From Dactylorhiza incarnata (Eukaryota > Streptophyta > Magnoliopsida > Asparagales > Orchidaceae): 64,000 nt of DNA. The translations under genes were made by a program, and so were the position numbers. The notes beneath the pieces are model-generated. The model ran no database searches and was not told the origin of the DNA. It saw only the letters and a list, made by a program, of their open reading frames with translations. The stretch is from NCBI GenBank assembly GCA_033032865.1, contig JAWHQI010000004.1:22054001-22118000 (forward strand), in the 5' to 3' direction. Position 1 is the stretch's first letter. The number at the start of each line of letters is the position of its first letter. Shown here piece by piece: positions 1 through 64,000 of the stretch.

Positions 1-1176
1 GTCGTCGTGATGCCCTTGTAGGTTCGTATGTTAACGAATGTTGGTTTTCGGGCGGGGAAAATAATGTGCGTGCTATGAGGCGTGTGATGATTAGTAATGT
101 GTGAAGGTGCAATTTGGTCTTTGTGGTCGGCTGGCTATCCCGTGAATGCCGGAATTCATGTGTGGAGAGTGTCCAGGCAAGACAAGTCCCTTCAATGTTG
201 GCGGCAAGAACATGTGAGCTGTCTGACAAGCCCGATGACATGGTGGGCCAGGCGCTGTGGGTCACAACGTGAGTTCTTGGCCTTGGGCTACGATGCCCTT
301 TGGGGGAATACCACGTGGTTGTGCTGTACGCAATGTTGGCGGCAAGAACATGTGAGCTGTCTGACAAGCCCAATGGCATGGTTGGCCAGGCGCGGTGGGT
401 CACAATGTGAGTTCTTGGCCTTGGGATACGATGCCCTTTGGGTGAAATGCCGAGTACCCCATGGTTGTGTTGTTGATGTATGATGATGTGTTAGATTCAT
501 ACGCTTTAGGGTGCCTTGGGTGAAACCAGGGTTGCATTCATATTACATTGTAGGCCCCTTTTATTACTTGCTCAACATAGAAACGTGGATGATGGTTGTG
601 ACACTCATGCCTGTTGTTTTTGTTTCTTTTCTTTATATACATGTGCATACGAAGTGCTGACTTGCAGGGTGATGTAGTTCCCCAGGGTCCGCTAGGACGG
701 CCGGGAGAAGGGGTGTTGTTACACCGTTTGTGGTCAGCCATAACTGACCCTCGTTTACCGCTCTTTGTGATTTGGATGCAGGCCAAGGATCGCAGGCCGG
801 AACCATCTCGCAGGCCAAAAAGGTCTAAAGCTTCATGAATCGTTTACTTAGCTTCCCTGCCTTTCTGTACTTGTCTTTTGTTATTTTCGGCTTGAATGCC
901 GAGGTAGCTTAGGGAAGCTAGTTTTCCCCTTCTGGGATTTCTTATGTGTGTTGAATGTTTGATGACTTGAACTCTGGTTTTGTAAGGCCTTAAGGCCGGT
1001 TTTACTCCTATGTAGTTGTGGACAATCTCTGTGTTTCTTAGTTTTATTTCCGCTGTGTTATCTGAGTTCTGAGTTGGGTAGTTATATCATCTTTTAAAAC
1101 TAAAGCTGTGGCGGTTATATGTTGTGGGTTCCCGGCCGGACCTATATTATATTGTCATTACAGGGGAGGTGTTACA
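1..1176 (+). repeat. Right end of a gypsy-like LTR
   Basis: The segment ends in GGGGAGGTGTTACA at 1163-1176, the usual right terminus of plant Ty3/gypsy LTRs, and has no convincing coding frame. A unit starting CAATGTTGGCGGCAAGAACA occurs at 193 and again at 331, a diverged tandem duplication of 138 bp. The left end lies outside the window, so the orientation of the parent element is assumed from the terminus only. Short open frames here (for example 97-483) simply run through the duplicated unit and are not called genes. Confidence 0.55.
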
Positions 1177-2030
1177 CAAATAAATAAGCGGGTAAGTAGT
1201 CCAATCACTCCATAATCAGGAGGCTTCAGTGTCATCTCCGTTCCTAGGAGGAAACTCTATTCTTTCCCTGTTCATAGGGGCCTTTTCTCCATTCATAGGA
1301 GTCTGTTTATCTTAGTTATAGTTTGGGGTTGGATTACATTTCTTGAGACTTCTTATTACTGTGTGCTTTGAGTTCACACTATAATTATCATGTTGTAATT
1401 GATTCAAAATATCGTCTCGCGATCGTGACTCGATCGCATGTTTCGATGCTTTTAACTCAGTTAATTTCTCGCCGTAATTGGCGAGTTCACCATTTATCTT
1501 TAATCGATTCACACGATTTTACTATATAACTAAGATGCCACGTCAAGGGCCCCCAAGTTTTTCCAAATAATTAAGTTCATTTTAGGGCGTTATTATGCTC
1601 GAAGAAATCTTATTTAGGCTCTTAAAATTATCAAAATAATGGATAAAAATTCCAAACTTAGATAGTATATGTAAAATGGCCTAAATTAGAGGCTATAATT
1701 TTTTTGGAATTTTCCAAAGTTATTTGGGCTTTTAATTCCTTTAATTAAAATTTGTAAAGGAATTTAAACATAGCAAAACCCAACCTAAAATTCTCAAACA
1801 ATTTCTGAATGTGACCCTCTGGGTGGGGAACATTTTTCATGTTGGAGGTTTTTGCCATAGAGGCCTAGTTTTGTCTCAGAAAAATCAAAAAGGGGAGGGG
1901 GGAATTGGGGTGCGGTTAAGGGATTTGATTGGGAGCTAGGGGAGCCAGACCGCACGCACTTCTACGGTCCCCACAGCAGATCTGCAGCTGCTCTATTGTG
2001 GGGGCACACAGTTTTAGGGGGGGGGGGGGG
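1177..2030. repeat. AT-rich non-coding stretch, probably left part of a long gypsy LTR
   Basis: No gene is visible. Wording such as 'catgttggaggtttttgccatagaggcctag' style sequence near 1840-1870 resembles the middle of the long chromovirus LTR at about 22110-22150, so this is probably diverged LTR sequence. The part before about 1550 has no recognisable features. Confidence 0.35.
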
Positions 2031-2855
2031 GGGGACGGGAAACGAGGAAACAGGGGCCGTCCGATCTCATCGTGGAGATCGGACGACCCCCGTTAAATAA
2101 CAGGCCTGCCGAAGATGGCAGTCGCTGCCACCGCCGGCGCTGCCCCCGGTCGACTCGCCCGGGGCCGGAGATCACACCGCCTGTAGTCCGGCGGCCTGGC
2201 ACCTCTGGCCACCGCCGGTTTTTAGGGGAGATGAATGTGCGGGGCGGTGGCGCGGCCTGCATGGGCCATTTAGGCCATGACCGCCCCCCCCCCCCCCCCC
2301 CCCGCGCTGGGAGGATCCTCCCCTGCCCCTGGCTGGTTCACCGGGGTTGGGGATTACCTCCACTGGTGGTCCGGCGTCCAGGCACCGTCGGGGGTGGCCG
2401 TCGTAGCGGTACAGGAAAAGACAGAGGGGGAGGGGGGGGGGGGGGTTTGCGTGTGCCGCCGGAGAAGCATTCTCCGGCGGCCCTGCCACCTCCCTTCGTC
2501 GGAGCAGAGGTCCCCGGGTGGGGACCTAATCCCCCAGCGCCACCACCGGCGCTGGGTTAAGGATTTCATGGACACGCCACCACCCGAGCCTGGACAAGGC
2601 TCGGGTGGCGCTGGTGGTGCTTCAGCGACGGGGGGGGGGGGGGGGGGGGAGCGCCCGACATGCTCCCGGGGAGTAGGGAAGGGGGAGGGGGAAGATGTCC
2701 ACCTAGAGATGGGGGCTCGGGAGGAGAGGGACCATCCGGACATGAAGGGGCGACGGTAATGGCTCGGGGAGAGGCTTCTCCGATAGGGTGGTGCTCGGGC
2801 AGGGAGGGGGAGGTGGCTGCGGAGGAGTGTTCAGCAAGGGGGGGGGGGGGGGGGG
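2019..2855. repeat. Cluster of long G/C homopolymer tracts
   Basis: Runs of 10 to 20 G (or C) occur near 2018-2034, 2283-2303, 2429-2446, 2630-2649 and 2839-2854. They are G-quadruplex candidates and slippage hotspots; exact lengths may be assembly-dependent. The homologous LTR copy has the same positions with different lengths. Confidence 0.8.
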
Positions 2856-3990
2856 TTGACCGAAGTCTTCCTATAGTGGGGCCCCTCATGTAGGTCAAGG
2901 TCGAAGGGGTCCACTAAGACTTACTGCAGTCGATTCAGAGTTCATGTGCTCCGTCTTTCATACGTTATGTCGTGGCGGTCTACAAAACCTAAAACGGACA
3001 TATTTCCCATATGACCTCAGATTGGAGTGCAACGAGTTCTGTGGTGCTCGTATTGGTCATACAAGTCTAACGGAACTGGAGAAAGTCAATTCAAAGTACG
3101 TCTGGTCACTATTCCACAATAATGTGGGTGTGATGTGCTACGACACCCAAAATGGTCGTTTTCCCTAAACAACCTCAGATCGGGGTGGAACGAATTCCGT
3201 TGCGCTCGTATCGGTCGTACAAGTCTAACAGAACTGACAGAAGTCGATTTGGAGTACGACTGGTCACTATTCCACAATAATGTGGTTGTGACGCGCTACG
3301 ACACTCAAAATGGTCATTTTCCCTAATCGACCTCGAATTGGGATGGAATGAATTCCGTTGCGCTTGTATCAGTTGTACGAGTCTAACTGAACAGACAAAA
3401 GTTGATTTGGAGTACGTCCGGTCATTATTCCACAATAATGTATGTTGTGACGCGCTACGACACTCAAAACGGTCATTTTCCCTAAACGACCTCGGATCGG
3501 GATGTAACGAATTCCATTGCGGTCGTATTGGTCGTATGAGTCTAACGGAACTAACAGAAGCCGATTTGGAGTACGTCTGGTCACTATTCCACAATAATGT
3601 GTTTGTGACGCGCTACGACACTCAAAATGGTCGTTTTCCTTAAACAACCTCCGATCGGGATGGAACGAATTTTGTTGCGCTCGTATTGGTCGTACAAGTC
3701 TAACGGAACTGACAGAAGACAATTTGGAGTACGTCTGGTCACTATTCCACAATAATGTGGTTGTGACACGCTACGACACTCAAAACAGTCATTTTCCCTA
3801 AACGACCTTGGATCGAGGTGGAACAAATTCCGTTGCGCTCGTATTGGTCCTACGAGTCTAACGGAACTGACATAAGTTGATTTGGAGTTTCCTAGCACAA
3901 TATCCCCTATTCGCGTAACTTTTTGTCTTTTGTGGTTACTTTTATTGGGTCCACTAGGATCTAGGGATACAATAAAAGTTGGGATGTTAC
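2031..3990. repeat. Gypsy-type LTR A1 (GC-rich part, tandem repeats and right end)
   Basis: From about 2062 this matches 4846-5212 joined to 16285-18124, i.e. a second copy of the same LTR interrupted by element 1. It has G/C homopolymer runs, a 158-bp tandem array, and ends GGGATGTTAC at 3981-3990, where the expected terminal A is lost. Proline- and glycine-rich open frames here are by-products of G/C runs. Confidence 0.6.
2940..3890. repeat. 158-bp tandem repeat array, about six units (copy 1)
   Basis: The anchor GTACGTCTGGTCACTATTCC or a close variant recurs at 3097, 3254, 3412, 3571 and 3729, spacings of 157-159 bp. Each unit also carries a GAACGAATTCCGTTGCGCTC-like segment and a TCTAACGGAACTGACAGAAG-like segment. 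The array sits in the right third of LTR A1 and is repeated in LTR A2 at 17078-18030. Confidence 0.9.
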
Positions 3991-4665
3991 TGAGGCTTCT
4001 AACCGCGACATCTTAGCCACGCTCACCAGGGTGACCAGGGAGGAGGAGGTATAAGAAGAGAAGACCCCTAAGAGAAGGAAGAAAGAAGAGCCCAGGAGGG
4101 CGAAGAAGAGGAAACCAGAGGAGAGGCGAAGAGAAGGAAGGAAGAGGGAGGACCCCAGCAAGGAAAATTAAAGAAGAAATGATGAGAGTAGACTCATCGT
4201 GGCTCCGGAGCGTCGGGAATATGAAAGGTGCTACCAGGTTCCCATTAACTGGCCGCCTTGGAGGCCAGCAGGACTGTTTCAGCGTCAGGGTCAGGGAAGG
4301 AGATCCCCGAGGTGAAGGGATTTCAACCAGCTGGAGAGGCGTCAAGGAAGAGGAAGGGAGGAAGCGATGGTGGTTGCCCGGCACGGCAACCGGCAAGGTC
4401 GGAAGAATCGGTAGAGGAGGCCGCAGGTGGAGGATATCCCCTTCTATTTTGACCTGCATCTGGTGTAGGGGCACGGGTCGATGGATTGCCCATATTTTTG
4501 GGAAGCCAGGAGGAGGTTGGCTGCAGGAGAAGCATGAGGAGAGAAGCAGAGGATAGAAACCCCCCGTCGAGCCATTGGCAGTGCAAGCCGTCGCTCAAAG
4601 GAGGAATGAAGATCAGGTCGACCATGGAGGTCGAGGAGACGTCGCCCAGGGAGGCTGAGGAGGAG
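3991..4665 (+). other. Non-pol internal module between two LTRs (copy 1)
   Basis: This ~675-bp segment lies between the right end of one LTR (..GGGATGTTAC) and the left end of the next (TGTAAGACCCC, 4666). It matches 18125-18797. On the plus strand a purine-rich reading would encode a highly charged Glu/Arg/Lys stretch (REEE..., RRKKEEPRR) followed by a less biased region, but it is broken by stops and I do not recognise the protein. It may be the internal region of a small non-autonomous element or a captured fragment. No PBS or polypurine tract is evident. Confidence 0.5.
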
Positions 4666-5212
4666 TGTAAGACCCCATTTTTTTCTCAAAAACCTGGGTC
4701 TTATGACCAGAACTGCCGCTTTGCGGTGACACCCTTGCTCTGGAAGGTCTCCACTACAAAACGCCGATCCTACCGGCCATATCGATCACAGTAGAAGAAA
4801 GAATATGATTGATTAATTAGAAATCAAGTCCACATCACATCTCATCGTGGAGATCAGACGACCCCCGTTAAATAACAGGGCTGCCGAAGATGGCGGTCGC
4901 TGCCACTGTCGGGCAGCGGTCCGCAGGCGTCGGCACAGCCCCCAATCGACTCGCTGGGGGCCGACGATCATGCCTGCTATGGTCTGGCGGCCTGGCGCCG
5001 CAGACCACCACCAATTTTTAGGGGAGAAGAGGGGGCTGGGCGGTGGCGCGGCCTGCATGGGCCATCAAGGCCATGGTCGCGCCACCCCCCCGCTGGGATA
5101 GCCCCCACTGCTGGGAGGGCCCTCCCCTGTCCCTGGCAAGTTCACCGAGGTTGGGGCTTTCCTCCGGTGGTGGTCCGGCGTCCAGCCGCCGCCGGCCGCC
5201 GCAGGGGGTGGC
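4666..5212. repeat. Gypsy-type LTR A2, left part
   Basis: Starts TGTAAGACCCCATTTTTTTC and follows the start of the chromovirus LTRs at 18798 and 29656 for about 180 bp (to CACATCACAT, 4845). It then switches to the GC-rich LTR A sequence (CTCATCGTGGAGATC...). Element 1 interrupts it after 5212; it resumes at 16285 and ends at 18124. The switch suggests a large internal deletion or recombination between LTR subtypes. Confidence 0.65.
5208..5212. other. Target-site duplication of element 1 (left), GTGGC
   Basis: GTGGC directly precedes TGTTGGATCG; the same 5 bases follow the other LTR at 16285-16289. The uninterrupted relative reads GGGGGTGGCCGTCGTAGCGG at about 2391, confirming the pre-insertion site. 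Confidence 0.92.
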
Positions 5213-6010
5213 TGTTGGATCGTATAGCGCCCTTAGAGGGGGGGGGGGGGGTGAATAAGGGTGTGTCTTAAAAATTAATTTTTACTTAGTAATTTTTTTT
5301 AGGGAGATTTTACTTTACTAAAGAAAAAATTACTTCTAAATACTTTCAAAAACAATGCAATTTTGGTATTAAACCAAAACACAAATTTTCTAAGATAAAG
5401 ATTATGCCACCAAATATGTGATTAAAGAAAAAGACTTAATTATATTAATCATGAAATTTGAGTACAATAAAAATGATCTTAACGATGCTTAAGATCAAGG
5501 CACAATTATATTCAAAATTTTTTTTACAATTTTGGTTTACCAATCCTTCTCCCAAGGATCGGAAGGCTATCGCTTGTCTCTCCCAAGACCAAGCCCAAGC
5601 CTATCCTCTAGATCTTCCCAAGATCTAGACGTAGCACACAAGGCCACGATTTCCCACCAAGCCACGCAAGGACTTGGACGCTCCGCACAAGGAAGCGATT
5701 TTCCCCTAAGCCGCGCAAGAACTTAGACGCCGCACGCAAGACGACGATTTCTCTACCAATACTAAATGAAAAGTATGTGAATGAAAATACAATATGAAAA
5801 GAACAACTCCCTAGAAAATCAGATCTCTGGAAGGATTGTTGAAGCCTCGAGATGATTGATGATGTAGAAGCGCGCCCGATCTCGTCTTCAATCTTCAATC
5901 CTTCTTTGCTCAAATGGGAGTTGAGGAGGTTCTAGAGCTCTCGGGTTCGTATGCACTCAGGAAGGGACTGGAATTCTCAAAAGCTTGGAATGCACGAACC
6001 AAAGGAACCA

Positions 6011-6066
6011 ATTTATAGAAATTCACTGTCGCCTGGGCGACAGTGACTGTCGGAATTTTCCGACAG
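6011..6066 (-). promoter_or_regulatory. LTR promoter module of element 1: two palindromes plus TATA box
   Basis: Read on the minus strand: CTGTCGGAAAATTCCGACAG (6066-6047), 3 nt, CTGTCGCCCAGGCGACAG (6043-6026), 8 nt, then TATAAAT (6017-6011). Both palindromes are perfect with 2-nt centres. The other LTR has the same module at 15793-15848. The same arrangement, with a 7-nt gap to TATA, occurs at the antisense gene promoter (7809-7865). TATA function is inferred from sequence only. Confidence 0.7.
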
Positions 6067-6360
6067 CGCTAAACTGCCGCTGGAGTGCTGTCGTGGGTGG
6101 AGTCGTGGGCAGTTGCTATAACCGTCGAGCTGTCGCCTGGGAGACATCGATGTCGGATTTCCGACAGTGCAAAACTGCCGGTCGTGGGTGGAGACGTGGG
6201 CAGTTGTTGTAACCGCCGAGCTGTCGCCTGGGCGACATCGCTGTCGGATTTCCGACAGCACAAAACTGCCTTTCGTCGATCTGCCGTGGAGGGAAGTAGT
6301 TGTAACTTCTCTGCTGTCGCCTGGGCGACAGTGGCTGTCGGAATTTTCCGACAGTGAAAT
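6067..6360. repeat. Further copies of the GTCGCC/GTCGGAA palindrome pair in LTR
   Basis: Three further pairs lie near 6130-6168, 6220-6261 and 6316-6354, for example CTGTCGCCTGGGCGACAG followed by CTGTCGGAATTTTCCGACAG at the last. Some carry CpG-to-TpG or other changes (GGGAGACATC). They are separated by a diverged spacer (AAACTGCCG..GTCGTGGG..TTGTAACC) of roughly 60 bp. The same series is present in the other LTR. Confidence 0.88.
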
Positions 6361-6502
6361 TTTCCCACATTCAATTTTAGCTCCCGCAGAAATGTGAACA
6401 TCTCATACCTGTTATCTGCACACCATTGATAAAAATAGAATCAAATACAAACGGGACTTTGTTATTATCAAACCGGAGGAGTGCGTAACGCATGCTCCAA
6501 CA

Positions 6503-6795
6503 ATCTCCCCCTTTTGATAATAACAAATCCGTATAAAAAGAAATCATGTCTATTTAGATTGTTGATTTTAACCTTTGGTGTGTGCACAAAATTAACATGA
6601 TATATATTTCTTGAAAATAATGATCTACCTTTAGATGAAAGCTCCCCCTAAATGAAAGCTCCCCCTACATATATGCTCCCCCTAAATATATGCTCCCCCT
6701 AAATATATGATGTATTGTGTAGGTGGAATATTTAGGTGTAATAGATTTGTGATTGTTCTTTTTATACTTTTAATTCTCCCCCTTTTGATATTAGC
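6503..6795 (-). other. Multiple polypurine tracts of element 1
   Basis: Read on the minus strand, the PPT next to the 3' LTR is TATCAAAAGGGGGAGAT (ending 6503). Upstream, AGGGGGAGC recurs four times with A/T-rich spacers between about 6647 and 6700, and AAAAGGGGGAG recurs near 6775. Tandem PPT-like tracts are a known trait of SIRE-like elements; here they would offer several plus-strand priming sites. Confidence 0.75.
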
Positions 6796-7808
6796 AAAAG
6801 TTAATATTAGATAAAAGAGTAGTTCTTGATGGAATGGACATAGGATATAGAAAGAAAGAGTAAGCGGAAGCACTTTAGGTGAAATAATAGGAATATGCCA
6901 TAGTATGAATAAACTCATGAAGTGACGGTATAGCCATATGAAGTAATGAAAGAAAATAACTTAAACATGAGTAAGATCATTTGAAAGTATCATAGAAAGA
7001 CACAATAGTGTATAGAATTATGGAATATTTTCGGTCCAATTCTCATGAGATGAATATTTATTTAACATAATGATGTGTACATGTGATACTTAGATCAAAC
7101 ATATGAAGCTATTTAATTTACATGATCATTGAAATGTAGAACATAATAAAAGCACATAAAGGCAACTTTGACTTTGAAGATATAGCACAAGATGAATAGA
7201 AAACCATGTTTCTTTTGCACAAGACACTTTACAATTCTGTCCAAGGTGCTTAACCTCACAATGCTCATTAAGACTTATCAGGAGGGTAAGTAGTGCTTGG
7301 TGGAGTATCCTTGTCTTTATTTTAATTTTTTTATCACAGATGTTGTGATATCTTAATTTTGATATATTGATATATTTTTTTTTAAATGACCAAGGATCTC
7401 CGAATTCACTTGAATCGCAAAAGATGGTGTATATTTTGTTGTGCTAACAAATCAAGGGTGAAAGTTGTATTTAAGAAGTGCTATTTTATTATGTTAAAGC
7501 AAATATGATCCATGTATATATTAAAGAAGTACACATATGTATTGATCAAAAGAAGTGAACGTGATAGTTCATTATGATAGATAAACAATTTCTCATACTT
7601 AGAGGCATGCGAAAACAATTTCCAATGGTCTAAACAACTAAGTAGAAGTGTCAATACGATGATAGCTTGGAAATGAAATCATATAAACATGTAAGTCATT
7701 TTTTTAAATAAATAGCACATGGTTTGTCATCAAGTCATGAGGTGAAGCATTAATAATGACATATAACTTTTGTGGGGACCCAACATTGATTTTTTAGTAC
7801 ATTTGGAG
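6796..7808. other. AT-rich spacer between PPT region and antisense gene
   Basis: About 1 kb, strongly A/T-rich, no ORF of note on either strand and no repeat that I can see. It would contain the 3' ends of both the sense transcript and regulatory sequence for the antisense gene. Confidence 0.5.
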
Positions 7809-7865
7809 CTGTCGGAAAATTCCGACACCCACTGTCGCCTGGGCGACAGCCAAAAGTATAAATAG
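7809..7865 (+). promoter_or_regulatory. Promoter of the antisense gene of element 1
   Basis: Plus strand: CTGTCGGAAAATTCCGACA (7809-7827), 4 nt, CTGTCGCCTGGGCGACAG (7832-7849), 7 nt, TATAAATAG (7857-7865). This reproduces the LTR promoter module in content, order and spacing, although it points the opposite way. Transcription would start around 7890. Confidence 0.72.
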
Positions 7866-7960
7866 GGCATCAGACCGAGTCAAACCCTATTGTGCTTCAT
7901 TTTTCTGGACTGTTGAGAGAGAGAGGGCTGTCGGAAATCGGCGACATCTCAAGATCTAAG

Positions 7961-8485
7961 GTATGGGAGTTTGCTTTTTATGGTTTTGACTCCAATGTTT
8001 TTGTTGGATTTTTGATTTTGAAAGTAAAGAAGAAGGAAAATGTAGTTTTCATGTTGATTTTTGATGAATGGTGTAGGTTTTTGAAGTTTAGTTTTTTTTA
8101 TTTAAAAAAAATGTAGATCTAGTTTAAAAACAAGTAGATCTTGTTGGATATTTGTGAAAATTTTTGATTTTGTGATTTTTGGGATGAAGGGCTCCATTTG
8201 TTCATTCTCTAAAGGGTTTTGGTAGATCTAGATTAGTGTATAGGGTTGAAGATGATGAATAGTAAAGAATTTGTAGAATATGTTGATTTGAAAAACATAA
8301 ATTTTTTTTTAAAAACGTGATGTTGAAATAACATTGATTTTGAGTAGATCTGGAAGGATATGTAAAAAATTTTGAGAGAAATCACTTGGTGAGCTGTCGG
8401 AAAATTCCGACACCCACTGTCGCCTGGGCGACAGTGTTCCAGTGCACAACACATGTTTGATCTAATTTTTTTTTGTTATTTGCAG
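7961..8485 (+). other. Predicted 5'-UTR intron of the antisense gene
   Basis: Donor AAG|GTATGG at 7960/7961 and acceptor TTGTTATTTGCAG at 8485, 525 bp, T-rich throughout as in plant introns. The acceptor is 1 nt upstream of ATGGCTTCC. A second copy of the palindrome pair (8394-8412 and 8417-8434) lies inside it. No transcript evidence is available. Confidence 0.6.
8394..8434. repeat. Palindrome pair, copy in antisense-gene intron
   Basis: CTGTCGGAAAATTCCGACA followed 4 nt later by CTGTCGCCTGGGCGACAG, identical in order and spacing to the promoter copy at 7809-7849. Confidence 0.92.
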
Positions 8486-8486
8486 A

Positions 8487-9603
8487 ATGGCTTCCAGTTC
8501 CAAAGCTCGAAAGAGTACTTCGGAAGATGCACGTAGTTCATATCAAGTTTTTCCTGGGGTGGAGTAGGCTATTGTTGGAATAGCGAAGTATGTGGAATTT
8601 GAGTCGCCAAAGCACGATCATATCTATGATCGGCTTGCGAACGCAGGTATAAATTCAATAATCACACCAGAGGGGTTTTCTTCCTTTTTCATTCGTGAAT
8701 TTTATAACCATTTGGAAGACCCAAATTTCACTGAATTGGATGGAGGAGTGAGATCAAGGATCCAAGGTCAATATGTGGAAATAACACATGTTGATCTACG
8801 AGAGGAATTTGGACTAGTGATGAGTGAGAATATGCCTGATATAGTGGAGAATTATCGAAAGGATAGAGATTGGACCCTTGTAAACATGAGTTTACATGGG
8901 AATCAAAAAAAAGACTCTTACCACTGAAGTTACGTCACTTACTCCGGATGCGTTCTTAGTCCAAGATATATTAAGGAATTCAGTGATGTTGAAGAGTGGA
9001 GACACAAGAAGTATTACGGCTCAGTTGACCCTCTTTACATACTATATTATGGAGGATGAGCTTTTTGATGTGGCTGACTTCATACTCTCTCAGATTAGGT
9101 ATGCGTATAGATTAAAGCATCCAAGATGGGTGAAGGTTCATACGCTGCCACTGGGGGTGGTAATACATCGTGTACTCTATAAGAAGTATGGATGGATAGT
9201 GCAAGGTGCTTATTTGGATGATTGTTATCCGGAAATATATTATACGGGTTCAATGAAGGTGAAGAAGCCGCAGAGAAAAGCTCATCCGGGGATTGAGATT
9301 AGAGAGCCGACCATTTCTAGGGCAGGATCACTACGAGAGTCCATTGATGATTTGCGTGATTCATTAGAGGATCACAAGAGGGAAGTGAAGAAGGACCGTA
9401 GTCGAATGCAGAAATTTATGAAGTTTCTCGTCAAGGGTCTGAAGTTAAAGCCAACTCCGGAGGAAGAGGCCAAATGGCAAGTTCCGGACGAAGAACCGCC
9501 ACGCGAATCGGTGAGGCGGACTCGCCGTGGTAAAGCCGTGAGACGAGGACCTCCAGAAGATTGTCCAGAGAGCAGCGGGGCTGGTTATGAAGATTCAGAG
9601 TAG
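8487..9603 (+). pseudogene. Antisense accessory gene of element 1 (putative plant transposon-protein family), degraded
   Basis: Runs opposite to gag-pol, between pol and the 3' LTR. I place the start at ATG 8487, one base after a splice acceptor. The reading is broken by TAG at 8565-8567 and by a frameshift in the A-run near 8906-8913, after which it continues to TAG at 9601-9603; length would be about 371 residues. The N-terminus is small and Ser/Lys-rich. The middle has FFIREFYNHLED and VEITHVDLREEFGL, which resembles the Pfam 'putative plant transposon protein' family (PF20167) from memory. Then come a mostly helical segment with DILRNSVMLKSG and a basic C-terminal patch (RRTRRGKAVRRG) that could be a nuclear localisation signal. 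It appears distantly related to the extra ORFs at 37981 and 46692. Function unknown; DNA binding is an inference. Confidence 0.65.
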
Positions 9604-9628
9604 TTTTATGTTGCTGCTGCTGCTGGGC

Positions 9629-9670
9629 GATGTCGGAAATTTCCGACATCCACTGTCGCCTGGGCGACAG
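9629..9670. repeat. Palindrome pair downstream of the antisense gene
   Basis: A 22-nt perfect palindrome with core GTCGGAAATTTCCGAC (9629-9650) followed 2 nt later by CTGTCGCCTGGGCGACAG (9653-9670). It sits just after the antisense stop codon, so the gene is bracketed by three copies of the pair. Confidence 0.92.
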
Positions 9671-9896
9671 TGAACTTCTTTAGATTTCTGCTTTTGTTTA
9701 ATGAACTTGATCCTTAAGTTGTTTCTACTGTTTTTATTTGAACAATATTGATGTAATATCAATGATGTTGAATTTTTGTTAAGTCTTTTGAAATTTTATG
9801 TTTTGATTTTTAAGATTTTAGCTTTTTCTTTGTACATTGTTTATGTTTTGTGATAATAATTTTTTTTAATTTTATAGGCTTTAAATAGTGATATAT

Positions 9897-12800
9897 TCAT
9901 TGTGAAATGTCTAGAATTCCCAATTCTAGCCTAAGCATAGAAAAACGGGAATCCGATAACGGCTTAGTGAATATATCCGCTAGTTGATTTTCCGTGCCTA
10001 TAAAGTTGATTTTTATATTACCCTTCTTAATATGATCCCTTATAAAATGATGTCGGACATCTATATGCTTAGATCTAGAATGTAATATGGGATTGTTAGT
10101 TAAGTCTATAACACTTTTTATTGTCACACTTTAATTCTACACTACTTTGTTGCATGCCAAAATCTTCTAATGTTTGTGACATCCAAAGAGCTTGGGCACA
10201 ACAACTACCTAGTGCAATATATTCGGCCTCGGTAGTTGAGAGGGCAACAGAATTCTGTTTCCCACTCGACCATGAAATAAGTGAAGGGTCGATAAAGTGA
10301 CAAGTGCCACTAGTGCTTTTCCTATTTAAGGAACATCCCGCATAATCCGAATCCGAAAAACCATGTAAAATAAAAGAATCATTATGAGGATACCATAAAC
10401 CTAATTTTGATGTGCCTATGAGATATCTAAAGATACGTTTCACCGCTTTTAAATGTGACTCTTTAGGATTAGCTTGAAATCTAGCACATAAACAAATGGC
10501 AAACATAATATCAGGTCTAGATGCGGTTAAATACAATAAAGACCCTATCATACTTCTATAAAGGGTTTGTTCAATTGAAACACCACTTTCATCTTTTCCT
10601 AATTTTAGTGAAGTACTCATAGGAGTGTTTGCATGCTTAAGGTTTTCAAATCCAAATCTTTTTAACATATCATGAATATATTTGGTTTGACATATAAAAA
10701 TTCCATCATGTTTTTGTGTAATTTGAAAACCTAGAAAATATGAAAGTTCTCCAACCATACTCATTTCAAATTCATTTTTCATAATTTGAACTACTTCATT
10801 ACACAACTCTTCATTAGTGGCTCCAAAAATAATATCATCAACATAAATTTGTAAAATAACTAAATCATGATCAATTTGCTTAATGAAGAGTGTAGAATCA
10901 GCACTTCCAATTTTATAATCGTGCTTTAACAAATATTGAGTTAATCGATCATACCAAGCACGAGGCGCTTGTTTTAATCCATAAAGCGCTTTATCTAACT
11001 TATAAACATAATTTGGATATTTCTCATTTATAAAGCCAGGGGGTTGTTCTAAATAAACTTCTTCTTTTATATACCCGTTTAAAAATGCGGTTTTGACATC
11101 CATTTGATATAATTTAAATCTTTTAAAACAAGCAAATGCAAGAAATATTCTAACCGCTTCTAATCTTGCTACAGGTGCAAAAGTTTCATCAAAATCTACC
11201 CCTTCAATTTGTGCATAACCTTTTGCAACTAATCTGGCTTTATTTCTAACAATTCTAGATTCATTATCCATTTTCTTTTTAAAAATCCACTTAACACCAA
11301 CTACAGGACGGTTTTTGGGTCGTTCTACAAGATTCCAAACCTTATTACGTTCAAATTGATTAAGTTCTTCATTCATAGCTAAAAACCAAAATTCATCATT
11401 TAAAGCGGTGGAAACATCTTTTGGTTCTATTTCACAAACAAAATAAAGGTTTGAAAATAAAACATGTAGTGATGAACGAGTACTAACCCCTTTTTGCGGA
11501 TCTCCAATGATAAGCTCCTTTGGATGATCCTTAGAGAATCTCAATTCACTTGGAGGCACATATCCTTCTCTTTCTTCTTCTTCTCTATCTTCTTCTCCTC
11601 TTTCTTCTTCTCTTTCTTCTTCTTTTTCTTCTTCATTTTCTCCAAGTTCTTCTTCATCATTCTCCACCGTGGGAAGGAGTTCATCTTCTTTTCCTGTAAT
11701 TTTCTTTTCTACACATGAAGCAAACTCATCAAACCTAACATGAATAGATTCTTCAACTATTTTTGTTCTTTTATTAAAAATTCTATAAGCTTTACTAGTT
11801 GAAGAATAGCCAATAAAAATACCTTCATCACATTTTTCATCAAATTTTCCTAAGGAATCTTTAGAATTCAAAATAAAACATTTACAACCAAAAACGTTGA
11901 AATAAGAAACATTTGGTTGTTTACTAAATATTAATTCATAAGGAGTTAATTTTAAAATAGGGCGAAGCATTACTCTATTAATTACATAACATGCCGTGCT
12001 AACCACTTCAGCCCAAAAAGATTTTGGTAATTTGAATTCAGATAACATTGTACGGGCTAACTCTTGAAGAGTTCTATTTTTCCTCTCCACTACACCATTT
12101 TGCTGTGGTGTGCGTGGAGCGGATAATTCATGTTTAATTCCTAACTCCGTACAAAAAGAAATAAACTTTTCATTTTCAAATTCTCCTCCATGATCCGATC
12201 GTATGCGTTTAATTTTTAACTCAAATTCATTTTGGATACGCAAACATAATTTTGAAAATTCTGAAAATGCTTCGGATTTGGAGGTTAGAAATAAAGTCCA
12301 ACAAAAACGAGAATAATCATCAATCAAAACAAATGTGTATTTTCTACCTCCTAAGCTAGAAATTCCAATTGGCCCAAATAAGTCCATATGTATTAATTGA
12401 AGTGGCCTAGTGGTAGAAATAATGTTTTTACTTTTGAAAGATGATTTTGAAAATTTTCCTTTTTGGCAAGGCACACATAGTGAAGAAGATAAATTTCCAT
12501 TTAGCGAAAGTAAACCTTTAATTAATTTATCTTTTGAAAGTTTTGAAATTAACTTGGCACTAGCATGTCCAAGTCGCCTATGCCATAAATCTAATTCATC
12601 ATTTTTTGATAGAAAACATTTCAAAGTAGAATTTGAAAAATCAAGAAATTTAATCATATATACATTATGACATCTAGGTGCGGTAAAAACAATTTCATTT
12701 GTTTTGGAATTAATAATTTTGCACAAATTTGTAGAAGATTCAAATAAAACATTTAAACCCTTATCACATAATTGACTAATATAAATCAAATTATGCTTTA

Positions 12801-13014
12801 ATCCTACTACAAATAAAACATTTGAAATTGAAAAATTTTCGTTACCCACAACACCGATGCCGATGATTTTTCCTTTTCCATTGTCACCGAATGTAACAAC
12901 TCCTCCTTTCTTCATCTCTAGGCTAAGGAACTTCTCTTTATTGCCCGTCATATGCTTTGAACAACCCGAGTCTAAGTACCACACGTCTTCTTTGTCCTTA
13001 GCCTGCCAACACAC
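9897..13014 (-). CDS. pol: Element 1 Ty1/copia pol polyprotein (PR-IN-RT-RH), one terminal frameshift
   Basis: A 972-residue open frame (13014-10096) in copia order. Protease with [10 protein letters not shown] around residue 15; GAG-pre-integrase with LWHRRLGH near 143; integrase core with MDLFGP near 210, RSDHGGEF near 272 and ERKNRTL near 313; reverse transcriptase with [19 protein letters not shown] and the catalytic YVDDIIFG near 722; RNase H with GFSDSDYAG and STTEAEY. After LKCDN a one-base indel near 10120 shifts the frame, and the rest ([30 protein letters not shown]) reads on to 9897. The frame is continuous upstream with gag through a single UAG. Apart from the late frameshift all catalytic motifs are present. 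Confidence 0.92.
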
Positions 13015-13017
13015 CTA
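13015..13017 (-). other. In-frame UAG between gag and pol of element 1
   Basis: Minus-strand codons read TTC-TAG-GTG-TGT-TGG; gag ends at TAG and pol continues in the same frame. The preceding run CTCTTCTTTCTAG|G also looks like a splice acceptor. Either readthrough or splicing could link gag to pol; neither is shown. Confidence 0.7.
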
Positions 13018-13279
13018 GAAAGAAGAGGTGAGTAAAGATCTGGTTACCCAAGTGGTTCCACCCATAGCAAAGGTAGAAGCCTTAGGCACCCAGATTTGTT
13101 TAATTTTAGTTTTTCCTTCCTTCCAGCAAGAGTCCATAGTGTGACCAAATCTATTGCATTTGGCACATGTAATGTATTTAGAGGAGTATAACTTCTCTGG
13201 ACTTTTACTGGATGAGGATGCAGTATTTGATATTTCATTAATTTTAGAATTTTTAAAAGTGAATTTTCTGGACTTTTCA

Positions 13280-13315
13280 CTGTCGCCGGCGACAGTGATT
13301 GTCGCCGGGCGACAG
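13280..13315. repeat. Palindrome motif inside gag coding sequence, element 1
   Basis: CTGTCGCCGGCGACAG (13280-13295, perfect) and TGTCGCCGGGCGACA (13300-13314) lie about 80 bp on the amino-terminal side of the second zinc knuckle. They are the same core as the LTR and antisense-promoter palindromes but lie in coding sequence. Confidence 0.85.
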
Positions 13316-14980
13316 CTTCCAGATGTGTATCCGAGCCCAAACCTTCCAGATCCATGGCGTTGGTATCCTAAGATCATATCCAGTGATCTTCGGCCCATTC
13401 CAAATTTTTTCATGGCTAGTGTTAAGTCATGAATCTGGTGTCTCATTTTTGTATTCTCGGATACTAGATTTACGCATCTCCGTTCAAAAGATTTCTTTCC
13501 CTCATGGACTATGGAAATTGAAGATTTCAGATCTCTCTCTAAAATCTCATTCTTTTTAGTAAGAACTTTTATTGTAGAATGAGATTTGGAAAGAGATTCT
13601 TCAAGTTCTTTAATTTTTCCCAAAGAGTGATCACACTCTTGGCAAGAAATATCTCTTTTTCCAATTGTCTTAATTTCCCTTAACAATTTTTTGTTTTCCT
13701 TAAGTAAAATGTCATTTTCAGATTTAAGAAGATCATTGTCTTTTAAGCTTTTTTCAAAAAATTTGCAAGTCTTTAAAAATTCAGAAAACAATTCATCATA
13801 GGTTGGAGGAGTTACCTCAGTGTCGCTTTGGACACTGCATTCGTCATCAGATATGATGCTCTTTCCCATTAAGCATATGTTTGCCTCCTCTTCTTTACTT
13901 GAGTCGGAACTGCTTGCATCCTCAGAAGTAGTATCATCCCAGGTTTCCGCCTTCAACACCTTCTTCGACCCTTTGTGCTTCTTTTCTTTAAGTTCTTTCA
14001 AGTACTTTGGACACTTGCTTCGAATGTGTCCTAACTTCTTGCAGTGATAGCACTCCGGTGGCGGTCTCTCTTCCTCCTCATCGCCTTCCTTTCCTTTTTT
14101 CTTCCTAAAGGTTTCCTTCTTAAAATACTTCTTAAACGAATTCCTTCTCTCCGGATTTTTCATAAAATTTCTAAATTTTTTAACAAATAAACTTTCCTCA
14201 TCTTCTTCATCCTCCTCAGAATCACTAGTTTCTTCCTTCTTTGATCTTAGAGCCAATCCCTTCTTCCTTGGCTCCATATACTCTTGTTGTTGAATTTTCA
14301 ATTCAACTTCATGAGTTTTCAAGTTCCCAATGAGGCTCTCCAATTGTAAGGTCTTAAGATCATGTGACTCGGAAATTGCAGTCACTTTAGGATTGAACTT
14401 CGGGGGAAGTGATCTTAAGATTTTCCTTACCAAATCTCCATTTGAGAACACCTTTCCTCGCACCTTTGAGTCGTTTACGATTTTTGTAAATCGTGTGTAC
14501 ATCGTATCAATCTCTTCATCTAACACCATTTTGAATCTTTCAAATTCAGATTCCAGTTGAAATAGCTTTGAGTCCTTTACCTGCGAAGTACCTTCATGAG
14601 TGATTTCTAATAAATTCCAAATTTCAAATGCAGAATTACAAGCACAAACTCTATTAAATTCAGTGCGATCTAGTGCGCAAAATAAAGCATTCATGGCTTT
14701 TGCATTGTTCTTACATCTTAATTTATCATTATCATCCCACTTATCTTTGGGCTTATCCATAGTTACATCTCCTAAACAATTGTTGGAGAAGTGTAACTAG
14801 ATTCTACCATATTCCAGACTTCTATATCTAGCGCAATTAGAAAACAACGCATACGTGTTTTCCAATAATTATAGTCTGTGCCCGTAAAAAGTGGTGGCCT
14901 ACTAATTCCTTGCCCCTCAACAAACGCGTGATCGTTGTGCGCCATTACTCCCGGTGGTAAAACCGTTTTGGAGTAACCTT

Positions 14981-14992
14981 GCTCTGATACCA
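14981..14992 (-). other. Primer-binding site of element 1
   Basis: Minus strand TGGTATCAGAGC, complementary to the 3' end of plant initiator tRNA-Met, 2 nt from the 5' LTR end. Confidence 0.93.
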
Positions 14993-14994
14993 CT

Positions 14995-16284
14995 TGTTGG
15001 ATCGTATAGCGCCCTTAGAGGGGGGTGGGGGGGTGAATAAGGGTGTGTCTTAAAAATTAATTTTTACTTAGTAATTTTTTTTTAGGGAGATTTTACTTTA
15101 CTAAAAAAAAATTACTTCTAAATACTTTCAAAAACAATGCAATTTTGGTATTAAACCAAAACACAAATTTTCTAAGATAAAGATTATGCCACCAAATATG
15201 TGATTAAAGAAAAAGACTTAATTATATTAATCATAAAATTTGAGTACAATAAAAATGATCTTAACGATGCTTAAGATCAAGGCACAATTATATTCAAAAA
15301 TTTTATTACAATTTTGGTTTACCAATCCTTCTCCCAAGGATCGGAAGGCTATCGCTTGTCTCTCCCAAGACCAAGCCCAAGCCTATCCTCTAGATCTTCC
15401 CAAGATCTAGACGTAGCACACAAGGCCACGATTTCCCACCAAGCCACGCAAGGACTTGGACGCTCCGCACAAGGAAGCGATTTTCCCCTAAGCCGCGCAA
15501 GAACTTAGACGCCGCACGCAAGACGACGATTTCTCTACCAATACTAAATGAAAAGTATGTGAATGAAAATACAATATGAAAAGAACAACTCCCTAGAAAA
15601 TCAAATCTCTGGAAGGATTGTTGAAGCCTCGAGATGATTGATGATGTAGAAGCGCGCCCGATCTCGTCTTCAATCTTCAATCCTTCTTTGCTCAAATGGG
15701 AGTTGAGGAGGTTCTGGAGCTCTCGGGTTCGTATGCACTCAGGAAGGGACTGGAATTCTCAAAAACTTGGAATGCACGAACCAAAGGAACCAATTTATAG
15801 AAATTCACTGTCGCCTGGGCGACAGTGACTGTCGGAATTTTCCGACAGCGCTAAACTGCCGCTGGAGTGCTGTCGTGGGTGGAGTCGTGGGCAGTTGCTG
15901 TAACCGTCGAGCTGTCGCCTGGGAGACATCGATGTCGGATTTCCGACAGTGCAAAACTGCCGGTCGTGGGTGGAGACGTGGGTAGTTGTTGTAACCGCCG
16001 AGCTGTCTCCTAGGCGACATCGCTGTCGGATTTCCGACAGCACAAAACTGCCTTTCGTCGATCTGCCGTGGAGGGAAGTAGTTGTAACTTCTCTGCTGTC
16101 GCCTGGGCGACAGTGGCTGTCGGAATTTTCCGACAGTGAAATTTTCCCACATTCAATTTTAGCTCCAGCAGAAATGTGAACATCTCATACATGTTATCTG
16201 CACACCATTGATAAAAATAGAATCAAATACAAACGGGACTTTGTTATTATCAAACCGGAGGAGTGCGAAACGCATGCTCCAATA
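14995..16284 (-). repeat. 5' LTR of element 1
   Basis: 1290 bp, matching 5213-6502. It carries the palindrome series at 15808-16137 and the minus-strand TATAAAT at 15799-15793. One palindrome copy has decayed relative to the other LTR (GTCTCCTAGGCGAC near 16005). Its plus-strand end reads CTCCAATA instead of CTCCAACA. Confidence 0.93.
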
Positions 16285-16504
16285 GTGGCCGTTGTAGCGG
16301 TACAGGAAAAGACAGAGGGGGATGGTGGGTTTGCGGGTGCCGCCGGAGACGCATTTTCCGGCGGCCCTGCCACCTCCCTTCATCGGAGCAGAGGTCCCCG
16401 AATGGGGACCTACTCCTCCAGCGCCACCACCGACGCTGGGTTGAGGCTTTCATGGCTACGCCACCACCTGAGCCTAGACAAGGCTCGGGTGGCGCTGGTG
16501 GTGC

Positions 16505-16725
16505 TCCAGCGACGTGGGGGGGGGGGCACGACATGCTCCCGGGGAGTAGGGAAGGGGGAGGAGGAAGATGTCCACATGGAGAGGGGGGGGGGGGGGGGGC
16601 TCGGGAGGAGGAGCGCCATCTGGACATGAAGGGGCGATGGTGGTGGCTCGGGGAGAGGCTTCTCCGACAGGGAGGTGCTCGGGCAGGGAGGGGGAGGTGG
16701 CTGGGGAGGAGTGTTCAACAAGGGG

Positions 16726-16773
<48 letters not shown>

Positions 16774-16995
16774 GGGGGTCCCTTTTATAGGGAAGGAGGG
16801 GGGCATCCCTCCCTTTTCCCTTATGTGGGACTAAAGGGAGGGTGGGTGTGGGGAGATATTTTCTCCCCCCTCCCTCCACTACCCTAGGGTGGGCTGCCCA
16901 CTCATGGCAACCCTCCTCTCATAGTGAGGAGGTGAATGGGACCTCCCCTTTAGGGTTGTTTCCAAAACTTGGGGGGGGGGGGGGGGGGGTTGACC
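16505..16995. repeat. Very long G tracts
   Basis: The run starting near 16728 is about 44 bases of G almost uninterrupted, and further runs occur near 16517, 16585 and 16970-16990. Candidate G-quadruplexes; copy lengths differ from the homologous LTR A1. Confidence 0.8.
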
Positions 16996-17077
16996 AAAGT
17001 CAACCTACGGTGGGGCCCCTCATGTAGGTCAAGGTCCAAGGGGTCCACTAAGACTTACTGCAGTCGATTCAGAGTTC

Positions 17078-18030
17078 ATGTGCTCCGTATTTCATACGTT
17101 ATGCCGTGGTGGTCTACAAAACCTAAAATGGACTTATTTCCCGAATGACCTCAGATTGGAGTGCAATGAGTTCCATGGCGCTTGTATTGGTCATACGAGT
17201 CTAACGGAACTGGCTAAAGTCAATTCGGAGTACGTCTGGTCACTATTCCACAATAATGTGGGTGTGACGCGCTACGACACCCAAAAGGGTGGTTTTCCCT
17301 AATCATCCTCAGATCGGGGTGGAACGAATTCCGTTGCGCTTGTATCGGTCGTACGAGTCTAACAAAACTGGCAGAAGTCGATTTGGAGTACGTCTGGTCA
17401 CTATTCCACAATAAGATGGTTGTGACGCGGTACGACACTCAAAACGGTCGTTTTCCCTAAATGACCTCGAATCGGGATGGAACGAATTTCCATTGCGCCT
17501 GTATCGGTTATACGAGTCTAATGGAACTGACAGAAGTTGATTTGGAGTACGTCTGGTCATTATTCCACAATAATGTGGTTGTGACACGCTACGACACTCA
17601 AAACGGTCATTTTCCCTAAACGACCTCGGATCGGGATGTAACGAATTACATTGCGGTCGTATTGGTCGTACGATTCTAACGGAACTAAAAGAAGCCGATT
17701 TGGAGTACGTCTGGTCACTATTCCACAATAATGTGGTTGTGACGCGCTACGACACTCAAAATGGTCGTTTTCCCTAAACGACCTTAGATCGGGATGGAAC
17801 AAATTCTGTTGCGCTCGTATTGGTCATAGAGTCTAACGAAACTGACAGAAGATGATTTGGAGTACGTCTGGTCACTATTCCACAATAATGTGGTTATGAC
17901 GCGCTACTACACTCAAAACGGTCGTTTTCCCTAAACGACCTTGGATCGGGGTGGAAAGAATTCCGTTGCGATCGTATTGGTCGTACGAGTCTAATGGAAC
18001 TGACAGAAGTTGATTTGGAGTTTCCTAGCG
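17078..18030. repeat. 158-bp tandem repeat array, about six units (copy 2)
   Basis: The anchor GTACGTCTGGTCACTATTCC recurs at 17230, 17388, 17547, 17705 and 17862, spacings 157-159 bp, as in the array at 2940-3890. Both arrays start from the same unique flank (GACTTACTGCAGTCGATTCA), so the array pre-dates the duplication of the LTR. Confidence 0.9.
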
Positions 18031-18124
18031 CAATATCCCCTATTCGGGTCACTTTTTGTCTTTTGTGGTTACTTTTATTGGGTCCACTAGGGTCTAGGGA
18101 CACAATAAAAGTCCGAATGTTACA

Positions 18125-18797
18125 TAGGCTTCTAACAGCGACATCTTAGCCAGGCTCACCAGGGTGACCAGGGAGGAGGAGGAAGAAGAAGAGAATACCC
18201 CTGAGAGAAGGAAGAAAGAAGAGCCCAGGAGGGCGGAGAAGAGGAAGCCGGAGGAGATACGAAGAGAAGGAAGGAAGAGGGAGGAGCCCAGGAAGGAAAA
18301 GCAAAGAAGAAAGGATGAGACGAGACTCATCGTGGCTCCAGAGCGTCGGGAAGAAGAAAGGCGCTACCAGGTTCCCATTTAACGGTCGCCTTGGAGGCCA
18401 GCAGGACGGTTTCAGCGTCAGGGTCAGGGAAGGATATCCCCGGGGAGAAGGGATTTCAACCAGCTGGAGAGGCGTCAAGGAAGAGGAAGGGAGGAAGCGA
18501 TGGCGGTTGCCCGACACGGCAACCGACAAGGTCAGAAGAATCGACAGAGGAGGCCCCAGGTGGAGGAGATCCCCCTCTATTTTGACCTGCATCAGGTGGA
18601 GGGGCACGGGACGATGGCTTGCCTAGATTTTTGTGAAGCCAGGTGGAGGTTGGCTGCAGGAGAAGCATGAGGAGAGAAGCGGAGGATAAAAACACCCATT
18701 GAGCCGCCGACAGTGCAAGCCGTCACTCGAAGGAGGAATGAAGATTGGGTCGACCATGGAGGTCGAGGAGACGTCGCCCATGGAGGCTTAAGAGGAG
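18125..18797 (+). other. Non-pol internal module between two LTRs (copy 2)
   Basis: Matches 3991-4665. A plus-strand frame from about 18140 to 18382 encodes a Glu/Arg-rich charged peptide (REEEEEEEN, RRKKEEPRR); after a stop it would continue with a less biased reading including PLYFDLHQVEGHG. I do not recognise it. It is bounded by GAATGTTACA on the left and TGTAAGA (18798) on the right. Confidence 0.5.
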
Positions 18798-21700
18798 TGT
18801 AAGATGAATTTTTTTTCTCCTTAAAAACCCGGGTATTATGCCCAGAACCGTCGCTTTGCGGTGAGACCCTCGCTCGGGAAGGTCTCCACTACAAAACGCC
18901 GATCCAGCTAGCCATATCGATCACATTAGATGAAAGAATACAACTGATAAATTAGAAATCAAGTCCACATCACATGAATGTAATATCTCAAAAATAGAAG
19001 AGGTCCACATGGAATAACTGAATAAAATGTACGGTAATAATAAAGGGCTAATGCCCTGTACATCAATTCATCACTGCAATTTCACTCGTGGAAGCAAAAA
19101 CTACTAAAGCTAAAAGACATTCACGGATCCTGTCATCGGTGCTCCCGTGCTAGACTGTCCCGCCTCCATCTGCACTGGCCTCTGGTGCTGCAGCATCTCC
19201 TCGATCCCCTAAAATGATAAGGTCCACCGACCCTTAGTCAAAAGACTATGCCAATCCACAACCCCTCCCCCGCTGACTCCTAGGCACCGTGCGGGAAGGA
19301 TGAAGCAGAGGGCATCAAGGGATATAATCAAAAGCAGGTGACAGTGAATCTAACTACGGAAGGGTCGATTGGTAAGCAATATATAATACAATGAGTAAGC
19401 AGTAGGAAGTAAAACAGTAGCATGTAAGCAACATTAATAGGTATAGCAGTAGTAAAGAAATGAAACCTTAATTTATAGGAATGCCCACACAAACCTATAG
19501 ACCAAGGGGTCGTTTAGCAGGGCCTATCGTATAAAAAGTCCCATAACCAATTTATACGATAGGGGTAGGGGTTGAAATGCAATGTTTATGCCATGTCATG
19601 CAAGGTATGCAGTTTAATGTTATGTTCATACAAGAGCAACTCACACACTACGACTCTATGCGCACATAGCCTTAGTTCCCCCTTTTTGGAGCTAGCAAAA
19701 CTCCCAGGATACTTCCGTAGTGGCAAACAGAAGCGGTGGGTTGGGCCTCGCCCACCTCTAGGTTGGTATCTGCACTACCTAACCGAGACCTATCGTACGC
19801 CTCAATGCTAAGAACATAACAATGGAGCTCCTGCGTACTCTTACTGGTTAGTCCACCAGACTTTTCTTTGGTAAAGTGTTAACCACACTTACCGAGCCAA
19901 AGTAATGACATCGGTGCGACGACCGTCGACACTAATGACCCACCACCTTATGCACATACAATAAGTCCTACTATATCCCGAGCCATAAGCTCTCCGGGCT
20001 AACCGGCCCGTCGTCATAACCTTCCGAGCCAACGGCTCGCCGGTCCAACTCGTCCGTACCAACAAGCTCCACTGAGTCACAGGCTCACCGGACTATCCAG
20101 TCCACTGCTACCACCACCGAGCCTACCGTTCGTAAAACCAAACCTAACTAGCCTCCATAACCATGGAGTGTAGGTGTGTGCATTATTAAGTTAATCTTGC
20201 ACCGCCATTTATTCCTACACTTTAGGGTTAACCATGGATTTCCTGAGGACAACCCTGTGAGGGGCTCACTATGGCACTAGGAGCTACAATGGGATGACAC
20301 CCCAAAGCTCCCTTTCCAAGGTACTTAGTATTATTAGTGACTACTCACAAGTACACTCTCCTTGTCATTACATTTCGATTACCCTAAGTAATTTATTACC
20401 CTCTACGGGGAAAGACGATCTTTCGTCGGTCCCGAAGACAACCCTACTCCTTAGCTTATCGGGTACGCCCAACATATAGAGACCCTAATGGTGACCTCAC
20501 ATCTTCTCTAATAGACTAGGTACACTATCTACCTTCCATGCCCACCTAATGATCCATAAATTACTCAAGTTTTACAGTTTTACTATACGCAGACCAAATG
20601 AGTATATGAGTTGCATAAGGGGAGGTACCCTAAATATTCATCCAACTGACTCAAGATTATTACTGGGATTCCATCATGATATTCTAAGTCTAAATCCAGA
20701 GGATCATATATTTTCTTATTTAATTGGCATTTATTATAATTTTCCTCAACAATGACCAAGTATGAAATTGAACATGAAGTATTAAATCTTCTTATGATAT
20801 GGCCCCCATAAAATTATATAAAATCTATGAAGTCAAAATAACAGCAAATACATAATATCAAAATTTTGCAGTAAGGGGTTGGCCTCTGATTATAATATTG
20901 AACAATTACCCCAAATTAGAATTTAAAGAAGGAACGACCAAAACTACTTGTCTAAAAATTATGGGAAAATTACCAGACCTTCATACTAATCAGAAAAGTC
21001 TACTGGCCAAATTTCAGAATTTATCAAGACTAATTATTCACATAAATAAATATTCCAAGTAAAACTATATTAGGGGAAATTGTGAAGGAACCTACTGAAA
21101 AATAATTCCAAAAAATATACAAAAATTCAGAGAGCTCTATAATGCCCTAAATTGTCCTACCACCATGTTTCATAATTTTCCAGAGGATATTTCACCCTTA
21201 ATTATTTACTATATTCTTAATACCAAATAGATGACTTGTGAATGAAGTGCAAATTAAATTAATTCAATAATTGCACAAAAATTACCAGAGACCTAATACA
21301 TGATTATGATGGTACCACCAAATTTTCACCACTATCCAAGGTTATTTGAGCCTATAAATTCCTCTTATAAGGAGGTTCCCAAAAATGGTTATTACCTAAA
21401 TCAGAGGGGATAAGTTTTCCTAAAAGTCTTATAAATTTTCCTAGCGAATATTTACACTCCATGAACTTATCTACCAAGTTTCATGACCATCCAAGGAGAT
21501 ATGCCCCCTATGTCCTTCACAAGGCTTAAAGTGCAACCTAAGGTAAAAACTAGGGTCCTAGGGCATATCCACCCCACACCACCCCAAATTAATCATGGGG
21601 GTTTCTTAAGTGATCCTAAACTAGTGGCCAAAGTTTCACACCACTTGGATGAGATTTGGCCACCTAATTCCATCATGTGCACTTTTAACCTAGTTTGACC

Positions 21701-22856
21701 TAGTTTGACAAAACTTGGGTTAAAAAATTACCCAACCAAATCAGTCCCAATTGGGCTGAAATTTTTACCAGGGTCATATAATAACCCTAAAGAGCACTCA
21801 CCAAAAGTTGGAGTGGATTGGAGGTAATTAGAGCCTATAATTAAATAATATATGAATTATTAAATTATTACAAAAACCTTAGAAATATGTTTTCCTAAAA
21901 TTTCCATCTTTTGATATGTTAAGGGGGTTGGTACAAATAGCATATGTTTCAATTTTCATGCCAATAGCATTTCCCTATCAAAAGTTATTCAAGAAAAGGT
22001 GACTGCACTACCCTAGGGACCAGTCCTACCAAAATGGCCCTACAGGGAGCTACAGTGCTCCTTTTGGGCTGAAACAAATTTTAAATTAAAGTAAGCACCA
22101 AGGGCTACAACTTTCATGTTGGCCAAGTTTTCATCAGAGGGGCCTAAGTATTTTTATGAAATTAATCTAGGCACTGCAAATATTGTGACCTAAATACAAA
22201 TATTAAAATAACATGTATATTGATCTTTGCACAGATCTTGAAGCATGATGAGTGTCCACGACTCATCTTCTTTCTCCAGCCGACGGATGAGGATGTCCAG
22301 TCCTGGGAGGTTTTAGGGATTGATTTCCTGGCCATCTGTGCCTCTTCCCGGCCAGCTAATGCCACCACCACCTCCGTTGAGGTGGTGGCCGGCGATAGAC
22401 GGTGGTTGGCCGACCGGAGGTGGTCGGAATTGGGATTTAGGGGAGGAACAAAAGCTCGAAAATGAGCCTCTTTTGGTGGCTTGATCCGAGCCCGATTTGA
22501 TTCGAATAAAGTCCCAAATCGACAAATATCCAACACTAGAGGAGGGAGGGATGATCGAACCTGTGTGGTGGGTTGAGAGCACGTATTCCGGCGAGTCGCC
22601 ATTGCCGGAGGTGGTGCTTTTGGTGCCATGTCGATCTAGGCCTCCTTTGCGTGGTTCTCACTGGAAGAAGGGGGGTTTCTCTCCTCTTCGATCTCTAAAG
22701 ATGTTAAAGGGTTCAATTGGGGGAGGGGAGGAGCCATGACATCAATTGCCATTAACACCATTAATGGTGGTTTTCGGCCACCTCCAAATCCCCTTGAATT
22801 CAGCCCCTTTGGGGCTGGAAAACCTCCCAATCTCCCTGCTACTGCCAGGGGAGATG

Positions 22857-22861
22857 GATCC
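22857..22861. other. Target-site duplication of solo LTR (GATCC)
   Basis: GATCC at 22857-22861 and again at 24018-24022. The empty site GGAGATGGATCCCTTTCAATT is preserved in the other LTR at about 33719. Confidence 0.95.
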
Positions 22862-24017
22862 TGTTGGACATGTGTGTCACATCCCTTTGTTTGAGAATAA
22901 CAAATCACATATTGTATTTGATATTGCTTGTAGTGTGTTTATAGTGTGCAGGAACAATAGGTGCAATACTCTACAGGTATAAAGCAGCTTGGAACAATCT
23001 TTTGAAAGGAGCAGCACTAACGCCAGCGCTAGCGCTACCGCCAACGCTACCGCCAGCGCTAACGCTACCGCCAGGCGCTAGCTTGAGCTCGTGCAGATCG
23101 TCAGACCGCCGACGGTTCCACAACCACTCAACACGACCGCTACCGCCAGCGCTATCGCTACCACAGGCGCTATCGCTACCGCCAGCGCTATCTTGAGTTC
23201 GTGCACAGCGCCACGCCGCCGACAGTTTCGTAACTGTTCTACACAACCGATACCGCCAGCGCTAGCGGCTACCGAAGGTGCTAGCGTGGAGTTCTATAAA
23301 ATGGAGTTTGCTTCTCGTTTTGGTTAGAGATCCCTGAGAGGTTGCTTGTGCCACAATTCCAGTGCTGTTATGCTGCCGAAGATGGATCTCCCACAAAAAG
23401 CTTAAGGAGAATTCTGGAGGAGGACTACGTCACGCTGCATCCGAAGGACGATTGCTTCTACCTCGCTTATGCTACAACGATCCTTCATCCTCGACTCCAG
23501 AGATCATATAGGGAGTTTTATTATTGTTTTTCATTATTTCCATTCCATACTTTCTTTGTAACCGTTTAGAGAATTCGCCTTGTGTTGGCGACTAGGTCTG
23601 GGTAGGACTTAGGGGGAAATTCGCCTTGTGTTGGCGACTAGGTCTAGGTGATTAGATCTAGGGGGTGCTCGAGGCCATATCCGGGGAAGGATTGGCTAAA
23701 GCCAACCGGTTTGTGGGGATACAAGTCGGTATAAAGAAGGAAAAGAAATTCACTTTTGTGTGCCTCCGATTTCTAGTGATATTGAAATCAAATTTTGTAA
23801 ACACCCTTTTTATATAATGCAATCATGATTATATTTGTGTTTATTTGATTTCTCTCAATTGGCGTAAAAATTTCATTATTGCAAAATTGTTATTACTAAA
23901 TTGTTATCTTATTTCCTATTAATCAAAAACAACTTAGTAATTATCTTGAAAATTATAAAAAGAATTTTATTCCCTTATTCACCCCCCCCCCTTCTAAGGG
24001 CGCCGTAAGATCAAACA
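22862..24017 (+). mobile_element. Copia solo LTR
   Basis: 1156 bp from TGTTGGACATG to AGATCAAACA, flanked by GATCC on both sides, with no internal region. The right part has CACCCCCCCCCCTTCTAAGG, as in the other copia LTRs here. It contains AGCGCT-based repeats (22996-23285) followed by a TATA box at 23295, so the parent read on the plus strand. It was left by LTR-LTR recombination. Confidence 0.93.
22996..23302 (+). promoter_or_regulatory. AGCGCTAGCGCT repeat cluster and TATA box of the solo LTR
   Basis: Repeats of CCAGCGCTAGCGCTACCGCC type (palindromic AGCGCTAGCGCT cores, also AGCGCTAACGCT and AGCGCTATCGCT variants) fill about 290 bp and stop about 10 bp before TATAAAAT (23295-23302). Two diverged ~115-bp blocks repeat CTTGAG(C/T)TCGTGCA.. 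with ACCG ends. The layout mirrors the palindrome-plus-TATA promoter of element 1 with an unrelated motif. Confidence 0.75.
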
Positions 24018-24229
24018 GATCCCTTTCAATTGGGAGCGTAATTGGTCATGAATGCCATTATTCTCCTTTTTCTCTCTCCACCATTTTTGGGGGAAATGGA
24101 GTTTTCTCTCTCCTGGCCGAATTCCCTGAAATTAAATGGAAATTTCAGTAATTTCCAATCCCACTAGATGGTGGACCACCTTAATTGAGTTTATCCCAAA
24201 TGGATTGGGTTTAATTTGGGCAAATTAGG

Positions 24230-24720
24230 TCATTTTGGCCAAAATTTAGGACAAGGTTGACTTTGGTCAAAATGACCATTTGGGTTGACCACAATGGGTG
24301 GGTAGTGACCCACATTGGACTCCCTTAAGGGTTAGGATGGTCTAGGTAGGGTTAATTTGGCAAGGTGAGGGTCAATTGACCCTTAATAGGTCACTTTGAC
24401 CAAAATAGGGCCAGGGTTGACTTTGGTAAAATTGGCCAAATTGGAGGTCACATGATGGGGATTTTTGGTCTATTGGGTCCCCAATATGCCTATAAGGGTA
24501 GGGGTAAGGTCAATTTGGCATGGTGGAGGTCAATTGGCCTTAATTAAGCTACTTTGACCAGTTTAGGGTTAGGTTTGACTTTGGTCAATTTGGCCTCTTT
24601 GGTTGACCCCAATGGGTCCCTAGTGCTCTAAGGGGACCCCTAGTGAGTTAAGGATGTTATGGTGGGGCCAAAGGGTCAAGGTGAGGCCCTAAAGTCCAAC
24701 CATAGGCTTGACATCTAAAA
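24230..24720 (-). promoter_or_regulatory. Dense TTGAC (W-box core) cluster in the chromovirus LTR U3
   Basis: About 16 occurrences of TTGAC or GTCAA on the plus strand between 24230 and 24720, often as GGTTGACTTTGGTCAA. On the minus strand this is 135-625 bp from the LTR start, i.e. U3. The counterpart in the right LTR is about 33930-34390. TTGAC is the core bound by WRKY factors; activity is not shown. Confidence 0.5.
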
Positions 24721-24952
24721 ATTGCTATTTGCAGACCACTTGCGTTTTCTCCTTCTTACCCAAGTTCACATGATCTTAAGTACTCCCCATGGTTTTGTCA
24801 TGATCTAGTCATAACAAAACCAAATTGGGGGTCTAGTTGCTTGGGGGATGTTACAAATTTCAATACATAAAAATAAAAATTTCGTCCCCAAAATTCAGGT
24901 TAGGCCTGTGGGGTTCCTACCACAAGTGAATAATGTAACATCCCAAAAAGAA

Positions 24953-26193
24953 TTAAGTTATATCTGTCGTAAAGAGCTCTAGATACTTTTGCTGCATCAA
25001 GTCCAGTGGCTCCCAGGTGTGCTCCTCCTATCCATGGTTCCTCCACAGGACTTTGACCAACAGAACTTTCTTGCGCCGCAGGACTCGCATCTCCATGTCG
25101 TCTATCCAGACTGGCTCCAGGTTAACTGATTGATCCGTAGCTACCGGCCCCTCTATAGTAGATATTCGCTGCTCTGGCCGTAGTAGAGCCCTCCTGAGTG
25201 AGGAGATGTGGAAGACGTCATGCAACCCCGCTAACTCCGGCAGTAGCTCTAGTCTGTAAGCCAAGGGGCCGATCCGCTCCAGGATCCTATAGGGCCCCAT
25301 ATATCTCGGACCGAGCTTCTTCCACCCGTGTACCCGCGAGACTCCATGCATCAGATGTATCTTCAAGAATACCCGATCTCCCACCTGGAACTCTACCATA
25401 CGATGTCGCGCATCGTAATACTTGGCCTGCCTACTCTGGGCCTCCAACATCCTGTCTCGAATCAGCCTCACCTGAGCCTCTGTGTCCTCTACGAACTCTG
25501 AGCCAAGTGCCTTGGGATCCTCATCCTGGATCTAATACAAAGGGGTACCGCACCTTTGTCTGTATAATGCCTCATAGGGTGCCATGCCTATGCTAACCTG
25601 GTGGCTATTGTTGTACGAGAACTAGACCAACGACAACAGTCTCTCCCATGGCTCCCCACGGTCAAGGTTGCATAGACGTAGAAGATCCTCCAAGGTTCGG
25701 TTGGTACGCTCCGTATGCCTGTCTGTCTGGGGGTGGAATGCAGTGCTGAATGTTAGTCGTGTGCCCAAGTAAGCCTGCACCACTCTCCACTCTCTCGATG
25801 TAAATCGACCGTCCCGATCTGACACGATCGTCCTAGGCACGCCATGGTACCGGACAAACTGCTCCACGAACTGTCTACCAAATCACCTACCGATGTGTCC
25901 TTTCTGACTGGAATAAATCAAGCCACCTTCGTCAATCTGTCGATGATCACCCATATTGAGTCATTCCCCGCATGTGATCGGGGAAGGCCGTGTATAAAAT
26001 CCATCGCGATGTCGTCAAACTTCCACTCCGGCACCGGGAGTGGCTGCAATAATCCGGCCGGGTTCTTGCATTCCGCCTTCACGAGCTGGCAAGACTCACA
26101 GTGAGTCACAAAATAAGTAATGCCCCTCTTCATGCCCGGCCAATACATGGTCCTCTTCAAGTACGCCGTCATCTTGGTGATGCCCGGGTGCAC
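24953..26193 (-). pseudogene. pol: Chromovirus integrase and chromodomain, broken
   Basis: Integrase zinc finger (MHPGITKMTAYLKRTMYWPG..HCESCQ, from 26193), core with DFIHGLPRS and DRLTKVA, then after a break SDRDGRFTS and FHPQTDRHTERTNRTLEDLL (25867-25622), completing the D, D, E triad. The C-terminal part (25471-25028) has RYMGPYRILERIGPLAYRLELP and LHDVFHISSLR. A chromodomain follows: VLLVKVLWRNHG, then a premature TAG (25030-25028), and in the same frame EEHTWEPLDLMQQKYLELF to a TAA at 24955-24953. The chromodomain places it among chromoviruses. Several stops lie between blocks. Confidence 0.85.
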
Positions 26194-26214
26194 CGAATAC
26201 CTATTGCAATGAGC

Positions 26215-28332
26215 CTATATCACGATGTCTTCCCAAATCCGGCCTCCTGCCGATACGTACACTCCGCCTCTAAAACTCAACAGGCCGTCCCTCAACGAAT
26301 AGTCTCCGGCTGAGCCTGCCTCCAAGGCTCTAAATATCGGCTCTAGCTTGGCATCCTGCCTCTGTCCATCCATGATGCGGTCTCGGATGTCATCTGTGGT
26401 ACTTATCGCCGCTAGGTACTCCTCATAAATCTCCGTATCATCCTCGGATACTAAGGAGATCTGCATGTCCTCGAACATCCATACTAGCTCCATGGCCATC
26501 AACTGGGGCTCTGCTCCCATCGTGGTAGCTCCCTTGCTCAGTGCGTCCGCCACCACATTCACCTTCCCCGGGTGGTAATACATGGTATACTAGTAGTCGG
26601 CCAAGAACTCCACCCAGTGCCTCTGTCGAATGTTCAGCTCCTTCTACGTATCTACGTACTTCTGATTTTTGTGATCTGAAAATATGTCACAGTGGACGCC
26701 ATAGAGGTAGTGCCGCCAGATCTTCAGGGCGAATACGACCGCTCCCATCTCCAAGCCATGCACCGGGTAATTCAGCTCTTAGTTTTTCAACTGGCGGGAA
26801 GCGTATGCTATCACGTGCCCGTTCTGCATCAGAACGACACCCATCCCCTGGTATGATGCATCCGTGTGTACCTGGAATCCTTTCTTTCCCGATGGAAGGG
26901 CATGGATGGGGGCCGTCATAAGCCGACCCTTTAGCTCCTGGAAAGCCGCCTCACACTGCGGCTTCCAAGTGAATCCAGTATCCTTCTTCGTCAGGGATTT
27001 GAGTGGGAGGGCTGTCTGGGAAAACCCCTGTACAAACTTCCGGTAATAACCGACAAGTTCTAGGAAGCTCCGCATGTCGGTGGCCATCTTCAGTGATGGC
27101 CAATCCCGTACTTCCTGTATCTTCGCCGGGTCCACTGCTAGACCATCTCCACTAATAATATGACCTAGGAAGGCCACCTCCTTCAGCCAAAACTAACACT
27201 TGCTGAACTTCGCATACAAGCGGTGCTCCCAAAGCTTCTCCAATGTTAGTGCCAAATGATGTGCATGTTCCTCCTCCGTCCTCGAATAGATTAGGATGTC
27301 GTCGATGAAGATGATGACAAAGATGTCGAGATATGGCTCGAACACCCGGTTCATCAGGCTCATAAATGCTGATGGTGCATTCGTGAGCTCGAATGGCATC
27401 ACAGTGAACTCATATAGTCCGTATCGGCTACTGAAAGCCGACTTCGGGATGTCCTCCTCCTGAATCCGCAGCTGATAATGCCCTGGTATCAAATCTAGCA
27501 TCGAGAAGCAGTGGGCTCCCTCCAGCTGGTCAAATAGCTCGTCTATCTTCAGTAGAGGGTATCCGCACCGTCTGCCTGTTCAGGACTCTGTAATCAATGC
27601 AGAGTCTGAGCGACCCATCCTTTTTCTTCACGAATAAGACCGGAGCTCCCCAAGGCGAGAAACTCGATCTAACGAACCCAACTTCCACCAGCTCCTGCAG
27701 CTAGCTCCGAAACACTTCTAGCTCCTTCGGGGCCATCCGATAGGGAGCTCTAGATACCGGCTTAGCCCTTGGCCCCAGTTGGATCTGAAAATCCTTCTCG
27801 CGGTGCGGTGGTAGCCCTGACAACTTCTCAGGAAATACGTCGGCAAAATCCCGCTCTACTGGGATACTAGCCACAGAATCCTTCTTCTTGATCGCCTCGA
27901 ACAGCACCTGGTATACCTTATCTCCCTTTAGGTGGGCCTTGACGGCCTGAATAGATGATAATAAGAGACGGGAGGAAGGTTTTATACCTTCGACTACTAC
28001 TTCCGTGTCCTCGTGCTTCAGAATAATCCTCCTTGTCGGGAAGTCAATCGTGCATGGTTCCAATACAGCCAATTCATGGCTAGGATCAGATTAAAGTCCT
28101 TTAGCTACCCTCCAATCTCCACTTTCATGTTGCAGTTTGTGTTTGTTACTATCTCCGATCCGTCCGGGAACCGCACCCTTCTGTGAATGCCCTCAAAGTG
28201 CTGGACTTGGTCCAGATCATCCACGAATTCTTCCGAGACGAACGAGTGTGAGGCACCCATATCAAATAAAGTGTATGCGGGTTTGTCGCAGACGAGCACT
28301 ATACCTGGGTGGTTTTTATATGTTTGGTTCAA
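26215..28332 (-). pseudogene. pol: Chromovirus protease, reverse transcriptase and RNase H, broken
   Basis: Protease segment at 28332-28105 with LFDMGASHSFVS, where the usual DTG/DSG is DMG. The RT N-terminal part (28072-27701) has VFPEKLSGLPPHREKDFQIQL and PVSRAPYRMAPKEL; middle and palm (27501-27193) have [11 protein letters not shown] and the catalytic FIDDILIYS. RNase H (27177-26779) has VHTDASYQGMG and VIAYASRQL, and the tail (26583-26215) has YYHPGKVNVVADALSKG. The blocks are separated by stops and frameshifts. Order PR-RT-RH-IN is the gypsy order. Confidence 0.87.
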
Positions 28333-28399
28333 TGCTAAGGTAAAACTAAAGTTTACTAAGTGCTAATGAACAAAAAAACCTTTAAAGTACCTGTAATGA

Positions 28400-29523
28400 C
28401 CCTTGCGGGGTCTCGGGGCTGAGCTAGGTCCAGAGTGTACATCTGGTCCCTGTTTTGTCCCCGGTCTCCACCCTGAAATATATGGCCTCAACCACATCCT
28501 CGGCATTCAAAATGCTGAGCCGGTGGGGCAGCCTGTGGTGCTTGTGGTGCATTCCTCTGAGGGCAGTTCCTACAAATGTGGCCAGTCTGGTGGCAGTGGT
28601 AGCACTCAGGTGGGGGAGGTGGACCACCTCTTCCTATCCTCAGCATCTCCCGCATCTGTAGAGGCTGCAGAGCCAACACCAGCTGCTCCTTCTGCTCCTG
28701 CCTCTCCTCCTGGCGGGGTCGTTCCTCCGCTCTTCTCTCTCCAATGTAACAACCCTTCTGCTGGTCTCTTCTGCCACTCCTTCCCTGGTCCTCTGCCGAC
28801 CTCTTCCTACGTCGAACAAGGTGCTGGTCAACTTCCAGCTTCTTGTCCATCTCCAAGATCTTGGCCATGCTGCCGTCAGAGACAAAGAGGAGGGCCTGCC
28901 TCAGCTCGTCACGGAGGCCCTTGTAGAATCTCTTAGCGTAGCCTGCATCATCCAGCTGATTGGACACAACAAACTGGGCTAGGTGTGTGAACTCCCGGTG
29001 ATACTCAACCACTGTCCTGATACCCTGCCTCAACTACAGGAACCTATCTTCCAGCTCATCCATTGCTGACTGTGGTACGTAGTGTTCCAGTAGCGCAGCC
29101 TTGAACTCATCCCATGAGATGTCAGCCGCCTCCAGTCCAGCATAAGTGGTGTCTAGTAGTGACTTCCACCACCTCTTTGCATGAGATTACAGGCACGAAA
29201 CCACTAGTGGTACTGCCATATCCGTCGGGCACTGTATCCCTGCCAGCATCTCATACATGATGTCCACCCACTCCTCAGTCCGCACAACTGTCTCCATCCC
29301 GAGGTATGATGGAGGGGAAACACCTCGGAAGGCACTCATCTAGTCGGCCTCGGGGATTGGCTGAGGAGTCGGTGCCTGCTGTGCCCTGAATGCCTCCAGT
29401 ATGGTAGTCAATGTTTGTCCCATCTCTGTTTGCTGAAACGGAGTAGGAGCCGGTGGTCGTGGGACGATGTTTGGAGTCGGAGGCACTCCATGCTGTGGGG
29501 TAGGGTTCGTCGCGGGCTACGAA
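28400..29523 (-). pseudogene. gag: Chromovirus gag, broken
   Basis: Downstream (minus strand) of the PBS. The clearest block, 29033-28488, has GIRTVVEYHREFTHLAQF, YAKRFYKGLRDELRQALLF and a CCHC knuckle CYHCHQTGHICRNC, typical of chromovirus gag. Upstream frames reading SAFRGVSPPSYLGMETVVRTEEW and KRWWKSLLDTTYAGLEAA are interrupted by stops near 29342, 29188 and 29036. No intact start can be assigned. Confidence 0.8.
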
Positions 29524-29640
29524 AGAAAATTATCACTCGTAAGAGGGTTTGCCTAAGAAATTTAGTTAAAGGTGGACTTTTCATGTGATTCCCATATGTG
29601 GCCCAGGGTTTGTAAACTTCTTTTCTTCGGATCGAGGTTT

Positions 29641-29652
29641 GCTTTGATACCA
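29641..29652 (-). other. Primer-binding site of the chromovirus
   Basis: Minus strand TGGTATCAAAGC, 3 nt from the LTR end (TCTTACA), initiator tRNA-Met type. Confidence 0.9.
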
Positions 29653-29655
29653 GTT

Positions 29656-32600
29656 TGTAAGACCCCATTTTTTTCTCCTCAAAAACCCTGGTCTTATGCC
29701 CTTAACTGCTGCTTTGCGGTGATACCCTCGCTCGGGAAGGTCGCTACTACAAAACGTTGATCCTGTCGGCCATATCGATCACAGTAAAAGAAAGAATATG
29801 ATTGATTAATTAGAAATCAAGTCCACATCACATGAATGTAATATCTCAAAAATAGAAGAGGTCCACATGGAATAACTGAATAAAAGGTACGGTAAAAATA
29901 AAGGGCTCATGCCCTGTACATCAATTCCTCACTAAAATTTCACTCGCGAAAGCATAAACTACTAAAGCTAAAAGACACTCATGGATCCTGTCAGTGGTGC
30001 TCCCGTGCTAGACTTACCTGCCTCCATCTGCATCGGCCTCTGGTGCTGCAACATCTCCTCGGTCCCCTAAAATAATAAGGTCCAACGACCGTTAGTTAAA
30101 AAGTCTAAGCCAATCCCCCACCCCTCCCGCGGTGACTCCTAGGCACCATGCGGGAAGGATGAAGCGGAGGACATCAAGGGATATAATCAAAAGCAGGTGA
30201 CAATGAATCTAACTACGGAAGGGTCTATTGGTAAGCAATATATAATACAATGAGTAAGCAGTAGGAAGTAAAATAGTAGCAAGTAAGCAGCAGTAAAAGG
30301 TAAAGCAGTTGTAAAGAAAGGAAACCTTAATTTATAAGAATGTCCACACAAACCTATACACCAAGGGGTCGTTTAGCAGAGCCTATCGTATAAAAAGTCC
30401 CATAACCAATTTATATGATAGGGGTAGGGGTTGAAATGCAATGTTTATGCCATGTCATACAAGGAGTGAAGTTTAATGTTATGTGCATACAAGGGCAACT
30501 CACACACTACGACTCTATGCGCACAAACCCTTAGTTCCCCCTTTTTGGAGCTAGCAAAACTCCCAGGATACTTCCGTAGTGGCAAACGGAAGCGGTGGGT
30601 TGGGTCTCGCCCACCTATAGGTTGGTATCTGCACTACCTAACTTAGACCTATCGTACGCCTCAACACTAAGAACACAACAACAGAACTCATTCGTACTCA
30701 TACTGGTTAGTCCTCCAAACTTTTCTTTGGTAAAGTGTTAACCACACTTACCGAGCAAAAGTAACGACGTCGGCGCGACGACCGTCGACACTAATGACCC
30801 ACCACCATATGCACATATAATATGTCCTACTATATCCCAAGCCATAAGCTCCCCGGGCTAACCTGCCCGTCATCATAACCTTCCGAGCCAACGGCTCGCC
30901 GGACCAACTCGTCCATACCAACAAGCTCTACTGAGTAACAAGCTCACAGGACTAGCCAGTCCACTACTACCACCACCGAGCCTACCGCTCGTAAAACTAA
31001 ACCTAACTAGCCTCCTTAACCATGGAGTGTGGGTGTGTGCATTATTAAGTTAATCTCGCACCGCCATTTATTCCTATACTTTAGGGTTAACCATGGATTT
31101 CTCGAGGACTACCCTGTGAGGGGCTCACTACGATGCTAGGAGCTACAATGGGATGACACCCCAAAGCTCCCTTTCCAATGTACTTAGTAATATTAGTGAC
31201 TACCCACAAGTACACCCTCCTTGTCATTACATTTGGATTACCCTAAGTATTTTATGACCCTCTACAGGGAAAGATGATCTTTCGTCGGTCCCGAACACAA
31301 CCCTACTCCTTAGCCTATCAGGTACACCCAACATTTAGAGCCCATAATGGTGACCTCACATCTTCTCTAGCATACTAGGTACACCATCTACCTTCCATGC
31401 CTACCTAATGATCCATAAATTACTCAATTTTTATAGTTTTACTATACGCAGACCAAATGAGTTATATGAGTTGCATAAGGGGAGGTACCCCAAATATTCA
31501 TCCAACTAACTCAAGATTATTACTGGGAGTCCATCATGATATTATAAGACTAAATACAGAGGATCATATATTTCCTTATTTAATTTGCATTTATTATAAT
31601 TTTCCTCAACAATGACCAAGTATGAAATTGAACATGAAGTATAAAATCTTCTTATGATATGGCCCCCATAAAATTATGGAAAATCTATGAAGTCAAAATA
31701 ACAGCAAATACATAATATCAAAATTTTGCAGTAAGGGGTTGGCCTCTAATTATAATATTGAACAATTACCTCAAATTAGAATTTAAAGAAGGAACCACCA
31801 AAAATACTTGTCTAAAAATTATGGGAAAATTACCAGACCTTCAGACTAATCCGAAAAGTCTACTGGCCAAATTTCAGAATTTATCAAGACTAATTAATCA
31901 CATAAATAAATATTTCAAGCAAACCCATACTAGGGAAAATTGTGAAGGAACCTACTGATAAATAATTCCAAATATTATACAAAAATTCAGAGAGCTTTAT
32001 AATGCCCTAAATTATCCTACCACCATGTTTCATAATTTTCCTGAGGATATTTGGCCCTTAATTATTTATTATATTCTTAAGACCAAATAGATGACTTGTG
32101 AATGAAGTGTTAATTAAATTAATTCAATAATTTCACAAAAATTACCAGAGACCTAATACATGATTATGAGGGCACCACCAAATTTTCATCCCATCTAAGG
32201 TTATTTGAGCCTATAAATTCCTCTTATAAGGAGGTTCCCAAAAATGGTTATTACTTAAATCAGAGGGGATAAGTGGTCCTAAAATTCTATTAAAATTTCC
32301 TAGGGAATATTTACACCCCATGAACTTATCTACCAAGTTTCATGACCATCCAAGGACATATGCCCCTATGTTCTTCATAAGGCTTAAAGTGCAACCCTAA
32401 GATAAAAACTAGGTTCCTAAGGCATATCCACCCCACACCACCCCAAATTATTCAAGGGGATGTCTTAGGTGATCCTAAATTAGTGGCCAAAGTTTCACAC
32501 CACTTGGATGAGATTGGCCACCTAATTCAATCATGTGCACTTTTAACCTAGTTTGACCTAGTTTGACCAAACTTGGGTTAACAAATTACCCAGCCAAATC

Positions 32601-34397
32601 AGTCCCGATTGGGCTGAAATTTTTTCCATGCTCATATAATAATCCTAAAGAGCACCCACCAAAATTGGGAGTGGATTGGAGGTCATTAGACTCTATAATT
32701 AAATAATATATGAATTATTAAATTATAACAAAATACATAGAAACATGTTTTCGTAAAATTCCCATCTTTGGATATGTTAAGGGGGGTTGGTACAAATAGC
32801 CTATGTTTCAATTTTCATGTCAATAGCATTTCCCTATCAAATGTTATTCAAGAAAAGGTGACTGCCCTACCCTAGGGACCAGTCCTACCAACATGACCCT
32901 ACAGGGAGCTATGTTGCTCCTTTTGGTATGAAACAAATTTTAAATTAAAGTACACACCAAGGGCTACAACTTTTATGTTGGCCACTTTTTCATGAAAGGG
33001 GTCTAAGTATTTTTATGAAATTAATCTATGTACTGCAAATAGTGTGACATAAATACAAATATTAAAATTACATGTATATTGATCTTTTCACAGATCTTGA
33101 AGCATGATGAGTGGCCATGGCTCATCTTCTTCATCCAGCCGACGGTTGAGGATGGCCTGTCCTGGGAGGTTTTGGGGATTGATTTTCGGGCCACCTGTGC
33201 CTCTTCCCGACCGGCCAATGCCACCACCACCTCCATTGAGGTGGTGGCCGATGATAGACGTTGATTGGCTGGCCAGAGTTGGTCGGAATCGGGATTTAGG
33301 GGAGGAACAAAAGCTCGAAAATGTGCCTCTTTCGGTGGCTTGATCCGAGCCCGATTTGGCTCGAATCAATCCCCAAATCGACAGAGATCTAGCACTAGAG
33401 GGGGGGGGGGGGGTGGGAGGATCAGACCTGTGTGGTGGGTTGAGAGTGCGTATTCCGGCGAGTCGCCATTTCCAGAGGTGGTGCTTTTGGTGCCATGTCG
33501 ATCTAGGCCTCCTCTGCGCGATTCTCACTGGAAGAAGGGGGGTTTCACTCCTCTTCGATCTCTGAAGATGTTAAAGGGTTCAATTGGGGGAGGGGAGGTG
33601 CCATGACATCAATTGCCATTAACAACATTAATGGTGGTTTTCGGCCACCTCCAAATCTCCTTGAATTCAGCCCCTTGGGGGCTGGAAAACCTCCCAATCT
33701 CCTAGTAACTTCCAGGGGAGATGGATCCCTTTCAATTGGGAGCTTAATTGGCCTTGAGTGCCATTATTCTCCTTTCTCTCTCTCCACCATTTTTGGGGGA
33801 AATGGAGCTTTCTCTCTCCTGGCCGAATTCCCAGAAATTGAATTGCAATTTTAGTAATTTCCAAACCCACTAGATGGCAGACCACCTTAATTGCGTCTAG
33901 CCCAAATGGATTGGGTATAATTTGGGCAAATTAGGTCATTTTGACCTAAATTTAGGACAATGTTGACTTTGGTCAAATTGACCATTTGGGTTGACCACAA
34001 TGGGTGGATAGTGACCCCTTGGACTCCCTTAAGGGTTAGGAAGGTCTAGGTAGGGTTAATTTGGCAAGGTGAGGGTCAATTGACCCTTAATAGGTCATTT
34101 TGACCAAAATAGGGCAATGGTTGACTTTGGTAAAATTTTCCAAATTGGAGGTCCCATGATGGGGCGTTTTGGTCTATTGGGTCCCTAGTATCCCTATAAG
34201 GGTTGGGGTAAGGTCAATTTGGCATGGTGGAGGCCAATTGGCCCTAATTAGGCTACTTTGACCCATTTAGGGTTAGGGTTGACATTGGTCAATTTGGCCT
34301 CTTTGGTTGACCCCAATGGGTCCCTGGTGCTCTAAGGGGACCCCTAGTGGGTTAGGGATGTCATGATGGGGTCAAAGGGTCAAGGTGAGTCCCTAAA
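29656..34397 (-). repeat. 5' LTR of the chromovirus, outer end truncated
   Basis: Follows 18798-24688 (without the solo LTR). It stops at CAAGGTGAGTCCCTAAA, where the other LTR continues for about 170 bp to GATGTTACA. At the break it is fused directly to the middle of element 2's LTR. It contains a G run near 33400 and the second TTGAC cluster. Confidence 0.85.
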
Positions 34398-35108
34398 AAC
34401 AAGAAGGAGGTCGACAGAGAATAATAACAAGTGATCCACCATATACATTTGAAAAAGAGGAAGAGCTCCTGAGTGAAGAGTGAGAAAGCTGAGAAAAGAG
34501 ATAGTGTGCTGCAGCAAAGAAAGAGCCTTCATTTTCTCCTCCTTCTGAAGCCATTCTGCTGCAAATTCTGAAAGCTCTCACAAAAGAGAGAAAAGCTTAC
34601 AATCTCCTTCTCACTATACTTGTGCTTCTAATCTTCTTGCTAGGAAGAAGATTCTTTCTTACATATATTGTTTTCTGTTCCTCTACTTGTTCTACTTCTT
34701 CTTCTCATTCTTACTTCATTTTCAAACTGTGTAAAAGAGTTTTTAGAATCTCTCTTCAAAAAATTCAGTTGTAGTGGTTCTAAGAGTCTCCTTATCAAAT
34801 GACTTAGTCTGGGTCTAAGAGTCTCCTTATCAAAAGACTCAGTGCAAGTTAGTGAATTCCTACCAAAGGGGTAGAAGAGTGGACTACCCAAAGTCTGGGG
34901 AACCACTATATTTCCTTGTGATGTGCTGTGATTTTCTTCTTGCTATTTTTTTTCTTTACTTGCTTAATTCTTGTTGGTTTGTGGGAAGCTTGAATCTGTG
35001 ATTATTACACACATATATATATATATATATAATTGCACAAAGTATTTTTAAATCTCTATTCACCCCCCCCCTCTAGAGAATTCTAGTGAGGTTATTTGTG
35101 CACTTTCA
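34398..35108 (+). repeat. 5' LTR of element 2 (left half deleted)
   Basis: Matches 40572-41294, with the 22-bp segment around 40793-40814 absent here. The first ~600 bp of the LTR, including its palindrome cluster and TATA, are missing. Ends GTGCACTTTCA. An (AT)n run sits at 35013-35032. Confidence 0.9.
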
Positions 35109-35110
35109 AT

Positions 35111-35122
35111 TGGTATCAGAGG
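35111..35122 (+). other. Primer-binding site of element 2
   Basis: TGGTATCAGAGG, initiator tRNA-Met type with the last base changed, 2 nt after the LTR end. Confidence 0.88.
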
Positions 35123-35206
35123 GAGGTTGATCTAAAAAGGTTAACTCCTTGATCAAAAAGATCCTACCTCTTATATATATATATATTTCTAAAAATTATT
35201 TTTCTC

Positions 35207-37522
35207 ATGGCACAAATCAAAGATTATGCTTCCACCAGACCACCAATGTGCAATCTTGAAAAGTTTGCAGTTTGGAAAACAAGAATTAGGATTTATATGA
35301 ATTCTATTGATGAAGAATTAGTTAATGTTATCTTGACAGGTCCTCCCAAGCCTTATAGAAGAGACTCAAGTGGTGAAGTGACTCAAACACTTATCCCAAA
35401 AGCTGAGTGGACAGTTGAAGAGAAAAAGGCAGGAACATGTGATGCAAAAGCTGTGAACATTCTTGTCTCAACCCTCTCAGATGAAATCTTTCAAAAGGTG
35501 GTTGACTGTGAATCAACCAAAGAAATCTGGGAGGCTCTTACAAAGATGGTAAAAGGAAGTGCTGATGAAAGGAAAGATAGAAAGGCTCTATTAATCTCTC
35601 AATATGAGAACTTTCAAAAGAAGCATGAAGAAAGCATATCTGAGATGTATGACAGATTCAGTCTGATCATCAATCAATTAAGGAGCCTGGATAGAGAGAT
35701 CTCTCTCATAGAGATCAATGACAAACTGTTAATGAGTCTCCCAAGTTCACGGGACTCAAGAATATGGGCAATAAGAGATACAAGAGGACAAAAGGAAATC
35801 TCAACGGATGCCCTCTTAGGAAAACTCAAATCCTATGAGCAACTGCTGAAAACCAGAGAAGAGAAGGAAAGAAGAGGAAGCACTCCAACCTCCTCAAAAG
35901 ATAGAAACATTGCTTTGAAAGCAACAGAAGAAGAGACCTCTGTCACTGAAGAAGAGTTATTCAGCCTCCTGGCCAGAAAATTCAAGAAATGGGTCAGGAC
36001 AGATGAGTCTAGAAGGAGAGAATCAAAACCAAGGTATGATAAAACTCCTACTAAAGAAATCATTTGTTACTCCTACAGGAAAACTGGACACATTGCACCA
36101 GAATGTCCAGAAAATACTGAGAAGAAGAAAGATCTGAAAAAGAATGATCTCAAGAAAAAGGGGAAGAAGAAAGAAAGAGGCTTCATTGCAGAAGCTTGGA
36201 GTGAAACAGATTCTGAGGACAGCACCTCATCCAAAAGTGACAATGAAGAGTCTAAGCAAGAAGACCTATGCTTAATGGCTTTTGAAAGCTCAAAGGAAGA
36301 ACATGGTGCAAAATCATGGAGTGAGACAGAATCAGAAGGAAGCATCCCTTCTGAAGATGATAAAGAAAATAGCCTTATTCTCATAGAGGAATCTGAGGAT
36401 AAGGATGAGGTAAGCATCTTTGATGACATAGATTTTCTGTGTGATGATTTCAAAAATGATTTTAAAGGATTATATTTAGATCAACTAAAAGTTAAATAAG
36501 AAATTAAGAATCTAAAAGAACAAATTCATGTCATTAAAAAACAGAGAAATATAGAGGATACTTGTTCTAAAAATTATGAGTTAAGAGTTAACATCAGAGA
36601 AAAAGAAATAGAGAGGGCTAAAATAGAAAACCAGCTCCTTAAGAATAAAGTATCCTAAGCAAAAGCTTTTGAAGAATCAATAAGAATGAGAAGCCAAACA
36701 CTTAAAGAAATCACAGAAAAACAAACAAGAAGACATAAAAATCTTGGGCTAGGAGCTGATCCCTTAGCTAGTCTAATTCCATCCAATAAACCTGCTTGGA
36801 TGAGCCCTGTTAAATTTACTAAACCCATCAAATCAACAAACCAAGAAGAAGACTCACAAAATAAGGTAGAAGACTTCAAGGAAATAAACCAATTTGATGA
36901 AACATCATACTATTCAGCTGATGACTCTCAAACTTCTTCTGAGAAGGCAACTAGGCCAAGAGAAACAACTCATAAAGAAATAAAATCAGAAAAAGGGAAA
37001 AATAAAATTTGTGAAAACACAATTGCGTCAACTTCATATCGACGCATGAATGATAGTGCGTCGAATTCTACTCGACGCAATCTCTCAGATGCTTTGACCT
37101 CAACTCGACGCTTGAATAAAAGTACATCGACTTCAAATCGACGCAACTTCTTCCATGCATCGATTCCAGATCAACGCAATCTGGAGAAAGCACCGAGTAT
37201 AAATCGACGCAACTATCAACATACGTCGAATAGATATCGACGCATACAAACTCAGAGAAACATAAAGACAGAACACTTCCATCCTCCAAAAACCTTCCAT
37301 CTTAACCCCCATTCAGGACCCATTCATCCTGATCATAATTTCTATCCTAGTCAAAACTTTTATCCTAATCAAAATTTTTATCCTAATCAAAATGTTTATC
37401 CTAATCAACACCACTATCTCTCTCTAAACTCAAAATCCCATAATCTAAAGATAGTCGGATGTTATATCTGCAATAAAACTGGCCACAGTGCCAAACAATG
37501 TTGGTACAATCAATCTAATTGA
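35207..37522 (+). pseudogene. gag: Element 2 gag with two nonsense codons and an 11-residue repeat
   Basis: One frame from ATG 35207 to 37522 (about 771 codons) with TAA at 36497-36499 and TAA near 36656. N-terminal copia gag domain (NLEKFAVWKTRIRIYM; DAKAVNILVSTLSDEIFQKVV; QYENFQKKHEESISEMYDRF). The first zinc knuckle is CYSYRKTGHIAPEC: the second Cys of CX2C is Tyr, so it is probably non-functional. Acidic and coiled-coil segments follow. At 37025-37243 seven copies of a 33-nt unit encode 11-residue repeats with a conserved Arg-Arg. The C-terminus has an intact second knuckle CYICNKTGHSAKQC. Confidence 0.82.
37025..37243 (+). repeat. 33-nt inverted-repeat units inside element 2 gag
   Basis: Units end in TCGACGC at 37045, 37078, 37111, 37144, 37177 (variant), 37210 and 37243: exact 33-nt period, seven copies. 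The full unit is GCGTCGA-N7-TCGACGC (37058-37078 is perfect), i.e. 7-nt inverted arms. In protein the pattern is roughly S-x-S-x-R-R-x per 11 residues. Confidence 0.92.
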
Positions 37523-37980
37523 TTATAAAAATTAGTCCAAGACTGTCTTAGAAAACATTAGGAGCAGGAAGAAATAATCTCTCAAGGGAAAACCCAAAAT
37601 TTTTCAGGAAAATGAAAGTCACGTCGATTTTACAATCAACGCACAGTCGATAACTATCAATAATAACTTAAATCGACGCATGCGTCGACTCCAATCGACG
37701 TATACGTCGATATGAAACCCTAACATCTTACCTCAGACTGTATCGACGCTTACGTCGAATTCCACTCGACGTAACGTCGACTTCATGAAAAAGAGTGGCA
37801 ATACTAAAATATTTTCGGTCACATCCACTATAGTACCGAATATGCCTCGAATTGTGTCTCATTTTGACGTTTCACTTGACTCAAATAGACTCTTCAGTTA
37901 GAAATCCTCTCGCACTCTACATCTTTCATTCCTCTTACCTCTCAGTCCAGCCATTTCTTCCTCTTTCTCACTGACCTACA
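37523..37980 (+). promoter_or_regulatory. Spacer with TCGACG palindromes ahead of the element 2 extra ORF
   Basis: Non-coding. Palindromic TCGACGCATGCGTCGA (37673-37688, perfect 16 nt) and further CGTCGA/TCGACG pairs fill 37622-37785. A clear TATA box is not obvious (candidates around 37804 and 37884 are weak). The 60 bp before ATG 37981 are CT-rich, as in plant leaders. It resembles the promoter positions in elements 1 and 3. Confidence 0.5.
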
Positions 37981-39771
37981 ATGGCTCCCAAGATAAACTC
38001 TGGGTTCGACATTGACCTCGAATCCTTCCAAGCGGTCGTAGAAAATTATAAGAGAATCATAGCTCTCTTCACTGAACCTGGTCTGGATAAGCTCATCTCC
38101 ACAAGATGCAAGCTCCTGGAGACAGAACTCACAGAGCTGATGACTCATGTTCAGATAACTGAACAAGGAGAAATCACAGGAACAATCCATGAGACACCTG
38201 TCTCAATTTCTGCAGAACACATTAGGACCACCTTTGATCTACCATCAGGTACAGTCCAATATTATCTTTGTTCAAATAGGGAAAGCAAATCATTTTCTAA
38301 AGAATAACTATAATAATTCCCCTATCTGGTGATGAACCTGTGGAACTTACCCCTGATGAAATAAAGATTCTGTTAATCACCATGAAGTTCTCCAAAGATA
38401 GACCAATCCACCTGAAGAAAATAGACTTCTCTGATGAGTATAGACTGTTGGCAGACATAGTAGGGAAAATATTACTATGTAAGATCTCTGCCCATGATGC
38501 AGTGCCCAAGCAGCAACTGAACATCACGGGGGCCCTTGTGCTGAAGAAGAAGGTAGACTGGGCAATCTGCCTGCTCAAAATGATAGGCTATAAATATTCT
38601 CACAAAGAGAATGCCTACATGAGGATTATGAGTCAAGTCCTCTTCCACTCCTTCCCTGACCTATGCAGGTCAAAAGGAATTCCCATCCCTCCAGGCAAAA
38701 GGATGTCCATTGCTCTCTTCTCAAAATGGACCAGGCAAATTCCCAAGCCTGGTGCCATTCCTGAAAGGACTCCATCTCCTGCTATCTCTCCTGCTCATCC
38801 ATCTTCTCCTCCTCCTCCTCCTCCTCCTCCTCCTCATACAGACATCTCTTCTGTACCACCATCATCCACACCTTCACAAATACCAACTCATTCTCCTGCT
38901 CAACCCTCCACTATTCCTTCACCTTCTCCATCAAATATACCTCATCACAATGATACAGTCCCCTCTCCACCTTCATCACATTCACCTCCTCCATTATCTC
39001 CTCCTCCACCACCACATTTTGAACCATCTCCATCCACTGAAAACCTCATCACTCAGTGCATCCAATCCATAGCCCAAAGATTCCAAGCAATGCTGGATGG
39101 GCACTGCTCTAAGATTCATTCCTCCATCTTACACATGCAGACCCAAATAGATTGGGTCAGTGCCTCTGTGCAAAGCCTGAAGACCTCTATCTCTTCCTCT
39201 AAGGTCACCAGATCTTTCTTAACCTCCTTGGCTAAGAAGGTCAAGAAGGGAGAGAGGTTAGATGAAGAGCAGCTCTCCAGTCATAAATCTCTCTCTCACA
39301 AGTCTCTTCCTACTTCAAAAAATGATAGTCTTGCACTGCTCAAGACCATTGGGAATGAAGTTGTACCTAAGCTACATAGTGAAGAGCACCTAACAGAGGT
39401 ACTCAATATAGCAAGAGAAGCTACTCAACAAGTGATTCTATTACAAGGGGAGGCATGTAGGCAGAAAATGAAGTTGAAAAGGAAACTGAGGCTGAAGGAG
39501 AGAAAGAAAATGAAGCTGATACTGTGATGGCTGAAGTAGGAGCTCAGGAGCCAGATGCAGTAAAACTGGAGCTGGAGATGAAAGAGAAATTGAATAAGAA
39601 TTAAAAGGCTCAAAGGAAGCTCCATCCCAGTGGGAGCAAACTACTTTGACTCAGGGGGAGCAAATTGCTGAGACTCAGGGGGAGCTGAGGAAATCACCTG
39701 CTACTGAGAAGGAGCAACCCACAAAAGTATTCACTAGGAAAAGAAAATCTCCTCCTACCCCTGAACAATGA
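37981..39771 (+). pseudogene. Element 2 extra ORF (putative transposon-protein family), frameshifted
   Basis: Occupies the place where pol should be. Starts MAPKINSGFDIDLESF at 37981; reads to about 38300, then a frameshift near 38300-38315 leads into 38340-39450; another near 39450 and one near 39600 lead to a C-terminus TRKRKSPPTPEQ ending at TGA 39769-39771. Order: helical N-terminal part with VSISAEHIRTTFDLPSG; LLADIVGKILLCKISAHD; LFSKWTRQIPKPG; a proline-rich linker with nine consecutive Pro; coiled coil; acidic tail; basic RKRK patch, possibly nuclear. The LLADIVGK block is nearly identical in the element 3 ORF. Proline-rich plus coiled coil also recalls SIRE 'envelope-like' ORFs, but I see no signal peptide or membrane segment. 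Confidence 0.65.
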
Positions 39772-39956
39772 TAATATACTCTATTTGAACAATTGTCTAT
39801 GCTTAAATGCTGATTAGTCAACTGAACATGAAATTTGATTATATAATTTCTTATTCTATCTTCTTCTGATTATTTAACATATTTCTAACCTATATAAATG
39901 TCTTGCTGAGTTGATTAAATACTGATACAATTTCCCTCTAAATAGGGTTAAGACAA

Positions 39957-39968
39957 ATGGGGGGAGAT
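39957..39968 (+). other. Polypurine tract of element 2
   Basis: ATGGGGGGAGAT directly before TGTTGGGGAAATG. Related AGGGGGAGC tracts also occur at about 39652 and 39676, inside the extra ORF, giving additional candidate tracts. Confidence 0.85.
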
Positions 39969-41294
39969 TGTTGGGGAAATGATTTATCTTAACCCCTGGA
40001 ATTAAGAAGAATGTAATTTCTAAGAATTAAAAATTAGGCTAAGTAAATATGCGTCGAATAGTATTCGACGCAACGTCGAAATATAGTCGACTTCTCTCTC
40101 AGAATGAGTCGAAGTAACTCTAAGAAGAATTCGACGTAATCTTAGTCGACGTACCTCTGACTTCTAGTCGACGCATTTGATAAAGTCGACGCACACGCAC
40201 CTTTGTCGACGCACCTTCCTTATTCTCCTCTCGACGTCCAGCCAGGATGAAATCGACGTTTACGTCGAATAGTAATCGACGCACGTCGATATCTATAAGA
40301 AATTCAAAAACACACCAGATCTCTTTCCTTCTTTCTGTAGATCTGATTTTTATGGAATGATATTATTCTTTTATAGTCGTTCTGAATCAGCCTTTCCTTC
40401 TATTTGATTCTTGGCTAATTTGATTAAGATTATTATGGATATTATTTGAAATCAGATTGAATTCCTTTCCTTCTACAGAAATATTGATTATGGAAACTCT
40501 AAATCTCTTTCTAATTCTCTGTCTGCTAATTGATTATTCTCCTTTAGCAATATCTTTTAAGCAGAGCTATAAATAAGAAGGAGGTCGACAGAGAATAATA
40601 ACAAGTGATCCACCATATACATTTGAAAAAGAGGAAGAACTCCCAAGTGAAGAGTGAGAAAGCTGAGAAAAGAGATAGTGTGCTGCAGCAAAGAAAAAGC
40701 CTTCATTTTCCCCTCCTTCTGAAGCCATTCTGCTGCAAATTCTGAAAGCTCTCACAAAAGAGAGAAAAGCTTACAATCTCCTTCTCACTATAGAAGAGAG
40801 ATCATATTCACTATACTTGTGCTTCTAATCTTCTTGCTAGGAAGAAGATTCTTTCTTACATATATTGTTTTCTATTCTTCTACTTGTTCTACTTCTTCTT
40901 CTCATTCTTACTTCATTTTCAAACCGTGTAAAAGAGTTTTTAGAATCTCTCTTCAAAAAATTCAGTTGTAGTGGTTCTAAGAGTCTCCTTATCAAAAGAC
41001 TCAGTCTGGTTCTAAGAGTCTCCTAATCAAAAGACTTAGTGCATGTTAGTGAATTCCTACCAAGGGGGTAGAAGAGTGGACTACCCAAAGTTTGGGGAAC
41101 CACTATATTTCCTTGTGTTGTGCTGTGATTTTCTTCTTGCTATTTTTCTTCTTTACTTGCTTAATTCTTGTTGGTTTGTGGGAAGCTTGAATCTGTGAAT
41201 ATTACACACATATATATATAATTGCACAAAGTATTTTTAAATCTCTATTCACCCCCCTCTTGAGAATTCTAGTGAGGTTATATGTGCACTTTCA
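39969..41294 (+). repeat. 3' LTR of element 2 (complete)
   Basis: 1326 bp, TGTTGGGGAAATG to GTGCACTTTCA. The first third holds the TCGACG palindrome cluster (40051-40290) and TATAAG; the rest matches 34398-35108. Confidence 0.92.
40051..40299 (+). promoter_or_regulatory. TCGACG palindrome cluster and TATA-like box, element 2 LTR
   Basis: GCGTCGAATA-G-TATTCGACGC (40051-40071) is a 21-nt near-perfect palindrome. At least ten more GTCGA or TCGAC cores follow. The last, ACGTCGAT, ends at 40290, 3 nt before TATAAG (40294-40299). Same architecture as the element 1 LTR with a different motif. Confidence 0.75.
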
Positions 41295-41995
41295 CTCTCC
41301 TAACAGGCCTTATCACTAACTGACCTGCAGGTCAGATGGTGATAAGGCCTGTTAGGAAAGGTTCTTATCATGGAGGTCTGGGGATCGGGCCCCATCCTCA
41401 ACAACATGCCACACTGAGAACAGGCATGAAGACGGGTTGGGGTGCCTGGACTACAGCCCTTCTGGCAGGCGTGCTTGGTCGTGGTCCGCTAGCTGGTGTG
41501 ATGTCACGGGGTGCGGTCGGGGCCCCGACGACCTGCATCAAAAAAGTGCACTTTTTTGATGCAGGACGCCGGGGCCCCGACCGCACCCCATGACATCACA
41601 CCAGCTAGCGGACCACGACCAAGCATGCCTGCCAGAAGGACTGCAGTCCAGGCAGCCCAATCCGTCTCCACGCCTGTTCTCAGCGCGGCGGGTTGTTGAG
41701 GCTGGGGCTCGATCCCCAGACCTCCTTGATAAGAACCTCTCCTATCAAGCCATATCACCAACTGACCTGCACTTTTTTGATGCAGGTCAGTTGGCGATAA
41801 GGCCTGTTAGGAGAGGTTCTTATCAAGGAGGTCTGGGAATCGAGCCGCAGCCTCAACAACCCGCCGCGCTGAGAACATAAGTGGAGACGGGTTGGGGTGC
41901 CTAGACTGCAGTCCTTCTGGCAGGCATGCTTGGTCGTGGTCCGCTAGCTGGTGTGATGCCACGGGGTGCGTTCGGGGCCCCGACGTCCTGCATCA
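41295..41995. repeat. Long inverted repeats in A-A'-A arrangement
   Basis: A ~215-bp unit occurs as plus (about 41330-41548), inverted (41549-41770) and plus again (41784-41994). The first junction is a 34-nt perfect palindrome (41532-41565, core AAAAAAGTGCACTTTTTT). A smaller hairpin precedes it: CCTAACAGGCCTTATCA... and its complement around CTGACCTGCAGGTCAG (41320-41335). Copies differ at roughly 5-8% of positions by eye. Open frames here are mirror images of each other and not genes. It abuts element 2's LTR on the left and the Tat-like pol on the right. Confidence 0.9.
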
Positions 41996-42546
41996 CGCCT
42001 GCGAGTGCTATCTCAGCGTGGTCAGCACCATCAGCTGCATGGCAGACGTAGAGGAGTTTGAAAGAGTGCTGGGGAGCGTGTCTTGGCTGGAAGTAGCCAA
42101 GGAGGTGAAAGAGATCGAGGTACTCTCCGAGAAGGAGTTCCTGGATTGCAGAAGATCGAAGGATCGCAGAAGATCAGTGAGAAGATGAAGATGGCATTGT
42201 GTCTTCAAGAGAACGTCAACATCTTTGCCTGGAGTGCAGCTGATATGCTGCGGATCGATCCTGAGGTTGCCTGCCATCACCTCAATATTAACCCCTCTGC
42301 AAAGCCCATTATCCAGAAGAAAAGGTCAAGTGCCACCATGTTGGCCTTACCTATCCACGAAGAAGTAAAGAAGCTGATTGAAGCAGGCTTTCTGACGGAG
42401 ATCCAGTACCCAGGCTGGGTCTCGAATGTTGTAATGGTAAAAAAGGCTGGGGGGAGTTGGAGGATGTGTGTCGATTTTTCTTTAATGAATAAAAGCTGCC
42501 CGAAGGATTTTTATGCCTTGCATTCAATAGACGCGCTGGTAGATTC
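41996..42546 (+). pseudogene. pol: Tat-like gypsy polyprotein, RT N-terminal part, interrupted by element 3
   Basis: Begins in pol (CYLSVVSTISCMADVEEF), shifts frame near 42150-42180, then reads NVNIFAWSAADMLRIDPEVACHHLNI, KLIEAGFLTEIQYPGWVSNVVMVKKAGGSWRMCVDF and SCPKDFYALHSIDALVDS. These are RT N-terminal motifs of the Tat/Retand type. Element 3 inserted at GATTC (42542-42546); RT resumes at 50849. Gag, protease and 5' LTR of this element are missing from the window. Confidence 0.82.
42542..42546. other. Target-site duplication of element 3 (GATTC)
   Basis: GATTC at 42542-42546 and 50844-50848, flanking TGTTGGGAAC...AAACAACA. Removing element 3 and one copy rejoins the RT reading between VDS and TINFSV. 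Confidence 0.95.
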
Positions 42547-42714
42547 TGTTGGGAACAGTGCCCAACAATGTTCCTGATTTGAAGAAGTGCTCAGGTCAAT
42601 GATAAGTGCAAGTTGTATTTAATGTTCCATCTAGCTTATGCTTGCAGTGATCGACAATATGTCAAGTACCTGAGCTATTTCAGTAAGTACTATATTGTCA
42701 AGAAGAACAAGATT

Positions 42715-43440
42715 CGTCGAACGCAGAAGGAAGTTCGTCGAACGAAGAATGGAGTTCATCGAACTCAGAAGGAAGATCGACGACCGCTGAGACTTGGCGT
42801 GTTCGTCAAACGCAAAAACAAGATCGTCGAACTCAGAAGAAAGATCGACGACCGCTGAGAATTGGCGTGTTCGTCGAACGCAGAAGCAAGATCGTCGAAA
42901 TCAGAAGAAAGATCATAGACCGCTAAGACTCGGCAAGATTGTCGAACGCAGAGAAGACACAGTATCGTCGACTTCACCAAAGTGGTCTAGTCGTCGAGAA
43001 GAACAAACATCGTCATGAAGAAGCCTTATCGCTGAAAAGGCTAAGTATGACTGATGGCGCTGAACATCGTCGTAAAGAAGGCATGTCGTCGAGAGAACAA
43101 GGTGATTATGATGACATAGTCAGAGATGGCATATCGTCGTATATGCAAAAGCGCCAGAATGTCTCGTATCGTCAAGATATCAGCATCAGAGGCAGAAGCA
43201 TGGAGAGTTGAAGATCTATCAAGGCATAAGGATTCGACACAAAGTCCTGTCGTCAAGATATTGTCCATGACGTCCTAATGATGGAAATATCATCGAGACA
43301 GATTCCAATGTTGCGGAGGCGCTGTCAGCATTTAATGCCGCCGCCTGATTGTCCAATCAGTGCGTGCTCTTATGGAATGGATGTCTGACATTAAAGGACA
43401 TCACATGTTACTGTTATGCAGCTCATCTGTCCTATAAAAG
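42715..43440 (+). promoter_or_regulatory. TTCGTCGAA repeats and TATA box, element 3 LTR
   Basis: Units of TTCGTCGAACGCAG type start at about 42716, 42737 and 42758 (21-nt period), then mix with GATCGACGACCGCTGAGA blocks. Later ATCGTCG cores recur to 43270. TATAAAAG lies at 43433-43440, about 160 bp beyond the last clear core. The 3' LTR has the same at 49196-49760 with TATAAAAG at 49917-49924. Confidence 0.78.
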
Positions 43441-43783
43441 GGAACAGTGTTGCCCTAGAAAAGGATTATTCGAAGAAAAAGAAAAAGAACGAGAAAGTAT
43501 CCCCCCGCTACACTTCAATAGAATAGTATTCTCGACGGAGAAGAAGATCAAGTAGAGAGCAATCATCAAGTGCTCTCTGAAGAATCAATCATCATCATCG
43601 ACTGAAAAGTAGCCGATCAACACCAGGCAAAAGAAGTGAAGGCTGAAGAAGATCCACTGCTGAATCTCCAGATCAAAAAGCATCTTCTTCAACCTAAAGA
43701 AGCAATCTTCATCAGGTTGAAGTTGCCAATCCCCATCCGGCAGAAGTAACAGTTATTTTTACTGTAATCTCTTATAAAGGCTT

Positions 43784-44115
43784 GTGAGCTGATTTGTCTA
43801 GCTTGAGGGCTGGAGAGCTGTGAGGCTTGAGGGCCGGGGTAGTGGACTTGCGGGTCCGACACTGTCTAGCTTGAGGGCTGGAGAGCTGTGAGGCTTGAGG
43901 GCCAGGGCAGTGGACTTACGGGTCCGATCTTATCGAGCTTGAGGGCTCGGGTACAGTAGGGTCTTATGGGCCTAGGCTGTAGGTACAGGACTTGTGGGTC
44001 TGTGTTGTGTAGGGCTTGAGGGCCTGAGTGTCGAGCTTGCGGGCTCGGGGGAAGTAGGGACTTGCGGGCCTAGGCTGTTGGACTTGCGGGTCCATGTTGT
44101 AAGACTTGAGGGCCT
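43784..44115 (+). repeat. GCTTGAGGGC / CTTGCGGGTC minisatellite in element 3 LTR
   Basis: Roughly a dozen imperfect units alternate GCTTGAGGGC(C/T) and GACTTGCGGGTCC with short spacers. It lies downstream of the TATA box, so it would be transcribed. Repeated in the 3' LTR at about 50266-50600 with small differences. Confidence 0.85.
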
Positions 44116-44365
44116 GAAGATTTGGCGGCATTTGCCGAGCCTAGCACACTGCTAGGTTGGCGCAGAGGGAAAGAGGACTACTCAAGACACCCTGTCTTGA
44201 GGAACCTCTATAAATCATTGTGTGCTTCTCTGTGTTGCGCTCTCTATTTTATAGATCTATTAACCAGAAATAAAGAATACCTAAAAAGGGATAATATAAT
44301 TTGAAAAACCTATTCACCCCCCCCCCCCCCTCTAGGTGATAAGTTGACACCCAATAAACAACAAG

Positions 44366-44377
44366 TGGTATCAAAGC
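44366..44377 (+). other. Primer-binding site of element 3
   Basis: TGGTATCAAAGC, 2 nt after the LTR end; initiator tRNA-Met type. Confidence 0.93.
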
Positions 44378-44381
44378 TAGG

Positions 44382-46130
44382 TTGTTCAAAGAAAAGCTTA
44401 ACAGCTTGAACAGATCTGCCATTGGGTGTCCAAGTATCATAGCTATTAAGTCAAGAATAGCTATCTGTTCCAGGGAGAACTTTGCCATTTGGAAAGTTAG
44501 GGCAAGAATATTCATGGAGGTAATGGATCCAAGAATGTTTTTGATTGTTAAAAAAACTCCCCCCATGACGATGTTAAAGGATAAGACTCTTCTTGCCAGA
44601 TTGGACAATGAAGCAAGAAGCATCCTAGCTGGTGCAGTAGATCTGGCAACACACCAGAAGCTGAGTCATTGCACAATAGCAAAGGACATGTGGGACTTCT
44701 TAGAAGTCCTCATGAAAGGTTCACAGGAAGACTTTGAAGAAGAAACCTCTCATGAAGAAGTACGCATCAGAGCACCACTGACTTCTTCAGACAGTGAATC
44801 AGAAGATGAAGAATGTTCTGGAGCAGGAGAAAGAATACGAGCACCCTTGACTCTCACAGACTGTGACTCTAAGGATGAGGAAGTCTGTGGGTTGATGGCT
44901 CTATCAGATAAAGAAAATCTTGATGAATCACATCATGATCAGGTATACATTACTCACACATCTTTTCTACCTGCTTCAATTAAGAAAACCAAGAGTGCAT
45001 CAGGTGATTGCTCATCTTCTGAAGATGATGCAGAAGACTGCTCATCATACAACAATAAGAACCACGCTGATCTAATAGAACAGTTTGTTGATCTCTTGGA
45101 GGCTCTGAGAAAGAGCAAGAAGCTTGCTAAGGAGCAAGCTAAGGAGTTAGAATCACTCAGGCCCATTAAGGCTGAGATGAAGAAGGAAATGGGTATGTCC
45201 CCTAATGTGGGCACCAACTCCTGTGAGCTCAATAAAATCATAGACAAACTCTTTGATGAAAGAAGCCGAAAAGAAGAACTTATCAAGAGACTTAAGAATG
45301 ACATTCTTAAGGAAAGGAGCTTGGTGACTCAATTCTCTAAGCCCAAAACTATTCTGTCGATCATTGACACCTTCTCCTCCTATAAAAATAGGAGGGGATT
45401 TGGTTACAATGAAGGGGCAATGGATGCTAGGAATGGAGAAAGGGGCAAAACTAAAGCAGAGCCTCACACCACCTTTTAGAAGGTAGTACTTCCCTCAAAC
45501 AGGTATGATCAGGATAGTGTCCATGGTCACTGGATGAATGGAAGCTCTATGAGTCATGGAAATGCTCCTGACTATGGAAAGAGAAAGGGCATGGGGTTGA
45601 GTGCATTAAAGGCTCCCCATGAGGAAATTCAAATGGCCCATCATGGACCATTCGCTTTTGGTGTCCCAGTCCCCACTCTCAAGGATAATGGTACAACATC
45701 TTCTCAATCTCTTCCAGCTAAGAAGCAGACTAGTAGCCCCAGTATGATCAATTCTCACTTGAACATATCTGATGCCATCAACACAAAGACAGCTACCAAG
45801 CTGACATCTGTTGCTGACAAATAGATAATGTCAAGAAGAAACAATGATACTCGAGTAGCTAGTCAGCTCTTGGCTGAGAGAGATAGAAAGAATGTTGCTG
45901 CCTTCTCTACTGAACATACTTCAAAAATTGTTCAGAAAAGAAGGTACAACATCCATGAATGTTGGTGCTGTGGCAAAGTGGGACACTTTGCTATCGACTG
46001 TTTGCACAACCCTAGTGTGCTTAAAGCAAAGGAGAGACCTCCTGGAAGGGAACTGGTGAGTAGAGGGATTCCCTATTTTGCTAATAAGAACCTCGGACCC
46101 AAGTCACCTTGGGTTCCTAGGGGATATTAA
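44382..46130 (+). pseudogene. gag: Element 3 gag, shortened and with two nonsense codons
   Basis: One frame from 44382 to 46130 with TAG at 45477-45479 and TAG near 45822. No ATG stands at the expected start; the first in-frame ATG is within RIFMEVMD, so the original start is uncertain. N-terminal gag signature ENFAIWKVRARIFM and LDNEARSILAGAVDLATHQKL; then MKGSQ jumps directly to an acidic region, so the central gag domain seen in elements 2 and 4 appears deleted. The C-terminus has a zinc knuckle CWCCGKVGHFAIDC and ends GPKSPWVPRGY, the usual gag end. The TCG-type repeats seen in gag of elements 2 and 4 are absent. Confidence 0.8.
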
Positions 46131-46691
46131 ATCTATCTTGCAGGGTAGTCCATTTAGCCATTAAAAAGCAAACAAGGCTAATGGACAATAAATGCTCCAG
46201 GCTCAGCTCTGGACTAAGAAAACTTACCACATACCAAGGTGCACTAAACTAGGGGGAGCTAGAAGTAAAGATCAGTGGACATTCCATCGAGGTGGAGCCA
46301 CTAGCTCAAGGAGACTTAAAAGGCCAAGGTGGAGGTAACCATGTTAATGATTAACACATAAACTCATCTTTATCTAATATTGTAAATGTAACTTCCAAAA
46401 AATCATATCGTCGGAATAATGATTGGTATCGTCGAAATGACCCCATCACGACGATATCCAATCGTCAGCGGACTCTTAATTAGGTCTAAGCTTAATCATT
46501 ACAACTAAACTCGAGTTAGTCAGACATTTAACAAATGACTCTTCAACATACAACACGGACACTATAAATAAGATCAAATGTCTTAAGGTTAAAACACTCT
46601 CTACATTAACCCTAAAAAGCCGCCGTGTTCTTCACGCCCTCTAAGAGTGATCGAGTCGACAGTGCTGAAATCCCCCTTGATTAAGCAAAAG
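46131..46691 (+). promoter_or_regulatory. Internal promoter of element 3: inverted TATCGTCG motifs and TATA box
   Basis: Non-coding between gag and the extra ORF. ATATCGTCG (46405-46413), ATCGTCGAA (46429-46437) and the inverted CGACGATAT (46449-46457) form an inverted cluster sharing the TCGTCG core of the LTR. TATAAATA lies at 46563-46570, 122 bp before ATG 46692. Before 46380 nothing else is visible. This suggests separate transcription of the extra ORF. Confidence 0.62.
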
Positions 46692-48704
46692 ATGGGGCCA
46701 AAGAAGGAAGATTCTCTGTACGAAGGAAGTGAAGTGGTAAGAAATGGATTCTCAGAAGGATCAGAAGAAATCCAGAGCACCATTAAGCTGCTCGAGGAAA
46801 TCGGCCTGGAATTCGCCCTTTCTGAGCCAACAGTAATATTAAAAAGAGAAGTGTTGGAGTTCTACTCAAATTGCAAGGGTGGCTCGAAGGGAACGTTTAT
46901 GGAGAGTGAAGTTAACGGTACAAAGGTTAAGGTGAATCCCAAAAGATTGAACAGGGCCCTTCAGATGCTGGCCTTTGCCAAGGGGGAGGCAGACGAAAAG
47001 ATTACTCAGGAAGACCTTGTCAAGGCTCTAGCTTGGTGCGGACATTCGAGCAAAACCTATGGATCTCTAGAAAGGAAAAGCTTAAATCAACAAGGAAAGC
47101 TGTTAGCAGACATCGTGGGAAAAGCCCTCCTCTGCAAGGTAGGGTCACATGATAGGATATCCAAGCACATGTTCGAGATGATGACAAGGATAATCCTAAG
47201 CAAAAGGACCAACTGGGGTCAAAAAATCTTCAAGAAGATACAAGAAAGCTTTCAAGCCCCAGATATGGTAAGAATTCTATCACTATACCTTCTGTTTTCC
47301 TACCCTGAAAGTTTTAACAAAAAGTATGGAGCAAAAATCCATCACATGAGAAGGATGGATATCAAAATACTGGAAAGATGGGAAAAAGTACTGACTAGGC
47401 TCCCCAAGAAGTTGAAGACTGCAGAAGATGTGAAAAGGAAGGTAGGAAGCTCCTCTGAAGAAAGTGAGTCAAGTAACAGCTCACCTCCATCTGAATCTGA
47501 GGCAACTGTGGAGACAAGGAACGTAGTCTTCCAGACCTCTGCTCCAAGTCAGGGATCCAGGACAACTGCAGAATCAGATCAAGGTAGTACTGAAACTGAG
47601 GGGGAGAAGGACAGTGAGCTCCCTGCTCAAGTTGAAGAAGTGATCAATAAGATCATAGGAGCTGAGGATACTGGTCATTCTGAATCAGCAATGAGAGGAT
47701 ACAACCAAGAGAACCTTGCAGATGAAACTAGCAAAGACCAGCAAAGTCCTGAAATGGAGAATGAGCCAAACCACTCACCAATAAGAAAATCTCTATCTCC
47801 AATAATTGAAGGGGATGAAGAAGAGGAACAAGATGGTTCACCTCCAGAGGTTAGTCCAGTGGAGCTCCCACTATTATCTCAGATAAAGATGCTCCTGGAA
47901 GAGCAAAGATTAAAACTTGAAAGTTATGTCAACTCTGCTATCAATGATCTAAGAAGAGAACTGTCTGCTGAAACGGCAGCCCTAATTAATGATGTGAAAA
48001 ACCTGCACGAACTCACTGCCCGTACTCACAAGGGTATATCTAACCTCGGGGCTAATCAGTCAATGATCGTCGGTAGCATAGAAAAGGCATACATTGCATC
48101 CACCAAGAGGATGGCTGAACATAAAACTGATCTCAAAGAAAATCTAGATCAACACAATAAAGATCTAGACAATCATTTGTTTGAAACCAAGAATCACTTG
48201 GAAGCAAGTATCCATATGCTCAAGAACAAAATACTGGCATTCGATGAGAATCTCCACAGAGGGATATCTGAAGAAGTAATAAAGGGGGAGAGATCAATGA
48301 TAAAGGCCAGTAGTGATCATGCCATCTGGACCACAAACACCATCAGAGAAGCAATGAATCTCCCTCCTCTATATTATGACGAGCCTGCTGAAGAGCAACA
48401 TACAGACATTCCTGATACTGATGAAGGTAAAGAAAAGGAATCACTAGAGGATGAAGAAACAAAAATAAGAAAGAGAAAGTACAGGGAAGAAATGGAGAAA
48501 AAAGATGACTATGAAAGATGGAGTCCCATATCCAGGACCATCATTCTAAAAGCATGGGAGCAAGCGAAAGTTAACAAAGGTGAAAGATACAATGTATACA
48601 ATCCTCAAGAATGGGCTAAGCATGAAGATCAAGAAGAAGTTAGGAGAGAACACAGAAGAAATAAGCAAGCCAGAAGTATTCCAGAAAAAACTCCTAACCT
48701 TTAA
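46692..48704 (+). CDS. Element 3 extra ORF, intact (putative plant transposon-protein family)
   Basis: About 670 residues, start chosen at ATG 46692 (MGPKKEDS, matching MAPK of element 2) rather than the upstream non-ATG extension. Order: FYSNCKGGSKGTF and VKVNPKRLNRALQMLAF (about 70-110); LLADIVGKALLCKVGSHD (about 150-170), sharing 13 of 19 residues with element 2; ILSKRTNW and LLFSYPESFNKKYG; Ser/Glu-rich disordered middle; coiled coil around 400-560; basic IRKRKYREEMEKK and RREHRRNKQARS near the end. No membrane segment or catalytic motif is recognisable. It stays open while gag of the same copy is broken. A DNA-binding or regulatory role is inference from position, basic patches and the shared promoter motifs; an envelope-like or structural role is the alternative. 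Confidence 0.72.
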   Translation: MGPKKEDSLYEGSEVVRNGFSEGSEEIQSTIKLLEEIGLEFALSEPTVILKREVLEFYSNCKGGSKGTFMESEVNGTKVKVNPKRLNRALQMLAFAKGEADEKITQEDLVKALAWCGHSSKTYGSLERKSLNQQGKLLADIVGKALLCKVGSHDRISKHMFEMMTRIILSKRTNWGQKIFKKIQESFQAPDMVRILSLYLLFSYPESFNKKYGAKIHHMRRMDIKILERWEKVLTRLPKKLKTAEDVKRKVGSSSEESESSNSSPPSESEATVETRNVVFQTSAPSQGSRTTAESDQGSTETEGEKDSELPAQVEEVINKIIGAEDTGHSESAMRGYNQENLADETSKDQQSPEMENEPNHSPIRKSLSPIIEGDEEEEQDGSPPEVSPVELPLLSQIKMLLEEQRLKLESYVNSAINDLRRELSAETAALINDVKNLHELTARTHKGISNLGANQSMIVGSIEKAYIASTKRMAEHKTDLKENLDQHNKDLDNHLFETKNHLEASIHMLKNKILAFDENLHRGISEEVIKGERSMIKASSDHAIWTTNTIREAMNLPPLYYDEPAEEQHTDIPDTDEGKEKESLEDEETKIRKRKYREEMEKKDDYERWSPISRTIILKAWEQAKVNKGERYNVYNPQEWAKHEDQEEVRREHRRNKQARSIPEKTPNL

Positions 48705-49031
48705 AATATCATCCTAAACCGTTTGAGTACTTCATCAGGCAAGCTGATAAGGTGCAGGAAGCCAGTGCCAAGAAAGCAAAGGGTGATGCTGATAATAGAG
48801 CACCAGAGACATAGATGGCTAAATCATTAGAAGGCTAAATGTAGAAATGTCAAAACCTTTGAAAATATTTGACACTATTTATAAATGAAGTAATATTTGC
48901 CAAATTTCTTTGTTCACTCATGTTTAGCTGAAATATCATCACTACATGCTTATCTGCTTGAAATGTTAAACCTTTTATATGAATGGCATTTATCATTGAG
49001 TGAGTTATGACTTCTTCAAATAGGGGGATAT
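48705..49031 (+). other. 3' untranslated spacer and polypurine tract of element 3
   Basis: No gene. The last bases AAATAGGGGGATAT form the PPT directly before TGTTGGGAAC. A short remnant after the ORF stop (HEADQVQEASAK-like reading near 48740) may be a former C-terminal extension. Confidence 0.6.
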
Positions 49032-50843
49032 TGTTGGGAACAGTGCCCAGCAATGTTCCTGATTTGAAGAAGTGCTCAGGTCAATGATAAGTGCAAGCTG
49101 TATTTAATGTTCCATCTAGCTCATGCTTGCAGTGATCGACAATATGTCAAGTACCAGAGCTATTTCAGTAAGTACTATATTGTCAAGAAGAACAAGATTC
49201 GTTGAACGCAGCAGGATGTTCGTCAAACAAAGAATGGAGTTCGTCGAACTCAGAAGGAAGATCGACGACCGCTGAGACTTGGCGTGTTCGTCGAACGCAG
49301 AAACAAGATCATCGAACTCAGAAGAAAGATCGACGACCATTGAGAATTGGCGTGTTCATCGAACGCAGAAGCAAGATCGCCGAACTCAGAATAATGATCA
49401 TAGACCGCTGAGACTCGGCAAGATCGTCGAACGCAGAGAAGACGCAAGTATCGTCGACTTCACCAAAGTGGCCTTGTCGTCGAGAAGAACAAACATCATC
49501 GTGAAGAAGCCTTATCGCTGAAAAGGCTAAGTATGACTGATGGCGCTGAACATTGTCGTAAAGAAGGCATGTCGTCGAGAGAACAAGGTGATTACGATGA
49601 CACAGTCAGAGATGGTATATCGTCGTATATGCAGAAGTGCCAGAATGTCTCGTATGGTAAAGATATCAACATCAGAGGCCAAAGTAAGGAGAGTTGAAGA
49701 TCTATCAAGGCGTAAGGATTCGACAAAGTCTTGTCGTCGAGATATTGTCCATGACTTCGTAACGATGGAAATATCATCGAGACAGATTCAAATGTTGCGG
49801 ATGCACTGTCAGCATTTAATGCCTCCGCCTGATTGTCCAATCAATGCGTGCTCTTATGGAATGGGCGTCTGACATTAAAGGACATCACATGTTACCGTTA
49901 TGTGGCTCATCTGTCCTATAAAAGGGAACAGTGTTGCCCTAGAAAAGTATTCTTCGAAGAAAAAGAAAAAGAACTAGAAAGTATCCCGCCGCTACACTTC
50001 AATAGAACAATATTCTCGGCGGAGAAGAAGAAGATCAAGTAGAGAGCAAGCATCAAGTGCTCTCTGAAGAATCGTCATCATCATCGGCTAAAAAGTAGCC
50101 GATCAACACCAGGCAAAAGAAGTGAAGGCTGAAGAAGATCCAGTGCTGAATCTCCAGATCAAAAAACATCTTCTTCAACCTAAAGAAGCTAATCTTCATC
50201 AGGCTGAAGTTGCCAATCCCCATACGGCAGAAGTAATAGTTATTTTTATTGTAATCTCTTGTAAAGGCTTGCGAGCCGATTTATCTAGCTTGAGGGGTGG
50301 AGAGTTGTGAGGTTTGAGGGCCGAAGTAGTGGACATGCGGGTCCGACACCTTCTAGCTTGAGGGCTGGAGAGCTGTGAGGCTTGAGGGCCAGGGCAGTGG
50401 ACTTGCGAGTCCGATCTTGTCGAGCTTGAGGGCTCGGGTGCAGTAGGGGCTTGCGGGCCTAGGCTATAGGCACAGGACTTGCGGGTCTGTGTTGTGTAGG
50501 GCTTGAGGGCCTGAGTGTCGAGCTTGCGGGCTCGGGGGCAGTAGGGGCTTGCAGGCTTAGGCTGTTGGACTTGCGGATCCGTGTTGTAAGGCTTGAGGGC
50601 CTGAAGATTTGGCGGCATTTGCCGAGCCTAGCACACTGCTAGGTCGGCATAGAGGGAAAGAGGACTACTCAAGACACCCTGACTTGAGGAACATATATAC
50701 ATCATTGTGTGCTTCTCTGTGTTGCGCTCTCTATTTTATAGATCTATTAACCAGAAATAAAGAACACTTAAAAGGGGATAATATAATTTGAAAAACCTAT
50801 TCACCCCCCCTCAAGGTGATAAGTTGACACCCAATAAACAACA
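49032..50843 (+). repeat. 3' LTR of element 3
   Basis: 1812 bp, matching 42547-44363, with the same TTCGTCGAA repeats, TATAAAAG (49917-49924) and minisatellite. Followed by the TSD GATTC. Confidence 0.94.
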
Positions 50844-52345
50844 GATTCAACCATCAATTTTTCTGTAATTAGCTTCCTTGATGTGATTTCAGCATACCAC
50901 CAGATCCAGATGTATCCCCTCGATTGTCGTGATGTATCATTCATCATTGGCGATGGTTTCTACAGCTATAAGATGATGCCCTTCGGGTTAAAGAACGCAG
51001 GGGAGACCTACCAGCCGATGATGGACCATGTCTTCAAAGAGCAGAAGGGGAGGAATCTAGAAGTGTACATAGCGACCTCTTGATCAAAAGCAAGAGCGTC
51101 CAGGAGCATGTAGCTGATCTGGTGGAGACCTTCGCAACGTTGAAGAAGTTCAAGATGAGGCTCAATCCGGCAAAATGTGTATTCAGAGCTGGAAGGGGAA
51201 AGTTTCTGGGGCATCTTATCACCCCGGAAGGGGTAGAGCCGAACCTTGACAAGGTTAAGGCAATCTTGGAGATGACTTCGCCAAAGACAATGAAAGAAGT
51301 CCAAAGGTTGACGGGAAGGCTGGCGGGTCTTAGCCGCTTTCTATCAAAGGCAGAAGAGAAGTGCTCTCCGTTCTTCAAAATTCTTCGGAAGAGCAAGGAC
51401 TTCGAATGGTCCAAAGAGTGCGAGAAGGCATTCGTTAGGCTGAAGGAGCAGTTGACCCAAACACCTCTCCTTCAAAGCCCGAAGGAAGGCGAAGACCTAC
51501 TCATCTACCTGGGAGTATTAATGGAAGCAGTGAGTTATGTGCTAGTCCGAGAAGAAGGGAAGAAGCAGCTCCCCATATACTATTTTAGTCGGGTGTTGAA
51601 GAAGGCAAAGCTTCGGTATCCGATCCTGGAGAAGCTTGCCTTTGCCTTGGTAGTGTCGGCGCGGAAGCTCCAGCCTTATTTTAAAGCTCACTCCAATCCG
51701 GGTCATGACTAATCATCCTATCCGAAGTATCTTAGAAGAGCTGGAGCATTCAGGAAGGCTGGCGAAATGGTTGGTAGAACTTAGTGAGTTCGACATTTCC
51801 TTCTCTCTCCGGGTGGAGATCAAAGCGCAGGTAGTGGTAGACTTTTTAGCCGACTTCTTGGTAGAAGCAGAGCCGGGGAAGGAAGTTTCTAATCCCTTTG
51901 CTTGGATGATGTTCATGGACATAGCTTCGGGTAGAAGCGCTGTGGGAGTCGGCATCGTTCTTGTCAGCCCACAGGGAACAAGGATCTGCAAGTAGTCGAG
52001 ATCCTCTTCCCCATCACGAATAATCAAGCAGAGTACGAGGCCATAGTGGCAGGCTTGCGCCTCACGCAAGAGTTGGGCATCCAAGATGTTAGAGCCTTCA
52101 CTGATTCAATGGTAGTTGCGTCACATATTTAGGGAGAGTTTGAAGTGCGCGATGTCGTCTTGCAGAAGTATCTCGTCAAAGTAAAAGGATTGATTGGAGT
52201 CTTACAATCCTTCTTCGTAGAGCATATACCGAGAGAAGAGAACTCGACAGCGGATCGTTTGGCCAAGTATGGGTCGAGGACTGGAGGGATTATCACTGAG
52301 TTATTTCGGCCATCCATCAAAGAAGGGGAGATGATGGAGATCTAG
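50844..52345 (+). pseudogene. pol: Tat-like gypsy RT C-terminal part and two RNase H domains, broken
   Basis: RT resumes with SFLDVISAYHQIQMYPLD and YKMMPFGLKNAGETYQ. The catalytic box reads VYI then is broken by a deletion at about 51070 where YIDDLL is expected. The next frame (51080-51712) gives LLIKSKSVQEH, LNPAKCVFRAGRGKFLGHLIT, LTGRLAGLSRFLSKAEEK and a first RNase H with YLGVLMEAVSYVLVRE. A second RNase H-like block follows (FAWMMFMDIASGRSAVGVGIVLVSPQG; NQAEYEAIVAGLRL in another frame; RLAKYGSRTGG). Two RNase H domains are characteristic of the Tat group. Confidence 0.82.
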
Positions 52346-52370
52346 CAGCGCCCCTCGTAAATGGATCAGT

Positions 52371-53605
52371 TTGCAACATTCCTATCCACTGGATAGCTAC
52401 CTGCGGATGACGGGGACCAAAGAAAGTTTCGATACAAAGCGACATATTACTTATTGCAAGACGGGGAGCTATATTGCAAAACCATCTCAGGTCTCTTGGC
52501 CAGATGTGTCTCTGAAGACAAAGTACCTCGAGTGTTGGAAGAGATCCACTCGGGAGAGTGCGGAAGTCATTCTGGGACTCACACTTTGGAGCAGAGGATT
52601 CTAAGGCATGGCTACTTCTGGCCTACTATCTGTAAGGATGCGGAGATCTTCTCGAAGAAGTGTCAGAAGTGCCAGCTATTTTCCCCCTTCTGTTGCAGCC
52701 GGCCCAGCAACTTCGCTCGATCATTGCCCCATGGTCGTTTGCTATCTGGGGAATGGATTTGATAGGTCTCTTTCCTTCACCCAGTGGCTAGAGGAAGTTC
52801 ATTCTCATCATGATCGACTTCTCCAAGTGGATCGAGGCCAAAGCTCTAGCCAAGACCACCCCTCAAGTCGTGAAGAATTTCATCTGGGGGGAAATCGTCT
52901 GCAGATTCGTGATCCCCCTCGCCATCGTCACCGATAACGACCCCCAATTTGCCAGCTTGGACCTGGAAGATTTTTGCAGGCAGCTCGGAACTGATCTTCG
53001 ATTTGCTTCAGTACATCACCTGGAGGAGCAATGGGCAAGTGGAGGCCGCCAACAAGCTGATCATCAACCTACTAAAGAAGAAAGTCGAGAACCTAAGAGG
53101 TAATTGGGCGGAGCAGCTCCCTTCGGTTTTGTGGTCTTTGAGGACCACTCCTAGCTCAGCCACAGGGGAAACCCGGTTCAAACTCTCTCACGGGTCCGAG
53201 GCTCTTATTCTAGTAGAGTTTGAAGTCCAAAGTCCAAGGGTGGTTGCGGCCAAATGGAGACGAAGAATGGCAGGTGTAGAATGAGGAAGCTCAAAATCTA
53301 TCTCTCGACTACATCAAAGAACTCTGCGAATTGGCCTCAGCTCGGCAAGAGGAGATCAAGCGTAGAATGGCAAGACACTTTGACAAGCACATCCGCCTCA
53401 AGCATTTCGAAGCCGGTGATCTAGTCCTAAAGAAAGTGGACGTCGCCGGAAGGTCAGCAGCCATTGGAAAGCTCAACCCAAATTGGGAGTGACCTTTCAT
53501 CATCCACGAACTTCTTACAACAGGAGGATATTGCCTGCAGAATCACGAAGGGGAGCTGTTGGGGAACACCTGGAGCGGCGATGACCTGAAAGGGTTTTAC
53601 CCTTG
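52371..53605 (+). pseudogene. pol: Tat-like gypsy integrase, broken
   Basis: Zinc-binding segment with CGSHSGTHTLEQRILRHGYFWP and CQKCQLFSP; core with MIDFSKWIEAKAL, VTDNDPQFAS and, after a shift, NGQVEAANKLIINLLKKK. The C-terminal part reads SHGSEALILVEF, FEAGDLVLKKV, a TGA near 53491, and finally NTWSGDDLKGFYP to TGA at 53605, a typical Tat ending. At least three frameshifts. Confidence 0.82.
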
Positions 53606-54813
53606 AGCGAGAGTGTGTACGTTCCTCTCCTGTAAATTTATCGCTTATGAATAAATTCCTCACCCCCCTGAAACATGGGACAGAAAAAGGTTCTTATATT
53701 TACCTCAATAAAAAACTTTTTCAAAGAAAGGAAGAAAAATGGGTGATGCCGATCTCCGCGATAGGTTGGGAAATTGGCCTCCGACTTGATTCTCGTAAAA
53801 CCCAGAATGGATGATGGGACCAGTGCCTCGGTAGTGCGTTATCTTAAGACCAAGCCTCTACACTGACGGTCGAGATCAGCACCCCCTTGCACGTTGGCCG
53901 TAGATCCCCTAAGACTGCATTTCTCGTCCAACTAGAGAGATTATCAAGAAGAAGTCTGGACGCTGATCTCCCAATTCGACGAAGGGATGATCAAATTAAC
54001 CTATCAGGAGACCCTTGGATAAAGGTGTTGTATTCCCTCGAAATCCTACAGTGGTTCTTGTACTTATCTGCCCCGGCAAAATGTTTTTTAAATAAAGGAA
54101 GAAAAGCAGGTGAAGCCGATCGCCACGCTAGGTTGGAAAACAGGCCTCTGACTTGATTATCATAAAACCAAGAACGGATGATGGGACAGTGCCTCGTTAG
54201 TGCGTTCTTTTAAGACCAAGCCTCTACACTAACGGTCGAGATCAGCTCCACCCTTGCACGTTGGCCGTAGATACCCTCTGACTGCATTTCTCATCGGACT
54301 AGAGAGATTATCAGGATGAAGTCCGGACGCTGACCTCCCAATTCGACGAAGGGATGATCGACTTAACCCATCGGGAGACCCTTGAATAAAGGCGTCGTAA
54401 GCCCTCGAGGGCTGAAAGCTCGTAGCATAGCACTTCGTTTTTGATTATTTCGTCCAATCATTTGAGTTGGTGTGCTTAATCCCCTCTGATTATTGAGTGT
54501 ATCAGGAAAGAGTTCGTCTCATCAGCATCAACATCACAGTTGGATTGAGACCTCGGGACGGTGTGTCTCCTCGGACCTCCCAGACTGTCATTCCCTACTT
54601 GTCGATATCTTCATCAACATCAATGTCAGGTACAAGAGAAGGCCTTGGGAGCATAAGTCCCTTAGGACCTCTCCAAAGTGCTCTTCACAGGTCAACTCCA
54701 CCAAGGATTTTGAAAGGTGTGAGTCTGCAGGTGAGAGCATGTGGGTGAGAGCATAAACGAGCGAGCGAGCAGCTAAATTGCGAGTAAGGTATGATCATCG
54801 ACCGCAGCATCCA
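53606..54813 (+). repeat. Tat-like 3' untranslated region with a 367-bp tandem duplication
   Basis: No gene. A unit starting GGAAGAAAA...GATGCCGATC at 53730 repeats at 54097 (spacing 367 bp), about 85-90% alike; it contains ACGGTCGAGATCAGC and CCCAATTCGACGAAGGGATG. Long tandem repeats after integrase are usual in Tat/Ogre elements. The following 400 bp, up to element 4 at 54814, have no recognised content and may include the start of this element's LTR. Confidence 0.7.
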
Positions 54814-56434
54814 TGTTGGAACAAGCCTATTACTGATTTGGGCTAGGATCACTATCTATTGACTAGGACTAAGTTGACCCCAATGTATAGTCTAAGGGTC
54901 AAGGTTTTAGGCTGTTAGAACTTAAGGAAAAGATGAAGTTTCTGCGTTCGACGAACTCCATACTGCGTTCGACGAACTCCATACTACGTTCGATGAACTC
55001 CATTCTGCGTTCGACGAACGGCATGCTCCAGTTCGATAAACTTGCCAAGGTTATGCGTTTGACGAACTCTATTTTGCATTCGACGAACTCCTCTCTGCAT
55101 TCGACGAACTTGCTCTCCAGCTCGACGCACTCAGTTCTCCAGCCAGTCCAGCAGTTTATTCTTCAGTCCGACGAACTCCAGGTTGAGATCAACGAACTCA
55201 GCTCTGCGCTCGAAGAATAAGTATCAAGATGTTTAGATCGACGAAATTCATTCTCAGATCGATGAACTCAGTTCTTCCAGCCCGATTTAGCAGATTATCT
55301 TTTAGTTCGGCGAACTCAACACTCTGTTTGACGAACTTAGTTCTCAGGTCGGCGAAATTTCTCCTCAGTTCATTAATTCAGACAGATCATTTTTATTCTA
55401 TTCTCTGAACTCAGATCGACTATCAGCAACGGATCTATTCCTATCAGATAAGTCAAGGATATTATCTTTCCTTTTATTATTCTCTTATTTCGAGAAAGTG
55501 GTCGTTGACACATTTTGGAAAAGGACACTTTCATGGAAAAGGAAAAGAATTAAAGGATACAGTTCCAAGAAAATCTTTTCAGATTATTCTATTCCTTATT
55601 CAGAAGATTTGTATTTCAAATCAGTCAGAATATCTCTAAGGAAAAAGGAAGAAGAAGTTTTTATAACATTATTGCAGAAAAAAGGAAGAGAAGAAGAAAC
55701 AGTCTTGAAAAGAAATACAGAAAGAAAAAGTTTACAGATCTTCATCTTCCTCAAGCAGCAATATCATTCTCTGAGAACATCATCATTATTCTCTCAGTTT
55801 TTTTCTGCAAGTTTCTAAATCTTCAAGAGCAACAAATAATCTGAGAAACATCGTCTCTCAGATTCATCAGCTATCAAGGAAGATTTTCATTCAAGAGAAA
55901 GCTCCATCCTCTTACTGTCAACCATTTCTATCAGACAGGGAGAGCTTTACAACAATAAATCCACTAGTCTTCTCTCAGATTATTGACAGAGAAGAACTTC
56001 ATAACCCTCTTTATCCCTTCTTGTACATGGTTCTAACTCCCTTCAAAAGTTAACCCCTTGGTGGTAGGGCACCTGAACAAAAACCTGTTGTTTGGTTTGA
56101 GCACCTGATCAAAAGATCAGTGGTGTTTGGGCACCTGATCAAAAACCCATTGGTGATACGGCACCTGATCAAAAACCTAGTGGATTCCTACCAAGTGTGG
56201 TAGAAGAGTAGATGTACCCAGGTTTATTGGGGAACTACTATAGATCCTTGTGTCCTCTGTGATTGTGTTTATTTTTCTGTACTATGCTGTGCTGTTTTCT
56301 TTATTTATTTTTATAACTCACTCAGTGCACATATATATATCACTATTTTAATTCCGCTATAAAAATAATTGAAAAACTTTTTAATACTCTATTCACCCCC
56401 TCTAGAGTAAATCTAAGATCTAACCTCACTTTCA
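54814..56434 (+). repeat. 5' LTR of element 4
   Basis: 1621 bp, TGTTGGAACAAG to CTCACTTTCA. The first third holds 21-nt TTCGACGAACTC repeats. The remainder includes a leader that repeats 'cacctgatcaaaa' four times around 56068-56180, and CACCCCCTCTAGAG near the end. Open frames at 54933 and 55498 are repeat or leader sequence. Confidence 0.92.
54942..55350 (+). repeat. 21-nt TTCGACGAA repeats in element 4 LTR
   Basis: CTGCGTTCGACGAACTCC starts at 54942, 54963 and (variant) 54984 and 55005, an exact 21-nt period; about ten cores follow to 55350 at looser spacing. Several cores show CGA to TGA or CAA change. No clear TATA box follows. The reverse complement reads TTCGTCGAACGCAG, the element 3 unit. 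The 3' LTR copy is at 62920-63330. Confidence 0.9.
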
Positions 56435-56436
56435 AT

Positions 56437-56448
56437 TGGTATTATAGT
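56437..56448 (+). other. Degenerate primer-binding site of element 4
   Basis: TGGTATTATAGT at the expected place, 2 nt after the LTR; initiator tRNA-Met sites read TGGTATCAGAGC or similar, so four to five positions differ. Confidence 0.6.
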
Positions 56449-56535
56449 TTGGTTGATTCTTTACAGGCTAACACCTGAATCAAAAGATCAATTATATCTT
56501 AAATTTTCTTCTAGAGTTTCTTTTGCTAAAAACCC

Positions 56536-58583
56536 ATGGCACAGAACAAAGAATACTTAAACACAAGACCTCCTATGTGCAATCTAAATAAGTTTGCATT
56601 ATGGAAGGCAAGGATCAGGTTTTATATGAATTCTATTGATGAGGATATCTTCAATGATATTTTGACAGGACCTCCTACTCCTACAGCAACAATAACTGCT
56701 GAAACAACAACAACAAATAATGTTGTTCCACCCCCTGAGTGGACAGAAGCTCAAAAGAAGTAGAGAAGTGTTGATGCCAAAGCAATGAATATATTGGCAC
56801 AGACAATGTCTGATGACATCTTTCAAATGGTTGTGGAATGCACCTCAGCCAGGGAAATTTGGACCTCCCTCAACAACATGGTTGAAGAATCTCCAGATGA
56901 GAGAAAAGATAGAAGATCTCATCTCATCTCTCAGTATGAAAATTTCAAGAAAGGAGAAACTGAGAGTGTTGCAGATATGTACAACAGGCTCAGCCTCATA
57001 ATCAATGAGCTGAAATCTCTAGACAAAGTGATCTCCATCACTGAAGTCAATGATAAGATCTTAATGTGCTTCCCTAGCACATAGGACTCTAGGATCTGGC
57101 CAATCAAGGAAGCCAGAAGCCTTAATGAGATCTCTACTGAGGCCTTGTTAGGCAAGCTTAAATCCTATGAGCAGCTTATTAAGTCCAGAGAAGCTGAACA
57201 ATCTACTTCCTCACCAGCATCCAAGAAGGAAAGGAGCATTGCTTTCCAAGCAACTGAAGAAGAAGATAAAGCTCCAGGAGAAGTGGAGTTTATGAGTCTT
57301 CTAGCCATGAGGTTCTATAAGATGGCTAGAAAGGATTTCAGAAAGAAGGACCTCCGATCAAAAGAAAAACCAAGGTATGATAAATCAAATTCTAAAGAAA
57401 TTATCTGTTTTGGTTGCAGGAAACCTGGACACATTCTACCTGAGTGTCCAGAGAACCAAAAGAAGAAAAAAGAAAAGAAAAAGAAGAGAAAAGGCACTCC
57501 AACAAGCCTTCCTCCCACAAACACAAGCATAAGGGAAGAGGCTCTGTAGCTGAAACATGGAGTGAAACAGAATCAGAATCTTCATCCAACTCCTCTGAAG
57601 GTGAAGAAAATACAAATGAGAAGGACCAATGCTTGATGGCTATATATGACTCAAGCAGTGAGTCAGAATATGCATCATCATCCAGCTCCAGTGATGATGA
57701 AGAAGAAAGAAACTTCTGCATGATGGCTATCAATGCCTCAGGAAACTACTCTGAAGAATCAGAATCTAAAACTGACAGTGATCAGGTAATATCTAACTTT
57801 GATTTCAATACAAATAAATTCAAAGATGAATTCAAAGCTCTTTGTATAGATTTAATCAAATCTGAGAAAGAGATAATCTCTCTCAGAGGTAAGTTGGCTG
57901 AAATGAACCAACTAAGTGAAGAAAATGTAAATCTTAAGAAAGATTTGGCTGCCTCCATAGAACACATTGTTCTCATTGAGAACAAGTTATCTGAAGCTAA
58001 GACGTTTGAAGAATCCCTCAATGGGAGAAGTATCAAATTGATGGACATCACAAGCACAGTGAATGCCAGACTTAGTGGCAGACTGGGCTTGGGTGCATCA
58101 TCAAGTGAGCCACATCTTATTAAGGAAAACATCTTATCTACACCAGTAAAATTCATTTCTGCTAAGAACAAAGAGGTAGTAGATGTTAGTAAGAATGTTT
58201 CAAGCAAGAATATTAAGAATAAAGGAATTCAACAGAATTCGTCGAACGAAGCTCGACGAAATTACACGAATTCGTCAATCGGAGATCGATGAACTTTGAA
58301 GACAGACTTTCAGTATAGTTATTATTCGAACGACGCTCGACAAAGTAACCTCAATTCATCGAACCGGGATCGACGAATTCACCCAAATTCACTGAACGGA
58401 AAATATACAGGAAATCTGAAGAATTCTTATTCTCAATATACTAATGATCATTTTACTGAGTGGATAATTCCTCCAAGGAGATATCATCCACAAGGCTATA
58501 AGGATCAGCCTGAGATATCTTACTCTTCTGATTTTTGTGGAAAGACAAAAGGACCCAAGGTAGTCTGGGTCATGAACAACTAG
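56536..58583 (+). pseudogene. gag: Element 4 gag, broken
   Basis: Starts MAQNKEYLNTRPPMCNLNKF at 56536. TAG at 56761-56763 and TAG near 57082 interrupt the capsid-like part (NILAQTMSDDIFQMVVE, QYENFKKGETESVADMY). A zinc knuckle CFGCRKPGHILPEC follows near 57410; a frameshift near 57535 moves to the frame of 57444-58292. Acidic and coiled-coil segments come next. At 58238-58377 33-nt units encode Arg-rich repeats, one of which has become a stop (CGA to TGA, 58290). The C-terminus ends GPKVVWVMNN at TAG 58581. The second zinc knuckle of element 2 is replaced by FCGKTKGPK-like sequence. Confidence 0.8.
58238..58377 (+). repeat. 33-nt inverted-repeat units inside element 4 gag
   Basis: TTCGTCGA-N7-TCGACGAA at 58238-58260 (perfect arms), variant at 58271-58293, then units ending at 58344 and 58377; spacing 33 nt for the first and last pairs with a 51-nt gap between. 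Same length, spacer and phase as the gag repeats of element 2, but with the arm of its own LTR motif. Confidence 0.88.
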
Positions 58584-58584
58584 A

Positions 58585-61500
58585 ATGTTTTCTGTTTTGC
58601 AGGTACATGCCTATCCAAAAATAAAAGAACAATGGTACATGGATAGTGGGTGGTCAAAGCATATGACAGGAAACAAGGCCAATCTAAGCAACTACAAGGC
58701 AAGGCTTGGACCCAAAGTGATCTTTGGAGACTCCAACTGTGGACAAACCAAAGGTTATGGACAAATCAAAGTTAGAGCAGTCACCTTCAAAGAGGTAGCT
58801 TATGTCAAAGGTCTGAAGCACAACCTCATCAGCATAAGCCAGTTATGTGATGAAGGTTATCAGGTAACTATTAACCATTCCTTATGTCTTATTACCAATA
58901 ATAAAAACATAAATGTATTATCTGGTATTAGACATGGAAACATTTATTTAGTCAATTTTGACTCTGCCAATTCAGATATTTGCTTATTTAATTCTATAAG
59001 TAAGACAAATGAATTATGGCATAAAAGGCTTGGACATATTAACCTTAGAACTATATCTAAGCTCTCTAAGGAAAATCTTGTTAGAGGACTGCCTTCTGGT
59101 TCATACAAGAATGAAGGACTCTGCAGGGCTTGTCAATTAGGTAAGCAGACTAAGAGTAGTTTTAAACCTTTATCCAAGAGTGATTCACCTAGGATTTTGT
59201 ATTTAATACATTTGGACCTTTTTGGACACACTACAATACAAAGTCTAGGAGGGAAGCATTACTCTCTTGTTATTTTAGATGACTTCTCAAGATTCACTTG
59301 GGTGTTCATTCTTAGGAACAAGTCTGACACCTTCAGTGTTCTGACAGACTTTCTCAGGTCCATCAAGATTGAGTACTCTACTCTAGTTGCATTGATCAGA
59401 AGTGATCATGGCACTGAGTTTGAATCTCTTCTGATGAGAGAACTCTGTGGAAAAGAAGGGATCAGGTAGTGTTTCTCTGCTCCTAGAACTCCTCAACAAA
59501 ATGGGGTAGCTGAAAGGAAAAATAGAACACTTATTGAATCAGCAACTACATTGCTTGCTGATGCTCACTTGCCAATCTCTTTTTGGGCAGAGGCAGTGAA
59601 CACATCAAATTATGTGTTGAACAGAAGCCTGATAAATAAGCTTAAGGGTAAAACTCCCTATGAATTACTCAAGAATAAAAAGCCTAAGGTTAACTATTTT
59701 ATGTTATTTGGATGTAAATGCTATGTGCATAACAATGATAAGAAGTATCTCAAGAAATTTGAAGCAAAATCTGGTAAAGGTATATTCCTTGGATATTCTC
59801 TTTCTAGTAAAGCATAAAGAGTTTACAACAAATATACTCTTAAGATAGAAGAGTCCATTCATGTATCCTTTGATGAATCTAATATGTTAAATGAGGAGAG
59901 GAACACCACCTCTACCAAAAATACTTTGCAGGTACCAGTCCTATCTGAAGAACTCAATGGATTAGATCTACAGAATGAAGAATCACTAATTCCATCAAAT
60001 GAAATAATTGAAGACAGTGAAGAAGAGGATAATCCAGAACTTGCTGACAATTCAAATCAAGTGACAGCTGATCAAATCCCTCAAGAAGAAACTATTGCTG
60101 AACCTACTCCAACTGTTGATAACATCATAGTTAGAGATCATCCAATATCTCAAGTCATTGGAGATATTTCAGCAGGTGTTCAAACAAGGCATCAACTACA
60201 CTTAAATCAGATGCACACTTGTTTCCTTTCACAAGTTGAACCTCAAACCATAAAAGATGCAGAACAAGATCCAAACTGGATTCTTGCAATGCAAGAGGAG
60301 CTCAACCAATTTGAAAGGAACAAGGTTTGGGATTTGGTTCCAAGACCAAATGGCCATCCAGTCATTGGCACTAAATGGGTCTTTAGGAACAAGCTAGATG
60401 ATCAAGGCATCATAGTCAGAAATAAAACAAGATTAGTAGCCCAAGGATATTCTCAGGAAGAAGGAATTGATTATGATCAAACCTTTGCTCCTGTTGCTAG
60501 ACTTGAAGCTATAAGGATATTTCTTGCCTTTGCTGCATTCAAGAAATTCAAAGTCTATCAGATGGATGTGAAGAGTGCATTCTTGAATGGAGATATCAAA
60601 GAAGAAGTTTATGTGGAACAACCACCAGGTTTCATCTCTCCAACTCACTCTTCCTATATATTTAAGCTTAATAAAGCTCTCTATGGTCTCAAGCAAGCTC
60701 CCAGAGCATGGTATTAGACCTTAGCTTATTTTCTTTTGGAGCACAAATTCTGCAGAGGCATTGTTGATAAAACCCTATTTTTCAGGATACATAAAAATCA
60801 AACTCTACTAGTTCAAATATATGTAGATGATATCATATTTGGCTCTACTGATTCAAATCTATGCAAAATGTTTTCTGACCTAATGCAATCTAAATTTGAA
60901 ATGAGTAGCATGGGTGAGTTATCTTACTTCCTTGGTCTTCATGTGAAGAAACTCCAAATGGCATATTCATATCACAATCCATGTCTGCTAAGGAATTAGT
61001 GAAAAGATTTGGTATGTCTGATGCTTCCACTATGAAAACACCCATGCCCTCCAATGTTGTCGTTGACACTGATGAATCAGGGAAACCTGTTGATCAGAAT
61101 GTATATAGAGAAATTGTTGGCTCACTACTTTACTTAATAGCTAGTTGACCAGACATAATGTTTGCTACATGTATTTGTGCTAGATTCCAAGTTAACCCCA
61201 AAGAATCTCACCTAATTTTACTAAAAAGAATTTTGAGAAATATAAAGGGTTGCCCAAATCTAGGACTCTGGTATCCAACAGCATCAGAATTTGAATTAAC
61301 TGGATTCTCAAATTCTGATTATGCTAGATGCAGAGTAGACAGGAAAAGCACATCAAGAACTTGTCAGTTTTTTGGTGATAGGCTTGTGTCTTGGTTTTGT
61401 AAGAAACAAATATCTGTGTCTACATCAATAGCTGAAGCAGGATATATTGTTGCAGGCAGTTGCTGCTCACAGATACTGTGGATACAAAATCAACTTATAG

Positions 61501-61740
61501 ACTATGGTATCAACTTAAATAATTCAATTATATTTTGTGACAATACTAGTGCAATATCTATAGCACAAAATCCAGTACTCCATAATAGGACTAAACACAT
61601 AGAAATTGGGCACCACTTTATCAGAGATAATGTGGATAAAAATAAAAATTTGCCTATAATTTATTCCTACTGACTTACAAAGGGCTGATATTTTCAACAA
61701 ACCATTGGATGAAAAGAAACATATTTTGTTATAAATCAGC
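58585..61740 (+). pseudogene. pol: Element 4 Ty1/copia pol, broken
   Basis: Protease (DSGWSKHMTG, Cys to Trp), GAG-pre-integrase (LWHKRLGHINLRTIS), integrase ([44 protein letters not shown]), RT ([46 protein letters not shown]), RNase H (SNSDYARCRVDRKSTS; EAGYIVAGSC, where EAEY has become EAGY; KHIEIGHHFIRD). One frame to about 60960 with stops at about 59468, 59815 and 60715; then a frameshift near 60950 and a TGA at 61146. The end is broken near 61673, the remnant reading ADIFNKPLDEK. All domains are recognisable but none would be functional. Confidence 0.88.
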
Positions 61741-62786
61741 TAGGAATGATAGATGGAGATTCAATCAATTAAAAAAAAATTAAATCTTTTATTTATCACT
61801 CTGTGTGTGAATTCTGTTTAGTAGGTTTACTGTCTAAGCAGATGAGACAAGCTCTCAGTCTCAACTGAATAGCTTAGACAAGCTCTCAGTCTCAACTGAA
61901 ATAGCTGAGACAAGTTCTCAGTGGAACAGCTGAGACAAGGCCTAGCGCCGCTGAGAAGCTGTTTGGATCCACTGGGATGGGACAGAAAAATCCGCTGAGA
62001 CAGCTTTCAGTCTCAGCGGTTGAGCAGCTGTTTTCTCAACGGTTCAGATGAGACAGGGAAACTTTTCTAGGTGATTATTTAGCACACCTCTGAACCTATT
62101 CCATTGTATGTAATTTCATTATAATCAAGTTTTTATCTTATTTTTACTTTAAGCCTACAGAATCTGCTTCTCCTTCCAGTTCCTTTGCACTTGATCTCTC
62201 TTTTTCTTTTGCAGGAATAATGGCAATATTTCTTCTAAAATTGCATCCTTCCCTACCTCCTATACAAATGTCCCTTCTTCTAGGGGCCTAGCTTCAGGTC
62301 TTTCTGAAACTAGGCAGGGGGAGATGTTTTGAAGAAGCTCCTTTTTGATAGGGGAGATGCTTTATATAGAAGCTCATGTTTCAGGGGGAGATGTTGTATG
62401 AAGAAGCAAAAATCAGTTCTTGATGAAGAAGCTCCCAGTAGTTTCAGTTTGAAGATTTAGATATGACAGTTTGACCAATTCAGTTCAGATAATCAAAGCA
62501 AAAGCTGAAAGAAAGGATTATATTCAGTTCTCTACAATGTCAGAATTTAGAAAACAAGAATTTGAAAGGCAAATCACATTCAAGCCTCCTTCAGAGAAAG
62601 ACAAAAGGTTCTGATTATTTGTTTTTATTATTTCTGTTTTCAATGTAAAATTTCAAAACTCAGAGTATCACATTTTATATCTGCTGAACTGTTTAAAATC
62701 TGTCAGATATATATGCTCTGTTGTTTTGTTGTTTATTTTATTATTCAATTTTGTCAAATAGTGTCCTAACCCAAATAGGGGGAGAT
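61741..62786 (+). other. Post-pol region of element 4 with CTGAGAC repeats and several polypurine tracts
   Basis: No ORF where elements 1-3 carry the extra gene. A ~31-nt unit GACAAGCTCTCAGTCTCAACTG starts at 61846 and 61877 and decays to 62052, giving interspersed GTCTCAG and CTGAGAC cores. PPT-like AGGGGGAGATG occurs near 62317, 62357 (variant) and 62384, and the terminal PPT AATAGGGGGAGAT abuts the LTR. Confidence 0.75.
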
Positions 62787-64000
62787 TGTTGGAACAACCC
62801 TATTACTGATTTGGGCTAGGATCACTATCTGTTGACTAGGACTAAGTTGACCCCAATGTATAGTCTAAGGGTCAAGGTTTTAGGTTGTCAGAAATTAAGG
62901 AAAAGATCAAGTTTCTGCAATCGACGAACTCCATACTGCGTTCGACGAACTCCATACTGCGTTCGATGAACTCCATTCTGCGTTCGACGAATGACATGCT
63001 CCAGTTTGACGAACTTTCCATGGTTCTGCATTCGACGGACTCTGTTCTGTGTTCGACGAACTCTTCTCTGCGTTCGACGAACTTGCTCTCTAGCTCGACG
63101 CACTCAGTTCTCCAGCCAGTCCAGCAGTTTATTCTTCAGTTCGATGAACTCCAGGTTGAGATCGACGAACCAGCTCTGCGCTTAAAGAATAAGTATCAAG
63201 ATGTTCAGATCGACGAAATTCATTCTCAGATCGATGAACTCAGTTCTTCCAGTCAGATTTAGTAGATTATCTTTCAGTTCGACGAACTCAACACTCTGTT
63301 CGACGAACTCAGTTCTCAAGTCGACGAAATTTCTCCTCAGTTCATTATTTCAGACAGATCATTTTTATTCTATTCTCTGAACTCAGATCGACTATCAGCA
63401 ATGGATTTATTCCTATCAGATAAGTCAAGGATATTATCTTTCCTTTTATTATTCTCTTATTTCGAGAAAGTGGCCGTTGACACATTTTAGAAAAGGACAC
63501 TTTCATGAAAAAGGAAAAGAATTAATGGATACAGTTCCAAGAAAAACTTTTCAGATTATTCTATTCCTTATTCAGAAGATTTGTTTTTCAAATCAGTCAG
63601 AATATCTCTAAGGAAAAAGGAAGAAGATGTTTTTACAACATTATTGCAGAAAAAAAGAAGAGAAGAAGAAATAGTCTGGAAAAGAAATACAGAAAGAAAA
63701 AGTTTACAGATCTTCATCTTCCTTAAGCAGCAATATCATTCTCTGAGAACATCAACATTATTCTCTCAGTTTTCTGCTGCAAGTTTCTAAATCTTCAAGA
63801 GCAACAAATAATCTGAGAAACATTGTCTCTCAGATTCATCAGCTATCAAGGAAGATTTTCATTCAAGAGAAAGCTCCATCCTCTTACTGTCAACCATTTT
63901 TATCAGACAGGGGGAGCTTTACAAAAACAAATCCACTAGTCTTCTCTCAGAGTACTGACAGAGAAGAACTTCATAACCCTCTTTATCCTATCTTGTATAG
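62787..64000 (+). repeat. 3' LTR of element 4 (partial)
   Basis: TGTTGGAACAACCC onward, matching 54814 to about 56026; truncated by the window edge. Contains the TTCGACGAA series at 62920-63330. Confidence 0.93.

Follow-up and report, generated by a model that had tools for sequence, protein, structure and literature searches.

The 64,000-nt stretch of DNA analysed here (the window) contains a complete Ty1/copia retrotransposon of 11,072 bp on the minus strand, which we call element 1. Its two long terminal repeats (LTRs), each of 1,290 bp, occupy positions 5213-6502 (3' LTR, minus strand) and 14995-16284 (5' LTR, minus strand) and differ by 15 substitutions over 1,289 aligned columns. A 5-bp target site duplication, GTGGC, flanks the element at 5208-5212 and 16285-16289. 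The gag reading frame (13015-14760, minus strand) encodes a copia-type Gag with a zinc knuckle, and the pol reading frame (10096-13014, minus strand) encodes integrase and RVT_2 domains. The order Retrotran_gag_2, rve, RVT_2 places integrase before reverse transcriptase, as in copia-type elements, an assignment made from domain order. Six polypurine tracts, AGGGGGAG, lie at 6505-6783 on the minus strand, none further than 281 nt from the 3' LTR; the terminal tract starts 10 bp upstream of the LTR. A tract of this sequence at that distance from the 3' LTR, with several copies nearby, is a Sirevirus hallmark (PMC2829016; this and the other published sources are cited from excerpts). By these sequence features, element 1 is a Sirevirus (SIRE lineage, Ty1/copia) carrying an antisense accessory gene. 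Repeats at 2838-4840 and 16972-18975, with 90.8% identity along 2 kb, flank element 1 on either side, as if it were nested in another element.

The accessory gene lies between pol and the 3' LTR on the strand opposite to element 1. Its coding part runs from an ATG at 8487 to 9602 (plus strand) and is preceded by a predicted intron at 7961-8485 (plus strand; AAG/GTATGG ... TTTGCAG/A). The window copy of the gene is broken by a TAG at 8565-8567 and by a frame change before 8925, and other copies in the host genome were examined in two sets. One comprises 29 copies, the top protein-similarity matches of 150 scored from 8,091 first-look candidates; its per-copy counts leave out L029, which is the window itself. 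The other comprises 12 copies drawn from places with a perfect copy of palindrome B (see below), so that only palindrome A was free to vary; it derives from 20 stretches and omits L018 and L019, which have lost the antisense gene, and L023-L028, which are other elements or a short piece. The intron donor region is conserved at 83 of 84 bases in the 12 copies. Among the 29, the open reading frame is exactly 371 aa long in 17, longer in 7 and shorter in 5. Over the codons of 8896-9600, dN/dS is 0.19 in the 12 copies, which were not chosen by protein, and 0.064 in the 29 protein-chosen copies, a value biased low by that choice. Judged from these substitution ratios, the gene is under purifying selection, and as an antisense reading frame between pol and the 3' LTR that is kept in copies under constraint it has the properties of an aORF-3R. 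The natural reading frame of copy L041 matches the Transposase_32 domain (PF20167) over residues 61-213 at 30.3 bits (E 4.6e-7); this is below the Pfam cut-off of 45 bits, so that the protein would be a distant relative only. A basic, arginine-rich tail can be seen in the sequence, and no DNA-binding domain was recognised either in Pfam or in a PDB sequence search with the L041 reading frame (best E 1.7). The open 235-aa piece of the window copy gave 264 candidates in a protein database, none with E <= 0.001, and its single-sequence structure model was useless (pLDDT 40).

Element 1 carries recurring palindromes of two types. Palindrome A is TGTCGG-N6-CCGACA, with an N4 core in the middle LTR pairs (short-core A), and palindrome B is TGTCGC-N4-GCGACA. 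At the LTR promoter, on the minus strand, A (6066-6047) is followed after 3 nt by B (6043-6026) and, 8 nt further on, by TATAAAT (6017-6011). At the antisense promoter, on the plus strand, A (7809-7827) is followed after 4 nt by B (7832-7849) and, 7 nt further on, by TATAAAT (7857-7863). The centres of A and B are 22 bp apart at both. This common layout, A, 3-4 nt, B, 7-8 nt, TATAAAT, is the core of the original prediction, and its coordinates are confirmed. The palindromes had been described as perfect; their arms do pair fully, but two central bases are unpaired in A (AA) and in B (TG). Of the order and orientation said to be shared, the order A then B stands, whereas the TG centre of B does not turn with the promoter.

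The layout had been presented as a property of two promoters, and it extends well beyond them. Upstream of the TATA-proximal pair (6026-6066, minus strand), the 3' LTR holds three further pairs on the same strand: a B with one half-site change and a short-core A at 6130-6167, a B and a short-core A at 6221-6258 (centres 20 bp apart in both pairs), and a B and an A at 6314-6354 (centres 22 bp apart). The eight boxes of these four pairs lie 9-337 bp upstream of the TATA box. Four pairs are likewise found in the 5' LTR (15808-15848, 15912-15949, 16003-16040 and 16096-16136, minus strand), with one half-site change in the B at 15912 and in that at 16003, so that three middle-pair B boxes (6130, 15912 and 16003) each carry one such change. 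A constant centre spacing of two helical turns (21-22 bp) was considered and rejected: it is true at both promoters, and the middle LTR pairs are at 20 bp. On the plus strand, the antisense promoter is followed by a single hybrid palindrome, half A and half B, in the putative 5' UTR (7929-7946), by an intronic pair (8394-8434) with a 44-nt context identical to that of the promoter pair, and by a pair in the 3' UTR (9630-9670) with LTR-like downstream letters that lack the TATA. A further pair lies on the minus strand in frame within gag (13281-13314), where it encodes part of SCRPATITVAGDS. Six of the eight pair positions in element 1 do not adjoin a TATA box.

Sites of the exact form TGTCG-N3..10-CGACA number 22 in the 11,072 bp of element 1 and 0 in the remaining 52,928 bp of the window, a distribution that excludes a chance origin of the palindrome pairs. 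The same pattern occurred on average 0.02 times, and at most 2 times, in 500 Markov versions of element 1. When up to 3 mismatches are allowed, A matches the window 14 times (7 places on both strands) against 0.01 expected, and B 11 times against 0.04 expected. The likeness of the two promoters is beyond chance, as had been claimed.

Their supposed independence fares differently. The linker GTCAC and the letters GTGAA after B are present in 17 of 20 sampled LTR promoters and in the most frequent class among antisense promoters (10 of 26), and they mark both promoters as copies of one module, although the window's own antisense promoter has neither. Because these letters are shared, the 3' UTR copy is LTR-like, and the window's intron pair repeats its promoter pair letter for letter over 44 nt, the promoters probably gained the module by copying. 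Given this apparent common descent, resemblance alone is no proof of common control; copying would explain the likeness of the modules, and their later upkeep suggests use. In L018 and L019, which lack the antisense gene, the sequence is joined where the promoter and 3' UTR modules lie, as if the gene had been lost by direct-repeat recombination.

The host genome (3.27 Gb) contains 10,437 exact B boxes with the TG centre, both strands counted, and 60,943 sites of the form TGTCGS-N4..6-SCGACA against 12,997 for the backward control. A TATAAA lies within 30 nt of 3,169 exact B boxes, compared with 0 for the backward control; among 100 listed of the 3,169, the gap is 8 nt in 54, 7 nt in 42 and 9 nt in 4. 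We sampled LTRs as 20 of the 40 matches listed for a module-free stretch on the U5 side, with up to 2 mismatches allowed per box, and in all 20 a B-A pair adjoins the TATA with a gap of 8 and centres 22 bp apart. Among the 29 antisense genes, A is found in 27, B in 27 and both in 26 (up to 2 mismatches); the A-B distance is 22 in each of those 26, and B lies 7 nt from TATAAA in all 27 that have B. The alignment of other copies that had been proposed as a check thus upholds the module and its TATA distance, and the copies lacking it at one promoter that were sought as a refutation form no such pattern: the exceptions are L034, which lacks B, L054, which lacks A, and L050, which lacks promoter palindromes. 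The hybrid palindrome at 7929 has intact half-sites in 28 of the 29.

Conservation within the module is uneven. In the 12 copies, the half-sites of the antisense-promoter A are identical to the window at 143 of 144 positions and the TATA box at 83 of 84; identity drops to 60 of 72 in the A core, 31 of 48 in the linker, and 447 of 588 (76%) and 520 of 755 (69%) in the flanks. Because the window itself has less common variants of the A core and the linker, the values for these two are lowered. Mean pairwise identity among the 29 copies and the window reaches 0.94 in the promoter half-sites (0.935 in A and 0.945 in B); it is 0.88 in the A core, 0.75 in the linker, 0.77 between B and TATA and 0.88 across 7701-7808. 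The intron stands at 0.85, with its half-sites at 0.96 and 0.99. Palindrome-free stretches are kept equally well or better: 7269-7309 is at 1.00 in the 12 copies, 14 of the 15 best 41-bp windows in that set contain no palindrome, and 7600-7700 is at 0.94 among the 29 copies and the window, like the promoter half-sites. The module is thus an island of conservation relative to its near surroundings and not the best-kept sequence of element 1. Copies of the module exist, its TATA geometry is fixed in the samples, and its half-sites have changed less than the letters next to them. The interval between the 3' LTR and the antisense promoter (6520-7800) has no palindromes and no long reading frame in the window copy; it is strongly kept, at 92% identity to the window among the 12 copies, with some 41-bp windows at 99-100%.

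Drift thus affects cores, linkers and flanks, and the halves TGTCG and CGACA are kept. Both halves are intact in 507 of 588 near-sites; one half is changed in 72 and both are changed in 9. One of these nine two-sided changes is a matched compensation of the kind expected in the stem of an RNA hairpin, and a few of the nine resemble chance sites. The inner G-G of the hybrid palindrome cannot pair, yet the site is conserved. Because 507 of the 588 near-sites keep both halves and one in nine two-sided changes is compensatory, the pattern fits a putative protein reading half-sites better than it fits an RNA stem. Linkers are nearly constant, at 4-5 bp in 143 of 146 half-site neighbours no more than 14 bp apart. 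Spacing within palindromes is 4-8 bp in 317 of 321, and such variable inner spacing is awkward for a rigid dimer.

Palindrome types also switch at fixed positions. In the subfamily L024-L027, the LTR keeps the TATA and the adjoining pair, as A-A and not B-A, with 2 mismatches in one A of this pair in L024. A tblastn search at 1e-4 found no match to the pol or the antisense protein of element 1 in L024-L027. These elements are probably non-autonomous, with a gag-like frame of 531-537 aa and a plus-strand frame of 152-157 aa, the latter without a Pfam match in L024; the LTRs of L024 and L025 are 87-88% like that of element 1 over the part compared. The gag pair consists of two B-like boxes in copies of the window type and of A plus a hybrid, at the same place and in frame, in a second type, the two gag types having 66-68% DNA identity. 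Twelve stretches were surveyed, of which 11 have gag (L087 does not), and the pair is present in all 11, with both boxes intact in 7 and one change in one box in 4. As L079 was chosen for its palindromes and the other 10 by position, the fair count is 10 of 10, in copies known for B boxes elsewhere. At third bases within the pair, 5 of 7 aligned shared codons match, against a background of 63-67% (six copies of the second gag type). Similar boxes occur in other arrangements: L028 has five B boxes 21 bp apart, and L023, a Ty3/gypsy element by its domains, has TGTCG..CGACA palindromes in its LTRs that start 19-21 bp apart. In maize, a palindrome of Copia LTRs is also the top Helitron motif, an instance of sharing across superfamilies (PMC10760457).

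Retention of the half-sites amid drifting cores, linkers and flanks, together with palindrome types that swap at fixed positions, would fit a dimeric DNA-binding factor. We favour, with a probability of about 0.6, a reading in which a Sirevirus-type box pair was copied from one ancestral unit and a dimeric factor acts on both promoters. The ancestral unit (A, a short linker and B) would have been copied to the LTR promoter, the antisense promoter and other sites; a dimeric, sequence-specific factor would read the TGTCG/CGACA half-sites and act at both promoters; and the genomic and accessory transcripts would be switched together by this common factor. The sites in gag, the intron and the 3' UTR suggest that the factor may also mark the body of the element, for example by keeping chromatin open.

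Two alternatives would dispense with such a factor. The module may have spread by duplication or gene conversion and owe its apparent conservation to the young age of its copies, with no shared control behind it. The 44-nt identity of the promoter and intron pairs, the shared GTCAC and GTGAA letters, and the presence of other stretches that are equally conserved agree with this; within one set of copies, however, half-sites are better kept than linkers, cores and near flanks, and types switch at fixed positions with the geometry unchanged, and we consider the absence of shared control very unlikely. A role as nucleic-acid structure, whether as RNA hairpins (for packaging, or as small-RNA hotspots) or as cruciforms, has been proposed for LTR palindromes in Sireviruses of maize; it would accord with the palindrome regions of those elements, which are small-RNA hotspots (PMC5311732, PMC10760457), with loop-like cores of varying length and with the pair in the gag of the genomic RNA. 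It sits poorly with the retention of the half-site letters and not of pairing alone, with the scarcity of compensatory changes noted above, with the conserved hybrid and its inner mismatch, and with a TATA distance that is fixed on both strands, and we regard it as unlikely.

If a protein reads the half-sites, the antisense protein itself might be the factor, a self-encoded regulator of its own gene and of the LTR that, like VANC of VANDAL21, would activate members of the family or protect them from silencing. Its gene is under purifying selection (dN/dS 0.19, or 0.064 in the protein-chosen set) and open for at least 371 aa in 24 of the 29 copies; its tail is basic; palindromes are present in the gene's own promoter, intron and UTRs, much as VANC motifs are in the non-coding parts and introns of VANDAL21 (PMC5735166); and a 3' ORF of sunflower Athila, partially similar to the same Transposase_32 domain, is predicted to be nuclear (PMC11728184). 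Against this identification, which we think improbable, no DNA-binding domain is recognised, one pair lies in gag coding sequence, and palindromes are carried by L024-L027, where the gene was not found, and by the gypsy element, although action in trans could explain their presence in those elements. A fuller version, in which the protein reads the pairs at its own and the LTR promoter and throughout the element, including gag, and activates or de-silences all copies in trans, parasitic ones without the gene included, is quite doubtful; if true, an LTR retrotransposon would possess a system of the VANC or Tat kind. Since the palindromes also occur in elements where the gene was not found and in a Ty3/gypsy element, a host factor would be at least as likely a reader as the antisense protein, and we slightly prefer a host transcription factor. 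Among host proteins, an auxin response factor (ARF) comes to mind: its best half-site is TGTCGG, the sequence of the A halves, which are arranged in inverted pairs as in auxin response element inverted repeats; ARF dimers bind inverted pairs, and AtARF5 tolerates spacings of 5-9 (PMC10690724). By the counting used there, however, long A has a spacing of 6, short A and B have 4, and the boxes of the window's gag pair have 2-3. The ARF5 range takes in long A and the hybrid alone, and the preferred spacing of 7/8 (PMC10690724) is absent from element 1, where spacings run from 2 to 6. The half-sites conform to TGTCNN, but those of B are TGTCGC, and we judge an ARF highly improbable as the factor.

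The box pair and an antisense gene meet in one element, with the same pair at nearly the same distance from a TATA on opposite strands, which provides a testable geometry; the half-site rule offers a well-defined probe with which the factor could be sought; and action in trans has a natural test in relatives that lack the antisense gene. The functions of both the Sirevirus palindrome boxes and antisense accessory genes are called open in the excerpts cited (PMC2829016, PMC7264820).

Several published systems can be set beside element 1. To our knowledge, the VANC system is the closest known analogue of a self-encoded reader of repeated motifs. As in VANDAL21, a short motif is repeated in non-coding parts (upstream and in introns) of a transposable element family with an accessory protein (PMC5735166). 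Unlike element 1, VANDAL belongs to the DNA transposons and has a non-palindromic motif, and binding and demethylation have been shown in VANDAL21 (PMC5735166, PMC10398659).

Sireviruses have palindromic RM boxes upstream of the LTR TATA, with extra boxes upstream of an ENV-like gene, where an internal promoter was suspected and, in the excerpt cited, not conclusively identified (Bousios 2010; PMC2829016). Element 1 likewise has many palindromic boxes upstream of its LTR TATA and extra boxes 5' of its accessory gene (7809-7849 and 7929), besides those in the intron, the 3' UTR and gag. The Usier box GTCGGACGTCCGAC shares the half-site and the 4-bp core length with the short A of element 1 (PMC2829016). 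The CGG-CCG core of RM boxes is present in A (TGTCGG..CCGACA) and absent from B (TGTCGC..GCGACA). Unlike RM boxes, those of element 1 are paired and of two types, and include a pair in gag. The ENV-like genes in the 2010 work of Bousios are, by our reading, in sense orientation; the accessory gene of element 1 differs from that case in being antisense, in its predicted intron and in having a TATA of its own, 7 nt from B. New relative to the published RM boxes are the antisense, intron-containing gene with its own TATA at a fixed distance, the gag-embedded pair and the half-site rule; a literature search restricted to open-licence papers brought up no account of a Sirevirus with an antisense gene and such boxes.

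Grande and RIRE2, which carry antisense genes, are Ty3/gypsy families. Like gene23 of Grande and the aORFs of RIRE2 and Retand, the gene of element 1 lies between pol and the 3' LTR in antisense orientation and is conserved across copies (PMC7264820, PMC11963269). Unlike these Ty3/gypsy elements, element 1 is a Sirevirus, and its accessory protein has a distant Transposase_32 domain. Grande gene23 has its own promoter and a nuclear product (PMC7264820), and the antisense reading frames of Retand mostly encode TRP28 (PMC11963269). SIRE elements have been noted for eORF-3'F (74%), in which we read F as forward (PMC6317226).
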